Below are positions 1 to 64,000 of a stretch of 64,000 nucleotides of DNA, piece after piece. The stretch lies in NCBI GenBank assembly GCA_009712635.1, contig WASS01000020.1:815208-879207 (forward strand), read 5' to 3'. The notes under the pieces are model-generated. The model saw nothing but the letters and a program-made list of their open reading frames with translations, was not told where the DNA came from and searched no databases. A program made the translations under genes and the position numbers. Within the stretch, counting starts at the first letter, position 1. Each line of letters begins with the position of its first letter. This stretch comes from Hungatella sp. GTDB taxonomy: Bacteria > Bacillota > Clostridia > Lachnospirales > Lachnospiraceae.

Positions 1-111
1 GCTTTCCGCCTCATACAATTGCACAGGCTTCAGATTCAAATACTGAAGTCTGGCAATCATCCCCTGTCTGATTAAGTCTTCATCGTCTACAATTAAAACC
101 CTTTTATCCAT
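1..111 (-). CDS. Response regulator, N-terminal fragment (gene runs off the window)
   Basis: Only the first 37 codons are in the window. They begin MDKRVLIVDDEDLIRQG, the start of a receiver (CheY-like) domain: a hydrophobic first strand followed by the acidic residues that bind Mg2+ near the phosphorylated Asp. The start ATG has an AGGAGGGG ribosome binding site. The gene lies 11 bases after a YesM-type histidine kinase on the same strand, so it is very probably the cognate regulator. In this pairing the output domain is usually AraC-type, but that part is not visible here. Confidence 0.88.
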   Translation of the reverse strand, partial: MDKRVLIVDDEDLIRQGMIARLQYLNLKPVQLYEAES

Positions 112-122
112 TTATGCCCCTC

Positions 123-1889
123 CTATTGCATGAAAGGCAGACATATGGTGAAAATGCTGCCCTTATTCTCCCCACTTTCAATGGTGATTCCATATTCCTC
201 ACCATAAGTAAGCTTAATTCTTTGATTTACATTCTGTATTCCGATACTCTGCTTTTTCCTCTCCTCATCGCCCCTGGTCTCAATATGATCCCTGATCTCC
301 TCCACCATCTCTTCTGACATGCCGATTCCATCATCTGCAATCTTAATCATCAGATAGTCATCTTCCTGGTAAATGGAGATTTCCAAAGTTCCTGTCTGTT
401 CCATCACACTCAGACCATGAACAATAGCATTTTCCACAATGGGCTGCAGAATAAACCTTAAGACCAGATTTTTCTCCAGTCCCGGTTCCACATTGTAATA
501 CGCTTCAAATTTATTCCCAAAGCGGGTTTTTTGTATATAAATATAATTTTGAGTATGAGAAAGCTCCTGTTCCACAGTAACAAATTCCCCGTAATTTCTG
601 CCCAGACTATAGCGGAAATTCTCACCCAGTTTTTCGCAAAGATCACAGATAAGAAAAACTCCGTTTACGGCAGCGATAGAGCTGATGGTTTCCAGCGTGT
701 TGTATAAAAAATGGGGATTAATCTGCAGCTGAAGATTGCGCACCTGGCTTTCCTTGTTTTCCAGCTGCTGAACGTAATTTTTCTTAATCAGACGGTCCAG
801 TTTTAAAAGCATCTGATTAAACTGTTTATCAAGGACTGCAATCTCGTCACTGCCCCTGATCTCCTCATTAATGGTAAGATCTCCGGTTTCCGCAATTTTT
901 ATCTTATCAATTAATCTGGATACCCTTTTTGCAAAGCTTCTGGTAAATAAAAAAGCTGTCAGTGCAATTATCAGCATAACCAGTACCAGTACCGGCAATA
1001 TGGAGTTTTGTATTTCCTGCCGTTTGTGATCCAGCTGGCTGTTGTTGAAGAGAAAAATCAGCTTCAGCCCGTAATACTCCTCTGTGCTGGTACCGATCAT
1101 GGTATTCTTCCCATAATTCCCCTTCTGTTTCAGCTCTTCAAAAGATTGTTCCTGTAGGATGTCATTGTACGATGGATTCGAAGAATATACAATCTGATTT
1201 TTCCGGTCCAGCACAATCACGTCATAGGCATAAGAATAATCTTCTCCGATTGCCGGTTCAAACAGCTTTTTCGTATACAAGTCCAGTTTTACAAAACCCA
1301 CATAATTGCTCTCATAACTGTTGACATCTACATCCACAATATTTTTAATCAGAGACAGTACCTTGCTTTTCTTACCGTCTCCAGTGGCATAAATAAAATA
1401 ATACTGATTGGCTGCTTCCTTGCTTATATACCAGATCTCCCTGCTGGCCTCTGTAATCATCGCAACTCTGGTTCCATAAATTTTATTATCCAGATTATTT
1501 GAATAGATCATACAATTCCGGACTTCATATCCATCCAGATGAAAGGATTTATTCACCTCAATGCTTACATCATTTCCCATGACGTAGGGGTTTTTCTCCC
1601 CGGTTCTCCCCTGGAGGGTATTTAAAACAATGGTATTATTGGACAGCTGCTTTAAGCTGTACTGATACTGATTTAATTTACTTTCAAGAGACGTTGTGTA
1701 CTGAGCAACCAGCTGGTTATGGGAGGCAATCAGCTCCTCTGTTATCATATGGCTGATCTTTCGAAGCATCAGAGAACTGATAAAAAGGATGGGGACGATA
1801 CTTACAACAGCTGTAAAGGTAACAAGCTGGGTAAATATGGTACCGGAATGAAATAAATGTCGAATAACGCTTTTTAGTCTGTTTTTCAT
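123..1889 (-). CDS. YesM-type sensor histidine kinase (membrane)
   Basis: A 588-residue membrane sensor kinase. An N-terminal transmembrane helix is followed by a long extracytoplasmic sensing region of about 250 residues, a second helix (VLVLVMLIIALTAFLF), a HAMP linker, and the His_kinase domain with the phosphoacceptor motif NPHFLYNTLE. The C-terminal ATPase has an N-box around IVENAIVHG and a G-box DDGIGM. Kinases of this family (YesM, LytS-like) usually pair with AraC-type regulators and often control carbohydrate uptake. The start at 1889 is chosen because AGAGGTGG lies just upstream; the frame is open 29 codons further upstream without a good ribosome site. The response regulator follows 11 bases downstream. 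Confidence 0.9.
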   Translation of the reverse strand: MKNRLKSVIRHLFHSGTIFTQLVTFTAVVSIVPILFISSLMLRKISHMITEELIASHNQLVAQYTTSLESKLNQYQYSLKQLSNNTIVLNTLQGRTGEKNPYVMGNDVSIEVNKSFHLDGYEVRNCMIYSNNLDNKIYGTRVAMITEASREIWYISKEAANQYYFIYATGDGKKSKVLSLIKNIVDVDVNSYESNYVGFVKLDLYTKKLFEPAIGEDYSYAYDVIVLDRKNQIVYSSNPSYNDILQEQSFEELKQKGNYGKNTMIGTSTEEYYGLKLIFLFNNSQLDHKRQEIQNSILPVLVLVMLIIALTAFLFTRSFAKRVSRLIDKIKIAETGDLTINEEIRGSDEIAVLDKQFNQMLLKLDRLIKKNYVQQLENKESQVRNLQLQINPHFLYNTLETISSIAAVNGVFLICDLCEKLGENFRYSLGRNYGEFVTVEQELSHTQNYIYIQKTRFGNKFEAYYNVEPGLEKNLVLRFILQPIVENAIVHGLSVMEQTGTLEISIYQEDDYLMIKIADDGIGMSEEMVEEIRDHIETRGDEERKKQSIGIQNVNQRIKLTYGEEYGITIESGENKGSIFTICLPFMQ

Positions 1890-2006
1890 AATCCACCTCT
1901 TTAAATTGATGAAAAGTAATAAGCCAAAAAAGAACAGGATATGTATCTCTACACATTCTGTTCTTCGAAAAAACACGATTTAAAACAATTGCTTTCTATT
2001 CGTTCT

Positions 2007-2159
2007 TCAATATCCTGCTTCGATATATTGTTCAATTAATTTATCCAACTCCACACTTCTAAGATAAATCACTTCGCCATCCTCGTGATCAATACTTGTA
2101 TTTAATCTTTCCCTTGCAACTTCAATATTCTGTATTAACTCTTCTTTTGACATTATCAT
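2007..2159 (-). CDS. Spo0E-like aspartyl-phosphate phosphatase, 50 aa
   Basis: A small gene directly after lgt. The product is 50 residues and carries SVELDKLIEQYI near its C terminus, which matches the SxELD signature of the Spo0E family, short helical-hairpin phosphatases that remove phosphate from Spo0A-type regulators and delay sporulation. The ATG at 2159 is preceded by AAAGGAG, which overlaps the end of lgt, so the two are probably cotranscribed and translationally linked. The downstream ATG at 2153 is a possible alternative start. Family assignment rests on the motif and size; which response regulator it acts on cannot be told from sequence. Confidence 0.78.
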   Translation of the reverse strand: MIMSKEELIQNIEVARERLNTSIDHEDGEVIYLRSVELDKLIEQYIEAGY

Positions 2160-2160
2160 T

Positions 2161-3039
2161 TCATGATTCTCCTTTGCTCTTTATTCGTATCTGTCTGTGT
2201 TTGCAGAAGAGCACAAGAGTAGATATCACTACCAAAATCAATGACAGCGCCTGAGACACCGGTATGCCAGTACTAAAGAAGATCAGCTGATCCGTACGGA
2301 GTCCTTCGATCCATACTCGTCCCAATCCATAGCCCAGCAGGTAGATAAGAAGCATTTCACCATCGAACTTTTTGCGTTTCCGATACCAAAGCATAAAAAT
2401 CAAAACGCATAAATTCCATACTGATTCATAAAGAAATGTGGGATGAACCTGAATAAATTCCACACCGTCTTTTACAATTAAGTGGTTTAATAGCTCCTTA
2501 GATATCATATTCTCATTAACAAGCGCCCTTCTGATTCTCATAGCAAACAGGCCGTCTGTATATCCGCCGAACGCCTCGCAATTAAAGAAGTTTCCCCATC
2601 TTCCTATAATTTGCCCGGTAATTAATCCCAAGCAACCAGTGTCCGCCAAAGAAAAGAAGGAAAGTTTCTTCACTCTGGTGTAAACCGTGAGGGTAATGAC
2701 AGCTCCTATGACGCCACCGTAGATTGCCAGCCCTCCTGCTCTGGTATTGAATATCTGAAGCAGATCATCTTTATAAGTGTCCCAGTCAAAAATCACATAA
2801 TAGATGCGGGCTCCCATAATAGAAATAATGATTGCATACAGTGCGTAATCCAGATAAATATCCGGATCCTGCCCTCTGCGTTTTGCATCGCTGGACGCAA
2901 CCCAAAGACCTGCCAAGATTCCAATTCCTATGATAATACCGTAAAATGCAATTCGGAATCCAAATATCGAGATACTGTTTTGCAAGTGGTCAATGGTAAT
3001 TCCCAAATGCACAAAACTAATATCTGCCGTATTTGCCAT
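2161..3039 (-). CDS. lgt: Prolipoprotein diacylglyceryl transferase
   Basis: A 292-residue polytopic membrane enzyme that moves diacylglycerol from phosphatidylglycerol to the lipobox cysteine of prolipoproteins, the first step of lipoprotein maturation. The family signature GRWGNFFNCEAFGG is present, with the conserved HPTFLYES stretch further on, and about seven hydrophobic segments. Length is normal for the family. The start ATG follows AAAGGAGAAGACGA. Several lipoproteins that need this enzyme are encoded in the window (the TPR lipoprotein near 34 kb and two solute-binding proteins near 47 and 52 kb). A Spo0E-like gene follows immediately. Confidence 0.96.
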   Translation of the reverse strand: MANTADISFVHLGITIDHLQNSISIFGFRIAFYGIIIGIGILAGLWVASSDAKRRGQDPDIYLDYALYAIIISIMGARIYYVIFDWDTYKDDLLQIFNTRAGGLAIYGGVIGAVITLTVYTRVKKLSFFSLADTGCLGLITGQIIGRWGNFFNCEAFGGYTDGLFAMRIRRALVNENMISKELLNHLIVKDGVEFIQVHPTFLYESVWNLCVLIFMLWYRKRKKFDGEMLLIYLLGYGLGRVWIEGLRTDQLIFFSTGIPVSQALSLILVVISTLVLFCKHRQIRIKSKGES

Positions 3040-3245
3040 TCGTCTTCTCCTTTCGATGTTTTCTTTATTTTACCCCGCTAAAACACAAAAATCAAACATT
3101 ATCGCCCGACATATTCAACTATATTTCGACAAGCCCTTTGTTCTTTTTGTTTTTCTCTTTTAATTTCGTGGATAATATGATATTCTATATTAGTTGTAGA
3201 AAAAAATCAACCATGAATATAAACAATATTAGGAAGGTATTTGAT

Positions 3246-4343
3246 ATGAAATTAGGTATTGTCGGCTTGCCGAACGTAGGGAAAAGTACTTTGTTTAATT
3301 CACTCACAAAGGCTGGGGCAGAATCTGCCAACTATCCTTTCTGTACCATTGATCCAAACGTAGGAGTTGTTCCTGTTCCGGATGTACGTTTGGGACAGCT
3401 GGCAGCATTGTATGATTCCGCTAAAATCACACCTGCAGTCATCGAATTCGTAGACATCGCAGGTCTGGTAAAAGGAGCATCCAAAGGAGAAGGACTTGGT
3501 AACCAGTTTCTCTCCAACATCCGTGAAGTTGATGCCATTGTCCATGTAGTACGCTGCTTTGAAGACCCCAATGTCATTCACGTAGACGGAAGCGTAGATC
3601 CGCTCCGGGATATTGAGACCATTGATTTAGAGCTGATTTTCTCTGATCTTGACATCCTTGACCGGAGAATTGCCAAATCCACAAAGGGCGCAATGAATGA
3701 TAAATCCCTGGCAAAGGAATTAACCATCTTAAAGAAAATCAAAGCACATCTGGAAGACGGAAACCTTGCCAGAAGCTTAGAAACAGAGGATGAGGAGGAA
3801 GCTGTATTTATCAACAGTCTTAATCTTCTTACTTATAAGCCGGTAATTTTCGCCGCTAATGTATGCGAAGATGACCTTGCCGATGACGGCGCTTCCAATG
3901 CTTATGTGGAAAAAGTCCGTTCTTTTGCAAAAGAAAACAATAGTGAAGTTTTTGTCATCTGTGCTCAGATTGAACAGGAAATTGCAGAGCTGGAAGAAGA
4001 CGAAAAAAAGATGTTTTTAGAAGATCTTGGACTGACCGAATCAGGTCTTGAGAAACTGATTGCCGCCAGCTACCACTTACTGGGCTTAATCAGCTACTTA
4101 ACAGCCGGCCCTACCGAAACCAGAGCCTGGACCATTAAAGAAGGGACTAAGGCACCTGGAGCAGCCGGAAAGATCCACTCCGATTTCGAACGTGGATTTA
4201 TCCGCGCAGAGGTTGTCAATTACCAGGATCTGCTGGATTGTAAAACCTATCCCGCCGCAAAAGAAAAAGGTCTGGTACGTTTGGAAGGAAAAGAATACGT
4301 GGTGAAAGACGGAGATGTAATTTTATTCCGTTTTAATGTATAA
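3246..4343 (+). CDS. ychF: Redox-regulated ATPase YchF (OBG family)
   Basis: A 365-residue Obg-family P-loop NTPase. It begins [15 protein letters not shown], the G1 motif, and ends with a TGS-like domain ([11 protein letters not shown]), as in full-length YchF. YchF binds ATP in preference to GTP and associates with ribosomes. The frame extends 71 codons upstream, but the ATG at 3246 has an AGGAAGG ribosome site and matches the family N terminus exactly. It is a single-gene unit: lgt diverges upstream and a strong terminator follows at 4355. Confidence 0.96.
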
Positions 4344-4354
4344 ATATGTTACTG

Positions 4355-4384
4355 CCGCCGGCATGAAACCGGCGGTTTTTTTAT
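4355..4384 (+). terminator. Intrinsic terminator after ychF
   Basis: The stem CCGCCGG (4355-4361) pairs with CCGGCGG (4369-4375), with a seven-base loop, and a T run follows. It lies 11 bases after the ychF stop codon. Confidence 0.93.
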
Positions 4385-4422
4385 GCAAATTCTGATAAAT
4401 TTTGTCAAAATGTTAATTGCTC

Positions 4423-4450
4423 TTGTAAACTCTTTTTCTTATGTTATAAT
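4423..4450 (+). promoter_or_regulatory. Probable sigma-A promoter of the FNT-family gene
   Basis: TTGTAA (4423-4428) and TATAAT (4445-4450) are separated by 16 bases, about 70 bases before the start codon of the downstream channel gene. Confidence 0.6.
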
Positions 4451-4519
4451 ATGACATGGCTCTGAAAAGTCAGACAGAAACCGAAACACAACAGAATAAA
4501 AAAGGGAGTTACCTCACAG

Positions 4520-5149
4520 ATGAAAACATTAATAAAAGCAGTAATTGCAGGGATCGCTATCAGCACGGGGGGCATCATTTATTTAACCCTGGAGAACCAT
4601 ATTGCAGGTTCTTTCTTATTTACCATCGGGTTATTTACCATATACACCTTTGGCTTCCATCTATTTACAGGCAAGGTATGCTATATTGTGGATGAAAAAC
4701 CTTCCTATCTCCTGACCGTTCTCCTGGTGTACATAGGTAATTTTATGGGAACCACAGGGATGGGAACCATATTCAGACATACAAAACTCTCCAAGTTAAC
4801 AGCCCACGCCGCAGATATTGTCAGCATGAAGCTTTCGGACACCTTATTCAGCACCTTTATCATGGCCATATTATGCGGCGTGATGATGTGTATTGCAGTC
4901 ATCGGTTTTCAAACCATTAAGGATGGGGTTGGGAAATATTTTGCTCTGGTTCTTCCGGTCATGGTATTCATCCTTTCCGGATATGAGCACAGTATTGCAG
5001 ATATGTTTTATTTCACCATGGCAGGTGCCTGGAGTGCAAAAGCATTCTTATATATTCTGGTGATTTCCGCCGGAAACTTAACAGGCGGCTGTCTGATTCC
5101 CATGGCAAAGAAATATTTAAAAGAAGAGGGATCACCTGCACATTCCTGA
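4520..5149 (+). CDS. Formate/nitrite transporter (FNT) family channel
   Basis: A 209-residue membrane protein with about six hydrophobic segments. GYEHSIADMFYF matches the conserved FNT segment (GxEHxxxNM-type) of FocA, NirC and HSC channels, which pass small monovalent anions such as formate, nitrite or hydrosulfide. The protein is shorter than the usual 260-280 residues, mainly at the N terminus. The ATG at 4520 is preceded by AAAGGGAG. The gene stands alone between two terminators. The anion cannot be assigned from sequence; in an anaerobe formate or HS- are both reasonable. Confidence 0.82.
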   Translation: MKTLIKAVIAGIAISTGGIIYLTLENHIAGSFLFTIGLFTIYTFGFHLFTGKVCYIVDEKPSYLLTVLLVYIGNFMGTTGMGTIFRHTKLSKLTAHAADIVSMKLSDTLFSTFIMAILCGVMMCIAVIGFQTIKDGVGKYFALVLPVMVFILSGYEHSIADMFYFTMAGAWSAKAFLYILVISAGNLTGGCLIPMAKKYLKEEGSPAHS

Positions 5150-5169
5150 CAGGTATGATTCCCACAGTA

Positions 5170-5210
5170 ACAAGGGCAGAAATCCCCATTGTATGGATTA
5201 CTGCCCTTGT
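5170..5210. terminator. Bidirectional terminator between FNT gene and korB
   Basis: Perfect 10-bp stem ACAAGGGCAG (5170-5179) and CTGCCCTTGT (5201-5210), followed by T-rich sequence on the plus strand. The convergent genes on each side end within 25 bases of it. Confidence 0.88.
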
Positions 5211-5214
5211 TTTA

Positions 5215-6060
5215 TTATATAAAGCTGCTGATCAGATCTTTAAGAACCTGATCTTGTGTTTCCCGTTTTATCAGGGGTGTGCCGTCATTTAAAATTCCGT
5301 TCTTTCTGTGAAAATCCAGTTTATCTTCCCGATACAGAATGCCGGTGGGGATTTTTTCACTTACTTCCATTGACATCCTGATGGCTTCCAGCCGATTGGC
5401 AGGGTCATAGTCATCACCAAGCGGGGCTGCCATATTTTTATAGTAAGCAAAGGTATTTACTTTATTGAAGGTGATGCACGGCTGCAGAATATCCACGAAG
5501 GCATATCCCGGATAAAGGATTGCTTCCTTCATAATATTTACCAACTGCTTTGAATCACCGCTAAAGCCCCTGGCTACAAATCCCGCACCCGAAGCAATTG
5601 CCAGAAGTACTGGATTTAAAGGCGTATTTAAGTTTCCATCTGTCTGAACTCCTGTAACAAAACCTTCCCCGCTGGTGGGTGATGCCTGCCCTTTGGTCAG
5701 ACCATAGATCTGATTGTCATGAACAAAATGTGCAATGTTCACATTTCTTCTTATGTTGTGAATAAAGTGATTGCCTCCCTCACCGTAAGAGTCACCGTCT
5801 CCGGAATTTACTATAACAGTAAGCTCCTCATTGGCGATTTTAGCGGCAATCGCAGCCGGAAGCGCCCTTCCATGAAGCCCGCAGAAGCTATTGGCGTTTA
5901 AATACTGGGGCGTCTTCGCCGCCTGGCCGATTCCTCCAACCATCAATACTTTATTTGGTTCAATGCCCAGTTCCTCCAGCGCTGTTTTCAGGCTGTTTAA
6001 AATGGAAAAGTTTCCGCACCCCGGACACCATGCTGTTTCATAAGTTTTAAATTTATCCAT
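5215..6060 (-). CDS. korB: 2-oxoacid:ferredoxin oxidoreductase, beta subunit
   Basis: A 281-residue thiamine-diphosphate subunit. CPGCG at residues 12-16 and the ThDP/Mg motif GDGDSYGEGGNHFIHNIRRN are both present, as in KorB/OforB enzymes that oxidise 2-oxoglutarate or related 2-oxoacids to the acyl-CoA plus CO2 and reduce ferredoxin. It follows the alpha subunit with no intervening bases; its ribosome site GGAGG lies inside the end of korA. No ferredoxin-like delta subunit is encoded nearby, as is normal for the two-subunit type. The substrate (2-oxoglutarate, pyruvate or branched chain) is not fixed by sequence alone. Confidence 0.88.
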   Translation of the reverse strand: MDKFKTYETAWCPGCGNFSILNSLKTALEELGIEPNKVLMVGGIGQAAKTPQYLNANSFCGLHGRALPAAIAAKIANEELTVIVNSGDGDSYGEGGNHFIHNIRRNVNIAHFVHDNQIYGLTKGQASPTSGEGFVTGVQTDGNLNTPLNPVLLAIASGAGFVARGFSGDSKQLVNIMKEAILYPGYAFVDILQPCITFNKVNTFAYYKNMAAPLGDDYDPANRLEAIRMSMEVSEKIPTGILYREDKLDFHRKNGILNDGTPLIKRETQDQVLKDLISSFI

Positions 6061-7728
6061 CTACCTGGAACCTCCTTCCAGCACTTTATTTATAATCTCT
6101 TCACCTGATATCTGCCTGCCGTCATATTTTAAAATACTCTTATGGCATTGGATTCCCGTCTGCTCTCTGATTAGGGAAGCCAGCTGACCTGTAGCATTTT
6201 GTTCTACGTTGATTAACTTCCTGCCATTGGCATAAAATTTTAATTTCTCCTGAGGAAGGGGATAAATATCTCCAAACACCAGGGCACCATAGCTTCCTTT
6301 CCCATTTTTATTTAAAAGGGAGACCGCCTCTTTAATGGGACCGTAAGCAGAACCCCAGCCAAGTAACAGTGTTTCACAGTTCTCCTCTCCCATAAACTCT
6401 GGTTCTGACAACTCTTCTATCAGACCCTTTAATTTTCTCATCCGCTTATCCACCATCTGGATTCTGACCTCTGCAGATTCCGTGATCCAGCCTCTTTCAT
6501 CATGTTCATCACTGTCAGCAGCAACAATATGGTCTGTTAGTCCTGGAATAAGCCTGGGGGAGATACCGTCTTCCGTTATCCTGTAACGCAGATACTCTCC
6601 TTCTGCTTCCTTTGCATGACTAACTTGTTTCAGTCCCGAAATGTCAAAGGGCTTCACACAGGCTGTTGAATCTCCAAGATACTGGTCACTGAGCAGTATA
6701 ACAGGAATCTGGTATTTTTCCGCCAGATTAAGAGCACGGAATGTCTGGTAAAAAGCATCCTCCTGATTTCTTAAAGCTATCACAAGTCTGGGGAACTCTC
6801 CCTGGGATGCGGAAATAACAAATTTCAAATCACTTTGCTCTGTGCGGGTGGGCAGACCGGTCGCCGGACCAGGCCTTTGCACATCTACGGCTACAAGGGG
6901 AATCTCTGCAATGCCGGAGAATCCCAGCGCCTCCACCTTTAAGCAGAAGCCGCCCCCGCTGGTTCCAGTCATAGCTCTTGCACCGGCAAAGGAAGCGCCC
7001 AGTGCCATGTTCACAGCAGCAATCTCATCTTCTGCCTGTTCCATCACGATTCCTGCCTTATGTCCTACAGATGCCAGATATTCTAAAACTGCCGTAGACG
7101 GAGACATTGGATAGGCAGAATAGAATTTAAGTCCACCCGCCACCGCTCCAAGACCCAAAGCCTCACTGCCTGAAATAAGCATGTAATCTTTATAACCACC
7201 TTCCAGATGGTTGAATTTTGCTTCCACGGCAGAGTATCCAGCTTTGGCTGCATTTACATTAACCTCAAGAATTTCCTTTTTCATGACATCAGCCATTATT
7301 TCCTCAACATATGTAAATGGCTCACCGAAAAGCTTCAATATCGCTCCGACTGCCACACTTGCAGAAGCTTTCCCATTCCCAAGTTCTTTTGCAATCTTGT
7401 TCATGGGAAGTTTCATAACTCTTAAGTCTGTATCAGGATAATCAAAACTGCTGTCACATAAGACAAAGCCTTCTTCCTTCAATTCATGTTTATGTAAATC
7501 AATAGTTTCCTCGTTCAAAGCGATGATTCCATCTAAACAATAACTGTGGGAGGTTATGACCTCCGTCCCAAAGCGCAGAAGGGAAAAGTTATGACCTCCC
7601 CGCACCCGAGACATGAAATCTCTGGTTGTAAAGATATAATAGCCGGAATGCTTCAGCAGCTTTTCTAAAATTGAGACTGTGGTATCGATGCCTTGACCGG
7701 CAGCGCCACCAATCAGAATATTGTACAT
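6061..7728 (-). CDS. korA: 2-oxoacid:ferredoxin oxidoreductase, fused gamma-alpha subunit
   Basis: A 555-residue fusion. Residues 1 to about 180 form the gamma domain (starts MYNILIGGAAGQGIDT, with RVRGGHNF). The rest is the alpha pyrimidine-binding domain, with ISGSEALGLGAVAGGLKFY and GTSGGGFCLKVE, and a C-terminal transketolase-like domain. Together with korB it makes the (gamma-alpha)2-beta2 type enzyme that links 2-oxoacid oxidation to ferredoxin. The start has AAAGGAGG seven bases upstream. A promoter with an overlapping palindrome lies about 30 bases before the start. Confidence 0.9.
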   Translation of the reverse strand: MYNILIGGAAGQGIDTTVSILEKLLKHSGYYIFTTRDFMSRVRGGHNFSLLRFGTEVITSHSYCLDGIIALNEETIDLHKHELKEEGFVLCDSSFDYPDTDLRVMKLPMNKIAKELGNGKASASVAVGAILKLFGEPFTYVEEIMADVMKKEILEVNVNAAKAGYSAVEAKFNHLEGGYKDYMLISGSEALGLGAVAGGLKFYSAYPMSPSTAVLEYLASVGHKAGIVMEQAEDEIAAVNMALGASFAGARAMTGTSGGGFCLKVEALGFSGIAEIPLVAVDVQRPGPATGLPTRTEQSDLKFVISASQGEFPRLVIALRNQEDAFYQTFRALNLAEKYQIPVILLSDQYLGDSTACVKPFDISGLKQVSHAKEAEGEYLRYRITEDGISPRLIPGLTDHIVAADSDEHDERGWITESAEVRIQMVDKRMRKLKGLIEELSEPEFMGEENCETLLLGWGSAYGPIKEAVSLLNKNGKGSYGALVFGDIYPLPQEKLKFYANGRKLINVEQNATGQLASLIREQTGIQCHKSILKYDGRQISGEEIINKVLEGGSR

Positions 7729-7755
7729 AGGTTTACCTCCTTTTATTTTTTACTA

Positions 7756-7784
7756 ATTATAACTTATTACGACGTTTTTTTCAA
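7756..7784 (-). promoter_or_regulatory. Sigma-A promoter of korAB
   Basis: Reading the minus strand, TTGAAA (7784-7779) and TATAAT (7761-7756) are separated by 17 bases, 28 bases before the korA start codon. Confidence 0.75.
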
Positions 7785-7795
7785 CATTAATGTTG
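7782..7795. promoter_or_regulatory. Perfect 14-bp palindrome over the korAB -35 region
   Basis: CAACATTAATGTTG is a perfect inverted repeat that overlaps the upstream edge of the korAB -35 hexamer. Its position is that of an operator. No regulator is assigned. Confidence 0.45.
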
Positions 7796-7868
7796 CATGT
7801 TAAGTATTGTTGTATATTATTGTTATTAAATCATTTATATCAGTTAATTATATATTATAAATTTATGG

Positions 7869-7874
7869 TATAAT
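7869..7874 (+). promoter_or_regulatory. Extended -10 promoter of the methyltransferase gene
   Basis: TATAAT is preceded by TGG, an extended -10 element (TGnTATAAT). It lies 70 bases before the methyltransferase start; no strong -35 is seen. Confidence 0.55.
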
Positions 7875-7943
7875 GTAGACAGAATATTATTTATAAGACA
7901 AAATTATGCCAATTTTATAGCTAATTTTTAGGAGGTTCTTTAA

Positions 7944-8600
7944 ATGGTAGAATCAAAAGGATGGGAATGGGAAAAAGCAGACCTGTCGCCATGGTTAAAA
8001 CCAACTGACCAGGTTTATTATCTCGCTCATAAATGGTCAGAGTCAGGGTATAAAAAAATTCTGGATCTGGGTTCTGGTTTAGGGAGGCATTCTGTATTTT
8101 TTGCACAACAGGGATTTGATGTATCAGCTATAGACATATCAGAATATGGTATTGATCATTTAGAGGAATGGTCAAAAAAAGAAAATCTGGATATTGACGC
8201 TAAAGTGGGGGATATGGCTGCATTACCATACAAGGACAACTATTTTGATTGTGTATTTGCTTATCACTCTATCTCTCATGCAGATACAGTAGGGATCTAT
8301 AAAATTATAGGTGAAATAGAACGCGTTCTAAAGAAAGGCGGAGAACTTTACACATCTATGTGTTCGAAAGAATCATGGGATTTTAGTAAGTCTGGATTTC
8401 CTAAAATTGATGAAAATACCGTGTTAAATAAGGAAGAGGGGCCAGAAAATAATGTTCCACATTTTTACGCTGATCCTGAAGACATTTTAAGCATATTCCA
8501 TAATTTCCACATGGAAAAAATATGCCATACCAATTATTGCTACATAAATAATGAAAAATTAGATTGTAAACATTATTATATAAACGGGCATAAAAAATAG
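7944..8600 (+). CDS. Class I SAM-dependent methyltransferase, substrate unknown
   Basis: A 218-residue protein with a Rossmann-type SAM-binding fold. Motif I is ILDLGSGLGRHS, followed by an acidic strand end (VSAIDIS) and the motif FDCVFAYHSISH. The C-terminal third, with HFYADPEDI, is of the type seen in small-molecule methyltransferases distantly related to TehB and UbiE. The start has TTAGGAGG at a good distance. It is a single-gene unit with its own promoter, convergent with gltD. Base composition is more AT-rich by eye than its neighbours, which may hint at later acquisition. The substrate cannot be assigned. Confidence 0.8.
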   Translation: MVESKGWEWEKADLSPWLKPTDQVYYLAHKWSESGYKKILDLGSGLGRHSVFFAQQGFDVSAIDISEYGIDHLEEWSKKENLDIDAKVGDMAALPYKDNYFDCVFAYHSISHADTVGIYKIIGEIERVLKKGGELYTSMCSKESWDFSKSGFPKIDENTVLNKEEGPENNVPHFYADPEDILSIFHNFHMEKICHTNYCYINNEKLDCKHYYINGHKK

Positions 8601-8614
8601 AGGAGACTGTATTA

Positions 8615-8650
8615 AAAGAAGAGAGACAGACACTGCCTCTCTTCCTTCTT
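8615..8650. terminator. Bidirectional terminator between methyltransferase gene and gltD
   Basis: AAGAGAG (8619-8625) pairs with CTCTCTT (8637-8643), with flanking A- and T-rich tracts, between two convergent genes. Confidence 0.75.
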
Positions 8651-8651
8651 A

Positions 8652-10139
8652 TTATACCAGATTTGTATATCCCATAAGGCTGATATCCACTTCTTTCGCT
8701 ACTTCACGACCTTCTCTGATTGCCCATACCACAAGGGACTGACCTCTGTGCATATCTCCTGCCACGAAAACCTTATCCACATTGGTTTTGTATCTGCCCG
8801 CTTCGGTTTCAACATTACTTCTGCCGTTTAACTTCACACCGAAGGCATCTGCAACATAATTCTGGGCGCCTAAGAAACCGGCTGCTATCAGTACTAAATC
8901 AGCAGGAACTTCCTTTTCACTGCCTGCTACCGGCTCCATGCTTACCCGTCCGGTTTTCTCATCCTTTTTCGGCTCAAGGCTCATTAAAACTGCTTTCACC
9001 AGCTTGCCTGATTTATCTTTTATAAATTCCTTCACAGTTGTCTGATATACTCTTGGGTCTTTGCCAAATACAGAGATTGCCTCTTCCTGACCGTAATCAG
9101 TTTTCAGCACTTTTGGCCATTCCGGCCAGGAGTTATCCTCTGTTCTTGTTTCAGGAAGCTTTGGCATCATCTCAAGCTGAGTCACAGAGGCACAGCCATG
9201 ACGCAGTGACGTACCAACACAGTCATTCCCCGTATCTCCGCCGCCGATTACAATCACATGTTTCCCTTTTGCAGATAGATACTGATTATCCTGCAGGTCA
9301 GAATTTAACAGGCTTTTTGTTGTGGATTTCAAGAAATCAACTGCAAAATAGATTCCCTGTGCATCTCTTCCAGGAACGTTTAAATCCCTGGGATTTGATG
9401 CTCCGCAAGCAAGGATAATGCGGTCATACTCCTTTAAAAGGTCTTTCGCCTTCTGATTCTTTCCAACGTCAGCGTTGGTAAGGAACTCGATTCCCTCTGA
9501 TTTCATGATCTCAACCTTTCGGTCAATCACATGCTTTTCCAGCTTCATATTGGGAATTCCATACATCAGAAGTCCGCCTGCACGATCTTCCCGTTCCAGG
9601 ACAGTTACGCTGTGTCCCCGTTTATTTAACTGGTCCGCAGCTGCCAGACCGGCAGGACCGGAACCAATGACTGCAACCTTCTTTCCAGTACGGATTTTAG
9701 GAGGTCTTGGTCCTGCAATTCCGGAAGCATAGGCACGTTCAACAATGGCATACTCATTTTCCTTAATCGCAACCGGGTCACCGTTTAATCCGCAGGTACA
9801 TGCCGCTTCACAGGGCGCCGGGCAGACCCGGGCAGTAAATTCCGGAAAGCTGTTGGTTTTTTTTAAACGGTTATATGCCTGCTGCCAGGTACCGGAATAG
9901 ACAAGATCATTCCATTCCGGTATTAAATTGTTTAAGGGACAGCCAGAAACCATTCCATTTAAAATAACTCCTGACTGACAGAATGGTACTCCGCAGTCCA
10001 TACACCGCGCACCCTGGCATTTTTGTTCTTTTTCAGAAAGGGGCAGATGGAACTCGTTATAGTTTTTCAAACGGGTCTTGGGATCTACCGTTCTTCCTGT
10101 TTCTCTTTTATATTCTAAAAATCCTGTTGGCTTACCCAT
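8652..10139 (-). CDS. gltD: Glutamate synthase (NADPH), small subunit
   Basis: A 495-residue flavoprotein that passes electrons from NAD(P)H to the large subunit for reductive amination of 2-oxoglutarate with glutamine nitrogen. The N-terminal iron-sulfur part has CMDCGVPFCQ and CPAPCEAACTCG. Two dinucleotide motifs follow: GSGPAGLAAA for FAD, and GGGDTGNDC for NAD(P). The length is typical. The gene starts 12 bases after gltB, with the ribosome site GGAGCG. Confidence 0.96.
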   Translation of the reverse strand: MGKPTGFLEYKRETGRTVDPKTRLKNYNEFHLPLSEKEQKCQGARCMDCGVPFCQSGVILNGMVSGCPLNNLIPEWNDLVYSGTWQQAYNRLKKTNSFPEFTARVCPAPCEAACTCGLNGDPVAIKENEYAIVERAYASGIAGPRPPKIRTGKKVAVIGSGPAGLAAADQLNKRGHSVTVLEREDRAGGLLMYGIPNMKLEKHVIDRKVEIMKSEGIEFLTNADVGKNQKAKDLLKEYDRIILACGASNPRDLNVPGRDAQGIYFAVDFLKSTTKSLLNSDLQDNQYLSAKGKHVIVIGGGDTGNDCVGTSLRHGCASVTQLEMMPKLPETRTEDNSWPEWPKVLKTDYGQEEAISVFGKDPRVYQTTVKEFIKDKSGKLVKAVLMSLEPKKDEKTGRVSMEPVAGSEKEVPADLVLIAAGFLGAQNYVADAFGVKLNGRSNVETEAGRYKTNVDKVFVAGDMHRGQSLVVWAIREGREVAKEVDISLMGYTNLV

Positions 10140-10151
10140 TTTCGCTCCTCC

Positions 10152-13100
10152 TTACTTCTTTGTATTGGCATAAAATGCTTCAATCTGTGCCTGCTCGCTG
10201 CTTAAACCCTTTTCTTCCATCTGAACAATGGTATTCATCATGCGTCTGTAGTCATGAGGCATGATTTTCTTGAATTTAGGCAGATATTCTCCAAAGTTGT
10301 CGAGGATTTCCTTGCCCTTTGCGGAGTTGGTATAAGCCACATGTTCCTTGATCATATCCTTTAATTCCAAAACATCATATTTGTTGGTAACTTCTTCAAA
10401 AGAAACCATTTCTTTATTGAGGCGTTTGTATAAATCCCTCTTTTCATCTAATACATAAGCAATTCCACCGCTCATACCTGCCGCAAAGTTCTTGCCAGTC
10501 GATCCAAGTACCACCACGCGGCCGCCTGTCATGTATTCACATCCGTGGTCACCAACACCTTCTACCACTGCTGTTGCGCCGGAGTTTCGAACACAGAACC
10601 GTTCTCCTGCCACACCGCAGATAAAGGCTTTTCCGCTGGTTGCGCCGTACAGAGCCACATTACCAATGACAATATTTTCTTCCGGTTTAAACTTAATTCC
10701 CTGAGGAGGATAAACCACCAGCTTTCCGCCGGAAAGTCCCTTGCCAAAGTAATCGTTGCTGTCGCCGATCAGTTCCAGAGTCAGCCCCCTTGGAATAAAT
10801 GCACCGAAACTCTGACCGCCGCTTCCTGTACAGTTTATGGTAAAGGTATCCTCTGCCAGTCCTTCCGGATACAGTCTGGTTATCTCTGACCCGAATATGG
10901 TACCCAGTGCACGGTCTGTATTGGAAACATCAATCTGAAGTCCTTTCTTCTGACCGGCAGCAAGGGCCTGCCTTAATTTCTTCAAAATAATCTTCTCGTC
11001 AATGGTTTTATCCAGCTCGAAGTCATAAACCAGCTTCTTGTCGTAGCCTGCTACTTTGCCGCCCACATATGGGTTGCCTAAAATTGCAGAGAAATCTACC
11101 TTCTTCGCTCTTTCGTTAGAAATCTGATCCTTTTTCTTTAAAAGATCGGTTCTTCCAACCAGCTCATCCACTGTGCGGACTCCAAGCTTCGCCATATATT
11201 CCCGAAGCTCTCTTGCAATAAAATACATGAAATTCACAACATATTCCGGTTTACCCTTAAAGCGCTTACGGAGTTCCGGATTCTGAGTGGCAACTCCAAC
11301 CGGGCAGGTATCTAAGTTGCAGACTCTCATCATAACACAGCCCAGGGTCACAAGAGGCGCTGTTGCAAAGCCGAATTCCTCAGCTCCAAGCATACAGGCA
11401 ATTGCCACATCCCGTCCAGTCATCAGCTTTCCGTCTGTTTCCAGAATTACCTTATCACGAAGCCCGTTCATAATCAGGGTCTGATGAGCCTCTGCCACGC
11501 CAAGTTCCCATGGAAGTCCTGCATTATAAATGGAGTTTCTGGGTGCTGCACCGGTTCCTCCGTCAAATGAGGAAATTAAAATAACCTGGGCACCTGCTTT
11601 GGCAACACCGGCAGCTACCGTTCCCACTCCTGCTTCTGAAACCAGCTTAACGGAAATTCTGGCACTGGTATTGGAATTTTTCAAATCGTAAATCAGCTGG
11701 GCAAGATCCTCGATGGAATAAATATCATGATGAGGTGGCGGAGAGATTAATCCCACTCCAGTTGTGGAATGTCTTGTTTTGGCCACCCATGGATATACTT
11801 TCTGTCCCGGAAGCTGGCCGCCCTCTCCTGGCTTTGCACCCTGTGCCATTTTAATCTGAATCTCTTTTGCACTGACTAAGTATCTGGAAGTCACACCAAA
11901 TCGTCCGGAAGCAACCTGTTTAATAGCAGAACAACGGTTTACTCCATCTGGTCCTGTTGTCAGACGCTCCAGACTTTCGCCGCCCTCTCCGCTGTTTGAT
12001 TTTCCGTGAATCCGGTTCATGGCAATGGCGAGAGCCTCGTGAGCCTCCTGTGAAATGGAACCATAAGACATGGCACCTGTCTTAAAACGTTTTACAATGG
12101 ATTCCACACTTTCCACTTCTTCAACCGGAACTTCTTTGGTCTTTGCGTAATCAAAGTCTAAAAGACTTCTTAAATTGACCATCTGGCCTTCTTCCGTTAA
12201 CGCGTGTGTATACTCCTTAAATGTCTCATAACTGCCTGTTCTGGTAGCCTGCTGCAGAAGATGAATGGTACGTGGATTGTAAAGGTGCTCTTCCTGTCCC
12301 GCTCTTTCTTTATGGCTTCCCACGCTGTCTAAAGTTAAGTCCACATCAAGACCAAGGGGATCAAATGCTGCGGAGTGAAGTGTATCCACGTCATTGGCAA
12401 TATCCTCTAAGTTAATACCTTCCACCCGGCTTACTGTATCGGTAAAATACGTATCTACCACTTTCTTTGAAATACCAATGGCTTCAAAGATCTGCGCTCC
12501 CTGATAGGACTGTACGGTGGAAATACCCATTTTAGAGGCAATCTTTACAATGCCATGTAAAACAGCAGAATTATAATCTTCCACTGCTGCGTAATAGTCC
12601 TTGTCAAGCATACCATTTTCAATTAAATTATGAATGGATTCCTGAGCAAGATATGGATTAATTGCGCAGGCTCCATATCCTAAGAGTGTTGCAAAATGAT
12701 GAACTTCCCTGGGCTCTCCGCTCTCTAATATAAGGGCAACGGAGGTTCTTTTCTTGGTTTTTACCAGATGCTGCTGAAGTGCAGAAACCGCCAGTAAAGA
12801 GGGAATTGGCACGTGGTTTTCATCAATATCACGGTCTGATAAAATAATGATATTAGCGCCATCCCGATGAGCTCTGTCTGCCTCTAAAAACAGCCTGTCA
12901 ATGGCTTTTTCCAGTGAGGTGTTCTTATAATAGGTAATGGGAATGACTTCCACCTTAAATCCCGGTCTCTTCATATGTTTGATCTTCAGTAAATCCGTAC
13001 AGGTAAGAATGGGATTGTTCACTTTTAAGATCTTGCAGTTTTCCGCTTCTTCTTTTAAAATATTACCCTCTTCTCCCACATAAACCGTAGTGGAAGTCAC

Positions 13101-14711
13101 GATCTCCTCACGAATGGAGTCAATGGGGGGATTGGTTACCTGGGCAAACAGCTGCTTAAAGTAGTTAAAAAGTGGCTGATGTTTCTTGCTTAATACAGCA
13201 AGCGGGCTGTCCGCACCCATGGCTGAAACTGCTTCCGCTCCGTTTAATGCCATAGGCAGAATCATGGTTTTATATTCTTCGTACGTATAACCATAGGTTT
13301 TCTGCATTTTTGCGCGGTCCGCTCTGGTCATGGCAGGAACACCTTTATTGGGGATCGGGAGATCCTTTAACTCAATTAAGTTGGAATCCAGCCATTCACC
13401 GTAAGGCTTTCTCTGGGCATAAGATTCTTTTAATTCTTCATCGGTAATCAGACATCCCTTTACCGTATCGATCAAAAGCATCTTTCCTGGGTGAAGGCGT
13501 TCCTTTTTCACCACATGGCTCTGCTCGATGTCAATTGCGCCTACCTCAGATGCCAGAATCATATGATCATCGTCGGTTATATAATATCTGGAAGGTCTGA
13601 GACCGTTCCGGTCTAACACAGCTCCTACTAAATCACCGTCACTGAACACGATGGAAGCCGGACCATCCCATGGTTCCATCATCGTTGCATAGTAACGATA
13701 GAAGTCCCGGATCTCCTGAGGCATGGATTTATCATGCTCCCATGGTGCAGGAATGGTTACCATCACTGCCAGAGGTAAATCCATGCCGCTCATCATCATA
13801 AACTCCAGGGCATTGTCAAGCATGGCAGAGTCAGAGCCTTCCTGGTTAATAATAGGAAGAACCTTGTGCATATCACTGCTGAAATACTCAGATTCCATGT
13901 TTTCTTCCCTGGCCATCATCTTATCCACATTACCGCGAATGGTGTTGATCTCGCCGTTATGTACGATGAGACGATTTGGATGAGCTCTCATCCAGCTTGG
14001 ATTGGTATTTGTACTGAAACGTGAATGAACCACTGCAATTGCTGATTCATAATCTTTATCCTGAAGATCTGTAAAGAACTGTCTTAATTCCTTTACAAGA
14101 AACATTCCTTTATATACAATTGTCCTGCTGCTTAAAGAGACCACATAGGTATTATCATTGCTCTGTTCAAAGATTCGTCTGGATACATAAAGTTTCCGGT
14201 CAAAATCCAGGCCTTTCTTCACATCAGCAGGCTTTTTAATAAAAGCCTGAGCGATATAAGGCATACGCTCCACTGCTTTGGCACCAATCAGTTCCGGATG
14301 AATGGGTACATCTCTCCAGCCCAGAAATTCAAGGCCTTCCTTCTGTACAATAATTTCAAACATCTTCTTTGCCTGGTTTCTGGCAAGCTCATCCTGGGGG
14401 AAGAAAAACATGCCCACACCGTATTCTCTCTCTTCACCAATCCCGATGTTTAATGGTTTTGTCACTTTCTTAAAGAACTTGTGAGAGATCTGAAGCATAA
14501 TACCAACACCGTCACCAGTCTTGCCATCTGCATCTTTTCCTGCCCTGTGTTCTAAATTTTCCACGATATGAAGAGCTTGCTCCACTGTCTTATGGGTCTT
14601 TATCCCTTTCATATTTGCCACTGCACCGATACCGCAGTTATCATGCTCGAAGCGGGGATCATATAGTCCCGGAGTACCTGTTTTATTAGGGGATTGTAAA
14701 CTCTTATCCAT
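10152..14711 (-). CDS. gltB: Glutamate synthase, large subunit
   Basis: A 1519-residue enzyme, full length for the family. The N-terminal glutamine amidotransferase starts at Cys26 (HDNCGIGAV) after a propeptide of 25 residues. A central domain follows, then the FMN/3Fe-4S synthase domain with GEGGESLERL and CNLDTCPVGVATQ, and a C-terminal beta-helix (GSGGQSFGAF, GGRVVVLG). GltBD makes two glutamates from glutamine and 2-oxoglutarate and is the main route for ammonia assimilation with glutamine synthetase. The start has GGAAGAG upstream. Confidence 0.97.
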   Translation of the reverse strand: MDKSLQSPNKTGTPGLYDPRFEHDNCGIGAVANMKGIKTHKTVEQALHIVENLEHRAGKDADGKTGDGVGIMLQISHKFFKKVTKPLNIGIGEEREYGVGMFFFPQDELARNQAKKMFEIIVQKEGLEFLGWRDVPIHPELIGAKAVERMPYIAQAFIKKPADVKKGLDFDRKLYVSRRIFEQSNDNTYVVSLSSRTIVYKGMFLVKELRQFFTDLQDKDYESAIAVVHSRFSTNTNPSWMRAHPNRLIVHNGEINTIRGNVDKMMAREENMESEYFSSDMHKVLPIINQEGSDSAMLDNALEFMMMSGMDLPLAVMVTIPAPWEHDKSMPQEIRDFYRYYATMMEPWDGPASIVFSDGDLVGAVLDRNGLRPSRYYITDDDHMILASEVGAIDIEQSHVVKKERLHPGKMLLIDTVKGCLITDEELKESYAQRKPYGEWLDSNLIELKDLPIPNKGVPAMTRADRAKMQKTYGYTYEEYKTMILPMALNGAEAVSAMGADSPLAVLSKKHQPLFNYFKQLFAQVTNPPIDSIREEIVTSTTVYVGEEGNILKEEAENCKILKVNNPILTCTDLLKIKHMKRPGFKVEVIPITYYKNTSLEKAIDRLFLEADRAHRDGANIIILSDRDIDENHVPIPSLLAVSALQQHLVKTKKRTSVALILESGEPREVHHFATLLGYGACAINPYLAQESIHNLIENGMLDKDYYAAVEDYNSAVLHGIVKIASKMGISTVQSYQGAQIFEAIGISKKVVDTYFTDTVSRVEGINLEDIANDVDTLHSAAFDPLGLDVDLTLDSVGSHKERAGQEEHLYNPRTIHLLQQATRTGSYETFKEYTHALTEEGQMVNLRSLLDFDYAKTKEVPVEEVESVESIVKRFKTGAMSYGSISQEAHEALAIAMNRIHGKSNSGEGGESLERLTTGPDGVNRCSAIKQVASGRFGVTSRYLVSAKEIQIKMAQGAKPGEGGQLPGQKVYPWVAKTRHSTTGVGLISPPPHHDIYSIEDLAQLIYDLKNSNTSARISVKLVSEAGVGTVAAGVAKAGAQVILISSFDGGTGAAPRNSIYNAGLPWELGVAEAHQTLIMNGLRDKVILETDGKLMTGRDVAIACMLGAEEFGFATAPLVTLGCVMMRVCNLDTCPVGVATQNPELRKRFKGKPEYVVNFMYFIARELREYMAKLGVRTVDELVGRTDLLKKKDQISNERAKKVDFSAILGNPYVGGKVAGYDKKLVYDFELDKTIDEKIILKKLRQALAAGQKKGLQIDVSNTDRALGTIFGSEITRLYPEGLAEDTFTINCTGSGGQSFGAFIPRGLTLELIGDSNDYFGKGLSGGKLVVYPPQGIKFKPEENIVIGNVALYGATSGKAFICGVAGERFCVRNSGATAVVEGVGDHGCEYMTGGRVVVLGSTGKNFAAGMSGGIAYVLDEKRDLYKRLNKEMVSFEEVTNKYDVLELKDMIKEHVAYTNSAKGKEILDNFGEYLPKFKKIMPHDYRRMMNTIVQMEEKGLSSEQAQIEAFYANTKK

Positions 14712-14776
14712 AATCTCTTCCTTTCCTGACTGCTCCTCTGCTTTGAGGTGCTAAAGTGTAACAGTAATTTTAGTTG

Positions 14777-14805
14777 ATAATACTACATTTTTCGCACTTT
14801 GTAAA
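14777..14805 (-). promoter_or_regulatory. Probable sigma-A promoter of gltBD
   Basis: On the minus strand TTTACA (14805-14800) and TATTAT (14782-14777) are separated by 17 bases, about 66 bases before the gltB start. Confidence 0.6.
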
Positions 14806-15084
14806 TGTGTTTTATTTTTATATTGTCAGATAATTTGAATATATTTAATTTTAAAATTAATTATCTGTTTTTTTGTTTTTTGTATAAAAATATTTTGTTG
14901 TTATAATACAATTTACGTTGGTATTTCCTCAAGTGGCATAAATTTCTAATTTATTTAAGTCTCGGCTTATTATTATTAAGTGCATATTTTTTTCATTAAG
15001 CATCCTGCATGAAATTACCTTAGTATCCTTCATTTTTGTAACAGTTCCAGGGATCATAGAAACAATATATAAATTACTGCAAAT

Positions 15085-15121
15085 AAAAAAGACCCGGAAT
15101 CAGTATCGATCCAGGGCCTTT
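15085..15121 (-). terminator. Terminator after the HPr gene
   Basis: A GC-rich imperfect hairpin (CCCGGA facing TCCAGGG with one bulged A, extended by AAAG facing CTTT) followed on the minus strand by six T. It lies 35 bases past the HPr stop codon. Confidence 0.7.
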
Positions 15122-15155
15122 CACTGTTGAATTTTATACGATAAACAGATACGGA

Positions 15156-15422
15156 TTACATCTCGCCAAGACCGCTCTCAATTGCTTCGGTCATGGTTTT
15201 CATTGCCGCTTCTTCGTCCTCGCCGTCGCAGATCACATTGATCATAGCGCCGCATTTGATTCCGGCTGCCATTACGTTTAATACGCTCTTGGCAACAATC
15301 CTCTTCTCTCCGTATTCAATAATTATATCAGATTTAAATTTCATAGCTGTCTGAGACAGAACGCCTGCCGGTCTTAAATGAAGTCCGGATGGATTTACAA
15401 CAGTCAGTGATTTTGTTAACAT
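15156..15422 (-). CDS. HPr-family phosphocarrier protein
   Basis: An 88-residue HPr. His15 lies in SGLHLRPAG, the site phosphorylated by enzyme I, and Ser46 lies in AKSVLNVM, the site used by HPr kinase in Firmicutes; both fall at exactly the canonical positions if translation starts at the ATG at 15422. That start has AAAGGAG at eight bases; a GTG three codons upstream is less likely because it overlaps the ribosome site. It could serve PTS transport and carbon catabolite control through CcpA. It stands alone with its own promoter and terminator, without ptsI. The sequence is divergent from typical HPr around the active site (L16, G20), so a specialised regulatory HPr is possible. Confidence 0.88.
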   Translation of the reverse strand: MLTKSLTVVNPSGLHLRPAGVLSQTAMKFKSDIIIEYGEKRIVAKSVLNVMAAGIKCGAMINVICDGEDEEAAMKTMTEAIESGLGEM

Positions 15423-15467
15423 ATAATTCACTCCTTTATCCTCAAATTTTTATACTCCACGTTGTTA

Positions 15468-15496
15468 ATTTTATTACAATATCCATTTTGTGTCAA
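15468..15496 (-). promoter_or_regulatory. Sigma-A promoter of the HPr gene
   Basis: On the minus strand TTGACA (15496-15491) and TAAAAT (15473-15468) are separated by 17 bases, 45 bases before the HPr start. Confidence 0.8.
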
Positions 15497-15542
15497 GCCA
15501 AACACAACATGTCTTTGAGATATTTCCAAAGTAAGGTCACAG

Positions 15543-16178
15543 TCAGCAGGAAGATTCTTTTGTCTGTCTCTCTCTTTGTGAAAATACACAGCCACAGTAG
15601 TCCTGCCTGTAAAGATCATGCTCCTTTGACAGTTCCACTGAGCGTTTATACCCGTTTTTCTTTTTAAAATCGGAAGGCAGATAAGCCACCCGGTATTCTT
15701 TCCCCAGCTTTTCACCTATTTCATTCAGCTTATCTGCATTTTTAAGAGGGCTGATAGACAAGGTGGTTGTAAAGTAATCAAATCTGCCCGCCTGGGCGAT
15801 TTTGGCGGCTTCCTGAAGACGGAGCTCATAACAGCGAAAGCATCGTAATCCGCCTTCAGGCTCTTTCTCAAGACCTTCCACAATCCGGTAAAACTCCTGA
15901 GGTTCATACGCGCCGGTCTGTAAGGTAACCGGATGAACAAAATTCATCTCCTGAATCAGCCGATCCTGTTCCTCCACACGTCTTATATATTCCAGAGGAG
16001 GATATATATTGGGATTGTAAAAATAAACAGTAATTTCAAAATATTGGGACAAATACTCCAGTACATAACTGCTGCATGGAGCACAGCAGCTATGTATCAG
16101 AAGTCTGGGAACTTTATTTAGTTCTTTTATTTCTTCAATAATCTGATCCAATTCCTTCTGATAATTTCTTGGGTTCAT
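15543..16178 (-). CDS. queH: Epoxyqueuosine reductase QueH
   Basis: A 211-residue protein of the former DUF208 family that reduces epoxyqueuosine to queuosine in tRNA and replaces QueG in many bacteria. The metal and cluster cysteines are visible: HSCCAPCS near the N terminus, GLRCFRCYELRL in the middle and QDYCGCVFS near the C terminus. Length is normal. It follows rpoD on the same strand, but a terminator separates them. Confidence 0.93.
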   Translation of the reverse strand: MNPRNYQKELDQIIEEIKELNKVPRLLIHSCCAPCSSYVLEYLSQYFEITVYFYNPNIYPPLEYIRRVEEQDRLIQEMNFVHPVTLQTGAYEPQEFYRIVEGLEKEPEGGLRCFRCYELRLQEAAKIAQAGRFDYFTTTLSISPLKNADKLNEIGEKLGKEYRVAYLPSDFKKKNGYKRSVELSKEHDLYRQDYCGCVFSQRERQTKESSC

Positions 16179-16212
16179 GATGTCTTCCTCCCTGCCGTCT
16201 TCAGAAATGACA

Positions 16213-16245
16213 AAAAGGCGCAGATAATTATCAGCCGCGCCTTTT
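16213..16245 (-). terminator. Terminator after rpoD
   Basis: AAAAGGCGC (16213-16221) pairs with GCGCCTTTT (16237-16245). On the minus strand the hairpin ends in a T run just past the rpoD stop codon. Confidence 0.88.
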
Positions 16246-16252
16246 ATTTGTC

Positions 16253-17395
16253 TTATAAGAAATCTCTGATTCGCTTGCTGCGAACTGGGTTTCTCAGCTT
16301 TCTAAGTGCTTTCGCCTCAATCTGCCTGATGCGTTCGCGGGTAACATTAAATTCTTTACCCACTTCTTCCAATGTGCGCGGATGTCCGTCTTCCAAACCG
16401 AACCTCAAAACAATTACCTGACGTTCTCTTTCCTTCAAATCACCTAAAAGCGCGTCGATATGTTCTCTTAACATGACAGACTCAACGTTGCCTTCCGGTG
16501 TTACCACATTATTATCAGCCACAAAATCGCCTAAATTAGAATCATCTTCCTCACCAATGGGAGTCTCTAAGGATGCCGGCTCTCTGGCAATCTGCATGAT
16601 CTCCATAACCTTGTCCTCAGACATGTCAAGCGCTTCTGCAAGTTCTGCAACAGAAGGCTCATATCCCAGTTCCAGGGTTAATTTTCTCTGCATCTTGGAC
16701 ATCTTATTAATCGTCTCTACCATATGCACAGGAACCCGGATTGTTCTTGCCTGGTCTGCCAAAGCACGGGTTACAGACTGACGAATCCACCAAGTAGCAT
16801 ATGTACTTAATTTATAGCCTTTGGTATAATCAAATTTTTCAACACCTTTAATCAGACCTAAATTCCCTTCCTGTACCAGGTCAAGGAAACTCATACCACG
16901 GCCTGTATAACGTTTTGCAATGCTGACAACAAGGCGCAGATTGGCCTCAATCAGACGCTCCTTGGCATCATCGTCACCATCCGCTTTTCTCTTGGCAAGG
17001 CGCAGTTCTTCCTCTGCGTTTAAGAGCGGTACAGTGCCGATTTCTTTTAAATACATGCGGACAGGGTCTTCTGTGCCGATGCCTTCCAATAAATCAATGG
17101 CGTCTAAATCAATATCTTCTTCATCTACATCTTTAATAAAACCGTCATCAAGATCATCATCAAGGAGGAGATCTTCTGACATGAGCACATCATCAGTTAA
17201 AGTGGAATCATCCATGACCGGGATCACGTCAACGCCGCGATTCTCCAGGTACGTATAAATCTGATCCATCTGCTCTGTAGTCAGTTCTTCTCCTATAAAG
17301 AAGTTATTAATCTCTGTAACGTCCAAAGCATTATGCTTTGTTTTTGCAAGTTCGACTAGTTTACCCAGCTTATCTAAAAAATTATCTTTTTCCAC
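16253..17395 (-). CDS. rpoD: RNA polymerase primary sigma factor (sigma-70/sigma-A)
   Basis: A 380-residue primary sigma factor. Region 1.1 is followed by an acidic stretch and region 1.2 ([12 protein letters not shown]), then region 2 ([14 protein letters not shown], which contacts the -10 element), region 3, and region 4 with the helix-turn-helix [17 protein letters not shown]. Start is a GTG with AAAGGACG upstream. In many clostridia this gene follows dnaG; here the upstream neighbours are dagK and mutY. The consensus TTGACA/TATAAT promoters in the window are its expected targets. Confidence 0.96.
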
Positions 17396-17446
17396 TTAAT
17401 AACGTCCTTTCGCTAAGAAGTATACATAAAGCCCACACAACTTTTC

Positions 17447-17475
17447 ATTATATACTACCAGACCCCATATTTCAA
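17447..17475 (-). promoter_or_regulatory. Sigma-A promoter of rpoD
   Basis: On the minus strand TTGAAA (17475-17470) and TATAAT (17452-17447) are separated by 17 bases, about 50 bases before the rpoD GTG. Confidence 0.75.
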
Positions 17476-17506
17476 CATATTTCTTCCGAAACAAGCAGTT
17501 TTGTTG

Positions 17507-18403
17507 TTATTTCGGCTGTTTTCTCATAATATGGATTTTCTTCTCTAAGTTTGTGATCGAGACTTCTCTTTTCGCACCCCCGAATTCTCCGTCAAGCACC
17601 CAGTCTATCGGTTCATCGGAGATGAGTTTCAAGGACCGTGTCCGAAATTTATGGACGTATTCGTTGGGTTCTTCTTTTAAAAACATATAATTAATGATAT
17701 TGGTAAAATCAAGAGCAGTTTTGGGTGACCGTATTAAAAGGACTTCAAATTCACCATCGTCCAGAGCCACATCCTGGGTGACAAGACCTCTAAAGCCTCC
17801 CACACTGATGGTATTGGTAATCATACCAAAAATGAATTCTCCTTCCAGCGTAAGTTCCTCAGATTCAACCCGCATGGAGTAGGATTTAATGGAGGTCAGG
17901 CTCTTCATTCCTTCCAGCATATAAGCCTGATGACCCAGAACATTTTTCTTATCCTGGGGAGTCAGATAGGAAACCTCTGTAAAGGCTCCGAAGGCAGCGA
18001 TGTAAATAAAATACTGATCTTCACAAAAGCCGCCGATATCAATGGGATAGGATTGACCGGATACAGCAGCATCCGCTGCTTTTAGCATATCCTTGGAGAT
18101 CTTTAAACTGGAGGCAAAATCATTGGTGGAACCTGCAGGAATATAACCAAGTTCCGGATATTGGGGAAGCTTCATAAGGCCGCTGATGGTCTCGTTTAAA
18201 GTTCCGTCTCCACCGCTGCATACCACCAGATCTTTGTTTTTCCCATAGCGGTAAGCTGCTTCCCTGGCATCTCCCTGACGCTGTGTTACATGAACTGTCA
18301 GTTCATAACCGGCTTTCGTAAAAATATCCAGAATATCCACCAGCTTATTTCTGATCTGACCCTTTCCGGAACGGGGATTAAATATAAAAAGCATCTTCTT
18401 CAT
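17507..18403 (-). CDS. Diacylglycerol/lipid kinase family protein (YegS/DagK type)
   Basis: A 298-residue lipid kinase. The nucleotide-binding motif VVCSGGDGTLNETISGL and the following GYIPAGSTNDFASSL are diagnostic of the DAGK catalytic family. Near the start, IFNPRSGKGQIRNKL is the usual first motif. Such enzymes phosphorylate diacylglycerol or similar lipids at the cytoplasmic membrane and recycle lipid from lipoteichoic acid synthesis. Start at 18403 is chosen for AGGTGAT upstream. It begins 5 bases after the end of mutY and is probably in one operon with mutY, birA and the genes upstream. Confidence 0.88.
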   Translation of the reverse strand: MKKMLFIFNPRSGKGQIRNKLVDILDIFTKAGYELTVHVTQRQGDAREAAYRYGKNKDLVVCSGGDGTLNETISGLMKLPQYPELGYIPAGSTNDFASSLKISKDMLKAADAAVSGQSYPIDIGGFCEDQYFIYIAAFGAFTEVSYLTPQDKKNVLGHQAYMLEGMKSLTSIKSYSMRVESEELTLEGEFIFGMITNTISVGGFRGLVTQDVALDDGEFEVLLIRSPKTALDFTNIINYMFLKEEPNEYVHKFRTRSLKLISDEPIDWVLDGEFGGAKREVSITNLEKKIHIMRKQPK

Positions 18404-18408
18404 TATTA

Positions 18409-19503
18409 TCACCTAATTAACTTTGTATACGCCTTGAATGCCCCAGGCAGGGAATATGTTTTTTTTATTTCTTCAGGAGTGACCCACAGAAAGTCTCCTT
18501 TTGGTATTTCAGTCAGTTCCACCCGGTAACCAGTCATATGCCATTCTACATGGCTGAAAATATGCTTTGCTTCAGGAAGAGGCGTAATCTTTGCCTCTTT
18601 CACCCCAAGCGTTTCCTTTATCTGTTCCTGGGGAATCCATCCATCAAGTCCTGGCAGTTCGTATAAGGATGCCAGAAGTCCTGTGTCATCTCTTTTGCGA
18701 ATCGCCACCCGTTGGTCCTTCGTCAGAATAAGAATGGTTCTATACTCTGTTCTTCGTTCCTTTTTAGGAGCTTTTACAGGTATGACTCCTGTAAGATCCT
18801 TCTGCCTGGCTACGCATAAGGAAAAAAGAGGGCAGCTGCCGCAAAGAGGAGCGCCATTGGGTACACACACAATGGCTCCAACCTCAATAAGCGCCTGATT
18901 ATAGGATCCTGGGTCTTCATTGGGCATAACGCCCTTTATCAGCTCTTCCATGTCCTTTTTTACAGACTGCTTTGTAATATCCTCCATACTTCCGGTCAGC
19001 CTTGATATGACACGAAGTACATTGCCGTCTACGGCTGGAACTGGGATATGAAAAGCGATGGAGGCGATGGCTCCGGCTGTATAGGAACCGATCCCCGGAA
19101 GTGCTTTAAGCTCCTCATAGGATGACGGAAGCTTTCCTCCGTACTTCTCTACAAGAAGCTCAGCCGCTTTTTTTAAATTCCTTGCCCTGCTGTAATATCC
19201 CAAACCTTCCCAAAGCTTTAAAAGACGGTCTTCTGACACTTCCCCCAGCGCTTCCACTCCGGGTAATGCTTCCATAAAACGGTCGAAATACGGCTTTACC
19301 GCTTCCACCCTCGTCTGCTGAAGCATGATCTCCGATATCCAGACACGATACGGTTCTGGATTTTCCCGCCATGGAAGAATCCTTCTGTTCTTGTGGTACC
19401 AGCTTAACAGGGGACGGCCGGCTGCACTCAGACGTTCTTCCTTGCCCATAGCCTGACCGGCCGGCTCTAAAACCTGTAATTTATCATAGAGGGAATGATT
19501 CAT
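18409..19503 (-). CDS. mutY: A/G-specific adenine DNA glycosylase
   Basis: A 364-residue base-excision enzyme that removes adenine paired with 8-oxoguanine. The helix-hairpin-helix is LPGIGSYTAGAIASIAF with the catalytic Asp in PAVDGNVLRV. The [4Fe-4S] cysteines lie in CVPNGAPLCGSCPLFSLC. A C-terminal NUDIX-like domain (from about residue 240) recognises 8-oxoG. The start ATG overlaps the birA stop codon (TAATG). No clear ribosome site precedes it, so translational coupling to birA is likely; a later ATG is possible. Confidence 0.94.
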   Translation of the reverse strand: MNHSLYDKLQVLEPAGQAMGKEERLSAAGRPLLSWYHKNRRILPWRENPEPYRVWISEIMLQQTRVEAVKPYFDRFMEALPGVEALGEVSEDRLLKLWEGLGYYSRARNLKKAAELLVEKYGGKLPSSYEELKALPGIGSYTAGAIASIAFHIPVPAVDGNVLRVISRLTGSMEDITKQSVKKDMEELIKGVMPNEDPGSYNQALIEVGAIVCVPNGAPLCGSCPLFSLCVARQKDLTGVIPVKAPKKERRTEYRTILILTKDQRVAIRKRDDTGLLASLYELPGLDGWIPQEQIKETLGVKEAKITPLPEAKHIFSHVEWHMTGYRVELTEIPKGDFLWVTPEEIKKTYSLPGAFKAYTKLIR

Positions 19504-20480
19504 TATACATATCCATAAATTCCACGGACAGACACTTCACCTGAAATCACATGTCTGACCTCTCCATCGGGCATTTCAACAAGGAGTTCTCCTTTTTCAT
19601 TAATTCCCAAAGCTCTCCCTTTGTATTCACCTGATGGTTCAAGAATTCTTACTTCCTTTCCTGCATTGACCATATTCTTATTATAGACACTTATCAGCCG
19701 GGATAAATCACCCTGGCTGATAAATTCTTCATAATAATGCTCAAATGCTTCTAAAACTGCTGCAATCAGCTGACTTCTGACCACTTTCCCTCCCGTTTCA
19801 AGAAGCAGAGAGGTTGCCGTGTCACGGACTTCCTGGGGAAACTCTTCCAGGTTCACATTGATTCCGATTCCAACAACCACGTAATGGATGCCTTCCAGCT
19901 CCGCACTCATCTCAGTTAAGATACCACAGAGTTTTTTCCCACTTGAAACGATGTCGTTGGGCCACTTGATTACTGGAGAAAGCCCGGTTACAGATTCAAT
20001 GCCATCTCGAACAGCCAATGCAGCCACAAGAGTCAGCATGGAAGCTTTTGCAGGAAGAATATCGGGTCTTAATATCAGACTCATAAATATATTCTTTCCC
20101 GGAGGAGATACCCAGCTTCTGCCTCTTCTGCCTCTCCCAGCTTCCTGGGCATCTGCAGCCACAAGAGTCCCGCTTCCTGCACCTTCCTCTGCCAGTCGCC
20201 TGGCTCTTAGATTGGTAGAGTCAATGGAATCATGAAAATCCACAATCCGGCCAAATTTTCCTCTGATGCAGCTTTCTATCTCCGTTTTCGTCATTATATC
20301 ACAGGATTCGAGTAAATGGTATCCTTTATTTCGCACTGCTTCGATTTGATATCCTTCTTCCTGAAGCTGACGGATCACCTTCCATACAGCCGTCCTGGAA
20401 ACATGAAAGCGCTGGCAAATTTCCTGACCTGAGATATATTCATTACTTTCCTTTAAAAGTTTTAAAATCTCGGTTTTCAA
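19503..20480 (-). CDS. birA: Biotin-protein ligase / biotin operon repressor
   Basis: A 325-residue bifunctional protein. Residues 1-60 are a winged helix (SGQEICQRFHVSRTAVWKVI). The ligase domain has SIDSTNLRARRLA, the biotinyl-5'-AMP loop GRGRRGRSW and the core KWPNDIV. A C-terminal SH3-like domain ends the protein. It adds biotin to carboxylases and, with its DNA-binding domain, can repress biotin genes. The neighbours are not biotin genes. Its end overlaps mutY. Confidence 0.95.
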   Translation of the reverse strand: MKTEILKLLKESNEYISGQEICQRFHVSRTAVWKVIRQLQEEGYQIEAVRNKGYHLLESCDIMTKTEIESCIRGKFGRIVDFHDSIDSTNLRARRLAEEGAGSGTLVAADAQEAGRGRRGRSWVSPPGKNIFMSLILRPDILPAKASMLTLVAALAVRDGIESVTGLSPVIKWPNDIVSSGKKLCGILTEMSAELEGIHYVVVGIGINVNLEEFPQEVRDTATSLLLETGGKVVRSQLIAAVLEAFEHYYEEFISQGDLSRLISVYNKNMVNAGKEVRILEPSGEYKGRALGINEKGELLVEMPDGEVRHVISGEVSVRGIYGYV

Positions 20481-20484
20481 GTAA

Positions 20485-20793
20485 TCACCCCCACCAGATG
20501 CTTACTGCACTGATCACTGCAAGGGCAAACAGCAGGCACCCTGCAATTACGGAGGCGACGCCAGCCGCTTTTTTCCTTTTTTCCCTGCCGCTGAGCCTGA
20601 TTCTAAAGATCCCGTTTATAAAATTCAAAGCTCCTGCCAGAAAAAATATGACCGGGAACATCAGCATATTGTCTTCCGGATTCAAAAAAGAAATAACCGC
20701 CAGTACCACAATTAAGATTCCTACCACAATGTGTACAAGATCTATCATCATGGAAGCATTTCTCAAATTTTTTCCTCGTTCCTGTAAATACAT
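20485..20793 (-). CDS. Small membrane protein, unknown function
   Basis: A 102-residue protein with three hydrophobic stretches (residues about 17-38, 45-64 and 78-98) separated by a basic loop (SGREKRKKAAG), so an integral membrane protein. I do not recognise a characterised family; it resembles small uncharacterised Lachnospiraceae membrane proteins. It starts three bases after the argF stop codon, and its AGGAG ribosome site lies in the end of argF, so it is cotranscribed with argF and birA. Confidence 0.72.
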   Translation of the reverse strand: MYLQERGKNLRNASMMIDLVHIVVGILIVVLAVISFLNPEDNMLMFPVIFFLAGALNFINGIFRIRLSGREKRKKAAGVASVIAGCLLFALAVISAVSIWWG

Positions 20794-20795
20794 CT

Positions 20796-21731
20796 CTATT
20801 CTCCTAACGTCGCTACCATCACTGCCTTAATGGTATGCATTCTGTTTTCCGCTTCATCAAATACTACCGATACGCCGGATTCGAAGACATCCTCTGTCAC
20901 TTCGTTGCCTTTTACTGCCGGCAGGCAATGCATAAATATAGTAGTATCCTTGCCTGTTTTATTCATCAGTTCCTGATTCACCTGATATGGTTTTAAGAGA
21001 GCAACACGCTCTGCTGCCTTTTCTTCCTCTCCCATGGAGCACCATACATCGGTGTAAATAACATCTGCATCTTTTACCTTTTCACAGTCTTCTGTTAAGG
21101 TAATGGTGCTTCCGCTTAAATCTGCATATCCCTGGCAAAGCTCCACCAGTTCCTTGTTTGGCCAGAGACATTCGGGGGCAAGAATAGTAAAATGAACTCC
21201 CATCTTACTCATACCGATCATCAGACTGTTTGCCATATTATTGCGTCCGTCACCTGCATAAACAAACTTCAGTCCTTTTAAAGAACCAAAATGCTCCCTG
21301 ATGGTCAGAAGATCTGCAAGAATCTGAGTGGGGTGATAATCTTCTGTCAGACCGTTCCAAACCGGAACACCTGCATATTCAGCCAGAGCTTCTACAGTTT
21401 TGTGTTTAAAGCCCCTGAATTCAATGCCGTCAAACATCCGGCCCAGAACCCTTGCTGTATCCTCCACGCTTTCTTTATGTCCCAGCTGTATATCGTCTTT
21501 CCCCAAATATTCCGGGTGAGCTCCTTCATCTACAGCCGCTACTACAAATGCACACCTGGTACGGGTGGATGGTTTTTCAAAAATAAGTGCAATATTCTTC
21601 CCTTTTAAAGAGTCTCCTGTGATTCCCTGCTTTTTCTTAGCCTTTAAATCTGCAGACAGATCCAGTAAGTACTGAATCTCTTCCGGTGTATAATCCTTTA
21701 ATGTAATAAAATTTCTTCCCTTCAGATTCAT
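20796..21731 (-). CDS. argF: Ornithine carbamoyltransferase
   Basis: A 311-residue enzyme that makes citrulline from ornithine and carbamoyl phosphate. It carries the carbamoyl-phosphate motif [17 protein letters not shown], the ornithine motif SMGEEE region and HCLPA. The start at 21731 has CGGAGG upstream; an in-frame ATG 11 codons further up lacks a site. Two ARG-box-like sequences overlap its promoter, which fits the arginine-repressed biosynthetic form (argF) and not the catabolic arcB. It heads a run with the small membrane protein gene, birA, mutY and dagK. Confidence 0.95.
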
Positions 21732-21750
21732 ATGATTTCCTCCGTTAACT

Positions 21751-21794
21751 GTATTTTTATTCATTATTATAGTATATCATGTATATTCATGCAA
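21751..21794 (-). promoter_or_regulatory. argF promoter with two ARG boxes
   Basis: On the minus strand TTGCAT (21794-21789), 17 bases, TATAAT (21771-21766) form a sigma-A promoter. CATGAATATACATG (21791-21778) covers the -35 side, and ATGAATAAAAATAC (21764-21751), a close match to the Bacillus ArgR/AhrC half-site series CATGAATAAAAATTCAAG, lies just past the -10. Binding of an ArgR-type repressor here would block transcription when arginine is plentiful. Confidence 0.72.
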
Positions 21795-21820
21795 GCTATA
21801 TTTTTAAAAATACAAATTTA

Positions 21821-22975
21821 CTAAAAGGTAGCCCCTTCTCCCAGGGAATGAATCTTTTTTCGGATTTCAAAAAGAAGTGCTTCTACGGTATAGATCCGGA
21901 AACGTTTCACTTTTAACCGCTTTGCCAGGTCTTCTAAAAGTCCAAGGTACATATCCTTGTAATCCCAGCCTTCTTTCAGTTTAAAATCCAGAGCAAGCTT
22001 AGGAAAAAGCGTCTCTGTAAATACCCGGTATCCACTGAGCGCCTCCAATCCCTCCTCACCAATCATATCCTTCATATACAGTTTTAAAAGCTCCATCTCT
22101 GACATCATCTTATCAAAATAATAAGGTTCTGTCTTTGGTGCATCAATATAATAGATCCGTCCGGAAAGGTCATATAAGAACCGCTTGGCGTCGTAATAAC
22201 CCAGTGTTAAATTCTTTCTAGCCTGCTTCTTATCAAATTCCAATATTCCGCCCAGATCCTGTCTGGGAGCAATATGGTAGACTTTGGTTCCATCGGGTAT
22301 CTTAACCACCCGTTCTTTATCAGCCCCCCAGCCATAAATCCGGATTACAATAATGTCCTCATAGCCATGATCAATCAGCACATCTAAGGGGACATTGTTA
22401 AATCCCCCCCCATCCATATACCGCTTTCCACCAAGCTTTTCATTTTTAAAAGCAAGAAAATAAGCACTTGCCAGAAGCATATCCTTAACTGTGCCCATTT
22501 CCCCCTTTCTTAAATCAACCACCAGCTCTTTCCTGTCAGAAACGGAATAAGTGACAGAATAAAGTTCTCTGTCAGAATCGACAATTCTCGCTTCATCTCC
22601 AACCACATTGGCAATCAGGTCCTTCAGGGGCGTAATGTCAAATCCGCCGTCTTTAACAAGCTGAAAACCTTTGGCGATTAATTCCTGTAAATTCAGGGAT
22701 TTAAAATCCTTCTTTTTCAGAGCTTCCATGGTTTCGTTGCTCACCGACATCACCTGGGAGTAATCGATGTTCTTCCAGATCTCCTCTGCCCGGTCTAAGT
22801 CATCCATGCAGATTAAGGCACCGTTTAAAGATCCCACAGAGGCACCTGCAATCCCTTTTATCTTTACTCCCTCTTCCCGAAGTGCTTTCCACGCCCCGAT
22901 CTGGTACGCACCTTTGGCGCCTCCGCCTTCCAGTACAAGCCCGTATTCCCGGTTCAAATCAAGTTTAAGCTCCAT
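21821..22975 (-). CDS. Patatin-like phospholipase
   Basis: A 384-residue patatin-family serine acyl hydrolase. The oxyanion motif LEGGGAKGAYQIG, the nucleophile elbow GASVG and the dyad Asp in DGGGFNN are all present. There is no signal peptide, so it is probably cytoplasmic and acts on membrane lipids or acyl compounds. The C-terminal 150 residues are mostly helical and outside the patatin core. The start has GGAGGTC upstream. It lies downstream of the NfeD/SPFH pair but a terminator-like hairpin sits between them. Confidence 0.88.
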   Translation of the reverse strand: MELKLDLNREYGLVLEGGGAKGAYQIGAWKALREEGVKIKGIAGASVGSLNGALICMDDLDRAEEIWKNIDYSQVMSVSNETMEALKKKDFKSLNLQELIAKGFQLVKDGGFDITPLKDLIANVVGDEARIVDSDRELYSVTYSVSDRKELVVDLRKGEMGTVKDMLLASAYFLAFKNEKLGGKRYMDGGGFNNVPLDVLIDHGYEDIIVIRIYGWGADKERVVKIPDGTKVYHIAPRQDLGGILEFDKKQARKNLTLGYYDAKRFLYDLSGRIYYIDAPKTEPYYFDKMMSEMELLKLYMKDMIGEEGLEALSGYRVFTETLFPKLALDFKLKEGWDYKDMYLGLLEDLAKRLKVKRFRIYTVEALLFEIRKKIHSLGEGATF

Positions 22976-23008
22976 AAAGACCTCCGAATTCCCGTCTTTG
23001 TCTGCAAA

Positions 23009-23045
23009 AACCGCAGCAAGAAGTCATAAGACATCTGCTGCGGTT
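23009..23045 (-). terminator. Terminator after the SPFH gene
   Basis: AACCGCAGCA (23009-23018) pairs with TGCTGCGGTT (23036-23045). On the minus strand T residues follow. Confidence 0.8.
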
Positions 23046-23048
23046 AAC

Positions 23049-23969
23049 TCATTCTTTGGGTATCTCCGTAATAGAGGAAACAAGTCCTGCCAATCCCTGA
23101 ATTTCAGACGGTATGATGATTTTAGTTGCCTTGCCGTCAGCTGCAGCCTTAAACGCTTCCAGACTTTTTATAACAAGAACCGCCTGGTCCGCTCCAGCCT
23201 CCTTTAACATACGGATACCATCCGCATTCGCCTGCTGAATCTTTAATGTTGCTTCTGCCTCACCCTCTGCCTCACGGATTCTCTTCTCCTTTTCGGCTTC
23301 TGCCCGAAGGATCGCAGCCTGTTTCTCCGCCTCAGCATCAAGAATTACAGATTCTTTTTTACCTTCTGCCACAAGAACAGTTGATTTTTTTTCTCCCTCT
23401 GCCCTTAAGATTGATTCACGCCGTTCACGCTCCGCCTTCATCTGTTTTTCCATTGCATCCTGAATGGCTGCCGGCGGCATAATATTTTTAAGCTCCACAC
23501 GGTTTACTTTGATTCCCCATGGATCAGTTGCAATATCCAGAGTTTCTCTCATCTTTGCATTAATGGTTTCTCTGGAGGTCAGAGTCTGGTCAAGCTCCAG
23601 ATCACCAATGATATTACGAAGAGTAGTTGCTGTTAAATTCTCTATGGCCATAATCGGGTTTTCCACTCCGTAGGCATAAAGCTTAGGATCTGTAATCTGG
23701 AAAAACACCACTGTATCAATTCTCATGGTAACATTATCCTTGGTAATAACCGGCTGGGGCGGAAAATCCGCTACCTGCTCTTTTAAATTCACTCTCTTAG
23801 CCACACGATCAAGAAAAGGTAGCTTAATGTGCACACCTACTGACCATGTCTCAAGAAATGCTCCCAGACGCTCCACAACAAGGGCATTCGCCTGCGGAAC
23901 AATTCTCACGCAAGACGACAATACCACAAGAATAATAACCAAAATAATAATAACCGCTATAAATCCCAT
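23049..23969 (-). CDS. SPFH/stomatin-family membrane protein (QmcA type)
   Basis: A 306-residue protein with one N-terminal membrane helix (IAVIIILVIILVVLSSCV), an SPFH (band 7) domain, and a long charged coiled coil rich in the repeated pattern RAEGEKK/DAEAEKQ (about residues 165-245). Proteins of this type oligomerise in membrane microdomains and act as scaffolds. It starts one base after the end of an NfeD-type gene, the standard partner of such proteins, so the two form a functional unit. Confidence 0.92.
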   Translation of the reverse strand: MGFIAVIIILVIILVVLSSCVRIVPQANALVVERLGAFLETWSVGVHIKLPFLDRVAKRVNLKEQVADFPPQPVITKDNVTMRIDTVVFFQITDPKLYAYGVENPIMAIENLTATTLRNIIGDLELDQTLTSRETINAKMRETLDIATDPWGIKVNRVELKNIMPPAAIQDAMEKQMKAERERRESILRAEGEKKSTVLVAEGKKESVILDAEAEKQAAILRAEAEKEKRIREAEGEAEATLKIQQANADGIRMLKEAGADQAVLVIKSLEAFKAAADGKATKIIIPSEIQGLAGLVSSITEIPKE

Positions 23970-23970
23970 C

Positions 23971-24411
23971 TTAATCTTCCTCCTGTTTCCTGCTTACAAT
24001 CAACTTGACACCTTTAATTTCCTTTACTTCTACCATAACCCCAACCGGATAGATACTGTTATCATCCTGGGCCCTTGCAGTCCATTCCTGTCCGTTTAAA
24101 ACCGCGGCTCCCTTGCTTTCCAGATTGTTAATCTCTGCCGTAACCCTGGCATATTTGCCAATCAGACTGTCCGTATTGGTCTTCACTGTATACCGGTTTA
24201 CATATCGTAAGGCAAAGGGTCTGGTAAAAAATAAAAGTATAAAAGATACAATAACAAATATTGCAAGCTGCACCTGGGTATTAACACCAAATAAGGCTAA
24301 TACAAATGCTACCAGTGCTCCTCCTGCAAACCAGATGGTGGTGAGCGCCATCGTAGCTGCTTCAATTCCAAGGAGTACCACAAAACCTATAAGCCAATAG
24401 ATCGCTGCCAT
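23971..24411 (-). CDS. NfeD-family membrane protein
   Basis: A 146-residue protein with N-terminal hydrophobic helices (residues about 3-75) and a C-terminal OB-fold (GKYARVTAEINNLESKGAA through VMVEVKEIKGVKLIV). NfeD-like proteins pair with SPFH proteins in bacteria. The start at 24411 has AAGGGG upstream. It is immediately followed by the SPFH gene. Confidence 0.88.
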   Translation of the reverse strand: MAAIYWLIGFVVLLGIEAATMALTTIWFAGGALVAFVLALFGVNTQVQLAIFVIVSFILLFFTRPFALRYVNRYTVKTNTDSLIGKYARVTAEINNLESKGAAVLNGQEWTARAQDDNSIYPVGVMVEVKEIKGVKLIVSRKQEED

Positions 24412-24538
24412 TATCTCAATCCCCTTCCCTGCCATGATAGGCAAAGTACCACGGCAAATCTATCCGTTTACACTATCATACTATATGTTCAGGCATTTCT
24501 CAACATTCCCGCAGTAAAAAGCCTGTTTTTTTCAAAAA

Positions 24539-25318
24539 CTAACTTCTGCGCTGTCTTGCGGTTTCAAACATCAGAACTGATGCAGCCACTGCCGCATTCA
24601 AAGATTCCACACTTCCCATCATCGGAATCTTAATGTAAGCATCTGCAAGCTCTGCGGTATCTTCAGTAAGACCATTGGCTTCATTGCCAATTAAAAACCC
24701 TGTATCAACAGTATAATCTTCTTTTTCATAATTATTCCTGCCATTTAGGTGTGCTGCATACAGCTTAATTCCCTTCTTCTTTAACTGAAGAATGGAAGCA
24801 GACAAATCATCTGTATAGGCAAATGGTACCCTGAAAACAGAACCCATGGTGGATCGTATCACTTTAGGATTATAGATATCTGCAGTTGTGCTGTTCATCA
24901 GCACTCCGGTAATTCCCGCTCCTTCTCCTGCCCTTATAATCGTCCCTAAATTTCCCGGATCCTGTATGTTTTCAAGTATCATTAAAAAAGCAGGACCGGG
25001 GACACGAATAAGATCCTCGGGGGTATAAGCATGCTGTTTTACAAGAGCTAAAATCCCCTGAGGCGTCTTTGTATCTGACATCACCTGGAATACCTCGTCG
25101 GTAAGAACTTCATACTTCGTTCCGCCGATCAGGTGTTTTCTCTCTTCATCCTTTAGAAAGCTTTCCGAAACAAAGATACTGTCAATTTGTTCACGGGGAA
25201 TCTCCTTAAATATACGAAGCCCCTCTGCCACAAATAAACCGCTTTCATTTCTGGCTTTGGCTTTCTTTATCAGGTTCATCACCTGTTTCACTTTCCCATT
25301 GGCACTGCTTGTTATCAT
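24539..25318 (-). CDS. TrmH/SpoU-family RNA methyltransferase
   Basis: A 259-residue SPOUT enzyme that 2'-O-methylates rRNA or tRNA. The three family motifs are present: NIQDPGNLGTIIRAGEG, FLIGNEANGL, and IPMMGSVESLNAAVAASV, which form the SAM-binding knot. An N-terminal substrate-binding domain occupies residues 1-95. The exact target nucleotide cannot be assigned. It begins 13 bases after nadE and is probably cotranscribed with nadE and the MATE gene. Confidence 0.9.
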   Translation of the reverse strand: MITSSANGKVKQVMNLIKKAKARNESGLFVAEGLRIFKEIPREQIDSIFVSESFLKDEERKHLIGGTKYEVLTDEVFQVMSDTKTPQGILALVKQHAYTPEDLIRVPGPAFLMILENIQDPGNLGTIIRAGEGAGITGVLMNSTTADIYNPKVIRSTMGSVFRVPFAYTDDLSASILQLKKKGIKLYAAHLNGRNNYEKEDYTVDTGFLIGNEANGLTEDTAELADAYIKIPMMGSVESLNAAVAASVLMFETARQRRS

Positions 25319-25331
25319 ATGGTACCTCTCT

Positions 25332-27242
25332 TTATAAATTATCCAGTTCTAAAAGCCACAGGCGGCTGACTGCATCACTTGGCATACGCAGATCCCCTCT
25401 TGGAGAGACTGCCACAGAGCCCACCTTCGGACCATCGGGCATACAGGACCGTTTAAACTGCTGGCTGAAAAATCGTTTGTAAAATACCCTCAGCCATTTT
25501 AAAATGACTTCCGGTTCATATTGCTTAGCAAAGGCAGCAAGGGCCATACGGTAAACTTTTGAAGGCCGGGTGCCGAATCTTAAAATCTGATAGAGGAAGA
25601 AATCATGAAGCTCATATGGTCCTACAAGGTCTTCTGTCTTCTGTGCGATTTCTCCATCCTTTGGAGGCAGCAGCTCCGGACTTACAGGCGTATCAAGAAC
25701 ATCCATAAGCACTTCCTTTAATGCTTCCTCCTCACAGGTATCGGCATAGTAACGGACCAGATGGCGGACCAGAGTCTTTGGAACTGAAGCATTGACTCCG
25801 TACATGGACATATGGTCTCCATTGTAAGTGGCCCAGCCAAGTGCCAGTTCCGACATGTCCCCGGTACCGATGACAAGACCTCCGAACCGGTTTGCCAGAT
25901 CCATCAGGATCTGGGTTCGCTCCCTTGCCTGGGAGTTTTCATAGGTAACATCGTGCTGACCCGGATCGTGTCCGATATCACGGAAATGAATGGATACCGC
26001 TTCCCTGATGTTGACCTCTGTCAATTCTGCCTCAAGCTTTTCCGTCAGTATGCAGGCATTCTGATACGTGCGGTCTGTGGTGCCAAAACAGGGCATGGTG
26101 ATTGCATGAATGCGGTTTCTTGGAATTTCAAGCATATCAAAAGCACGGGCAGTCACCAAAAGAGCAAGCGTGGAGTCAAGACCACCGGATATACCAATTA
26201 CCACATCCCTGCAGCCGGTATGCGCCAGTCTCTTTTTTAAGCCCATTGCCTGTATAGACAGAATCTCTTCACATCTTCGGTTCCGTTCTGCTTCTCCGTC
26301 GGGAACGAACGGCCTTGGATCAATCCTTCTTTTTAAATCCAGCTCCACCTGTTCCATGGCAAACGGAACCACCAGATAGTTTTCCCTGTCAGCTGCCGGA
26401 AACGTGGTCATTCGCCTCCGCTCATGTATGAGCCGTTCCAGATCCATATCTGCATAAATGGTCTCATTACCGAAACGTTTTGATTCTGCTAACAGAAGCC
26501 CGTTCTCTGCAATTAAATTCTGTCCCCCGAATACCAGATCCTGAGTGGATTCTCCTTCTCCTGCGTTGGCATAGATATAACCGCAGACCAGACTGGCAGA
26601 ATGTCCGGTAATCAGACTTCTCCGGTAAAGATCTTTTCCAGTGGTTTCATCACTTGCAGAGCAGTTTACAATCACAGTAGCTCCTGCAACTGCATGGCGT
26701 ATGGACGGCGGATTTGGAACCCATGCATCTTCGCAGATTTCTGTTCCGATTACAAGGCCGGGGATTTCTTCACAGACAAAAAGCAGATCTGTTCCCATGG
26801 GGATCTCATATCCTTCCCAGGAGACCATAACCGGCCTTTTATTTCCTGGCTCAAAATACCGCAGTTCATAAAACTCAGAATAATTAGGAAGATTTGTCTT
26901 CGGTATGAGTCCAAGTACTCTGCCGTTTTGCACTGCAGCAGCCGTATTATAAAGCTTTCCGTCTCTTTCCCACGGCAGACCGATAAAAGCAAGTAAATCA
27001 CTGCCCTCAGTCTCTTTCACAATCACCTTCAGCTCTTCTTTTGCTTTTGTAAGCAGAGCGTCCTGTCCGAAGAGATCTGCACAGGTATAGGCAGTAAGGC
27101 AAAGTTCAGGAAATACCATGATTTTTGTATTTCTTTCTATTCCCTCCCGGATTAGCCTTACAATATTTTCTCTGTTAAACTGGGGGTCTGCAACTTTCAC
27201 ATCCGGAGTCGCAGCTGCAACCCTGATATATCCATGTTTCAT
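25332..27242 (-). CDS. nadE: Glutamine-dependent NAD+ synthetase
   Basis: A 636-residue fusion. Residues 1 to about 280 form a nitrilase-type glutaminase (catalytic Glu in VFPELCLTAY, Lys in GLIPKTNLPN, Cys in GTEICEDAW). The rest is the ammonia-dependent NAD synthetase with the PP-loop ISGGLDSTLALL. It converts deamido-NAD to NAD with ammonia from glutamine, the last step of NAD synthesis. The start at 27242 is chosen because it overlaps the stop of the MATE gene (ATGA) and matches the family N terminus. Confidence 0.95.
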   Translation of the reverse strand: MKHGYIRVAAATPDVKVADPQFNRENIVRLIREGIERNTKIMVFPELCLTAYTCADLFGQDALLTKAKEELKVIVKETEGSDLLAFIGLPWERDGKLYNTAAAVQNGRVLGLIPKTNLPNYSEFYELRYFEPGNKRPVMVSWEGYEIPMGTDLLFVCEEIPGLVIGTEICEDAWVPNPPSIRHAVAGATVIVNCSASDETTGKDLYRRSLITGHSASLVCGYIYANAGEGESTQDLVFGGQNLIAENGLLLAESKRFGNETIYADMDLERLIHERRRMTTFPAADRENYLVVPFAMEQVELDLKRRIDPRPFVPDGEAERNRRCEEILSIQAMGLKKRLAHTGCRDVVIGISGGLDSTLALLVTARAFDMLEIPRNRIHAITMPCFGTTDRTYQNACILTEKLEAELTEVNIREAVSIHFRDIGHDPGQHDVTYENSQARERTQILMDLANRFGGLVIGTGDMSELALGWATYNGDHMSMYGVNASVPKTLVRHLVRYYADTCEEEALKEVLMDVLDTPVSPELLPPKDGEIAQKTEDLVGPYELHDFFLYQILRFGTRPSKVYRMALAAFAKQYEPEVILKWLRVFYKRFFSQQFKRSCMPDGPKVGSVAVSPRGDLRMPSDAVSRLWLLELDNL

Positions 27243-28618
27243 TGACTTTTTTCTCCTATCTGTTCTTCTTTCCCTTTTGGTATCCATTTTGCTTTCCATG
27301 AATAAATACAGTCCATTCCCATAGTAGTCAGCCATGTTATAGGATAACACCACATCACCGCTTCAAAACTGGGGAAAAATGGAACCAGTAAATTAATATA
27401 AATCATACGGAGGATACACATGTTTCCCACTCCGATCAGCATGGTCACCATAGTTCTTCCGCTTCCCCGGATACTGCCCATTAAGATCTGGTGTATTGCC
27501 ATGGTCCAGTAAAACGGAAGCAGAATCAGCATGGAGGAATAACCGTATGCGATTACATCCTGATCCGGTGAAAATATTCTTAAAATACGCTCCGCATTCA
27601 GATAAAGAATGATGGAAATAAGAATGGTATAAATCATACTGATTACAAGGCCCTGAAATACACCCTGCTTCACACGCCTGGACTTTTTGGCACCAATGTT
27701 CTGTCCGGTAAAGGTGGTGGCTGCCATACAAAAACTTTGAAGGGGCAGCATGGCAAATCCGTCAATCTTACTATAGGATCCAAAACCTGCCATGGCAGCA
27801 GCGCCGAAGCTGTTTACATTAGCCTGAACGATTACGTTGGAAAGGGATATAATTGACTGCTGTATACCGCTTGGAATTCCAATTTTTAAAACCCTGGCCA
27901 TCATGCGCCGGTCAATTTTTATTTTACTCAGTTCCAGCCGGTAACTGTCATCGGTCCGAACCAGTGCTCTGACTGTAAGAAGAGCGGATACTCCCTGGGC
28001 CGCTACAGTCGCATAACCAACGCCTGCAGTTCCCATGTGAAAAACAACCACAAACAAAAGATCCAGAACAATATTGACGACAGAGGAAATACATAGAAAA
28101 ATCAACGGCCTCTTTGAGTCTCCCACAGCCCTCAGTACACCTGACCCCATATTATATACCAGATTAAACAAAGACCCGCAGAAAAAGATCCGCAGATATG
28201 CAACAGCGCCCGGCATAACCGATTCCGGTGTTCCCATTAAAACAAGGATAAGCGGGGATAAAAGTACTCCAAGTGCAATCAGTAATAAGCCCCCGATAAT
28301 GCTTAATGCCATGGTGGTATGTACGGCCCAATGAAGTTTTTGCTTTTCCTCTGCACCGTAATACTGAGATATAATCACTCCTGCTCCGGTGCCGATTCCC
28401 ATAAACATACCGATAATTAAATTAATCAGTGAATTGCTGGATCCTACGGCTGCCAGTGCATCACTGCCGATAAAGTTGCCCACTACGACTGAGTCCACCG
28501 TATTATAGAGCTGCTGAAACAGATTGCCAACCAGGAGCGGCAGGGAAAAGGCAAGAAGCTGTTTCCAGATTACGCCTTCTGTCATGATCACCTGATTCGC
28601 ATGCATTTTTTTACTCAC
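27239..28618 (-). CDS. MATE-family efflux transporter
   Basis: A 459-residue polytopic membrane protein with about 12 hydrophobic segments. The N terminus has PLLVGNLFQQLYNTVDSVV, a hallmark of the DinF/NorM-like MATE branch, and QYYGA in the first loops. These proteins export cationic drugs or metabolites using Na+ or H+ gradients. The start is a GTG at 28618 with AGGAGG upstream. It overlaps nadE by four bases and diverges from the rrf2 gene. Confidence 0.9.
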   Translation of the reverse strand: MSKKMHANQVIMTEGVIWKQLLAFSLPLLVGNLFQQLYNTVDSVVVGNFIGSDALAAVGSSNSLINLIIGMFMGIGTGAGVIISQYYGAEEKQKLHWAVHTTMALSIIGGLLLIALGVLLSPLILVLMGTPESVMPGAVAYLRIFFCGSLFNLVYNMGSGVLRAVGDSKRPLIFLCISSVVNIVLDLLFVVVFHMGTAGVGYATVAAQGVSALLTVRALVRTDDSYRLELSKIKIDRRMMARVLKIGIPSGIQQSIISLSNVIVQANVNSFGAAAMAGFGSYSKIDGFAMLPLQSFCMAATTFTGQNIGAKKSRRVKQGVFQGLVISMIYTILISIILYLNAERILRIFSPDQDVIAYGYSSMLILLPFYWTMAIHQILMGSIRGSGRTMVTMLIGVGNMCILRMIYINLLVPFFPSFEAVMWCYPITWLTTMGMDCIYSWKAKWIPKGKEEQIGEKSQ

Positions 28619-28704
28619 AAATAATCCTCCTACTTTTTTCCAATCTCCCAATGAGTATTAGTATACATCCTTTTTCGACAATTTGGAAGCCGGATAATTT
28701 AAGG

Positions 28705-28733
28705 TTTACTTTTTAATCCCAATCGTGTAAAAT
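28705..28733 (+). promoter_or_regulatory. Probable sigma-A promoter of the rrf2 gene
   Basis: TTTACT (28705-28710) and TAAAAT (28728-28733) with a 17-base spacer, about 55 bases before the start. Confidence 0.55.
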
Positions 28734-28768
28734 ATTTTAATATCCTACTAAACAGATAAGAATAATCA

Positions 28769-28778
28769 GGGGGGGGGG
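28769..28778 (+). repeat. Run of ten G serving as ribosome binding site
   Basis: Ten consecutive G sit where the Shine-Dalgarno of the rrf2 gene should be, seven bases before GTG and ten before ATG. Such tracts are prone to slippage. Confidence 0.75.
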
Positions 28779-28788
28779 ATTTACAGTG

Positions 28789-29217
28789 ATGAAATTTTCT
28801 ACCAAGGGACGTTATGCACTCCGCATGATGATTGAGTTTGCACTTCGTCCCGGTGAATGCACGAAGATCAACCATGTCGCAGAGCGTCAGGACATATCGG
28901 ACAAGTACTTAGAGCAGATTGTCACCATTTTAAGCCGTGCCGGATATGTAAAAAGCCGCCGGGGCGCCCAGGGAGGCTATTATCTTTCAAAAGACCCTTC
29001 CGAATACACCGTAGGCATGATCCTGCGGCTTGCGGAAGGCAGCCTGGTACCAGTATCCTGTATGGAAGAAGAGATTAATTCCTGCAGCAAAGCTGATACG
29101 TGTGCCAGTATGATGGTCTGGAAGAAACTGGATAAGGCAATCTCTGATGTGGTGGACAGTATCACACTTGCCGACCTTGTCACAGAACAGAAGCGGCTGG
29201 AAGGCATAGAAGACTGA
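28789..29217 (+). CDS. Rrf2-family transcriptional regulator (possible Fe-S sensor)
   Basis: A 142-residue Rrf2 regulator. The winged helix (KFSTKGRYALRMM, with SDKYLEQIVTILSRAGYV and SRRGAQGGYYL) is standard. Three cysteines in the C-terminal part (CMEEEINSCSKADTC) occupy the zone where IscR holds its iron-sulfur cluster, so cluster sensing is plausible. Family members include IscR (Fe-S), NsrR (NO) and CymR (cysteine). CymR lacks such a cluster, so assignment to cysteine control is not supported. A GTG one codon upstream is an alternative start. No iscSU genes adjoin it. Confidence 0.87.
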   Translation: MKFSTKGRYALRMMIEFALRPGECTKINHVAERQDISDKYLEQIVTILSRAGYVKSRRGAQGGYYLSKDPSEYTVGMILRLAEGSLVPVSCMEEEINSCSKADTCASMMVWKKLDKAISDVVDSITLADLVTEQKRLEGIED

Positions 29218-29236
29218 CTAATCCGTGATCAACAAA

Positions 29237-29287
29237 AAAATCCGTTGGATTACAGAAGCATTATCGCTCTGCAATTCAACGGATTTT
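29237..29287. terminator. Bidirectional terminator after rrf2
   Basis: AAAATCCGTTG (29237-29247) pairs with CAACGGATTTT (29277-29287), between two convergent genes. Confidence 0.88.
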
Positions 29288-29297
29288 AATTTATCTG

Positions 29298-29567
29298 TCA
29301 GATCCGGTCTGCAATCTCTTCATATAAGCGGGCCTTGTCACGAAAATAATCTTTTGCAAATTCATCGGCTTCCCGTAAAGCTTCTTTTAGTGTTTCTGAC
29401 TTTAGTTCTACAGACACCGCTTCAATTCCAGCCTCTATTACCAGTATATAAACACCGTCTCCATGCGTCTGCATCTGCAGGCTGATATAGTGATGTTCTG
29501 CTTCAATGCTTTTTCTGGCTGCTGCTCCCCCATCGCCATACAGGACCCACGTATTCTCATATTCCAT
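29298..29567 (-). CDS. Hypothetical protein, 89 aa
   Basis: An 89-residue acidic protein with no signal peptide or membrane segment. The N-terminal half is predicted beta-rich (ISLQMQTHGDGVYILVIEA) and the C-terminal part is a charged helix (EALREADEFAKDYFRDKARL). I do not recognise the family. It has AAAGGGG at a good distance and is bounded by two terminators, which supports it as a real single gene. Confidence 0.68.
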   Translation of the reverse strand: MEYENTWVLYGDGGAAARKSIEAEHHYISLQMQTHGDGVYILVIEAGIEAVSVELKSETLKEALREADEFAKDYFRDKARLYEEIADRI

Positions 29568-29596
29568 CTGCGATACCCCTTTCTGTCTGAAACGCC

Positions 29597-29631
29597 AAAA
29601 GATTCTGTATTATTATAACACAGAATCTTTT
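29597..29631. terminator. Terminator after nrdD
   Basis: AAAAGATTCTGT (29597-29608) pairs perfectly with ACAGAATCTTTT (29620-29631), with a short AT loop, 17 bases past the nrdD stop codon. Confidence 0.88.
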
Positions 29632-29647
29632 GACTGACTACTATTTA

Positions 29648-32014
29648 TCAACAAGGGATGCTCTCTGCAAATTTACGGATATCAGAAGCGTTGGTGATCT
29701 TTTGGATCAGGCCATCCTTAACGACCACAAGCGTGGGCGCCTGCATAATTCCCAGCTTATGAGCCAGTTCTGCATTCTCTTCTGCATCTACTGTTTCATA
29801 ATCCACATTCTGAAGGAACTGCTTTGCCAGCTTGCAGTTGGGACAGGTTTTCGTAGTAAATAAATATGCGCCTGCCGGCATCTCTGATTTCTTATCTGTA
29901 CCTTTTTCAGACTTCTGCTCCTCAGTGGCATTTTTCAAAACGGAACCGGTAATGTTATAGACAGTACGGTTTTTATACTCCTGGGTCTTTCCCTCATTCC
30001 AGTTTTGTACCGGGCGGTAATAACCGGTGATACGGCTGTAAACTTCTGCTTTCCTGCCGCAGACAGGGCAGACATGATGCTCTCCTGCCAGATATCCATG
30101 ATCTGCGCAGATTGAATAGGTGGGAGACAGGGTGTAATATGGCAGCTTATAATGATCTGCAATGGTTTTAACCAGCTTTGCAGCCGCTGCCCAGTCAGGA
30201 AGCTTTTCGCCCAGGAATGCATGAAATACGGTTCCTGAAGTATAAAGCGTCTGCAGCTCATCCTGTATATCCAGTGCGTCAAAGATATCAGCTGTGTAAT
30301 CCACCGGCAGATGGGAGCTGTTGGTATAGTAAGGGGTATCTCCCTCATGACCGGCCGTCTTAATATCCGGATAGTACTTCCTGTCATGTTTGGCAAGACG
30401 ATAGGTGGTAGATTCCGCCGGAGTCGCTTCCAGATTATAAAGGTCTCCATACAGCTCCTGATAATCAGACAGCCGTTCCCGCATATAATTTAAAACAGTT
30501 TTTGTAAACTGCTGTGTCTTTGTATCGGTTAAATCTTTTCCCAGCCATTTTGCATTCAAACCTACTTCATTCATACCAATCAGCCCGATGGTGGAAAAAT
30601 GATTCTCAAAGCTTCCCAGATAACGTTTGGTGTAAGGATACAGTCCCTGATCCAAAAGCTTTGTAATCACTTCTCTCTTGGTCTTTAAGGATCTTGCAGA
30701 CACATCCATCATACGGTTTAAGCGTTTATAAAAGTCCGCTTCGTCTTTTGCCAGATAAGCGATCCTTGGCATATTAATGGTAACTACGCCAACAGAGCCT
30801 GTACTCTCTCCTGATCCAAAGAAACCTCCGGTCTTTCTTCTTAATTCTCTCAGATCCAGTCTGAGTCGGCAGCACATGCTTCTTACATCGCTTGGCTCCA
30901 TATCGCTGTTTATGTAATTGGAAAAATAAGGTGTTCCGTATTTGGAGGTCATCTCAAACAACAGGCGGTTGTTTTCTGTGTCACTCCAGTCAAAATCTCT
31001 GGTGATGGAATAAGTGGGAATCGGGTATTGAAATCCTCTTCCGTTGGCATCCCCCTCAATCATGGTTTCTATAAATGCCTTGTTAACCATGTCCATCTCT
31101 TTTTTACAGTCTTTATATTTAAAAGCCATCTCTTTTCCGCCCACTATGGCATTTAGTTCAGCCATATCAGAAGGAACGGTCCAGTCCAGAGTGATATTGG
31201 AAAATGGTGCCTGGGTGCCCCAGCGGCTTGGAGTATTCACACCATAAATAAAGGACTCGATGCATTTTTTCACTTCCGGATAAGATAACTGGTCACTCTT
31301 TACAAAGGGAGCCAGATAGGTATCAAAGGAAGAGAATGCCTGTGCACCTGCCCATTCATTCTGCATGATTCCAAGAAAGTTAACCATCTGGTTGCAGAGT
31401 ACAGATAAATGCTTTGCAGGGGACGAAGTGATTTTTCCGGAAATCCCTCCCAGGCCCTCTAAAAGCAGCTGTTTTAACGACCAGCCTGCACAGTAACCGG
31501 TAAGCATGGATAAATCATGGATATGAATGTCTGCATTTCTGTGAGCTTCTGCTATCTCATGATCATAGATCTCTGACAGCCAGTAATTTGCCGTCACTGC
31601 ACCAGAGTTGCTTAGGATCAGCCCTCCTACAGAGTAAGTAACGGTTGAGTTCTCTTTTACACGCCAGTCCTCAACTTTTACATAGCTGTTCACCACATCT
31701 TTATAATCCAGAATGGTGTTCTTCATATTCCGTATCTTTTCCCGTTGTTTTCTATATAATATGTAGGCTTTTGCCACATCTGTATATCCTGCATGTTCCA
31801 GTACATGTTCCACACTGTCCTGGATCTGTTCCACTGTAATCATACCTTCATTCATTTTCTCCTGAAAATCTGCCGTCACACGCAGAGACAGAAGCTCTAA
31901 AATTTCGTTATTGTACTCCTTTCCGGTTGCCTTAAATGCTTTTTTAATGGCTTCCGTGATCTTCCCCAAACTAAATTCAGCTTCTTCCCCATCTCTTTTC
32001 ACTACCTGGATCAT
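29648..32014 (-). CDS. nrdD: Anaerobic ribonucleoside-triphosphate reductase with C-terminal thioredoxin-like domain
   Basis: A 788-residue class III ribonucleotide reductase. An ATP-cone occupies residues 1-95. The catalytic barrel follows, with SMCCRLRLDL and GFFGSGESTGSVGVVTINMP. The C-terminal zinc region has HHVCPVCGRKAEVY, and the glycyl radical Gly at about residue 664 lies in RITGYYRP. The last 75 residues are a separate thioredoxin/glutaredoxin-like domain with CPNC at about 724-727 and a final Cys, an attached reductant source not present in E. coli NrdD. It makes dNTPs without oxygen and needs the activase NrdG, which is not encoded next to it. Start at 32014 has AAAGGAG upstream. 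Tandem NrdR boxes precede it. Confidence 0.95.
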   Translation of the reverse strand: MIQVVKRDGEEAEFSLGKITEAIKKAFKATGKEYNNEILELLSLRVTADFQEKMNEGMITVEQIQDSVEHVLEHAGYTDVAKAYILYRKQREKIRNMKNTILDYKDVVNSYVKVEDWRVKENSTVTYSVGGLILSNSGAVTANYWLSEIYDHEIAEAHRNADIHIHDLSMLTGYCAGWSLKQLLLEGLGGISGKITSSPAKHLSVLCNQMVNFLGIMQNEWAGAQAFSSFDTYLAPFVKSDQLSYPEVKKCIESFIYGVNTPSRWGTQAPFSNITLDWTVPSDMAELNAIVGGKEMAFKYKDCKKEMDMVNKAFIETMIEGDANGRGFQYPIPTYSITRDFDWSDTENNRLLFEMTSKYGTPYFSNYINSDMEPSDVRSMCCRLRLDLRELRRKTGGFFGSGESTGSVGVVTINMPRIAYLAKDEADFYKRLNRMMDVSARSLKTKREVITKLLDQGLYPYTKRYLGSFENHFSTIGLIGMNEVGLNAKWLGKDLTDTKTQQFTKTVLNYMRERLSDYQELYGDLYNLEATPAESTTYRLAKHDRKYYPDIKTAGHEGDTPYYTNSSHLPVDYTADIFDALDIQDELQTLYTSGTVFHAFLGEKLPDWAAAAKLVKTIADHYKLPYYTLSPTYSICADHGYLAGEHHVCPVCGRKAEVYSRITGYYRPVQNWNEGKTQEYKNRTVYNITGSVLKNATEEQKSEKGTDKKSEMPAGAYLFTTKTCPNCKLAKQFLQNVDYETVDAEENAELAHKLGIMQAPTLVVVKDGLIQKITNASDIRKFAESIPC

Positions 32015-32069
32015 TAAACCTTTACTCCTTTCACAAAAACCGCCACGACTTTTTTTAGCATACAGGTGT

Positions 32070-32098
32070 ATTATAGCAGAACAAAAATGAAAACACAA
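32070..32098 (-). promoter_or_regulatory. nrdD promoter
   Basis: On the minus strand TTGTGT (32098-32093) and TATAAT (32075-32070) are separated by 17 bases. The -35 lies inside the promoter-proximal NrdR box. Confidence 0.7.
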
Positions 32099-32139
32099 TA
32101 TCTAGATTTTGTTTTTGTCCAAAAATCTAGATATTGTGT
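32093..32139 (-). promoter_or_regulatory. Tandem NrdR boxes upstream of nrdD (also a hairpin after hflX)
   Basis: ACACAATATCTAGATT (32093-32108) and its inverted copy (32124-32139) each resemble the 16-bp NrdR box ACACwATATATwGTGT in one half. Their centres are 31 bp apart, the three-turn spacing typical of paired NrdR boxes. One overlaps the -35 of nrdD, as expected for a repressor. The same inverted copies make a long perfect hairpin just after the hflX stop, followed by T-rich sequence, so it may also end hflX transcripts. Confidence 0.75.
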
Positions 32140-32144
32140 TTTTG

Positions 32145-33416
32145 TCATTCGTCAATAAATTCCCGGTTTTCCGCCAGACCAGCAAATAATTCTGCAGGCA
32201 CGTAAGCGTTGACCAGTATTCCATCTTCTAAGTATTCTTCTTTTAACAGCTGACCGTATTTACGGATCTGCTGAATCTTTCCTGCATCTTTGTAAGAATA
32301 GACTTTTTCCAGATAAATCCTTCTGCTCCTAAGAATGGATTCCAACAGGTTTTCCAGTTCGTCGATCCCTTCTCCCGTACGCGCGGAAATCCGCACCTGA
32401 AAATCCGAAGAGAAATCTTTCAGCGTAGTATCAGGTTCGGCGGCATCGATCTTGTTAAATACCGTAACCATCACCTTGTCTGTAACCCCTAACTCCCGTA
32501 ACGTCTCATAAACTACATGCATCTGGATCTCCATCTGTGGGTTGGAACAGTCCACCACATGAAGAATAATATCACTGTATTTGGCTTCTTCCAGAGTACT
32601 TTTAAACGCTTCAATCAGATGATGAGGCAGTTTTCTTATAAATCCTACCGTATCAGTCAACAGAATCTGCTGACCGCCTGGAAGGCTTAAATTCCTTGTA
32701 GTTGGATCCAGAGTGGCAAACAGCTTGTCCTCCGCTAAGATCCCGGCATCAGTCAGACGGTTTAACAATGTGGATTTTCCCGCATTGGTATAACCCACAA
32801 TTGCAGCTACAGGCATATGGTTTTTATCTCTCTGCTGCCTGGCCACCTCTCTGTGACGCTTCACATCTTCTAAATCAGACTTTAAAACACTGATCCGGTC
32901 ATGAATCAGTCTTCGGTCTATCTCAAGCTTCTTCTCACCCGGTCCTCTGGTACCAATTCCTCCGCCCAGCCTTGATAAGGAACTTCTTAGCCCCACCAGC
33001 CTTGCAGAACGATATTTTAACTGAGCAAGCTCTACCTGTATCTTTCCTTCTCTTGTGGTAGCTCTTGCTGCAAATATATCAAGAATCACCATGGTCCGGT
33101 CCATTACCTTAATCTGCAGGGCATCCTCTAAATTGCGCATCTGGGCAGGGGAAAGTTCATCGTCGCACACCACTCCCGTTGCTCCAAGCTGGAAGACTCT
33201 CTCCCGAATCTCATCAATCTTACCTTTTCCCAGATAAGTTCCCGGATGAATCCTCTCCCTGTTCTGAATGATCTTATCCACAGTAACAGCCCCTGCTGTT
33301 TTAACCAGCTCTTCCAGCTCATCTAAGGAGGCACTTACATCTGTGCCGTCTCCCGTACTCACTGCTGTTAAAATAACCTTTTCTTCTATCTCTTTTAACT
33401 CGATCAGTTCTGCCAT
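32145..33416 (-). CDS. hflX: GTPase HflX
   Basis: A 423-residue ribosome-associated GTPase. The N-terminal HflX domain has KIDEIRERVFQLGATGVV and ELSPAQMRNLE. The G domain has GYTNAGKSTLLNRL (G1), TLDPTTR (G2), DTVGFI (G3) and NKID (G4). HflX splits stalled or vacant ribosomes under stress. The start has GGAGAGG upstream. It follows the TPR lipoprotein gene by 12 bases. Confidence 0.95.
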   Translation of the reverse strand: MAELIELKEIEEKVILTAVSTGDGTDVSASLDELEELVKTAGAVTVDKIIQNRERIHPGTYLGKGKIDEIRERVFQLGATGVVCDDELSPAQMRNLEDALQIKVMDRTMVILDIFAARATTREGKIQVELAQLKYRSARLVGLRSSLSRLGGGIGTRGPGEKKLEIDRRLIHDRISVLKSDLEDVKRHREVARQQRDKNHMPVAAIVGYTNAGKSTLLNRLTDAGILAEDKLFATLDPTTRNLSLPGGQQILLTDTVGFIRKLPHHLIEAFKSTLEEAKYSDIILHVVDCSNPQMEIQMHVVYETLRELGVTDKVMVTVFNKIDAAEPDTTLKDFSSDFQVRISARTGEGIDELENLLESILRSRRIYLEKVYSYKDAGKIQQIRKYGQLLKEEYLEDGILVNAYVPAELFAGLAENREFIDE

Positions 33417-33428
33417 TCCCTCTCCAAA

Positions 33429-34205
33429 CTATCTAGATTCCAAAAATGTAATTTCCCGTTGTGCTTCCTCATCCGGTCCATGTGCTGAAACATACTGTTC
33501 CATGGTATCCAGTGCTTTCTTAAACTCTCCCTTTCGTTCATAAACCACGGCAATGTTAAATAACAGCTCCGGTACGCTATTCGCTTCAGGTGCCGACAGT
33601 CCTTTCTGGAACGACTCCAGGGCTCCATCCCAGTCTTTTTGTGCCATCTTGCACAATCCCATTCGGTTGTAGATCATGGGTCCGGCCTCTCCTCCAGCTG
33701 CTGCACTTTCATACAGTGTCATGGCATCCGAGGCTTGTCCTGCTTTTTCCATGGCTGCACCTGCTGCCATAAGAGCATTTGTTCTTCCAGGGGCTTTGCC
33801 ATCCGGATCAAGTTCATTGCTTTTGTTATAATCAGCTATGGCTCCGTCATCATCTCCTGCACCAGCTTTTGAAGCACTCCGCATATTATAATACTCCGGT
33901 TTATCCCCATCTACTTTGATCAGGATGTCATAGGATCCTACAGCTGCCTCATAATCACCGGATAAATACTCCGCTTCTGCCCTGTATTTTAATACATCCA
34001 TATCAAATTTTCCTACCAGGCCCTTTTTTGAATCAATTGCCTGGTCAAATGACTGTATGGCGTCTTTGTAATTTCCTTCACTCAGCGCCTTAATTCCATC
34101 ATCCCGGTAAGTGTACCGATTCTCTTTTTTGCCGCAGCCCGCTGACATGGTAAGAATCAGGGTCAGAACAATTAAAAGTGTTCCATATCCGGTTTTTCTT
34201 TTCAT
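33429..34205 (-). CDS. TPR-repeat lipoprotein
   Basis: A 258-residue protein with a lipoprotein signal peptide (hydrophobic core LLIVLTLILTM, lipobox SAGC) and at least five tetratricopeptide-like repeats, for example ALSEGNYKDAIQSFDQAI and AEYLSGDYEAAVGSYDIL. It is probably anchored outside the membrane by Lgt. TPR proteins mediate protein contacts; the partner is unknown. Start at 34205 has TTGGAGAT upstream. Its neighbours in the run are scpA, scpB, dut and hflX. Confidence 0.88.
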   Translation of the reverse strand: MKRKTGYGTLLIVLTLILTMSAGCGKKENRYTYRDDGIKALSEGNYKDAIQSFDQAIDSKKGLVGKFDMDVLKYRAEAEYLSGDYEAAVGSYDILIKVDGDKPEYYNMRSASKAGAGDDDGAIADYNKSNELDPDGKAPGRTNALMAAGAAMEKAGQASDAMTLYESAAAGGEAGPMIYNRMGLCKMAQKDWDGALESFQKGLSAPEANSVPELLFNIAVVYERKGEFKKALDTMEQYVSAHGPDEEAQREITFLESR

Positions 34206-34240
34206 TTTAATATCTCCAACTTTTAACAAAACTATAAATG

Positions 34241-34678
34241 TTATTGTATTCCAGTGCTGCCGTGTCCGCCTCTGTCTTCATGATCTAACGAGTCAACAGC
34301 CTCAAAACAGATGGCTGGCTGATGCTCCATAATACGAAACTGGCAGATCCGGTCATTAACACGGATCACCGTATCCCGAAGTGCATACGCAGGGAAAAAC
34401 CACTGGTCATTGTCCCCGCAGTAAGTCTCATCAATAATTCCCATGCTGTTGGTCTGAATGATACCGTAATTTTTAAAGGTACTGCTTCTTGGAACCACAT
34501 GGGCTTCATAACCGGCAGGAAGTTCCATGGCAATGCCAAGAGGGATCAGTTTAAATTCACCTGCTTTTAACTCCACTTCCTTCGCCGCCCGTAAATCAAT
34601 CCAGTCGGATTTTCCATCTATGTATCTCAGTCTTTCTATTTCGTCTGTAAAGTATTTAATTTTAATGTTTGCTGTCAC
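34241..34678 (-). CDS. dut: dUTP diphosphatase
   Basis: A 145-residue trimeric dUTPase. Motifs in order: [14 protein letters not shown] (1), [11 protein letters not shown] (2), [14 protein letters not shown] (3), RICQFRI (4) and the C-terminal arm RGGHGSTG (5). It converts dUTP to dUMP, which limits uracil in DNA and supplies thymidylate synthesis. The start is a GTG that overlaps the scpB stop by four bases, with AGGAGG inside scpB. Confidence 0.95.
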
Positions 34679-35334
34679 TGTATGTCCTCCTGATGCATGT
34701 CGCTGTTTTCTTCCTCCGTAAGCAGTATTCCGCTTCCGGAAAGTTCTTCTTCCACTTCCATACGAATCTCCGCTGTTACCAAAGGATCTGCAGCCGGTAA
34801 ATTCTGAGTGGAGCCAATGCCAAATCTTCTTAAAAATTCTTCTGTTGTTGCAAAAAGTGCCGGACGTCCCGGTGCATCCAGCCTTCCGACCTCGTACACC
34901 AGATTGTATTCTACCAGTTTGTTTACTGCATGATCGGATTTTACTCCACGGATCTTTTCAATCTCAAGCTTAGTTACCGGCTGTTTGTATGCAATGATGG
35001 AAAGTGTCTCCAGAACCACTTCCGATAATACCTGCTTTTTCGGAGCGCAGGCAACACGGATTAAATTCTCATAGTATTCTGAGCGGGTACACATCTGATA
35101 GCTGTTTTCCAGTGCAATGATCTGCATTCCCTTTTTCCCTGTCTCATACCGTTTCATCAGGCGAAGAACTGCTTCCCTGGCGGTCTCCTCATCCTGGTCG
35201 ATGGCTGCAGCCAGCCTGCTAAGCTCCACCGAATTTCCCATGGTAAAAAGAACTGCCTCAATGACCGCTTCCCATTTCTTTTCTTCTTTCGCGCTCTTTG
35301 CTGACCCGTCTGCTGTCAGAGTTTCTTTATCCAT
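34675..35334 (-). CDS. scpB: Segregation and condensation protein B
   Basis: A 219-residue ScpB, two winged-helix domains that bind ScpA and the SMC heads in the condensin complex. The family core [36 protein letters not shown] and [15 protein letters not shown] is present. The start at 35334 lies within the end of scpA (8-base overlap), with GAGAGGAAG upstream. The frame continues 24 codons further up but those overlap scpA. Confidence 0.95.
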
Positions 35335-36133
35335 TAACTTTTTCTTCCTCTCCCAGATCCGAAAAATCCAGTTCCCCTTCCTCGCCTTCCGGCTCCAGGG
35401 TTTCAATCATCATATCATCAAATAAATGCTCCTGGGTCAGGGTGATCTTGCCGATCTTCATGAGTTCCAGAAGCGCTAAAAAAGTGACTACTACTTCTAT
35501 CTTGTCAGGCTGTCCCTCAAGCATCCTGCGAAAGGAAAACTTCCGGTTTCGTCTGGCAAAATCCATCACTGATTTTATCTTATCTTCCAGGCTTACCGCT
35601 TCCTTACGGATATTGCCAAACCGGCTTCTGATGGGATCCACCCTGTCTTCTGTCCGTTTCGTCACCGCACGGAAAATTTCCTGCAGCTTTGCCAGGGTTA
35701 GCCCGTCAAGGAGCTTGTCCAAATCTACGGGCGGCTCGTATTTCGCCACCTCGGAAGGCACGGTAGGAGTCTTAAAAAACAGGCGGTCTGCTCCTACTTC
35801 CCGGTCTTTTAGTTCCGATGCCATATATTTAAAATATTTGTACTCCAGAAGGCGGGCAACAAGTTCTGCCCTTGGATCTTCTTCCTCCCCTTCTTCATTG
35901 ACCTCTTTGGGAAGAAGCATACGTGCCTTGATGTCAATGAGAGTTGCCGCCATGACTAAAAATTCACTGACGATATTTAAATCCTCGGTCTCCATATGAT
36001 TCATGTAATCTAAATACTGTTCCGTAATGATCACAATGGGAATGTCATAGATATTCACTTTATTTTTATCAATCAAGTGAAGAAGCAGATCAAGCGGTCC
36101 TTCAAAATTATCCAGTTTATAAGAGATTCCCAT
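35327..36133 (-). CDS. scpA: Segregation and condensation protein A
   Basis: A 268-residue kleisin of the SMC complex. It begins MGISYKLDNFEGPLDLLLHL, the classic ScpA N terminus that contacts the SMC neck, and ends with a winged helix that binds the SMC head. Start at 36133 has GGAGG at five bases. scpA-scpB are coupled by overlap, as in most Firmicutes. Confidence 0.96.
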   Translation of the reverse strand: MGISYKLDNFEGPLDLLLHLIDKNKVNIYDIPIVIITEQYLDYMNHMETEDLNIVSEFLVMAATLIDIKARMLLPKEVNEEGEEEDPRAELVARLLEYKYFKYMASELKDREVGADRLFFKTPTVPSEVAKYEPPVDLDKLLDGLTLAKLQEIFRAVTKRTEDRVDPIRSRFGNIRKEAVSLEDKIKSVMDFARRNRKFSFRRMLEGQPDKIEVVVTFLALLELMKIGKITLTQEHLFDDMMIETLEPEGEEGELDFSDLGEEEKVNG

Positions 36134-36211
36134 ATATTCCTCCAAAGCAGATTAAAACATACCAAAAAGCAGTATACCAAATTGAGACCGATCTGTAAAT
36201 ATATGGAAGGT

Positions 36212-37087
36212 TCAATTTGAGGATTTGGGTTTTAAATCCACAACTACCAGCTGCGGTTTGTTATTCAGCCGGATATTAATGGAGTGGGTTCCAAGGCCTC
36301 TGCTTACTATCATATATTTTTCATCTTTTTGAAACGTCCCTGCACAGTAGGGATTAAAAAACTGGTACTGCGGGGTCATCACTCCTCCCAGAAACGGAAG
36401 GCGTATGGTCCCCCCGTGAAAATGACCGGAGAAGGTTAAATCAGCGCCCCAGTCCCGGTAAGTGTTAAAATAAAGGGGGGAATGGGACAATAGTATCTGA
36501 AACCGCTCTTCTCCTGCCTTCCCTGCTTTTTGCTCCAGTTCTTCGGGAAGAAGGCGGTCAGGTATAAAATCCTTATAACAGCCTTCTTTTAAATCCACAC
36601 CGGTAATGGCAATATCCTTTCGGTATAATTCCGTCCGGTCTCTTAACACTATTACTCCAAGCTTTTTTAAGCTGTTTTCATACGTATCATACTGATCACC
36701 ATAGACCAGCCGTTCCCGGTCCATCCGGTTTTCGTGATTTCCGTTTCCATAAAAAACCGGGTAACGATTTGTCAGCTTCTCCATCAGTTTTAAACTGACC
36801 CCGGTATCTGCCGTCTTCTTTACAACCATCATATCACCGCCGACAAGCACCACATCCGGATTCACATGGTCAATCGCCTTAAGAAGTCTTTTATTGTCTT
36901 CTCCAAAGCAATGACTGTGAAGATCCGAAAGGAATACCAGCCTCAAGTTTTTTCCGATCTTACTGCTTTCTATAACAGTTCTCTCTACGGAAAGCTGTTC
37001 TCTTTCGTATTCAGACCGCAGTAAGGATACTGCGCCTGCAGCAGCACAAAAAACTCCGGCAGCAAACCACATCTGTTTATACCTCAT
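36212..37087 (-). CDS. Membrane-anchored metallophosphoesterase (YkuE type)
   Basis: A 291-residue calcineurin-like phosphoesterase. It has an N-terminal hydrophobic segment (residues 6-22, possible anchor) and metal-binding motifs SDLHSHCFG, GGDMM, GNGNHENR, LLSHSPLYF and SGHFHGG. Family members act outside the cytoplasm on phospholipid or nucleotide-derived substrates. It stands alone between scpA and a divergent regulator gene. Confidence 0.87.
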   Translation of the reverse strand: MRYKQMWFAAGVFCAAAGAVSLLRSEYEREQLSVERTVIESSKIGKNLRLVFLSDLHSHCFGEDNKRLLKAIDHVNPDVVLVGGDMMVVKKTADTGVSLKLMEKLTNRYPVFYGNGNHENRMDRERLVYGDQYDTYENSLKKLGVIVLRDRTELYRKDIAITGVDLKEGCYKDFIPDRLLPEELEQKAGKAGEERFQILLSHSPLYFNTYRDWGADLTFSGHFHGGTIRLPFLGGVMTPQYQFFNPYCAGTFQKDEKYMIVSRGLGTHSINIRLNNKPQLVVVDLKPKSSN

Positions 37088-37256
37088 CTTCTCTCATTCC
37101 TTCTTTTGCTGTCCCTCCATCATACAATGAAGAACCTGTCCCCGTCAAGTAAAAGGCTTTCTCTTTTACCTTCTCCTTTTGTATAATGGAAACCAATTAT
37201 GGATAATATGCAATACTGGATAATCACGGTTTAATAAGAGTGTGAGGTGACTAACT

Positions 37257-37508
37257 ATGATTGTTTATGACAGACTGTGGGAGACCATGAAAAAGAAAAA
37301 CGTCAGCCAGTATCATCTGATCAAATATTGCAAGGTCAGTGCCGGACAAATCGGACGGCTTAAGAAAAACAATTTCGTATCTACTCATACGATTGATATG
37401 CTGTGCAGAATTCTAGACTGCAGCGTAGATGAAATTATGGAATATCGGGCCGATATTTGCGAGGCAACAAGTGTGACCTGTAATACTGACCCTGAGGAAA
37501 ATAAATAA
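37257..37508 (+). CDS. Small XRE-family DNA-binding protein
   Basis: An 83-residue Cro/C1-type helix-turn-helix protein. Residues 5-65 have the pattern LWETMKKKNVSQYHLIKYC and TIDMLCRILDCSVDEIMEY, typical of stand-alone YozG/SinR-like regulators. GAGGTG lies upstream of the ATG. It has its own terminator. The target is unknown. Confidence 0.83.
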   Translation: MIVYDRLWETMKKKNVSQYHLIKYCKVSAGQIGRLKKNNFVSTHTIDMLCRILDCSVDEIMEYRADICEATSVTCNTDPEENK

Positions 37509-37538
37509 CCGGCTTTTCCTTCAGAGGATTTGGCATAG

Positions 37539-37562
37539 AAAAAGAGCCGCAAGGCTCTTTTT
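37539..37562. terminator. Bidirectional terminator between XRE gene and D,D-carboxypeptidase gene
   Basis: AAAAAGAGCC (37539-37548) and GGCTCTTTTT (37553-37562) with a four-base GCAA loop. It works for both convergent genes. Confidence 0.93.
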
Positions 37563-37578
37563 CTATGTTATGTTCCTT

Positions 37579-38796
37579 TTAGGATATCCAGACACCGGCA
37601 CTGTCCAGTCGGTAACCATCTGGTGTTACCGTATCTTTTAACATCGCACCGTCACTGCCAAGATAATACCACTTCTCATTGGTTTTCACCCAGTAATTAC
37701 ATGCCTTGGTTCCATCTTCCCGGTAATAATACCACTGATTCCCTGACTGCATCCACCCTGAGGAAGCATTGGCTTTTACACTGCTGCCGCCTGACCCCTT
37801 TAAGGCAAAACCATAATCCAAAAGCGCTTTGGTATCGTCATAATGGGTGGACTTGCTTTTCATAATCACAACGATTAAGCGTGATCCATTCTTCTCTGCA
37901 TAAGTTACCAGGGTATTGCCAGCCGCAGAGGTAAAGCCGGTCTTTCCTCCCAACACTCCAGGGTAATAACGGGAGTCGGAAGAATTGATCATCTTATGTC
38001 CCATGGTTACCGTTCTGGCTCCCGCTTTCTTTGTAGCCGGAATCTGGTAGCTGAGAGTCGAGCACACTTTTCTTACCACACTGTTTTGAAAAGCCGCTTT
38101 TGCAATCAGCGCCATATCATGGGGTGTTGTATAATGATTGGAATTAGTAAGACCGTTGGGATTGACAAAATTTGTATTGGTACAGCCAAGTTCTCTGGCT
38201 TTGGCATTCATCAGCTGGGCAAAGGAGCTGACGCTGCCGGATACATGCTCAGCAAGACCATTGGCCACCTCATTGGCAGACTTAAGCATAAGACCATAGA
38301 GACTCTGCTCCACCGTCAGCTTATCACCTTCTGTCATATTTAAGGTCACCGCCCCTGCTTCCAGATTGGTAGTAGCTGCCTTGGAAAAGGTAACGGTATC
38401 TGAAAGGTTCGTCCGTTCTGCCACCAGAAGCGCAGTCATCAGTTTGGTAATGCTGGCCGGATAATACTTCGTCTCACTGTTTTTAGAATAAAGAAGCGCT
38501 CCGGTATCAGCATCCATTAATACAGCACCCTCGGAAGAGATCTGGGGCACACTTACTGTGGCGGACGTTGTGGAGGTAGAGGCCGCTGTGGAATCCGCTG
38601 CGGTTTTATTACTGTCTGCGTTGTTCTGGTCTGCCTGTCCGCTTATAGAAGCACCTGGTCCGGCTGCTGCCTGAGTCTCCTGAGTGGAACCCGGAAAGGG
38701 CGAAACCGTGGGTATATCCGTTGCATAAGAAACCGTTGATGCCAACATGGAAAAGCCAATGATAAGACTGATTAATCTGCAAGTTTTTTTTGTCAT
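37579..38796 (-). CDS. D-alanyl-D-alanine carboxypeptidase with C-terminal cell-wall-binding repeats
   Basis: A 405-residue secreted peptidase S11 enzyme that trims the terminal D-Ala of peptidoglycan stem peptides. The signal peptide is followed by a low-complexity Ser/Thr/Ala linker, then the catalytic motifs PASITKLM (SxxK), SANEVA (SxN) and GKTGFTS (KTG). The last 60 residues are two or three choline-binding-type repeats (QWYYYREDGT, KWYYLGSDGA), in place of the usual membrane-anchoring helix. ATG at 38796 is preferred to a TTG two codons upstream, given the spacing to GGAG. Confidence 0.92.
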   Translation of the reverse strand: MTKKTCRLISLIIGFSMLASTVSYATDIPTVSPFPGSTQETQAAAGPGASISGQADQNNADSNKTAADSTAASTSTTSATVSVPQISSEGAVLMDADTGALLYSKNSETKYYPASITKLMTALLVAERTNLSDTVTFSKAATTNLEAGAVTLNMTEGDKLTVEQSLYGLMLKSANEVANGLAEHVSGSVSSFAQLMNAKARELGCTNTNFVNPNGLTNSNHYTTPHDMALIAKAAFQNSVVRKVCSTLSYQIPATKKAGARTVTMGHKMINSSDSRYYPGVLGGKTGFTSAAGNTLVTYAEKNGSRLIVVIMKSKSTHYDDTKALLDYGFALKGSGGSSVKANASSGWMQSGNQWYYYREDGTKACNYWVKTNEKWYYLGSDGAMLKDTVTPDGYRLDSAGVWIS

Positions 38797-38893
38797 AGCC
38801 AATTATCTCCTGTATTTTTCTGCCAGTTAGTTCTTCCATCAGTATAACATAAAATCCAGTAATTACCGCTTAAAATTTTCTTACAAATCAAAA

Positions 38894-38919
38894 ATGCATC
38901 ACTCATATAAGTGATGCAT
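38894..38919 (-). terminator. Terminator after the NUDIX gene
   Basis: ATGCATCAC (38894-38902) pairs with GTGATGCAT (38911-38919), and on the minus strand TTTTT follows. Confidence 0.8.
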
Positions 38920-38936
38920 CGTCTAAAACGACTGTA

Positions 38937-39608
38937 TTAATCTTCTTTTTCCAATTCTTCCAGCCTGTCCATGGCAATATTTAAAATTTCCGCATGGTCA
39001 AATGCCAGCTTCTCCTGGTCAAGCATATCAATTGCAGGCAGAAGTTCAATGTCAATGTCTCTCTTCCACATCATGCCATCCCGTTCAAAGGTTTCCGTAA
39101 TCCGATAGCTGATAAATATATGTTCTTCCTCATTCTCAATGGTAAGTGCATATGTTGCCCCATTCTCAAGGTCTGAAAGCTTCTTTTTCTTTACCTCAAA
39201 CCAGCACGCCTTACCGGCATCGTCACCGGCCTCTACGGTTAACTCTTCCCTGGGAACTGCCGCTAAATAAGAAACGGAAATCACTCTTGTTCTGGGATCC
39301 CTTTTTACACTTCCCCAGGTATAAAGCTGTTCCATGTAGATTCCCTTTAATCCGGTTTCTTCAAACAGTTCTCTGGCTGCTGCTTCCTCCAGGGATTCAT
39401 CCATGTTAACAAATCCTCCCGGAATCGCCCACTGACCGATGCAGGGGTGGTTTTTCCGCTTAATGAGAAGAATATCTGTCTTTGATTCTTCCTGGTCATA
39501 TGCAAATATCAGCATATCCACCGTTACCGACGGGCGTTCGTAATCTCCCGGACGGTATTGTAAAAGAAACTCTTTTTCCGTCAGCCCTTCTTCATTCTTT
39601 CGTTCCAT
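38937..39608 (-). CDS. NUDIX hydrolase
   Basis: A 223-residue NUDIX protein. The Nudix box runs from GGFVNMDESLEEA to RELFEETGL and is intact. QLYTWGSVKRDPR and the YxxAVP-like stretch resemble the ADP-ribose pyrophosphatase/NrtR branch. There is no clear C-terminal HTH as in NrtR, so hydrolysis of an ADP-ribose-like or NAD-like substrate is the best guess. It follows the COG2426 gene by 24 bases. Confidence 0.88.
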   Translation of the reverse strand: MERKNEEGLTEKEFLLQYRPGDYERPSVTVDMLIFAYDQEESKTDILLIKRKNHPCIGQWAIPGGFVNMDESLEEAAARELFEETGLKGIYMEQLYTWGSVKRDPRTRVISVSYLAAVPREELTVEAGDDAGKACWFEVKKKKLSDLENGATYALTIENEEEHIFISYRITETFERDGMMWKRDIDIELLPAIDMLDQEKLAFDHAEILNIAMDRLEELEKED

Positions 39609-39632
39609 TCTGCCCTTCTTCCTACCAGTTTT

Positions 39633-40115
39633 TTAAAATACAATGGACTGAAGCGCTCCAAGAACACCTGCACTGGCAAGTCCCATAATGATTCCTGCCA
39701 TTATAACTCCGCCCATCACAGCTAAAATACTGGATTTAAAATCAATATCAAGCAGGCTGGCTGCCAATGTGCCAGTCCAGGCACCGGTGCCTGGAAGTGG
39801 GATACCAACAAAAATCAATAGAGCAATAAACAATCCCCTTCCGGCTTTCGCCTGCAGTTTTTCTCCGCCGCGTTTTCCTTTTTCCAGACACCAGGTAAAA
39901 AAGCCGCCTATTACCGGCTTATCTACTCCCCACTCCAGTACTTTTCTGGCAAAGAGATAGATAATAGGTACCGGAAGCATGTTTCCCAATATGGCAACAA
40001 TATAAGACTGAACCAAAGGCAGTCCCATTACTGCTGAGTAGGGAATCGCTCCCCTTAGTTCAATAAGCGGAACCATGGAAATAAAAAACACTGTTATATA
40101 TTTTTGTAACATCAT
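39633..40115 (-). CDS. Small multidrug export family membrane protein (COG2426)
   Basis: A 160-residue membrane protein with four or five hydrophobic segments. PLIELRGAIPYS near the N terminus and GIPLPGTGAWTGTL in the middle are the two conserved motifs of the COG2426 group, distantly related to DedA proteins. The group was named for putative drug export but function is unproven. AAGGAATGG lies upstream of the ATG. Confidence 0.85.
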   Translation of the reverse strand: MMLQKYITVFFISMVPLIELRGAIPYSAVMGLPLVQSYIVAILGNMLPVPIIYLFARKVLEWGVDKPVIGGFFTWCLEKGKRGGEKLQAKAGRGLFIALLIFVGIPLPGTGAWTGTLAASLLDIDFKSSILAVMGGVIMAGIIMGLASAGVLGALQSIVF

Positions 40116-40255
40116 CCATTCCTTTCATAATAAAAGTCTGCCTTTATACTATACACAAAGATGGACAGTCTATCAACTATTTTATAAAAAGATTATATTT
40201 ACATACATGATTCCAAACCTTTCCTGAATAAAATATTAACATTTCTGAAATACTA

Positions 40256-40284
40256 TTGTACTGACAAATCGAGTGTGATATAAT
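40256..40284 (+). promoter_or_regulatory. Probable sigma-A promoter of the PAP2 gene
   Basis: TTGTAC (40256-40261) and TATAAT (40279-40284) with a 17-base spacer, 54 bases before the start. Confidence 0.65.
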
Positions 40285-40338
40285 CCTCAAAAGTTGATTA
40301 TTATCATCCCACGCAATCGTTAAGAAGGGTGTCTTTTT

Positions 40339-41001
40339 ATGAATATCAAACAGTTTTTAACCAAGTACAGGCATGCCTGGATTCTCAGCTACGCCTTCAT
40401 TTACCTGCCATGGTTCGTGTACCTTGAAAAAACAGTGACAAGCAACTACCACATCATGCATATAGCCATTGATGACTATATCCCGTTTAATGAATATTTC
40501 ATTATTCCCTACCTGATGTGGTTTGGTTATGTGGCAGTCTCTGTCGCCTATTTTTTCTTTCATGATGTAAAAGAATACTACAGGCTTTGCACCATGCTGT
40601 TTACAGGAATGACCATTAGTCTGGTGATCTGTACTGTCTTTCCAAACGGAACGGACTTTCGACCTGTCGTTGATGCCAATAAGAATATTTGTGCTGCAAT
40701 TGTTAATCTTCTCTACTCTGCAGATACCTGTACCAACGTATTTCCAAGCATACACGTTTATAATTCCATTTGTGTCCACATTGCCGTATGCCGAAGTGAA
40801 CGTCTTAAAAATTGCAGACAGTTAAAAACAGGGTCTCTTATTTTAATGATTTTAATCTGTCTGGCCACTGTGTTCTTAAAACAGCATTCTGCTTTTGACG
40901 GACTTGGTTCTTTAGCTATGGCATATATCATGTATCAGTTTGTTTATTCTGATTCCCTTGTTCCTAACAGAAAAAAGGTTTCCGAAAAAGCAATCAGTTA
41001 A
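40339..41001 (+). CDS. PAP2-superfamily membrane phosphatase
   Basis: A 220-residue membrane protein with six hydrophobic segments. The C2 motif appears as FPSIHVYNS and the C3 motif as KQHSAFDG; the first motif is degenerate, with PNGTDFRPV in the expected place. Family members dephosphorylate lipid phosphates such as phosphatidic acid or undecaprenyl pyrophosphate. AGAAGGG precedes the ATG. It is a single-gene unit with its own promoter and terminator. Confidence 0.82.
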   Translation: MNIKQFLTKYRHAWILSYAFIYLPWFVYLEKTVTSNYHIMHIAIDDYIPFNEYFIIPYLMWFGYVAVSVAYFFFHDVKEYYRLCTMLFTGMTISLVICTVFPNGTDFRPVVDANKNICAAIVNLLYSADTCTNVFPSIHVYNSICVHIAVCRSERLKNCRQLKTGSLILMILICLATVFLKQHSAFDGLGSLAMAYIMYQFVYSDSLVPNRKKVSEKAIS

Positions 41002-41003
41002 AA

Positions 41004-41031
41004 AAAGACCTTCCCTGACGGGAAGGTCTTT
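41004..41031. terminator. Bidirectional terminator between PAP2 and glycosyltransferase genes
   Basis: AAAGACCTTCCC (41004-41015) and GGGAAGGTCTTT (41020-41031), a perfect 12-bp stem with T and A runs outside. Confidence 0.95.
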
Positions 41032-41044
41032 TTTACATCCGATT

Positions 41045-42064
41045 CTAATTAAATCCAAAAAATTTCTGAGTCATCTTATAAATAGCAATGGGGAATTTCA
41101 TTCCGCTCTTACCAGGCAGATTGACTCCCTGTCCTAAGAATCCGTAGCGAAGCCTTAAATAAAGCTTTAAATTCTGTTTTCTAAGACTCTGCCACAGTTC
41201 TTCCTTTTTCTCCATATTTTCCTCTGTTCCGGACTTAATAGCCAGAATGGAGGAAATGACCATCATAATCTCTAAATACCGCACCATATAACGCCGAAGC
41301 TTGCGCTGCTTAATCTTCATTACGTCATAATAGGAAAGCATCAGCTTTGTCACCCGGATCTGCTGATCAATCCGTCCGATCATAACCTGTTCATTGACAG
41401 ACTGATCATCTCTGCCTATGAAATATCGGTAAAAGTTTACGTTTAAATAATACATGGTTTTCACATGAGGAAGAGGCTGATAAACAAAAATATTATCCAC
41501 ATAGAAGGTATGCTTTGGCAATTCCAGTCCGCATTGCTTTAAAAGTTCTGTCCTGTATATAACAGAATGCATCAGAATGTATTGTCCCAGAATAAAAACC
41601 TTTACATCATCCCAGTCAATCAGCTGGTTCTCCGGAAGTGCAGTCCGGTAATTCATTACTTTTTTGCGATTGGAGCCCTGTTTTTCATATACAAAATTAC
41701 TTACCAGCATATCAAGTGTCTTTTCACCGTAAACGAAACGTCTGAGGGTATTAAGAATCTCCATATAAGCGGATTCATCCACCCAGTCATCACTGTCCAC
41801 TACCTTAAAATAAATCCCGGACGCATTCCTTAATCCTGCATTAACTGCTTCTCCATGCCCGCCATTCTCCTGATGGATCGCCTTGCAGATTCCCGGATAA
41901 TTCCGTTCATATTCATCTGCAATTTCGGCTGTACGGTCTTTTGTGGAACCGTCATCTACAATAAGGATCTCAACCTCATCTCCGCCTGGCAGCAGGGATT
42001 CGATGCAGTGCCTCATATAGGATTCTGAATTATAACATGGAATTGCTACAGATAAGAGTTTCAC
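41045..42064 (-). CDS. Family 2 glycosyltransferase
   Basis: A 339-residue GT-A enzyme. The nucleotide-sugar fold begins LLSVAIPCYNSESYM, with IVDDGSTKDRT and the metal-binding VVDSDDWVDE (DXD-like). The C-terminal half is mainly helical. It transfers a sugar to an envelope acceptor that cannot be named. The start is a GTG at 42064 with AAAGGAGG upstream, overlapping the CAAX protease stop by four bases. Confidence 0.9.
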   Translation of the reverse strand: MKLLSVAIPCYNSESYMRHCIESLLPGGDEVEILIVDDGSTKDRTAEIADEYERNYPGICKAIHQENGGHGEAVNAGLRNASGIYFKVVDSDDWVDESAYMEILNTLRRFVYGEKTLDMLVSNFVYEKQGSNRKKVMNYRTALPENQLIDWDDVKVFILGQYILMHSVIYRTELLKQCGLELPKHTFYVDNIFVYQPLPHVKTMYYLNVNFYRYFIGRDDQSVNEQVMIGRIDQQIRVTKLMLSYYDVMKIKQRKLRRYMVRYLEIMMVISSILAIKSGTEENMEKKEELWQSLRKQNLKLYLRLRYGFLGQGVNLPGKSGMKFPIAIYKMTQKFFGFN

Positions 42065-42852
42065 ACAATATCCTCCTTTAGGTTGTTTTTCCAATAAATC
42101 CGGATAATACATATTACAGTTACAACGAATGATAACACTACTACAGCTGCAGTCACTCCTGTATGTTCTCTTTGAAACAGAAGCCCGGACAGTTCCGTGT
42201 TGGTTATAAAAAGCGAAAGTAAATTAGCCGAGATGTGAAGCATGACAGGTGCCGACAGGGCTTTTGTTCTCTCATAAAGCCATGCTGCGGTAAGACCAAT
42301 GATAAATGCATAAACCCCCTGGGGAAGATTTCCATGATAAAGGGCAAACAGGCCGGCTGATACGACAGCCGATAAAACAAAAGAAAACTTGTCCCGGATA
42401 GAAGCAAAAATCATTCCTCGAAATATCAGTTCCTCCGCTACAGGTATGATAAGTCCGGAGGCCAGAAGCTGAAGCGCAAATGGCGGAGAATACAGTGCCT
42501 TGGCCGCTTCCTGGTACGTCTTGGATATTCTGGTCAGTCCCATAACTTCCACAGCTGAATTTCCCAGAATGCAAAGAGCTGCTCCAAGCAGCCAGATCGC
42601 AATCAGGCTGTCTGCAGGTTTCAAACTCTCTGTCATGGAAGATCCTCTGTTTTTTTGATCGTAAGAATAAAACCACAGCAGAACCGGAATATTCAGTAAT
42701 GCAGATACTCCCGTAGCCAGAAGTGGTTCCAGAGGCACCGCCAAATACAGGAACGTGGTGGCTAACGTGTAGGTAAACAAAGGAAGAATCAGATGCAGAA
42801 TCATTACTATCATAAGTACCTGTCCTTTCATTTTCTGTATCTTCTTAAACAT
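42061..42852 (-). CDS. CPBP-family intramembrane metalloprotease
   Basis: A 263-residue membrane protein with seven or eight hydrophobic segments. The diagnostic motif EELIFRGMIF (EExxxR) and the second motif FALYHGNLPQG (FxxxH) identify the CAAX/CPBP (Abi) family. Bacterial members include bacteriocin immunity proteins and peptide-processing proteases. ATG at 42852 has AGGTGG upstream. It is coupled to the glycosyltransferase downstream. Confidence 0.88.
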   Translation of the reverse strand: MFKKIQKMKGQVLMIVMILHLILPLFTYTLATTFLYLAVPLEPLLATGVSALLNIPVLLWFYSYDQKNRGSSMTESLKPADSLIAIWLLGAALCILGNSAVEVMGLTRISKTYQEAAKALYSPPFALQLLASGLIIPVAEELIFRGMIFASIRDKFSFVLSAVVSAGLFALYHGNLPQGVYAFIIGLTAAWLYERTKALSAPVMLHISANLLSLFITNTELSGLLFQREHTGVTAAVVVLSFVVTVICIIRIYWKNNLKEDIV

Positions 42853-42949
42853 TATACCACCTGATTTCAGGATATCCACTTAATTTTTTTAAAATTATTT
42901 CTAAAAACTAATGAAATCTTTTCTCATATCCCCTGATGCCCAAAAGCGG

Positions 42950-42978
42950 TTGCTTTTTTTATCTGCTGATAATATAAT
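42950..42978 (+). promoter_or_regulatory. Sigma-A promoter of the carbamate kinase gene
   Basis: TTGCTT (42950-42955) and TATAAT (42973-42978) with a 17-base spacer, 48 bases before the start. Confidence 0.7.
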
Positions 42979-43026
42979 ATCCTTATATTTTCTGATTAAA
43001 ACTACATGAAACTGAGAGGAAATAAT

Positions 43027-43965
43027 ATGGCAAAAAAACGTATTGTGATAGCTTTGGGACACCATGCTTTGGGAACTAACCTTCCGGAACAAAAGACGGC
43101 AGTAGCCAGAACTGCCAAAGTAATTGCAGATTTTATTCAGTCTGGCTGGCAGGTGGCCGTTACTCACAGCAACGCTCCCCAGGTTGGAATGATCCACACT
43201 GCAATGAATGAATTCGGAAAACAGCATGACGGTTATACCTCAGCTCCCATGTCTGTCTGTTCTGCCATGAGCCAGGGATACATCGGCTATGACTTACAAA
43301 ACGGAATCCGTGCAGAACTTATGACACGGGGCATATATAAGTCCGTAGCTACGATTTTAACCCAGATGATGGTAAATCCATATGACGAGGCTTTCTATAC
43401 TCCCATGAAGCCCATCGGCCGTTTCATGACTGCAGAGGAAGCAAAAGAAGAAGAGGATAAGGGGAACTATGTAGAAGAAGTTCCTGGCAAGGGTTTTCGC
43501 AGAGTCGTTGCTTCTCCAAAGCCAGTTTCCATTGTTGAGATTGATATCATAAAAGCCGTTATGGATGCAGATCAGATTGTAATAGCCTGTGGTGGAGGCG
43601 GTATTCCCGTTATGGAACAGGGCTGCTACTTAAAAGGAGCCAGCGCTGTGATTGAGAAGGACAGGGCTGCCGGACTGCTGGCAAAGGAAATCGATGCGGA
43701 CGTGCTGATGATTTTAACAAATGTGGATAACGTAACCTTAAACTTTGGAAAGCCGGATGCCAGACCCATCAGCCTTATGAGCAAAACGGATGCCGTTTCT
43801 TATATTGAGGACAATCAGTTCGAATCCTCTTCCATGCTTCCAAAGATTGAAGCATCCCTTGATTTCATTGATCATGGAAGGAATCGGAAAGCGATCATTA
43901 CTTCCCTGGAAAAGGCGGAAGAAAGCCTTGTGGGAAAAGCAGGTACGATTATAACAGAAGCATAA
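43027..43965 (+). CDS. arcC: Carbamate kinase
   Basis: A 312-residue amino-acid-kinase-fold enzyme that makes ATP from carbamoyl phosphate and ADP. IACGGGGIPVME, the substrate loop near residue 210, and LTNVDNVTLNFGKP are typical of ArcC. The first motif reads ALGHHALG, in contrast to the common ALGGNAL. The ATG at 43027 has GAGAGGAAA upstream. It is a single-gene unit, not next to arginine deiminase; the argF in this window looks biosynthetic. It may serve purine, allantoin or citrulline-linked fermentation. Confidence 0.9.
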   Translation: MAKKRIVIALGHHALGTNLPEQKTAVARTAKVIADFIQSGWQVAVTHSNAPQVGMIHTAMNEFGKQHDGYTSAPMSVCSAMSQGYIGYDLQNGIRAELMTRGIYKSVATILTQMMVNPYDEAFYTPMKPIGRFMTAEEAKEEEDKGNYVEEVPGKGFRRVVASPKPVSIVEIDIIKAVMDADQIVIACGGGGIPVMEQGCYLKGASAVIEKDRAAGLLAKEIDADVLMILTNVDNVTLNFGKPDARPISLMSKTDAVSYIEDNQFESSSMLPKIEASLDFIDHGRNRKAIITSLEKAEESLVGKAGTIITEA

Positions 43966-43970
43966 GTATA

Positions 43971-44020
43971 AAAAGGATTTTTGTCCGGCGGGGAATGCCC
44001 GGGACAGAAATCCTTTTTTT
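43971..44020 (+). terminator. Terminator after the carbamate kinase gene
   Basis: AAAAGGATTT (43971-43980) pairs with AAATCCTTTT (44008-44017), with an inner GTCC/GGAC stem and a T run. Confidence 0.88.
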
Positions 44021-44081
44021 CTATTATAATACCAGTTCCGTTTTGAAAACTGAGAAAAATGGTCTGAACGCTAATCCAACA

Positions 44082-44111
44082 GCATATATTTCCGAAACCC
44101 CGTCATATATT
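44082..44111 (+). promoter_or_regulatory. Possible sporulation (sigma-E-like) promoter before pdaA
   Basis: GCATATA (44082-44088) and CATATATT (44104-44111) with a 15-base spacer resemble the sigma-E consensus kMATATT-N14-CATACAnT, 30 bases before the start codon. This is a weak pattern match, and pdaA is sigma-G-controlled in Bacillus subtilis. Confidence 0.35.
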
Positions 44112-44140
44112 GAAACAAATGGACTCGACGGAGTATTACT

Positions 44141-45001
44141 ATGAAATGGTTCAACCGATTAAGACTGGCGGAGAAAATCAGAACATTTTCCATTTCACCG
44201 GAAAATGGAAAGAAAGGCCTGAAGATATTTCTGTTCCTTCTATGTGCCTTTTTTGCCGGGCGTCTGGGGGCAATGCTGACTGAGCATCATCGCGCTGTGG
44301 AAACTGCTGCAGAAGGAAACTGGGGATTAAGCTTCCAACAGGAAGGGCAGCCTCCTGTTGCCAATGCCACCATGGATTATTTAAAGCAGTTTAATGCCTA
44401 TTATGCACAAAAAACCCAGGATAAGGTCTTATATCTCACCTTTGACGCCGGATATGAAAACGGAAATACTGCTGCGATATTAGATGCACTGAAAAAGCAT
44501 CATGCACCTGCAACCTTTTTCGTTGTGGGCAACTACATAGAAACTGCACCAGAACTGGTTAAGCGGATGATTGCAGAAGGTCATACAGTAGGTAACCACA
44601 CCTATCATCATCCAGATATGTCAAAGATGAGTTCAAAGGAATCTTTTGAAAAAGAGCTGGGAGACTTGGAAACTTTATTTGAACAGACTACCGGTCAGAA
44701 GATGAAAAAGTATTACCGTCCGCCGCAGGGCAAATACAGTGAATCCAATCTGCAGATGGCAAAGGATATGGGATATAAAACATTCTTCTGGAGCCTGGCT
44801 TATGTGGACTGGTATCAGGATAAGCAGCCTTCAAAGGATGAAGCCTTTAAAAAGCTGTTAGGGCGGATTCACCCCGGTGCCATCGTACTTTTGCACAGCA
44901 CTTCCAGTACCAATGCACAGATTCTTGATGAACTGCTGACCAAATGGGAAGAGATGGGGTATCAGTTTAAGTCTTTAGATGAGCTGTGTTCACAGCAATA
45001 G
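44141..45001 (+). CDS. pdaA: Polysaccharide deacetylase, PdaA type (spore cortex)
   Basis: A 286-residue NodB-family deacetylase with an N-terminal membrane anchor (residues 29-45). TFDAGYENGNTAAIL (first metal motif), GNHTYHHPDMS (HxxxH), RPPQGKYSE and VLLHSTS are present; the first motif is of the PdaA type. PdaA deacetylates muramic acid so that muramic delta-lactam can form in spore cortex, which is needed for germination. The gene stands alone. It supports a spore-forming host. Confidence 0.88.
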   Translation: MKWFNRLRLAEKIRTFSISPENGKKGLKIFLFLLCAFFAGRLGAMLTEHHRAVETAAEGNWGLSFQQEGQPPVANATMDYLKQFNAYYAQKTQDKVLYLTFDAGYENGNTAAILDALKKHHAPATFFVVGNYIETAPELVKRMIAEGHTVGNHTYHHPDMSKMSSKESFEKELGDLETLFEQTTGQKMKKYYRPPQGKYSESNLQMAKDMGYKTFFWSLAYVDWYQDKQPSKDEAFKKLLGRIHPGAIVLLHSTSSTNAQILDELLTKWEEMGYQFKSLDELCSQQ

Positions 45002-45008
45002 AAAAACA

Positions 45009-45050
45009 GAGGTAAACGATACCCTTTCCCATGAGGGTATCGTTTACCTC
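45009..45050. terminator. Terminator at the end of the sulfur/nitrogenase-like operon and of pdaA
   Basis: A perfect 16-bp stem, 45009-45024 with 45035-45050 (GAGGTAAACGATACCC and complement), with T runs on both sides. It ends pdaA on the plus strand and the 17-kb operon on the minus strand. Confidence 0.95.
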
Positions 45051-45060
45051 CGTTCCTTTT

Positions 45061-45813
45061 TTAGATAGAATAATCTTTTGACGTCTCATCTTCGTTCATT
45101 ATATGGGAGAGAATAATTTTTTCATAATAGCTGCTGTCATTACCGGTAACTCTTGGACGAGGCAGCTGGATTTTTATATCCTGCCTGACTTTATGTTCAT
45201 CAATGATTATGACACGATCAGCCAGTTTCACTGCTTCCCCAACATCGTGGGTTACAATAATTGCAGTGAATCCAAGTTCTTTCCATAGTTTTTCAATAAG
45301 CTGCTGCATATCCAGCCTTGTGAGCGCATCTAATGCCCCTAGCGGTTCATCAAGAAGAAGTACCTTCGGCTGACCGGCAAGAGCTCTTGCCAGTGAAACA
45401 CGCTGCCTCTGACCTCCACTTAATACATGGGGCCAGCAGTCACTCTTATCCATTAGTCCCACACTGCTTAAAGCCCTTTGGGTTAATTCCTGGTCATGCC
45501 CGTAACTTCCAAGGCGGACGTTTTCTGACACTTTTTTCCAGGGAAGAAGCCTTGGTTCCTGAAACACAAACCGAATATTGCTGTCCACTCCTGTTTTTGC
45601 CACACCATTGACTGTAATACTCCCGTTAGAAGGAACTTCCAGACCTTCAACGAGCCGTAAAAGCGTACTTTTTCCACATCCGCTTTTACCTACAACTGCG
45701 ACAAATTCTCCTGGTTTTATCTCTAAATTAATGTCATTAAGGATCATTAAAGGTCCATAGTTTTTTGATAAATTCTCTATTTTAATTCCATATCCATTTT
45801 GTTTTTCTTCCAT
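45061..45813 (-). CDS. ABC transporter ATPase, sulfonate/taurine/nitrate type (SsuB-like)
   Basis: A 250-residue ABC ATPase of the SsuB/TauB/NrtD class. Walker A is GKSGCGKSTLL, the signature LSGGQRQRVSLARA and Walker B VLLLDEPLGALD. It works with the permease and binding protein encoded just upstream in the operon to import an organic anion. It is the last gene of the operon, 3 bases after the permease gene, and followed by a strong terminator. Confidence 0.92.
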   Translation of the reverse strand: MEEKQNGYGIKIENLSKNYGPLMILNDINLEIKPGEFVAVVGKSGCGKSTLLRLVEGLEVPSNGSITVNGVAKTGVDSNIRFVFQEPRLLPWKKVSENVRLGSYGHDQELTQRALSSVGLMDKSDCWPHVLSGGQRQRVSLARALAGQPKVLLLDEPLGALDALTRLDMQQLIEKLWKELGFTAIIVTHDVGEAVKLADRVIIIDEHKVRQDIKIQLPRPRVTGNDSSYYEKIILSHIMNEDETSKDYSI

Positions 45814-45816
45814 GTT

Positions 45817-46584
45817 TTATACTTCCCTCCAGCGAATGAGTTTCCGGTCCAGGAATCCTGCTGCTGCATCAGACAGTTTTCCCAGTATGGCATACAAAAT
45901 AATGGAAAGGAGTATCTTATCCATCTGCATCAACTCCCGTGCAGACATTGCCATATAACCGATTCCTGCATCAGTAGCAATCTGCTCCGAGGCAATCAGT
46001 AAAAGCCACATGGTTCCAAGGGATAGCTTAAAGCCGACTAATATGGAAGGAAGAGCTCCTGGCAGGATAATTTCAGTCAATATCTTAACTTTTGAAAGAC
46101 CGTAAACCCTGCCCATCTCCATCAGCCCTTTATCAATTGTTTTAATACCATGATAAGTATTGATGTAGATTGGAAAAAACACGCCGAAAGCAACCATATA
46201 AACTTTGACTCTTTCGCCTATTCCAAACCAGATAATCATTAATGATATGGCAGCAAGAACCGGAATTGTCCGAAGCATTTGAATGGTAGTGTTGAGCGTT
46301 AAGTCCAATCCACGATTTAATCCTGTCATAAATGCAAGCAAAAGTCCGATTAACCCGCCAAGTAAAAGTCCTTTTCCTGCACGTCCTGCACTGACCGTTA
46401 TGTATTCTAAAAGCTGGCCGTTTCCAATCATATCCACCGTACGTATTAGAACTTTATCGGGTGATGGCATCAGTGTATTATTCATGCCAGGCAGAGTTGT
46501 CAGATACCACAAAATAATGATCAGCGCCGGTATCAGCCAAGGGACCAGCGGCTTAAGTAGGTTTCCTGTCTTTTTCCAGTCCAT
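45817..46584 (-). CDS. ABC transporter permease (SsuC-like)
   Basis: A 255-residue inner-membrane permease of the BPD_transp_1 family with about six helices. The EAA loop reads MEMGRVYGLSKVKILTEIIL followed by PGALPSILVGFK, as in SsuC and TauC. ATG at 46584 has GGAG upstream. Part of the SsuABC-like importer at the end of the operon. Confidence 0.92.
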   Translation of the reverse strand: MDWKKTGNLLKPLVPWLIPALIIILWYLTTLPGMNNTLMPSPDKVLIRTVDMIGNGQLLEYITVSAGRAGKGLLLGGLIGLLLAFMTGLNRGLDLTLNTTIQMLRTIPVLAAISLMIIWFGIGERVKVYMVAFGVFFPIYINTYHGIKTIDKGLMEMGRVYGLSKVKILTEIILPGALPSILVGFKLSLGTMWLLLIASEQIATDAGIGYMAMSARELMQMDKILLSIILYAILGKLSDAAAGFLDRKLIRWREV

Positions 46585-46598
46585 ATGCACTCTCCGTT

Positions 46599-47627
46599 TT
46601 ATTTTAAATCTGCCAGCGCCTTCTTATATTTCTCATAAAATGTTTTTTCGTAGAATGATGACACGTCAACCTTTTGATCCAGTACATTCAGCTCATAAAG
46701 GGAATCTGCAATATTTTGTTCTGAATGTACCACCTGATCGTCAATTCCCACAAAATGATATAAATAGCCTCTGTCATCATAGGTTCTCTTTAAAAGATCA
46801 TAGGCCTCATCATACGTGTTTCCGGTTGGCTCCGCCTGAATTTTGGCCCACTCTTTCAGGTGATCCTCTGCCCATTCATAGCTCTTTTGCACTCTTGCAA
46901 AATAGTCTGCAATTGCCTCCACTTTTGCTTCATCTTTTAACACAACATCTGATATCTCAAAAGGAAAGTTACCGGACAGAATATTAATTGCTGAAGCGAT
47001 TGTAACTGCACCATTGGTTTTAGAAGCGTTAATGGAGTTTCCATAGCTGGCAAATGCATCTATCTGGCCTCCTGTTAAAGCGGTGACACCATCAGCCGTT
47101 GTTATTTCAACTGGTTCAATATCCTTCCAGGAAAGCCCTTCTTTTTTTAACATTTCATTCAGGAAATAATGAGCTGTTGTGTTTTTAATATAGCCCACCT
47201 TCTTTCCTTTCAAATCAGCAATTGACTTTATTCCCGATTTTTCCAGAGCAACCACTTCCTGATTCTGCGGACTGCTGCTGCTAATCAATACGATTTTAAA
47301 ATTACCGCCGTTCTGTGCCATGGATGCAGAAATGGGGGGAATTTCACTGCTGCCTGTAAAATCAATCTGATCAGCTGCCAATGCCTCCATGCAGAGATTC
47401 CCTCCCTGAAAAACAAAATATTCTACGTCATATCCTTTAAAATCATCCAGTCCTGCTGCCTTTAATAATGCTTCGTAGTTTTTCCACCCGGTAATTCCAT
47501 AGCGAAGGTGAATCTTTTCCGAGGATGCCGGTACGGATTCAGCTGAAGCAGCTTTGCAGCCAGTTAAACCTACTGCCAGCAAAGCCGTCATAACTCCCAA
47601 TAGTCCATTTCTAAGTCCCTGTTTCAT
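46599..47627 (-). CDS. ABC transporter substrate-binding lipoprotein (SsuA-like)
   Basis: A 342-residue lipoprotein: signal peptide with lipobox VGLTGC, then a periplasmic-binding-protein fold of the SsuA/TauA/NMT1 family (LRYGITGWKNYEAL, with GSSEIPPISASMAQNG). Binding proteins of this family capture alkane sulfonates, taurine, nitrate or thiamine precursors. Its place in a cysteine-controlled operon favours an organosulfur ligand, which is an inference. GGAGG precedes the ATG, which lies inside the end of the aminotransferase gene (17-base overlap). Confidence 0.9.
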   Translation of the reverse strand: MKQGLRNGLLGVMTALLAVGLTGCKAASAESVPASSEKIHLRYGITGWKNYEALLKAAGLDDFKGYDVEYFVFQGGNLCMEALAADQIDFTGSSEIPPISASMAQNGGNFKIVLISSSSPQNQEVVALEKSGIKSIADLKGKKVGYIKNTTAHYFLNEMLKKEGLSWKDIEPVEITTADGVTALTGGQIDAFASYGNSINASKTNGAVTIASAINILSGNFPFEISDVVLKDEAKVEAIADYFARVQKSYEWAEDHLKEWAKIQAEPTGNTYDEAYDLLKRTYDDRGYLYHFVGIDDQVVHSEQNIADSLYELNVLDQKVDVSSFYEKTFYEKYKKALADLK

Positions 47628-48735
47628 AATCGTTCTTCCTCCTGCCTGTTTGACTCTCCGCTATTGATTTCAGTACTTCAATTACTTTTTCGTTCTCTTC
47701 ATACGTCCCAACGGAGACGCGGATCCAGCCGTCAAGCCCAAACTCACCGGCATTTCTCACAATAATTCCATTTTGCAAAAACGTATTATCTACTGGCTCT
47801 TTTCCTGTCTGAATGAGTAAAAAATTTCCGTTTGACCGAATATAGGGAAATCCCATTTTCTCTAACTCTGTATAATACAGATTGAGACCTTTTCTGTTAT
47901 TTTCCAGTACAGAATTTTTAAACGCCTCATCATCAAGGCTTACCTCTGCCGCCTTCTGCGCGGAAAAATTCACATTGATGGGACTTCTTACCCTGTTGAT
48001 CCGTTCAATTAATTCCTTGTCTCCAATTCCGTATCCGATACGAAAGGATGCCAGGCCATACAGTTTTGAAAACGTGCGGAGCAGGATTATATTTTTATGC
48101 TCCTTAATTAGATCAACGGTATTAAAATAAGGTTCTTCGGTAAAATCGATATAAGCCTCATCAAGTACAATCAGTACATGCTTTGGAACCCTGTCAATAA
48201 AATCGTTCAGCTGATCTTCCCCTAAAATGGTTCCCGTTGGATTATTGGGATTACATATCCAGATGATCTTGGTTCTTTCACTGATGTTTTCTAAAATCCG
48301 GTCTGTGTCAATGGTAAAATCCTTTAAAGGTACCATAACAGGCGTTCCATTCATCTGCAGCGTAACATTACGATACCAGCCAAAGGATGGATCTGGTATT
48401 ACAGACTCCTCCCCTTCTCCCAGAAACGCATGTGCTGCCAGTGAAATCAGTTCAAAAGAGCCGTTTCCAAAAATCAGATTCTCAGATGACACATGATGAA
48501 GAGCGCTTAACCGTTCTCTTAATATGGTGCAGTTGGGGTCCGGATAAAAAGCATACTGGCTGTTCAGCTCATTTAATACTGCTCCCACTCTGGCAGAACA
48601 GCCCATACGGTTTTCATTACCGGCAAGTTTTATAACCTGACTAAGGTCATACTCCCTTTTTATTGATTCCAGTGACTTAGCAGCCTGATATGGAGCTATT
48701 TTATCCACTCCGGACCGTTCCCTAACCATTGGCAT
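47611..48735 (-). CDS. HisC-like PLP aminotransferase
   Basis: A 374-residue fold-type I aminotransferase, nearest in pattern to histidinol-phosphate aminotransferases (HisC). It has LAGNENRMGCS near the N terminus, the PLP motifs IWICNPNNPTG and DEAYIDF, the Schiff-base Lys in LRTFSKLYGLASFRIGYG, and the C-terminal Arg in WIRVSVGTY. HisC-like enzymes often act on other amino acids. It is not in a histidine operon. In this setting it may transaminate a sulfur-containing amino acid. Start at 48735 follows GGAGGGGG and overlaps the upstream gene; 48729 is an alternative. Confidence 0.88.
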   Translation of the reverse strand: MPMVRERSGVDKIAPYQAAKSLESIKREYDLSQVIKLAGNENRMGCSARVGAVLNELNSQYAFYPDPNCTILRERLSALHHVSSENLIFGNGSFELISLAAHAFLGEGEESVIPDPSFGWYRNVTLQMNGTPVMVPLKDFTIDTDRILENISERTKIIWICNPNNPTGTILGEDQLNDFIDRVPKHVLIVLDEAYIDFTEEPYFNTVDLIKEHKNIILLRTFSKLYGLASFRIGYGIGDKELIERINRVRSPINVNFSAQKAAEVSLDDEAFKNSVLENNRKGLNLYYTELEKMGFPYIRSNGNFLLIQTGKEPVDNTFLQNGIIVRNAGEFGLDGWIRVSVGTYEENEKVIEVLKSIAESQTGRRKNDYETGT

Positions 48736-49831
48736 ATGCCCCCTCCCTTCCATACTTTACATATCCGTCAGCCTGATAGGCTGCATCTATCAGTGCCCGT
48801 TCATCCTCATAATCTGCCAGTATACGAATGTCTCCAAATAACTCATATATTCTGTCCGATATGATCTGCAGCTTCTCTTCGGTCTGTTCGTATATGCCGA
48901 TTTCTTCCAGGGTGAATGCAACCTTTAATTCCTGGAATCTTGATACAATTTCAGCAATTTCAGCCTCACTCTTTCGTTCCAGTATGGCCTGCATGATAAG
49001 CCCAAACGCCACCAATTCCCCATGCAGCGTATCTCTGGTCTCTTTAATGATACGGGATGAGTGGTAAAATGGATGGGCAAATCCTGAAAATGCTTTTTCT
49101 CCCACATAGCTTCCTACATTTCCTGCAAGAAAGATGATTGCATCTACAGTCTTAACGGTGTAATCATCAATGATATTTTCCTCTGCATTTTTTATTACTA
49201 CTGTTCCGTATTCTTTCAAAAACTCAAATGCCAGCCGCGCAGTATTAATGGAATTTATGTTGGAAAAGTCAAGGATTTTGCTGTCATAAGAAACTGTTGT
49301 CTCATACCATTTTGCAAGGGTATCAACAATGCCAGCCCTTAAATACCGGCTGGGGGCACGGGCTAAAATATTTGTATCTGCAATTACTGCTTTGGGGGAA
49401 TGATTATTACGCCAGAACTGATCAAAATTACCTTCGTCTGTATAAAGAACAGATAACGCTGCCCAGGCTGCACAGGTGGCAGCAATTGTGGGGACTGATA
49501 TAACTGGTATATTGGCCAGGTCTCCGGCAGCTTTTGTTACATCCATGACTTTACCGCCGCCTATGGCTATGAATACTGATATATCGTTTTCTTTTGCCAG
49601 TTCTGCCAGCTCACCTGCTTTTTCCAGAGTGGGATATCCTTCAAACAAATACTCTGTCAGGTCAATGGTTTGTGACTCCAGGCTTTCCGTCACAGCTTCC
49701 TTCGTAACCTCTCTGGCAGTTTTCGACCAGATAATAAGTGCCTGCTTTCCATATTCTGAGACATAAGAGCCAAGGAATTCTATGGCGCCGGGTTCACTTA
49801 TATAAATATCAGGGGTTTTAATCTGCAGCAT
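48722..49831 (-). CDS. Iron-containing (GldA-like) alcohol/glycerol dehydrogenase family protein
   Basis: A 369-residue member of the glycerol-dehydrogenase family. The NAD motif is AIGGGKVMDVTKA, and PVISVPTIAATCAAW binds the nucleotide. The metal ligands are visible as Asp in AGIVDTLAKW, His in FAHPFYHSS and His in DTLHGELVAFG. It should oxidise or reduce an alcohol/carbonyl pair with NAD(H). With the aminotransferase it could turn an amino acid into an oxo- then hydroxy-acid or the reverse. The substrate is unknown. AAAGGAG precedes the start. Confidence 0.88.
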   Translation of the reverse strand: MLQIKTPDIYISEPGAIEFLGSYVSEYGKQALIIWSKTAREVTKEAVTESLESQTIDLTEYLFEGYPTLEKAGELAELAKENDISVFIAIGGGKVMDVTKAAGDLANIPVISVPTIAATCAAWAALSVLYTDEGNFDQFWRNNHSPKAVIADTNILARAPSRYLRAGIVDTLAKWYETTVSYDSKILDFSNINSINTARLAFEFLKEYGTVVIKNAEENIIDDYTVKTVDAIIFLAGNVGSYVGEKAFSGFAHPFYHSSRIIKETRDTLHGELVAFGLIMQAILERKSEAEIAEIVSRFQELKVAFTLEEIGIYEQTEEKLQIISDRIYELFGDIRILADYEDERALIDAAYQADGYVKYGREGAYANG

Positions 49832-49869
49832 TTATATCTCCTTTCTTTCGGCAGGTACTTTTCCCGCCA

Positions 49870-50625
49870 CTATATGGAATAAGTGGGTTCCAGTGAAATG
49901 ATTCTGGATAAAAACTGTTTTGTCCTCTCTTCTTTTGGGTTTGTAAAGATTTCCTCTGGAGGCCCTTCTTCTACTACAACACCGCCATCCATAAAGATCA
50001 CCTTGTCAGCCACCTCCTGAGCAAACGACATTTCATGAGTCACCACGATCATGGTTATTCCCTTTTCAGCCACTTTCTTAATAATCTCAAGTGTCTCCCC
50101 CACAAGCTCCGGGTCAAGGGCGGATGTGGGCTCGTCAAAGAGAATTACTTCCGGATCAAGGACAAATGCCCTGGCGATTCCAACACGCTGCTGCTGGCCT
50201 CCGGAAAGCTGGGAAGGATAATAATCATATTTATCTGACAGCCCTACCCAGTTTAACGCTTCCTTTGCCCGCTTCTGTGCAATCTCCTTTGGTATACGTC
50301 TGGCAGTTACCAGCCCTTCCATTACATTTTCAATTGCGGTTTTATTTGCAAATAAATTGTAGTTTTGAAAAACAAAGGAAGTTTTTCTTCTTATGGCAAG
50401 AATCTCTTTTTTTGAGGCTTTTTTAAAATCAACCTGGATATCTCCCACAGTAAGTTCCCCGCTGTCAGCGTTCTCAAGAAAATTAATACAGCGCAGCAGT
50501 GTGGTTTTCCCGGAACCACTTGGTCCCAGGATTACTACCACCTCACCATCTTTTACCTCAACAGAAACATCCTTTAGAACTTCCAGTTTGCCAAATACTT
50601 TTTTTACATGCTTCACTTCAATCAT
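49870..50625 (-). CDS. Polar amino acid/cystine ABC transporter ATPase (TcyN-like)
   Basis: A 251-residue ATPase of the polar amino acid uptake family. Walker [12 protein letters not shown], signature [14 protein letters not shown], Walker [13 protein letters not shown]. The profile ([20 protein letters not shown]) matches TcyN/TcyC-type cystine importers. It overlaps the permease gene by 8 bases. With two permeases and one binding protein it makes a complete importer. Confidence 0.92.
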
Positions 50626-51328
50626 AAAGATTCCTCCTGAATCTTCCGGTATGCTTTCTCAATATTTTTGCTAAATATTCAATCATAACTGTAAATATCC
50701 AGTATATCAGCGCAGCAGCCACATATCCCTCAAAAAACGAATAGGTTCTTGAGCTTGGAATGGTAGCTCCTGCAACGATTTCAATAATCCCGATTGCCAT
50801 GACTACGGAAGATGCCTTAATTAACCCAACCACATGATTGGTAAGCATTGGAATTGCAACGGGTATCATCTGGGGAAGGACAATCCGGTAAATCGTCTGT
50901 ATCTTTGTCAGACCTACCGAATATCCAGCTTCATCCTGCCCTTTGTCGATGGATAGCAGAGCCCCTCTTATGGCTTCTGATACGGAACATATTGCCGTCA
51001 GACTGAGGGCGAATATTCCGATCCAGATCTGATCTACATCTGCAATTGTTCCTTTTAAATGCAGGAATGCTGCCAAATCATTATATTTCATCATAAAAAT
51101 CAAATTGTATATCATTAGTGCTACGATAATTGGAACTCCCTGATATACCGTAATCACGATAGCAAGAATTTTACAAAGCACCGGCACTTTATAAACTCGT
51201 ATCAGGGCTGCCACCGTTCCAAGTACCAGACCCACGCTAAGGGGAATAAACACCAGGCGCAGAGTATTGGGAAAATATTTCATTCCGTAAATAAAACTTT
51301 CCAAAAAGTTATTTATGTTGAAATCCAT
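50618..51328 (-). CDS. Polar amino acid ABC transporter permease (TcyM-like)
   Basis: A 236-residue permease with about five helices and the conserved loop [20 protein letters not shown] followed by [11 protein letters not shown]. It pairs with the second permease encoded just upstream. The start has GAGGGG upstream and overlaps the previous gene by 16 bases, so translation is coupled. Confidence 0.9.
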
Positions 51329-52047
51329 GGAATCCCCTCTTTTCCGCCTGTTTTTCTTCCATTTGTGTAATCCAGCCTTTTGTTTAAATACCAGAACAAA
51401 AGCCGGACCGCCAGACTGATTATGATATAAATGATTACATCAAACACATACGCTTCCAAAACATGCTTCGTGGCTGATCCGATTGTTTTAGCCCTTCCCA
51501 TAATATCTGTGACACCGATTAAAAAAACCAGTGAAGATCCCTGAAACAATCCCACCAGATCTGAACCAAAGGGCGGCAGGGCGACCCGTATCATCTGAGG
51601 CAGTATAATTCTTATAAATGTCTGATAATGAGTCAGACCTACACTGAGACCAGCTTCAGTCTGACCATAGGGGATTGACGTTACCGCACTGTAAAAAATT
51701 ACAGAAAGAAATGCTCCCTGGTTTAAAATAAACGTCACATAAGCAAACACAACTGCACTCCAGTCCCGGTTGATACTGGTACCCAAAAGGGGATCAATGA
51801 TAGCGGGCAGACCGTAGTAAATAAGCATCAGCTGAACCAGCATGGGGGTGCCCCGCATAAAAGAAATATAGACCTTACTGATCTGATAAAGCACCCGTAC
51901 TTTCTTAATCTGGATCAGCACAATGAATACCGCCAAAAGGACTCCGAAGAAGGTCGCATAAAATACAATGGAAAAGGTCACAGTCAGATATGGAAGTATT
52001 TTAGGAATATTTTCAAAAAAGCGGCTCCATTCAAACAGTTTCCCCAT
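51313..52047 (-). CDS. Polar amino acid ABC transporter permease (TcyL-like)
   Basis: A 244-residue permease of the HisM/GlnP family. The conserved loop TEAGLSVGLTHYQTFIRIIL is followed by PQMIRVALPP, and FMRGTPMLVQLMLIYYGLP near the N terminus is typical of cystine and glutamine importers. It lies 5 bases after the binding-protein gene and overlaps the next permease. Confidence 0.9.
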   Translation of the reverse strand: MGKLFEWSRFFENIPKILPYLTVTFSIVFYATFFGVLLAVFIVLIQIKKVRVLYQISKVYISFMRGTPMLVQLMLIYYGLPAIIDPLLGTSINRDWSAVVFAYVTFILNQGAFLSVIFYSAVTSIPYGQTEAGLSVGLTHYQTFIRIILPQMIRVALPPFGSDLVGLFQGSSLVFLIGVTDIMGRAKTIGSATKHVLEAYVFDVIIYIIISLAVRLLFWYLNKRLDYTNGRKTGGKEGIPWIST

Positions 52048-52052
52048 ATCTC

Positions 52053-52871
52053 TTACTCACTTTCTGTATAATCACCGCCGATTACATCTATGGATAACTG
52101 TTTTAGTTTTCCGTCTTTCTTTAACTGCTTTAATGCCCCGTCAACTGCTCCCTGCAATTCGGTGTCTTTTTTGGAAAAAACAAAATATGTAGAAGAAGTC
52201 TGAACGGGATCACCTGTTACTTTAAGAGCTGTTTTTCCATAATTTTTATTTAACTTATCTGCATCCCTCTTTGTCATAACTGTAGCATCCCATACTCCGT
52301 TTAACAGTCCGGTTATGGTCTCTTCATCTGTGGAGTTATTGACATATTCAATCTTTATGGGATTATCCTTATGATCCTTATTATAAGTCTCCAGTATGTA
52401 GGAAGTGTTGGAGCCGGCAGAGCTCTTTACCTTTTTCCCCTGTAAATCATCAAGTGACTTGATATCCGGATGATTCTCAGCCACAGTGATGTATGTGACA
52501 TAGGTGGTGTAAGGCTCCTTTCCAAAGAGATACTTCTCATCCCGCTCCTTATTCCACTCATATTGATGGGCTGCAAGATCGATTTTTCCTGCATCAAGAG
52601 ATATCAGCACATTGGCGAAATCTGATGTTTTATATTCAAATTCATACTGGGGAAGCAGATCATCCACTGCTTTTAATACTTCATATTCATAGCCTGCAAG
52701 ATTTCCTTTGTCATCAAGATAGCAATAAGGCTCGTAGGAATTACCTGTTCCCACCACGATCTTTTTTACTTTGCTCTCAGATGCCGCTTCCTTTTTTCCG
52801 CACCCGGCAAGTGCTGCCACACTTAATATGGTAAGCATCGATACTGCCACAACATATTTCTTTCTTTTCAT
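52053..52871 (-). CDS. Amino-acid/cystine-type solute-binding lipoprotein (TcyJ/K-like)
   Basis: A 272-residue family 3 solute-binding lipoprotein. The lipobox ALAGC follows a signal peptide. NSYEPYCYLDDKGNLAGYEY is the family start, and DLAAHQYEWNKERDEKYLF resembles cystine binders (the segment NQIxxTxER in other members). The likely ligand is cystine or an S-substituted cysteine, judged from the family pattern and operon. ATG at 52871 has GAGGAC upstream. The first gene of a binding protein, two-permease and ATPase set. Confidence 0.88.
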   Translation of the reverse strand: MKRKKYVVAVSMLTILSVAALAGCGKKEAASESKVKKIVVGTGNSYEPYCYLDDKGNLAGYEYEVLKAVDDLLPQYEFEYKTSDFANVLISLDAGKIDLAAHQYEWNKERDEKYLFGKEPYTTYVTYITVAENHPDIKSLDDLQGKKVKSSAGSNTSYILETYNKDHKDNPIKIEYVNNSTDEETITGLLNGVWDATVMTKRDADKLNKNYGKTALKVTGDPVQTSSTYFVFSKKDTELQGAVDGALKQLKKDGKLKQLSIDVIGGDYTESE

Positions 52872-52896
52872 AATTGTCCTCATCCTTTCTTACTGC

Positions 52897-53313
52897 TCAT
52901 TGTTTTGCGATGCCTTTTAAGGTCTGATGATGATCGGATCTGTAAAAATAAAGGGTTATTTTATCCAGAACCTCTTCTAAGTTTCCTGATATTTCAAATG
53001 TACTGATCGTCTTTTTTTCAAATTGCTTCTGTATGGGAAACCCTATTTTTTTACACACAATACATCTGCAGTCTGAAAGGAGATCCACTTTCAGACTGAC
53101 AGCTCCTGATCCATGACAGCCGCCTCCCCCGCCGCTGCAGCTCTGGCTGCCACAACCAGAAACATCTTCCAGTCCCTCCGGTACGCTTCTTTCTTCCAAC
53201 AGCGTCCATACTCCATCTTCATTTACTTCATAGATCAGAAATCGCTGCGCCGCTCCAAAATTTAAATTGATCTGTTCACCATCTTCTGAGGCTGCTGCAA
53301 TTTTATAGGACAT
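52897..53313 (-). CDS. NifX/NafY-type cofactor-binding domain protein with Cys/Gly-rich insert
   Basis: A 138-residue protein of the dinitrogenase iron-molybdenum cofactor family (NifX, NafY, C terminus of NifB). The N terminus (YKIAAASEDGEQINLNFG) resembles the other NifX-like protein of the operon. A glycine-cysteine-rich loop around residues 56-70 (CGSQSCSGGGGGC) and further cysteines in LLSDCRCIVCKK could hold a metal cluster. Such proteins carry NifB-co or cluster precursors between maturation proteins. GGGGAGG precedes the ATG at 53313. It lies directly after the second DK pair. Confidence 0.82.
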   Translation of the reverse strand: MSYKIAAASEDGEQINLNFGAAQRFLIYEVNEDGVWTLLEERSVPEGLEDVSGCGSQSCSGGGGGCHGSGAVSLKVDLLSDCRCIVCKKIGFPIQKQFEKKTISTFEISGNLEEVLDKITLYFYRSDHHQTLKGIAKQ

Positions 53314-53335
53314 ATCATTTCCTCCCCTTCTTAAA

Positions 53336-54634
53336 CTAGTTGAATCTTGTTTTTGCAACGGAATAGATATCCTCAATGAGTTTAAGACCGCCTTCATATC
53401 CTGCGTAATAGCTGTTCATGATCAAGCGTTCATTTACCGGCCATGATACATTTAAAAAATGAGCATTGGTCTGCTTTGCGACTTCCTTTTCCCAATGCCC
53501 CCCTAAAATCAGGGGGTATCCATGATAGTCATGGGCTTTAATTTCATTGTGAATGTTAAATCCATCGGTATCAAAGCTGACTTCTGCCTCTATGATGTAA
53601 TTTAAATCTTTGAAATAGGAGCGGACCTTTTCCTGATACTCCCTGGGTGTATCATCTACAACAAACTGCTTAGCCGGGAAAAGCCCCAGGTCATTAACCA
53701 GAAATTTTGTTATTCCCAGCGCATACTGGGCATCTGCTACTACGGTAAACTGTTTTGACATGACTCTGGTTTCCAGGAACAGATCTGCATAGCGTTCAAT
53801 GTAGTAATAGTAAGACGACTCTTCCTCTGATATAACTGCTTCCACTTTTTCTTCCGGCACTCCCGCATATGTTCCGATTTCACGTAAGAATTTACTGGTT
53901 TCAAATGCACCAATTGGAAGGGTTGGATAATGCAGATATGGAATTCCAAGCTTTTGCTCCATCTTCTTCATATTGGTAAGCCCCACCCATGGAGAGATCA
54001 GTAAGTTAAACTCAGCCGCAGGAATCTTTTTGATATTCTCAATTCCCCGATTGTATCCGAATATAATGTTGGGGGTTAATCCCAGCTTTTTCACCAGACG
54101 TTCCAGTTCCTTATAATTTCCATGCCAGAACTCATCCTGATAAGGAACGTCTGCCCAGATATTAACAAGGCCCTTAATCCTGATCTTAGATGGTTCTAAA
54201 TACTGTTCCGTCAGCGCATCAATGACCTGTTCATGACCCTTGTAGTTATTGCCCTTAAATCCGGCAGTTAAGGCATATATCACAGGCTTTTCTTCCTCCT
54301 TGAATCCAGATACCACTTCCTCTGTGTTATCTCCCACAATCTCCGGAATGCAGCCGGTTAATACCACATATAAGTCTGCATCAATCACTTCAAGGGAGTG
54401 GCGGATGGTCGATTCCAGCTTCTTTACTCCGCCAAAGACCACATCCCGCTCATTAATGCTGGTACAGGGGTAAATATTAGGAGAGAAATATCCGGAGCTT
54501 CCGGTGGAACCTGATAGCTTTTGGGCACAGCCGGGTCCTGAATGAAGAACAGGAATTGCTCTTTCTATTGCCTGAACTGTCTGCATTGCACTCATTGCAC
54601 ATTTATATCTTTGTTTATCCAGAATTTTTGCCAT
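53336..54634 (-). CDS. Nitrogenase-like component 1, beta-type subunit (NifK-like), pair 2
   Basis: A 432-residue NifK/BchB-superfamily protein. The three P-cluster-type cysteines are C12 (RYKCAMS), C36 (HSGPGCAQK) and C95 (LTGCIPEIVGDN). It lacks the long N-terminal extension of true NifK. It should dimerise with the adjacent alpha-type subunit and receive electrons from the NifH-like protein. The ATG at 54634 shares a base with the stop of the alpha gene (TGATG), with AGAGGAGG upstream, so production is coupled. Not a fixation-type nitrogenase by the partner's active-site residues. Confidence 0.86.
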   Translation of the reverse strand: MAKILDKQRYKCAMSAMQTVQAIERAIPVLHSGPGCAQKLSGSTGSSGYFSPNIYPCTSINERDVVFGGVKKLESTIRHSLEVIDADLYVVLTGCIPEIVGDNTEEVVSGFKEEEKPVIYALTAGFKGNNYKGHEQVIDALTEQYLEPSKIRIKGLVNIWADVPYQDEFWHGNYKELERLVKKLGLTPNIIFGYNRGIENIKKIPAAEFNLLISPWVGLTNMKKMEQKLGIPYLHYPTLPIGAFETSKFLREIGTYAGVPEEKVEAVISEEESSYYYYIERYADLFLETRVMSKQFTVVADAQYALGITKFLVNDLGLFPAKQFVVDDTPREYQEKVRSYFKDLNYIIEAEVSFDTDGFNIHNEIKAHDYHGYPLILGGHWEKEVAKQTNAHFLNVSWPVNERLIMNSYYAGYEGGLKLIEDIYSVAKTRFN

Positions 54635-56097
54635 CAGCTGATCGCCTCCTCTAAAAATTTTCCTACTTCCTGCTGATACCACCAGTCGGTATAGGGCAGC
54701 TTCACCCTCTTTGCCAGATTCTGTTCAAAGCTTCGGTTGCGAATGGTATCTAAAATTGCATGAGCAAATTCCAGAGTATGTTTATAACCGAAAATCATAT
54801 ACTCATCTGCAACATAAACAGCCGGTGTTCCCTGCTTGATTGCCCATACTGTGGAACCCGGATGTCTGGAAAGGTATAGATCCGGCCGGAATTTATTTAA
54901 AATATTCATAACTTCAAAATTCTGCTGATCTGCCACGCTGGCTTCGAAATTAATATCATTTTCCAGAAGATAGCTCATGGCAGGCGGGATCTCCCCATTT
55001 TCATACCGTTTGTCATAATGCCACGCCAATGCCCATACCACTTCTATTCCCAGTTCGTTCAGCACTCTGGTCACTTCAAAGGTATAACCGGGTCCCATTC
55101 CAAGAACTGCCTTTAAGCCTTTTAATTCTTTTTTCACCGCCTCAATCTGAGGGATGTAAATGTTTCTCTGCTCCTCAATATAGCGTTCTACCTGGGGCTG
55201 TTTTCCCGCAACTCTTCCGATTTCACGAAGCCAGGTTTCAAATCCGGTGATTCCAAGGGGGTTAATCGTCCTGATATAGGGAACTCCATAAACTTCCTCC
55301 AGACCATTTCCAAGGTAATTTCCCAGCGTCCCGCAGATACAGGTGGTTGCAACCGCCTCTGATAGATGCTTCAGCTCTTCTACCGTAGCATTTGCATAGA
55401 GGAAAACCGGTTCCAGATCAAAATTCTGAAACATTTCTATGATTTCGTTTCTGGCACTTTCATAGAAATTTTTAAAATTAATGGTGTTTTGCTTTTTTCT
55501 GGGAGGCTCAACAATTCCGCTTAGAACAGCGTGATCGGAAATATCAAAGCCGGTAGCCCATATCCGGGATTTAAAGCCTTCACAGTGGACTGCAATAACC
55601 GGCACAGGAATTGCTTCTTTCACTTCATCCACCACGCTGTCAATATCTTCTCCTATGATTCCTGTTGCGCAGGAGCTGCTGACAAAAATTGCTTTTGGAT
55701 GATACCGTCTGTTTACTTCTAGAATAATTTCCGCCAATGCATCTGTGGATCCAAAGATGGTATCATTCTCATCCATATCCGTTCCGATGTACACAGAGCT
55801 GTTAACTACGCCTCGTTTTGCTGCGACCTGATTGGTAACAATATATTGGGAACTGGCTGTTGCCGAACAGCCTGCCGGGCCATGATGAATGATCGCCACA
55901 TCCCGGATTCCTCCAAGCTGGCCTAGTGCACAGCCGGATAAACAGGTGCTGGACTGGGAAAAGCAGCGGCTGCATCCAGTCAGGGTCCCGCATTTGCTTT
56001 GACTTGCAAGGTCTTCTAAATCTCCCACATACCCGGTTATGGAACCCAACCGGTTCTCTCTGGTTCCAAGATTGGAACCTGATAACTGAAATGCCAT
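54634..56097 (-). CDS. Nitrogenase-like component 1, alpha-type subunit (NifD-like), pair 2
   Basis: A 487-residue NifD/NifE-superfamily protein. P-cluster-type cysteines are C56 (or C52), C77 (HHGPAGCS) and C143 (SSSCATGIIGEDI). By eye, Cys255 in TTCICGTLGNY lies where nitrogenase has cofactor ligand Cys275. In CEGFKSRIWATGFD the residues facing nitrogenase alpha-Gln191 and alpha-His195 are Trp180 and Phe184, and the region of His442 (YVADEYMIFGYKH) has no equivalent HSWDY. This argues against N2 reduction. Additional N-terminal cysteines (36, 42, 45) are unusual. GGAGG precedes the ATG. It follows cysK by 27 bases. Confidence 0.87.
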   Translation of the reverse strand: MAFQLSGSNLGTRENRLGSITGYVGDLEDLASQSKCGTLTGCSRCFSQSSTCLSGCALGQLGGIRDVAIIHHGPAGCSATASSQYIVTNQVAAKRGVVNSSVYIGTDMDENDTIFGSTDALAEIILEVNRRYHPKAIFVSSSCATGIIGEDIDSVVDEVKEAIPVPVIAVHCEGFKSRIWATGFDISDHAVLSGIVEPPRKKQNTINFKNFYESARNEIIEMFQNFDLEPVFLYANATVEELKHLSEAVATTCICGTLGNYLGNGLEEVYGVPYIRTINPLGITGFETWLREIGRVAGKQPQVERYIEEQRNIYIPQIEAVKKELKGLKAVLGMGPGYTFEVTRVLNELGIEVVWALAWHYDKRYENGEIPPAMSYLLENDINFEASVADQQNFEVMNILNKFRPDLYLSRHPGSTVWAIKQGTPAVYVADEYMIFGYKHTLEFAHAILDTIRNRSFEQNLAKRVKLPYTDWWYQQEVGKFLEEAIS

Positions 56098-56124
56098 TTT
56101 TAAACCTCCATTTAGCCTTATACT

Positions 56125-57108
56125 TTATTCAAACAGTTTGGTTGACAGGTAGCGAAGACCGGTATCAGCCAGAATGACCACAATATTTTTTCCTCTGTTT
56201 TCTTCCCTTTTCCCAATCTGAACCGCCGCATAAATAGCTGCTCCAGAAGAGGTTCCAACTAAAATCCCATCGGTTTTTGCCACGTCTCTGGCGGTTTCAT
56301 ATGCCTGGTACGTTTCCACCTCCACCTTTTCATCGTAGATGGAACGATCCATATTCTTTGGAATCCGTTCCTCCGGTACTCCTTCAAACGGGTGAACACC
56401 GGTTATGTCGGGAGGAAATGGATCCGACTCATTGGGAAGAGACCCTGGTCCCGGCTGGATTGCAATAATCTTAAGATCCGGATTCTTTTTCTTTAGATAC
56501 TTACCTGCTCCTGACACGGTTCCCCCTGTGCCCACGCAGGCTACCAGTATATCCACAGTTCCATCGGTATCTTCCCATATTTCAGGACCTGTGGTTTGTT
56601 CATGAACGGACGGATTGGCTGGATTCTCAATCTGATTTACGAAGAAGATATTGCTTTCTTTGGACAAAACTTTTTCCTCAAGAGCTTTAATCGCCGCTAC
56701 AAAATCGCCGCCTGTTTCATCAAGAACCGCTTTCACTTCTTTTACTTCTGAAAGCTTAATGGTTTCTCCTCCAAAAGCTCTGATATTCTTAAACCGCTCC
56801 TCACTTACCTGATCCTGCATGTATACCCGGAATCCATAGCCTTTGCTGGCCGCTATGGCTGCCAGACCAATCCCTGTATTACCGCTGGTTGTTTCCACAA
56901 TGGTATCACCGGGTTTTAATAATCCTTTTTCCTCTGCATCCTCGATCATTGCCCTGGCAATTCTGTCCTTCACATTCTGATTGGGATTAAAATACTCCAG
57001 TTTTGCAATAATTTTTGCATTTAGTCCCAGCTTTTTTTCATAATTGACCAGTTCCAGAAGGGGTGTTTTTCCAATGAGTTCCGTAATTGATTGATGTATG
57101 GCAGCCAT
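56125..57108 (-). CDS. cysK: Cysteine synthase (O-acetylserine sulfhydrylase)
   Basis: A 327-residue fold-type II PLP enzyme that makes cysteine from O-acetylserine and sulfide. The PLP lysine lies in FNPNQNVKDRIA (most family members read NPGGSVKDR), the substrate loop is TTSGNTGIGLA, and the phosphate-binding loop is GTGGTVSGAG. It sits between nifH and the second DK pair, 32 bases after nifH and 27 bases before nifD-2. The placement implies that sulfide is the product of the nitrogenase-like reaction, or of a downstream step, and is captured at once. Confidence 0.92.
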   Translation of the reverse strand: MAAIHQSITELIGKTPLLELVNYEKKLGLNAKIIAKLEYFNPNQNVKDRIARAMIEDAEEKGLLKPGDTIVETTSGNTGIGLAAIAASKGYGFRVYMQDQVSEERFKNIRAFGGETIKLSEVKEVKAVLDETGGDFVAAIKALEEKVLSKESNIFFVNQIENPANPSVHEQTTGPEIWEDTDGTVDILVACVGTGGTVSGAGKYLKKKNPDLKIIAIQPGPGSLPNESDPFPPDITGVHPFEGVPEERIPKNMDRSIYDEKVEVETYQAYETARDVAKTDGILVGTSSGAAIYAAVQIGKREENRGKNIVVILADTGLRYLSTKLFE

Positions 57109-57140
57109 ATAGATTCTCCTTTCAGGGCTCGTAAACGTTT

Positions 57141-58013
<873 letters not shown>

Positions 58014-58017
58014 TCAA

Positions 58018-59304
58018 TTATAAATTGTCGTATAAATCTTCTATCAATGTTAAACTTCCCCTGTAACCGGCATAGGCTCTGTTAAAAATCAAACGATCCT
58101 TTATAGGGAACGCTGCAACAATATTTTGAACTTCTTTTAAAGAACTGACCTCCTCTTCATTGCTGCTTCCGATAATCAGAGAAATATCCTCCTGCTTTAA
58201 CAGTTCCTGATTGATCTCATACTGATCCGCACAGAATACAACTCTGGGCGGTTTGGCATATTCCAGTGTCATCAGTTCTGTAACAATTCTCTCCTTGTCT
58301 TCCTGTCTGTAAAGAGGCTCTGAAATAATGACAAGCACCGGCGTGAAACTGTAGTCATTGGCTAAGTAACGGGTAATACCCACTGCCGTAGATCCGTCGG
58401 CAACTACTGCAAATTTCTTCCAGCTCAATGTTCCAATGGCCTGAGCCAGATACCGGTAAACATAAACCTCCTCTTCTTCCAGAACCTGATTTACCAGCCG
58501 GTCATCGAGCTTTAATGCTTCTGCTACTTTCAAAACAAAACGTCTGGTATCGCTGGCTCCGATTGGAAGTCCGGGATAACGGATATAAGGAACATGAAAT
58601 TTCTCTTCAAATCTTTCTGCAGGGCCTTTTAATATCCAGGGATGGATGATAATATTTAACGATGCTCTTGCACAGGACTTTATGGTTTCCATCCCCTGCT
58701 GTTCTGTAAAAAAAGTGTTGACTTTTAGTCCAAGCTTTTTTAAAATGCGGGAAATTTCTTCTAAGTTTCCACTCCAGAAAGGATCGTGGTATGGAATAAT
58801 TCCAAACAGATTAACAAGATTTTCTTCCTTTTCTTCCGTCGGTTCAATCACCTGGTCAATCATGGTATTCCATATTACTTCATAACCTAAATTGCTGTCT
58901 CCTGCAAATCCCGGGGTTTCGATGGGAAAAACAGGGATACCCTTTTCTCTGAATTCAGTAGTCACGCTCACAATATCATCTCCTATAATACCCGCTGTAC
59001 AGCCAGTCAGTACAAAGTAGGCGTCTGCATCGATAATTTCAACCGCCCCCTCAATGGTGGTTTTCAGTTTCTGAGTTCCTCCAAATACCACTTCACGCTC
59101 CAGCATATTGCTGGACGGAATGGAAACACTGCTTACAAAACTGGAACTTTTATTCCCGGACTGTCCCGGATCGGAAGCAGTTGTCTGCATACAGCAGCCC
59201 GGCCCAGCATGGTAAACGGGGCATACCCGGTTAAGGGCTCCCAAAACGGAATTAATACCAGCCAGCACACAGCCCCCTCTGGGATTTTCTATCACCTGAG
59301 ACAT
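58018..59304 (-). CDS. Nitrogenase-like component 1, beta-type subunit (NifK-like), pair 1
   Basis: A 428-residue NifK-superfamily protein. P-cluster-type cysteines C12 (RGGCVLAG), C37 (AGPGCCMQ) and C102 (LTGCTAGIIGDD) are all kept. NifN scaffold proteins usually keep only one of the three, so this does not look like a NifN by that test. ATG at 59304 starts two bases past the alpha stop (TGAGATG) and has GGAGG upstream. NifH follows 28 bases downstream. Confidence 0.86.
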   Translation of the reverse strand: MSQVIENPRGGCVLAGINSVLGALNRVCPVYHAGPGCCMQTTASDPGQSGNKSSSFVSSVSIPSSNMLEREVVFGGTQKLKTTIEGAVEIIDADAYFVLTGCTAGIIGDDIVSVTTEFREKGIPVFPIETPGFAGDSNLGYEVIWNTMIDQVIEPTEEKEENLVNLFGIIPYHDPFWSGNLEEISRILKKLGLKVNTFFTEQQGMETIKSCARASLNIIIHPWILKGPAERFEEKFHVPYIRYPGLPIGASDTRRFVLKVAEALKLDDRLVNQVLEEEEVYVYRYLAQAIGTLSWKKFAVVADGSTAVGITRYLANDYSFTPVLVIISEPLYRQEDKERIVTELMTLEYAKPPRVVFCADQYEINQELLKQEDISLIIGSSNEEEVSSLKEVQNIVAAFPIKDRLIFNRAYAGYRGSLTLIEDLYDNL

Positions 59305-59305
59305 C

Positions 59306-60751
59306 TCATTCACCTCCGATTATGTATTGAAATGGATCTTTTTCATACCAGCTCTCTTTATATGGAAGCTTTACATGCTGGGAAAGTTTTACGTTAAAGC
59401 CTGGATTTTCCAGCTGGTCTGCTATTTTATTACCCAAAAACAAAAGCCCGTCATAGCCCATGGTAGGACGTTTCATATCAAGAACATGGGTTGTTGGGAT
59501 TCCAAGCTTTGCTGCCCACTCCGGTACACCGATAAAGACATCAGGTTTTAACCGCTTCACCAGATTCACCTGCTCGAAGGGCTGCATATTGGCAATATCA
59601 ATCACATAGTCCGAATGTATGGTATTTAAATATTCAATATCTGCCTGCGCATCTTCATCGTAAGTCGGTGTCTCAAGCCCTACCAGCACCATACCAAAAT
59701 CATCAATCAAGGCCGCCGCTGCAAATGACCGGCCCGTTCCGCCGCAGATAAATACCCGTTTGCCCTTCAGCCGGTCTTTTATGGATTCCACTAAGGGAAG
59801 AATTCTTTCATGTTCTCTCTGTATAATTTCTTCTGCTTCTTTTTCTTTTCCTACAATTCCGGCAATTCCCCGAAACCAGATATCCGTGTTTCTGACTCCA
59901 ATGGGCATAACCGTGTGGGAATAGGGTATCTTATAATCCTCATAAAGAGTCTTCATAAATTCATCTGCAAAGACCTTACAGATGGAGGTAGATGCCTCTG
60001 CAGCGGGAATTTCCTTTATTTTTTCCAGTGAACTGTAAAATGGAATATAGTTTACTTGAAGCCCCAGAAGGGACAGCATACGTTCCATCTCCTTTTGATC
60101 GGAATAACTGATGGATACGGGAGCAAATAAATTAATCAATCCTTTTTTCTTCTCCAGTTTTTCCTTTTTTAAAATGTACTGGTTAATGGAAAGAAACGCT
60201 GCATCAAATCCGGAAGCACATATTTTGGATTTAAATCCTTCACAATGAATGGGAATGAGAAGAGCCTGTGTCTCCTCCTGCAATTTTTTTAAAATGGCAT
60301 CAATATCATCTCCGATAATACCGGAAGCACAGGAAGCAAATACAAAAATCAGCTTGGGATGATAGCGTAGGGTTGCATCACCAACCGCTTTTTTAAGCTT
60401 ATCTTCACCTCCGAAGATTACATTGTTCTGATCCAGATTTGATACTATGATCCGCGGATTTTTGATGTTTTTTACTCCCCGGTGCGCCTGCCCCACCCGG
60501 TACTGGTCCACTGCCAGAGAGGTACAGCCCACACACCCCTGTGGGGAATGGGCAATAAAAACTGAATCCTCCAGTGACATAAGTGCTGCCATGCTGTTAA
60601 TCTGCTGACATTGAAGACCCTGGGCAAAGCTTCGGTCTGCCTTTTTTAAACAGCCGTTTTTAAAATCTTTCTCTGCCTGACTTCCTGTAGAACCCAGATC
60701 GTTATACCGGTTTGGACGGCTTTCCCGGATTCCTGAATAGTTTTCACTCAT
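59306..60751 (-). CDS. Nitrogenase-like component 1, alpha-type subunit (NifD-like), pair 1
   Basis: A 481-residue NifD/NifE-superfamily protein, recognisably paralogous to the 54.6-56.1 kb protein. P-cluster-type cysteines C48 (GLQCQQIN), C73 (HSPQGCVGC) and C141 (FASCASGIIGDDI). CEGFKSKICASGFD has Cys178 and Phe182 where nitrogenase has Gln191 and His195. STSICKVFADEF keeps a Cys at the cofactor-ligand position. It forms a pair with the beta-type gene that follows directly. Either a second enzyme or a cofactor-assembly platform. Confidence 0.86.
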   Translation of the reverse strand: MSENYSGIRESRPNRYNDLGSTGSQAEKDFKNGCLKKADRSFAQGLQCQQINSMAALMSLEDSVFIAHSPQGCVGCTSLAVDQYRVGQAHRGVKNIKNPRIIVSNLDQNNVIFGGEDKLKKAVGDATLRYHPKLIFVFASCASGIIGDDIDAILKKLQEETQALLIPIHCEGFKSKICASGFDAAFLSINQYILKKEKLEKKKGLINLFAPVSISYSDQKEMERMLSLLGLQVNYIPFYSSLEKIKEIPAAEASTSICKVFADEFMKTLYEDYKIPYSHTVMPIGVRNTDIWFRGIAGIVGKEKEAEEIIQREHERILPLVESIKDRLKGKRVFICGGTGRSFAAAALIDDFGMVLVGLETPTYDEDAQADIEYLNTIHSDYVIDIANMQPFEQVNLVKRLKPDVFIGVPEWAAKLGIPTTHVLDMKRPTMGYDGLLFLGNKIADQLENPGFNVKLSQHVKLPYKESWYEKDPFQYIIGGE

Positions 60752-60757
60752 GCTCTT

Positions 60758-61126
60758 TCATCCTTTCTCTTCTTTCTTAAATAAATTCTGGACTTCTATA
60801 TAAGAAAGAAGTCTTTGAACAGAATCCTCTATCAGTCCGGGCAATTCAAAGGCCCATGTTCCATTTTCTGCAAGAGCGGATCTGGCTCCTTCACCAATTC
60901 TGCTTACCAGAACATAATCACAATCTCCCAGCAAATCTGCCACTGTTCTTAGTTCCCTGTCATCATGCTCCTGCTGTTTGCAGACTGGAGCCGTCATTCT
61001 GGTCTCCTGGTACCAAAAGGTTCTGTCGGAACTGTCTGCTTTTATAATGTGAAATTCTTCTGTTCTTCCAAAATGCTGATTGATTACCTTTCCGTCTGAC
61101 GATGCTGCTGCAATTTTGTAAATCAT
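60758..61126 (-). CDS. NifX-like (Fe-Mo cofactor binding domain) protein
   Basis: A 122-residue single-domain protein of the NifX/NafY/NifB-C family: YKIAAASSDGKVINQHFGRT, with the conserved His in QHFG, and DLLGDCDYVLVSRIGEGAR as the second conserved part. Such proteins bind NifB-co and VK-type clusters. It follows nifB and precedes the first DK pair by 6 bases. In many NifB proteins this domain is fused; here it is separate. ATG at 61126 has GAGGG upstream at a loose distance. Confidence 0.87.
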   Translation of the reverse strand: MIYKIAAASSDGKVINQHFGRTEEFHIIKADSSDRTFWYQETRMTAPVCKQQEHDDRELRTVADLLGDCDYVLVSRIGEGARSALAENGTWAFELPGLIEDSVQRLLSYIEVQNLFKKEEKG

Positions 61127-61149
61127 TGAAATCCAACCCTCTTTCACTA

Positions 61150-62022
61150 TCAGCCATGAGAAAATGTATCACTTCCCACAATCCTTCTTTGATATATTAA
61201 ATCTCCATAATCCTTTCCACCCAAAAGCCCTACCGCATCTGCACGGCAATGCTGGCAATGGCGGAAGACATCAATATGCTTTCCAGCCAGGGCTCTGGCC
61301 TCCTCAATCTGACTGCATACAGGAGCCTGCTCATTTCTTAAATCTGACTGGGGAATCAGCGGAATCAGATTATAAATCTGTGCCCCTCTTTCTTTTACAG
61401 CCTTGGCAATGTCTTCAATGTGCTCTCCGTTTATGCTTGGAACCAGCACGGTATTTACTTTGACTGTAATTCCCGCAGCTGCAATTTTTTCAATCCCCTT
61501 CAGCTGATTCTCAATTAAGATGGCAGCGGCCTCGACTCCAATGTATACTTTTCCATGGTAGACAATCAGGCGGTTAAGCTTTGCCTGGATTTCAGGATCT
61601 ACGCCATTCACCGTAACAGTTAAAGAATCCACTCCTGCTTCTATTATTTCTTCTGCCCGTTCGGAAAGAAGAAGTCCATTGGTGCTCATACATTTAATCA
61701 GCCTTGGGTATTTTTCTCTGATCAGACGGAATGTTTCCAGTGCATAATCCGTAGCCAGTGTATCCCCTGGTCCTGCAATTCCGGCAACTGTAATTTCCGG
61801 ACACAGCTTTAATGCTTTTTCAAGAACTTCCATGGCTTCCTGGGGTGTAAGTACCTGTGACGTTACTCCTGGTCTTTCCTCATGATCATTGATCTTTCTG
61901 TCACAGAATTTACAGGATATATTGCAGCCAGGGCTTACGGGAAGATGAATTCTTCCGGTATTGTTTCTGTTTCCTCCAAAGCATGGGTGAAAACTTTTTA
62001 GTTTCTGATATGTATCGGCCAT
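61150..62022 (-). CDS. nifB: NifB-type radical SAM cofactor synthase
   Basis: A 290-residue NifB core without fused NifX domain. HPCF (residues 12-15) and GRIHLPVSPGCN are diagnostic. The radical-SAM cluster cysteines are C33-x3-C37-x2-C40. RPGVTS, IAGPGDTLAT and the C-terminal HCQHCRADAVGLLG (C256, C259) complete the family pattern. NifB fuses two [4Fe-4S] units with a carbide to NifB-co, the precursor of all nitrogenase cofactors, so an Fe-S-C cofactor of this lineage is likely in the DK proteins. ATG at 62022 has GTGAGGT upstream; an in-frame ATG at 62079 falls inside a terminator hairpin and is rejected. Confidence 0.92.
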   Translation of the reverse strand: MADTYQKLKSFHPCFGGNRNNTGRIHLPVSPGCNISCKFCDRKINDHEERPGVTSQVLTPQEAMEVLEKALKLCPEITVAGIAGPGDTLATDYALETFRLIREKYPRLIKCMSTNGLLLSERAEEIIEAGVDSLTVTVNGVDPEIQAKLNRLIVYHGKVYIGVEAAAILIENQLKGIEKIAAAGITVKVNTVLVPSINGEHIEDIAKAVKERGAQIYNLIPLIPQSDLRNEQAPVCSQIEEARALAGKHIDVFRHCQHCRADAVGLLGGKDYGDLIYQRRIVGSDTFSHG

Positions 62023-62050
62023 CTTTACCTCACTTTCAAAAATTGATAAC

Positions 62051-62108
62051 AAAAAAGACAACCTTCGTCTGATATGCATGATTTTGCTTATCAGAACCTC
62101 CGGTTGTC
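62051..62108 (-). terminator. Terminator-like hairpin between the yezD-like gene and nifB
   Basis: On the minus strand GACAACC (62108-62102) pairs with GGTTGTC (62063-62057), with an inner TCTGATA/TATCAGA stem, followed by six T (62056-62051). It lies inside the operon, so it probably lowers, and may regulate, read-through into nifB. Confidence 0.8.
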
Positions 62109-62111
62109 CAG

Positions 62112-62276
62112 TCAGTCCTTTAATCTGATTTTTTCATTTTTTTCAATCTGTACGATTTTCCCGTCTTGAATGGTTATGGTTATGGAACCATATTTTACAT
62201 CTCTCGCCATCTCATTGATCAGATGCAGGTAATCTTTATCCGACTTTGATGAATCTGCATAGGGTATAGGAATCAC
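62112..62276 (-). CDS. YezD-like (DUF2292) small protein
   Basis: A 54-residue protein too small for ordinary gene calling. The C-terminal part (RDVKYGSITITIQDGKIVQ, then IEKNEKIRL) matches the DUF2292/YezD pattern well. Members of this family are often found beside sulfate, sulfonate and cysteine genes; function unknown. The frame begins at a GTG (62276) directly after GAGAAG, with a stop two codons above it. There is no ATG in the frame before the conserved part. The start could also be ATT or ATA just downstream, so it is uncertain. It is the first structural gene after the leader attenuator. Confidence 0.68.
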   Translation of the reverse strand: MIPIPYADSSKSDKDYLHLINEMARDVKYGSITITIQDGKIVQIEKNEKIRLKD

Positions 62277-62365
62277 CTTCTCTCATTTCATAATGGTTGA
62301 CTGGTGTTAGCCCCGGGCGGTATGCAAATGTTGATGATCTGATTTTCTCATTAACATTTTTTTAT

Positions 62366-62421
62366 AAAAAAAACAGGTACAATTGAAGTACCTGCCACCC
62401 CCTCAGTAACGGACTCAGGTA
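62366..62421 (-). promoter_or_regulatory. Cysteine attenuator: antiterminator and terminator
   Basis: In RNA order, segment 1 UACCUG (62421-62416), segment 2 CAGGUAC (62394-62388) and segment 3 GUACCUG (62380-62374), then eight U (62373-62366). Segments 2 and 3 form a 7-bp terminator. Segments 1 and 2 are complementary and would form an antiterminator. Segment 1 begins two bases after the leader-peptide stop codon, so a ribosome that finishes the peptide would cover it and allow the terminator. A ribosome stalled at the Cys codons about 50 bases upstream would leave it free. This is the geometry of classical ribosome-mediated attenuation. Confidence 0.85.
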
Positions 62422-62423
62422 TT

Positions 62424-62534
62424 TTAATGCATAGAAAAACAAACTGTATTCTTACACTCGAACTCAGCTTTACAACAACAACTCATCTGATATGTAAATT
62501 GAAAATTCTTTGTATTAATTACAGAATTTTTCAT
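62424..62534 (-). CDS. Cysteine-rich leader peptide, 36 aa
   Basis: A 36-codon frame with a strong ribosome site (AAAGGAGAGG, ten bases before the ATG). The peptide has three consecutive Cys (residues 19-21, in QMSCCCKAEF) and two more at 27 and 32, and stops just before the attenuator. It starts about 60 bases past the -10 of a perfect promoter. The content and position are those of a leader peptide whose translation reads out cysteinyl-tRNA supply. I know of no close named example in Clostridia; Cys-rich leader peptides before sulfur genes are known in actinobacteria. Confidence 0.88.
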   Translation of the reverse strand: MKNSVINTKNFQFTYQMSCCCKAEFECKNTVCFSMH

Positions 62535-62591
62535 ATGCTTATTACCTCTCCTTTGCATTCCCTATTAAAGTTATATGTTAATATGCTTTGA

Positions 62592-62620
62592 ATTATAATC
62601 TTATCTGATTAAGTTGTCAA
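62592..62620 (-). promoter_or_regulatory. Perfect consensus sigma-A promoter of the nitrogenase-like operon
   Basis: On the minus strand TTGACA (62620-62615), exactly 17 bases, TATAAT (62597-62592). Both hexamers and the spacer are consensus. The expected transcript start is near 62585, about 50 bases before the leader peptide ATG. No sigma-54 (GG-N10-GC) site was noticed upstream. Confidence 0.92.
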
Positions 62621-62686
62621 TCTTTTTTTTATTTTTTATTTTCTCGCATCGCTTCACTGGTTCTCATTAATAAGCAGAATAAAGAA

Positions 62687-62733
62687 AAACCAGAGATGCA
62701 AAGACAGAATATTCTGCTTTACTCCTCTGGTTT
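62687..62733 (-). terminator. Terminator after the SulP gene
   Basis: AAACCAGAG (62687-62695) pairs with CTCTGGTTT (62725-62733), with an inner GCAGAATATTCTG hairpin and T-rich sequence on the minus strand. It separates sulP from the promoter of the following operon. Confidence 0.85.
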
Positions 62734-62751
62734 ATAATCCTAATAGTCAAA

Positions 62752-64000
62752 TCACATGGCTTTTGCCATCAAAAGCGCCTCATCAATGCATCCTGCCAGG
62801 TTCTCTCTCCCCACGGACTCCAAAAAGCCCGCCCGTTCCATCATGGACATGGGCTGGTCATTAACATGGGATAAAATAAGGGTCACATGCTTTCTTTTTA
62901 AATTCTGATTTAATTTTTCCAGACTTTTTAATGCAGTCGCATCCATAGCCGGAACACTTCTCATTCTAAGAATCAGAACTCGTTTCCCCTCTTCTATTAT
63001 CAGCTGGGAAATCTTTTCCGCTGCCCCAAAGAACATGGGACCGCTTACTTCAAAAACAGCAACATGCTTTGGCACAGGTTTTAAGTCTATGGATTCGCTG
63101 CTGTTTTCTTCATCCTCTAAGTACTTCCAGCTGCTTACTTCTGTCACATCAGCCATACGTTTCATGAACAGCAGAGAAGCAAATAAAATTCCGACTGCAA
63201 TGGCTGTCACCAGATCAAAAGCAACGGTAAATACGAAAGTAACAAGAAGCACGGACCAGTCACTCTTGGGTGCTGTCTTCAAGATGGAAAGAAAGACCCT
63301 CCACTCACTCATGTTATAAGCTACCATAAAGAGTATAGCAGCGATAGCCGGCATGGGAATTAAAGCCGCATAAGGCATTAAAAATACTAGAACCAGAAGA
63401 AGCATCACTGCATGAACCATGCCTGCTACAGGTGTTCTTCCGCCGTTTTTTATGTTAGCAGCAGTTCTTGCTATGGCTCCAGTTGCTGGAATTCCGCCAA
63501 AAAGAGCGGAACAGATATTACCGGCTCCCTGGGCAACCAGCTCCATATTGGAATTATGTCTGCTTCCTACCATTCCGTCTGCAACTACGCAGGATAATAA
63601 AGATTCTACCGCTGCCAGAACCGCTATGGTCATTGCATCCGGCATTACCTTTTGTACCATGGCAAGAGAAAATACAGGAAGATGAAAGGTGGGAAGATCC
63701 GATGATATGGTGTACAAATCTCCGATGGTATTTACCGGAAGGTGAAACACTTTTACAAGACCCGCCGTTAGGATAACGGCAATCAGTGACGGCGGTATGG
63801 TCTTAAAAAATCTGGGCCATACAATCAAAACAATGAGCGCTGTAAATCCCACTGCAAGAGCCATGGGATTGAGGGTACCAATGCTGTGTACCACCTCACT
63901 GACTTTTCCAAGAGTTTCGATTGGGGCATGCCCAAAGGTAAGTCCCATAAAATCCTTGATCTGACCAATGAATATAGTAACAGCGATTCCTGTGGTAAAT
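62752..64000 (-). CDS. SulP-family anion transporter with STAS domain (5' part outside window)
   Basis: The frame is open to the window edge; the residues before the in-frame ATG at 63948 (FTTGIAVTIFIGQIKDF) are still family-like, so the true start is upstream of this window. The visible 415 residues contain about seven membrane segments, with GSRHNSNMELVAQGAGN and GIPATGAIARTAANIKNGG, and a C-terminal STAS domain (ILRMRSVPAMDATALKSLE). SulP proteins import sulfate, bicarbonate or other anions. Proximity to the sulfur operon suggests sulfate, but there is a terminator in between. Confidence 0.92.
   Translation of the reverse strand, partial: FTTGIAVTIFIGQIKDFMGLTFGHAPIETLGKVSEVVHSIGTLNPMALAVGFTALIVLIVWPRFFKTIPPSLIAVILTAGLVKVFHLPVNTIGDLYTISSDLPTFHLPVFSLAMVQKVMPDAMTIAVLAAVESLLSCVVADGMVGSRHNSNMELVAQGAGNICSALFGGIPATGAIARTAANIKNGGRTPVAGMVHAVMLLLVLVFLMPYAALIPMPAIAAILFMVAYNMSEWRVFLSILKTAPKSDWSVLLVTFVFTVAFDLVTAIAVGILFASLLFMKRMADVTEVSSWKYLEDEENSSESIDLKPVPKHVAVFEVSGPMFFGAAEKISQLIIEEGKRVLILRMRSVPAMDATALKSLEKLNQNLKRKHVTLILSHVNDQPMSMMERAGFLESVGRENLAGCIDEALLMAKAM

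Follow-up and report, generated by a model that had tools for sequence, protein, structure and literature searches.

The stretch of DNA analysed here (the window; 64,000 nucleotides of Hungatella sp., GenBank assembly GCA_009712635.1) carries a nitrogenase-like operon on its minus strand, as are all features described below. Its first gene encodes a yezD-like small protein (DUF2292; 62112..62276; PF10055, E 2.6e-17) that weakly resembles the sulfur-starvation protein OscA (NF033785, 37.1 bits, below the cut-off of 85). It is followed by a nifB-like radical SAM gene (61150..62022, with 62022 as its probable start; PF04055; TIGR01290 at 262.5 bits, below the cut-off of 343.65) and, by domain matches, by a nifX-like gene, two nitrogenase component-1-like genes and a nifH-like gene (57141..61147). 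A cysK homologue of the cysteine synthase family (56125..57108; PF00291; TIGR01136 at 329.4 bits, below the cut-off of 344.15) and a second pair of component-1-like genes (53336..56097; domain and structure-chain matches) complete the set, so that the part of the operon at 53336-61147 combines a cysK homologue with two component-1-like pairs. For the two component-1-like members tested, the closest solved chains are methylthio-alkane reductase: the protein encoded at 54634-56097 matches 9FMG, a methylthio-alkane reductase according to the accessible part of PMC12552129, at E 6e-91 and 9D9U at E 9e-91, whereas true NifD is matched at best at 4e-31. The nitrogenase-like system is probably carbon-sulfur bond-cleaving. 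Transporter genes lie past the operon genes, with cystine and aliphatic sulfonate binding proteins as best models, below cut-offs, and a SulP-type sulfate permease gene with a STAS domain (62752-63999) lies just upstream on the same strand. A cysteine gauge would be a sensible control on such an operon.

Between the permease gene and yezD lies a leader region (62620-62366). Its promoter, TTGACA-17-TATAAT (62592..62620), has 12 of 12 consensus bases, and a looser promoter rule finds a promoter-like site in 38 of the 53 leaders examined. The Shine-Dalgarno site AAAGGAGAGG (62545..62554) precedes a leader frame of 36 codons plus stop, MKNSVINTKNFQFTYQMSCCCKAEFECKNTVCFSMH (62424..62534; ATG at 62534, stop at 62426-62424). 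An alternative in-frame ATG at 62558 has a poorer ribosome site, and more distant congeners, which carry AAAGGA at the position of the window's Shine-Dalgarno site, keep the inner start alone. The frame is translatable and contains five Cys codons: three consecutive ones at codons 19-21 (62472..62480), which sequence and conservation mark as the candidate control codons, and two more at codons 27 and 32. The control codons match cysteine, and a cysK homologue lies inside the operon. Just past the three Cys codons, still inside the frame, is a hairpin GCUGAGU/AUACAGU (62443..62468) that corresponds to a covarying helix in relatives, with one A-A mismatch in the window's copy. Two bases past the stop codon begins UACCUG (62421-62416), which can pair with CAGGUA (62394-62389) to form a putative antiterminator (62389..62421). 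CAGGUA is also part of the 5' arm of an intrinsic terminator, GGCAGGUAC-UUCAAUU-GUACCUGUU with U tract (62366..62396), and sequence and computed folds make the two overlapping structures mutually exclusive before the first gene. The terminator stem, CAGGUAC/GUACCUG, is followed by eight U (62373-62366). The preliminary description had listed a strong ribosome site, five Cys in 36 codons with three consecutive, a stop two bases before the competing strand and a 7-bp terminator with eight U; all were present where it had put them, and a further G-G/U-U extends the terminator to 9 pairs.

Taken individually, the structures in the window are modest. A simple scan of 61900-62800 on both strands finds three terminator-like sites, the window's included, versus 0.4 in shuffles. 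The terminator segment folds only modestly better than its shuffles (z -2.06), and UACCUG/CAGGUA taken alone is borderline (p 0.06); hence, the case rests on conservation. A further pairing in the window's full-length fold, AGGUA of the Shine-Dalgarno region with UACCU, would have implied termination without translation, but more distant congeners do not have it and it was dropped.

We consider it very probable that the window leader controls transcription by ribosome-mediated attenuation, with charged tRNA-Cys as the signal sensed. If Cys-tRNA is ample, a ribosome translating the leader frame would reach the stop codon and cover UACCUG, CAGGUAC would pair with GUACCUG, and RNA polymerase would stop before yezD. 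With scarce Cys-tRNA, the ribosome would instead stall on the Cys codons approximately 48 nt upstream, UACCUG would pair with CAGGUA, no terminator would form, and read-through would allow the yezD/nifB-like/nitrogenase-like/cysK operon to be transcribed. The hairpin behind the Cys codons is placed before a U-rich stretch, which suggests a polymerase pause that could perhaps keep ribosome and polymerase in step. Computed nascent-RNA folds for ten leaders of the window's type agree with the attenuator reading of the preliminary description: a ribosome placed on the first Cys codon leaves the UACCUG strand free and gives the antiterminator a probability of 0.51-0.97, and with a ribosome at the stop the 5' strand (UACCUG or its ACCUG/GCCUG counterpart) is covered in the same ten leaders, an occlusion that follows by construction from the assumed ribosome footprint of 13 nt from the A site.

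The placement of the stop codon fits this scheme in the window, in nine further leaders of its type, in the cysK leader of the window's own genome and in L159. It fails for L080 and for ten leaders before stand-alone cysK in relatives: there the strand lies 16-22 nt past the stop, beyond the assumed footprint, and direct occlusion is no explanation; in three of these ten cysK leaders the stalled-state probability is 0.03-0.39. Some further pairing must act in all the leaders that do not fit, or the model is incomplete.

The window genome's nifB-like protein shares 98% identity with its counterpart in Lacrimispora xylanisolvens DSM 3808, and an orthologue at at least 78% identity occurs in 12 of 25 genus genomes, the window's own included. 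All 12 have a Cys-cluster frame before yezD-nifB, and 11 of them retain a run of four codons with three or more Cys, an RCCUG strand past the stop and a CAGGUAC..GUACCUG-U terminator. The exception (L005, genome G012) has a shortened CC frame and no matching terminator; it appears as a decayed leader, as does the truncated copy L119 (G005). Within the genus the N-terminal half of the peptide varies and the Cys run is constant, with TGT/TGC exchange at the Cys codons. In a wider set, the DNA upstream of a related nifB-like gene in 80 named loci holds 31 sense Cys-cluster frames. Shine-Dalgarno sites precede 27 of these, which were counted as leaders (the four others were left out), and 26 of the 27 also have a terminator; by this rule 53 of the 80 loci, some with little upstream DNA, have no Cys leader. 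Cultured named examples are L. xylanisolvens, L. algidixylanolytica, [Clostridium] aerotolerans, L. celerecrescens and Konateibacter massiliensis.

These counts also bear on whether a frame could stand upstream of an ordinary terminator by chance. Cys-cluster frames do turn up in 4 of 89 opposite-strand regions near cysK and 13 times antisense in the 80 named loci, but none of the 13 has a Shine-Dalgarno site; frames with both that site and a terminator number 26 sense versus 0 antisense, and all 12 genus genomes that carry the operon have a Cys-cluster leader. A chance origin is hardly credible. The preliminary description had proposed a search upstream of homologous operons and had made its reading depend on conservation in relatives; Cys-rich short frames with a terminator proved to recur in that position and before cysK, so that the conservation it asked for is present, and the Cys cluster is kept.

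Conservation in homologous operons holds, and is patchy beyond the genus. Stretches from 39 other family genomes that carry the nifB-like gene were examined, and nine of them have a Cys-cluster frame, L098 and L101 being weak. Other Cys-containing frames in these 39 stretches, some of which are short (L069, L075, L078, L086, L095 and L100), were judged not to be leaders. In L101 (1464-1583), a Cys-rich frame and a terminator-like hairpin with U run stand before a LysR-type regulator gene (PF00126). There is also a second leader type, MCCMCCMC-like and without the hairpin of the first type, 1.0-1.3 kb before the nifB-like gene (L169, L172, L194, L199, L201, L211, L213, L216, L218, L222, L224 and L227). 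Its Cys codons UGUUGU could pair with AACAAC, and AACAAC pairs with the terminator's GUUGUU in several of them.

The hairpin behind the Cys codons was examined in an alignment (MAFFT, RNAalifold) of 26 of 38 distinct leader segments. The window (L002), L007, L009, L130, L121, L170, L159, L145, L080, L081, L085 and L088 were left out, partly for odd spacing, so that the window's mismatched copy has no row in it. The alignment yields one 9-pair hairpin straight behind the Cys codons with 96.2% of cells paired, a value reached by 11 of 500 shuffles and compared with 29-49% in slid controls, and with three pairs changed on both sides (1 of 500 shuffles). The covariation score (19 of 500) and the number of cells changed on both sides (110 of 500) are weaker; these two of the five measures are barely or not beyond shuffles. 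For the full set of 38 segments, the best-scoring arms were taken, with a guard on the letters of the 3' arm; these give 24 distinct arm pairs, and 159 of their 168 pairs are standard. The score was reached by 7 of 5,000 shuffles; L088 is mispaired in this test, its 5' arm preceding the segment. The preliminary description had suggested covariation between the segments of the antiterminator and terminator. Within the genus that signal is weak, the segments hardly varying there, and the strongest covariation lies in this hairpin, which the description had omitted.

The hairpin also offers an account of the peptide, as the codons for (K/Q)(T/A)V..NTV look conserved because the covarying helix occupies them. 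This matters for two readings in which the peptide itself is functional. In one, the product of the Cys-rich frame would be a metal-binding peptide or a RiPP precursor on which the radical SAM neighbour acts, and the terminator would only set an expression ratio. A Cys-rich peptide beside a radical SAM gene would suit this, as would the C-terminal residues KTVCMYMNTAYFCMY, which are invariant in several congeners, but the same kind of leader stands directly before stand-alone cysK, the number and spacing of Cys vary widely among leaders, the conserved C-terminal codons coincide with the covarying hairpin, and the frame belongs to no Pfam family. We regard a functional peptide as very unlikely. 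The RiPP precursor in particular was rejected, given the frame without Pfam match and a neighbour whose best NCBIfam model is NifB, below cut-off. In the other reading, the C-terminal part of the nascent peptide stalls the ribosome on a sulfur metabolite and the Cys run is incidental. That part is indeed conserved within the genus, but between genera little beyond the Cys cluster and the hairpin codons is retained, and leaders such as MCQMCSMCCRTN are entirely without it, leaving nascent-peptide arrest only a slim chance. Attenuation by a ribosome stalled on Cys codons remains the preferred reading.

Across the leaders, a terminator is found by rule in 48 of 53. By eye, a hairpin with U run is also present in L131, L159 and L098, but not in L257 and L262, the two other rule misses. 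Tested one by one, 6 of 48 leaders have a significant antiterminator (p<0.05). Other lineages pair other letters at its place, for example AACAAC/GUUGUU, or CCGGCUU/AAGCUGG against CUGGCUU/AAGCCAG; in the L070/L166 lineage a 7-pair helix abuts, and does not clearly overlap, the terminator arm.

Leaders of this kind are not confined to the nitrogenase-like operon. A covariance model built from ten genus leaders matches, at an E value of at most 1, 18 of the 25 genus genomes, and a leader stands before stand-alone cysK in 14 of the 25, namely 13 congeners and the window's own genome, whose second leader is MKNNRDQKNRKWNQYICCCQAVCYRKKTVLLDCSF (L231). In one genome a leader precedes a family-3 solute-binding protein gene (PF00497; L127), and G008 has a second leader copy (L126). 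Of the 31 genus matches, G008:C1:1235645 was left unread, L137 is a known leader met on its opposite strand, and no leader is present at L125. When applied to the family sample, the same model matches 14 of 397 genomes at E 0.1 or better, and ten of these matches, own included, are leaders by reading (L147-L150 are not). Among family leaders, L141 (MKNRQTRDRMCMMMCCCQVVCMNTA) precedes an NlpA-type lipoprotein gene and L145 an ABC ATPase gene with a NIL domain. A second RNA model found a leader before cysK in another family (L334, G537); outside the family it had very few matches, in 5 of 295 genomes of the order and 2 of 371 of the class, the window's own genome being counted in both. The leader targets are sulfur genes, which may be counted in favour of cysteine sensing.

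For the 89 best-scoring family cysK genes from a longer list, a leader was found before 10, with the doubtful L318 left out of the count, and 79 were without one. No terminator was found after the poly-Cys frames before cysK in L257, L261 and L262, so another output (translation or Rho) is possible there; in L249 none was found by rule in the cysK scan, and another scan found one at the same leader (L081). The device is patchy in distribution, and many relatives must regulate otherwise, because 53 of 80 named loci and 79 of 89 cysK genes lack a leader.

Promoter sequences raise a different kind of control. A palindrome CCTAY-N-RTAGG lies just past the -10 box in 23 of 53 leaders (for example, L008, L128, L070 and L080), and cysK of L069 and L086, two loci with no leader found, is preceded by similar sites; the palindrome is reminiscent of Rrf2-type operators. 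A promoter repressor could then be the main control, with leader and terminator giving a constant low read-through. However, this would leave the Cys cluster, the stop position and the alternative pairing unexplained, and the promoter in the window departs from the palindrome rule. We judge it highly improbable that such a repressor is the main control, and retain attenuation on the Cys codons as the explanation of the leader.

A second cis element, CUGACUGGACAACCGGAGGU overlapping a terminator, lies between yezD and the nifB-like gene (62051..62115; pattern and covariation). It is a near-invariant hairpin, CUGACUGGAnAACCrGAGGU, also present in L126, L127, L078 and L089. Exact pattern matches occur at nine sites in 8 of 21 genomes, own included, and by coordinates all nine lie before a nifB-like gene or behind a Cys leader; 24 of the 72 named loci with enough upstream DNA have the element within 450 nt of the nifB-like gene. 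We collected 44 distinct copies of the CUGACUGGA element and aligned the 27 with a terminator by eye. In these 27 copies, 99.2% of cells are compatible with a 10-pair hairpin. Its outer stem covaries: one pair has both sides changed in 11 cells (0 of 500 shuffles). The element has no Rfam match, and its motif letters led to no related publication among the matches listed.

In many relatives the operon also includes a tRNA-Cys gene. This gene lies directly before the nifB-like gene, on the same strand, in 36 of 80 named loci (within L158-L229). The anticodon is GCA in 35 and ACA in one, the acceptor stem is paired 7/7 in 35, and the discriminator base is A in 17 and G in 19, that is, a purine in 36 of 36 and never U. 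A tRNA-Cys also lies between the leader and the solute-binding-protein gene of L127 (1315-1386) and in L070 (6541-6610), and there is no such tRNA-Cys in the window or in L151-L156. At one tRNA-Cys locus, L163, no CysRS was found among ten of its 13 longer frames. In the part of PMC8762117 available, U73 is the CysRS identity base and tRNA-Cys with A73 or G73 is reported for some methanogens. The accessible part of PMC5424206 did not yield nitrogenase together with the discriminator base, and no link of tRNACys to nitrogenase or nifB in Clostridia operons was found among the literature matches listed. Tentatively, Lachnospiraceae and relatives may share a cysteine-attenuator regulon that has a conserved post-Cys hairpin and in which the nitrogenase-like operon is wired to cysteine at several RNA levels simultaneously (the leader, the orphan hairpin and, in many relatives, tRNA-Cys); we consider this broader picture possible and still doubtful. 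If it is true, the operonic tRNA would be a dedicated tRNA-Cys of sulfur scavenging, perhaps non-translational or regulatory.

Firmicute cysteine genes are usually described as under T-box or CymR control, and a T-box (RF00230) senses tRNA charging to control a terminator in Firmicutes. At the leader sites, no riboswitch or T-box reaches the Rfam gathering score, and a lax scan of the leader region gives one snoRNA match (15 bits versus a gathering score of 40). T-box control was rejected, as its covariance model matches neither the window nor any of the six leader loci tested; elsewhere in the window's genome it has 18 matches, 14 of them above cut-off. These leaders suggest that Firmicute cysteine genes need not depend on T-boxes or CymR. 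They point to a possible mechanism by which cysteine shortage switches on a nitrogenase-like system in gut and rumen Clostridia, and they mark poorly known genes (yezD, nifB-like and the operonic tRNA-Cys) as belonging to cysteine supply. They are also short and testable in ordinary laboratory hosts.

The preliminary description had called a translating-ribosome attenuator unusual for Firmicutes. This is so only in part, as leader attenuation is already known there; among the literature matches listed, in which subscription papers are mostly uncovered, we found no published cysteine leader attenuator in Firmicutes, and the version for cysteine was not found in print in the sources as far as they were accessible. 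Canestrari 2020 reportedly deals, by its title, with leaderless poly-Cys frames. From the mycobacterial leaderless type, so far as its description is accessible, the window leader differs in having a Shine-Dalgarno site, an intrinsic terminator and an antiterminator. The accessible part of PMC1262725 describes poly-Cys leader frames, without conserved terminator hairpins, for cys/cbs operons of Mycobacterium, Propionibacterium and Bifidobacterium; these actinobacterial leaders resemble the window's in that a frame with consecutive Cys codons precedes cysteine genes.

For the operon itself, the closest solved relatives of the tested component-1-like proteins belong to the methylthio-alkane reductase operon marBHDK, as presented in the accessible part of PMC12552129. 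Unlike marBHDK, the window operon has two component-1 pairs, a cysK homologue and yezD; the accessible parts of PMC12552129 and PMC11423573 did not yield cysK, Clostridia or sulfur limitation. For the leader, a close counterpart is uORFC-8-2, a predicted Cys attenuator before cysS in Rhodobacterales (PMC8632094, in its accessible part). It likewise has a short frame, tandem Cys codons, a terminator with U run and a proposed attenuation by Cys-tRNA, but it belongs to Alphaproteobacteria and cysS and has two conserved tandem Cys codons inside the first stem, whereas the leaders described here are from Firmicutes, precede cysK and a nitrogenase-like operon, and mostly have runs of 3-5 Cys codons. 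Within Firmicutes, the accessible parts of the respective papers describe the hisS/hisZ leader attenuators of bacilli, for His (PMC2965389), and Rli60 of Listeria, a tested leader attenuator for branched-chain amino acids (PMC5864092). Both share with the proposed mechanism a ribosome-mediated attenuation through leader peptide, antiterminator and terminator, and differ in sensing His or branched-chain amino acids, not Cys.
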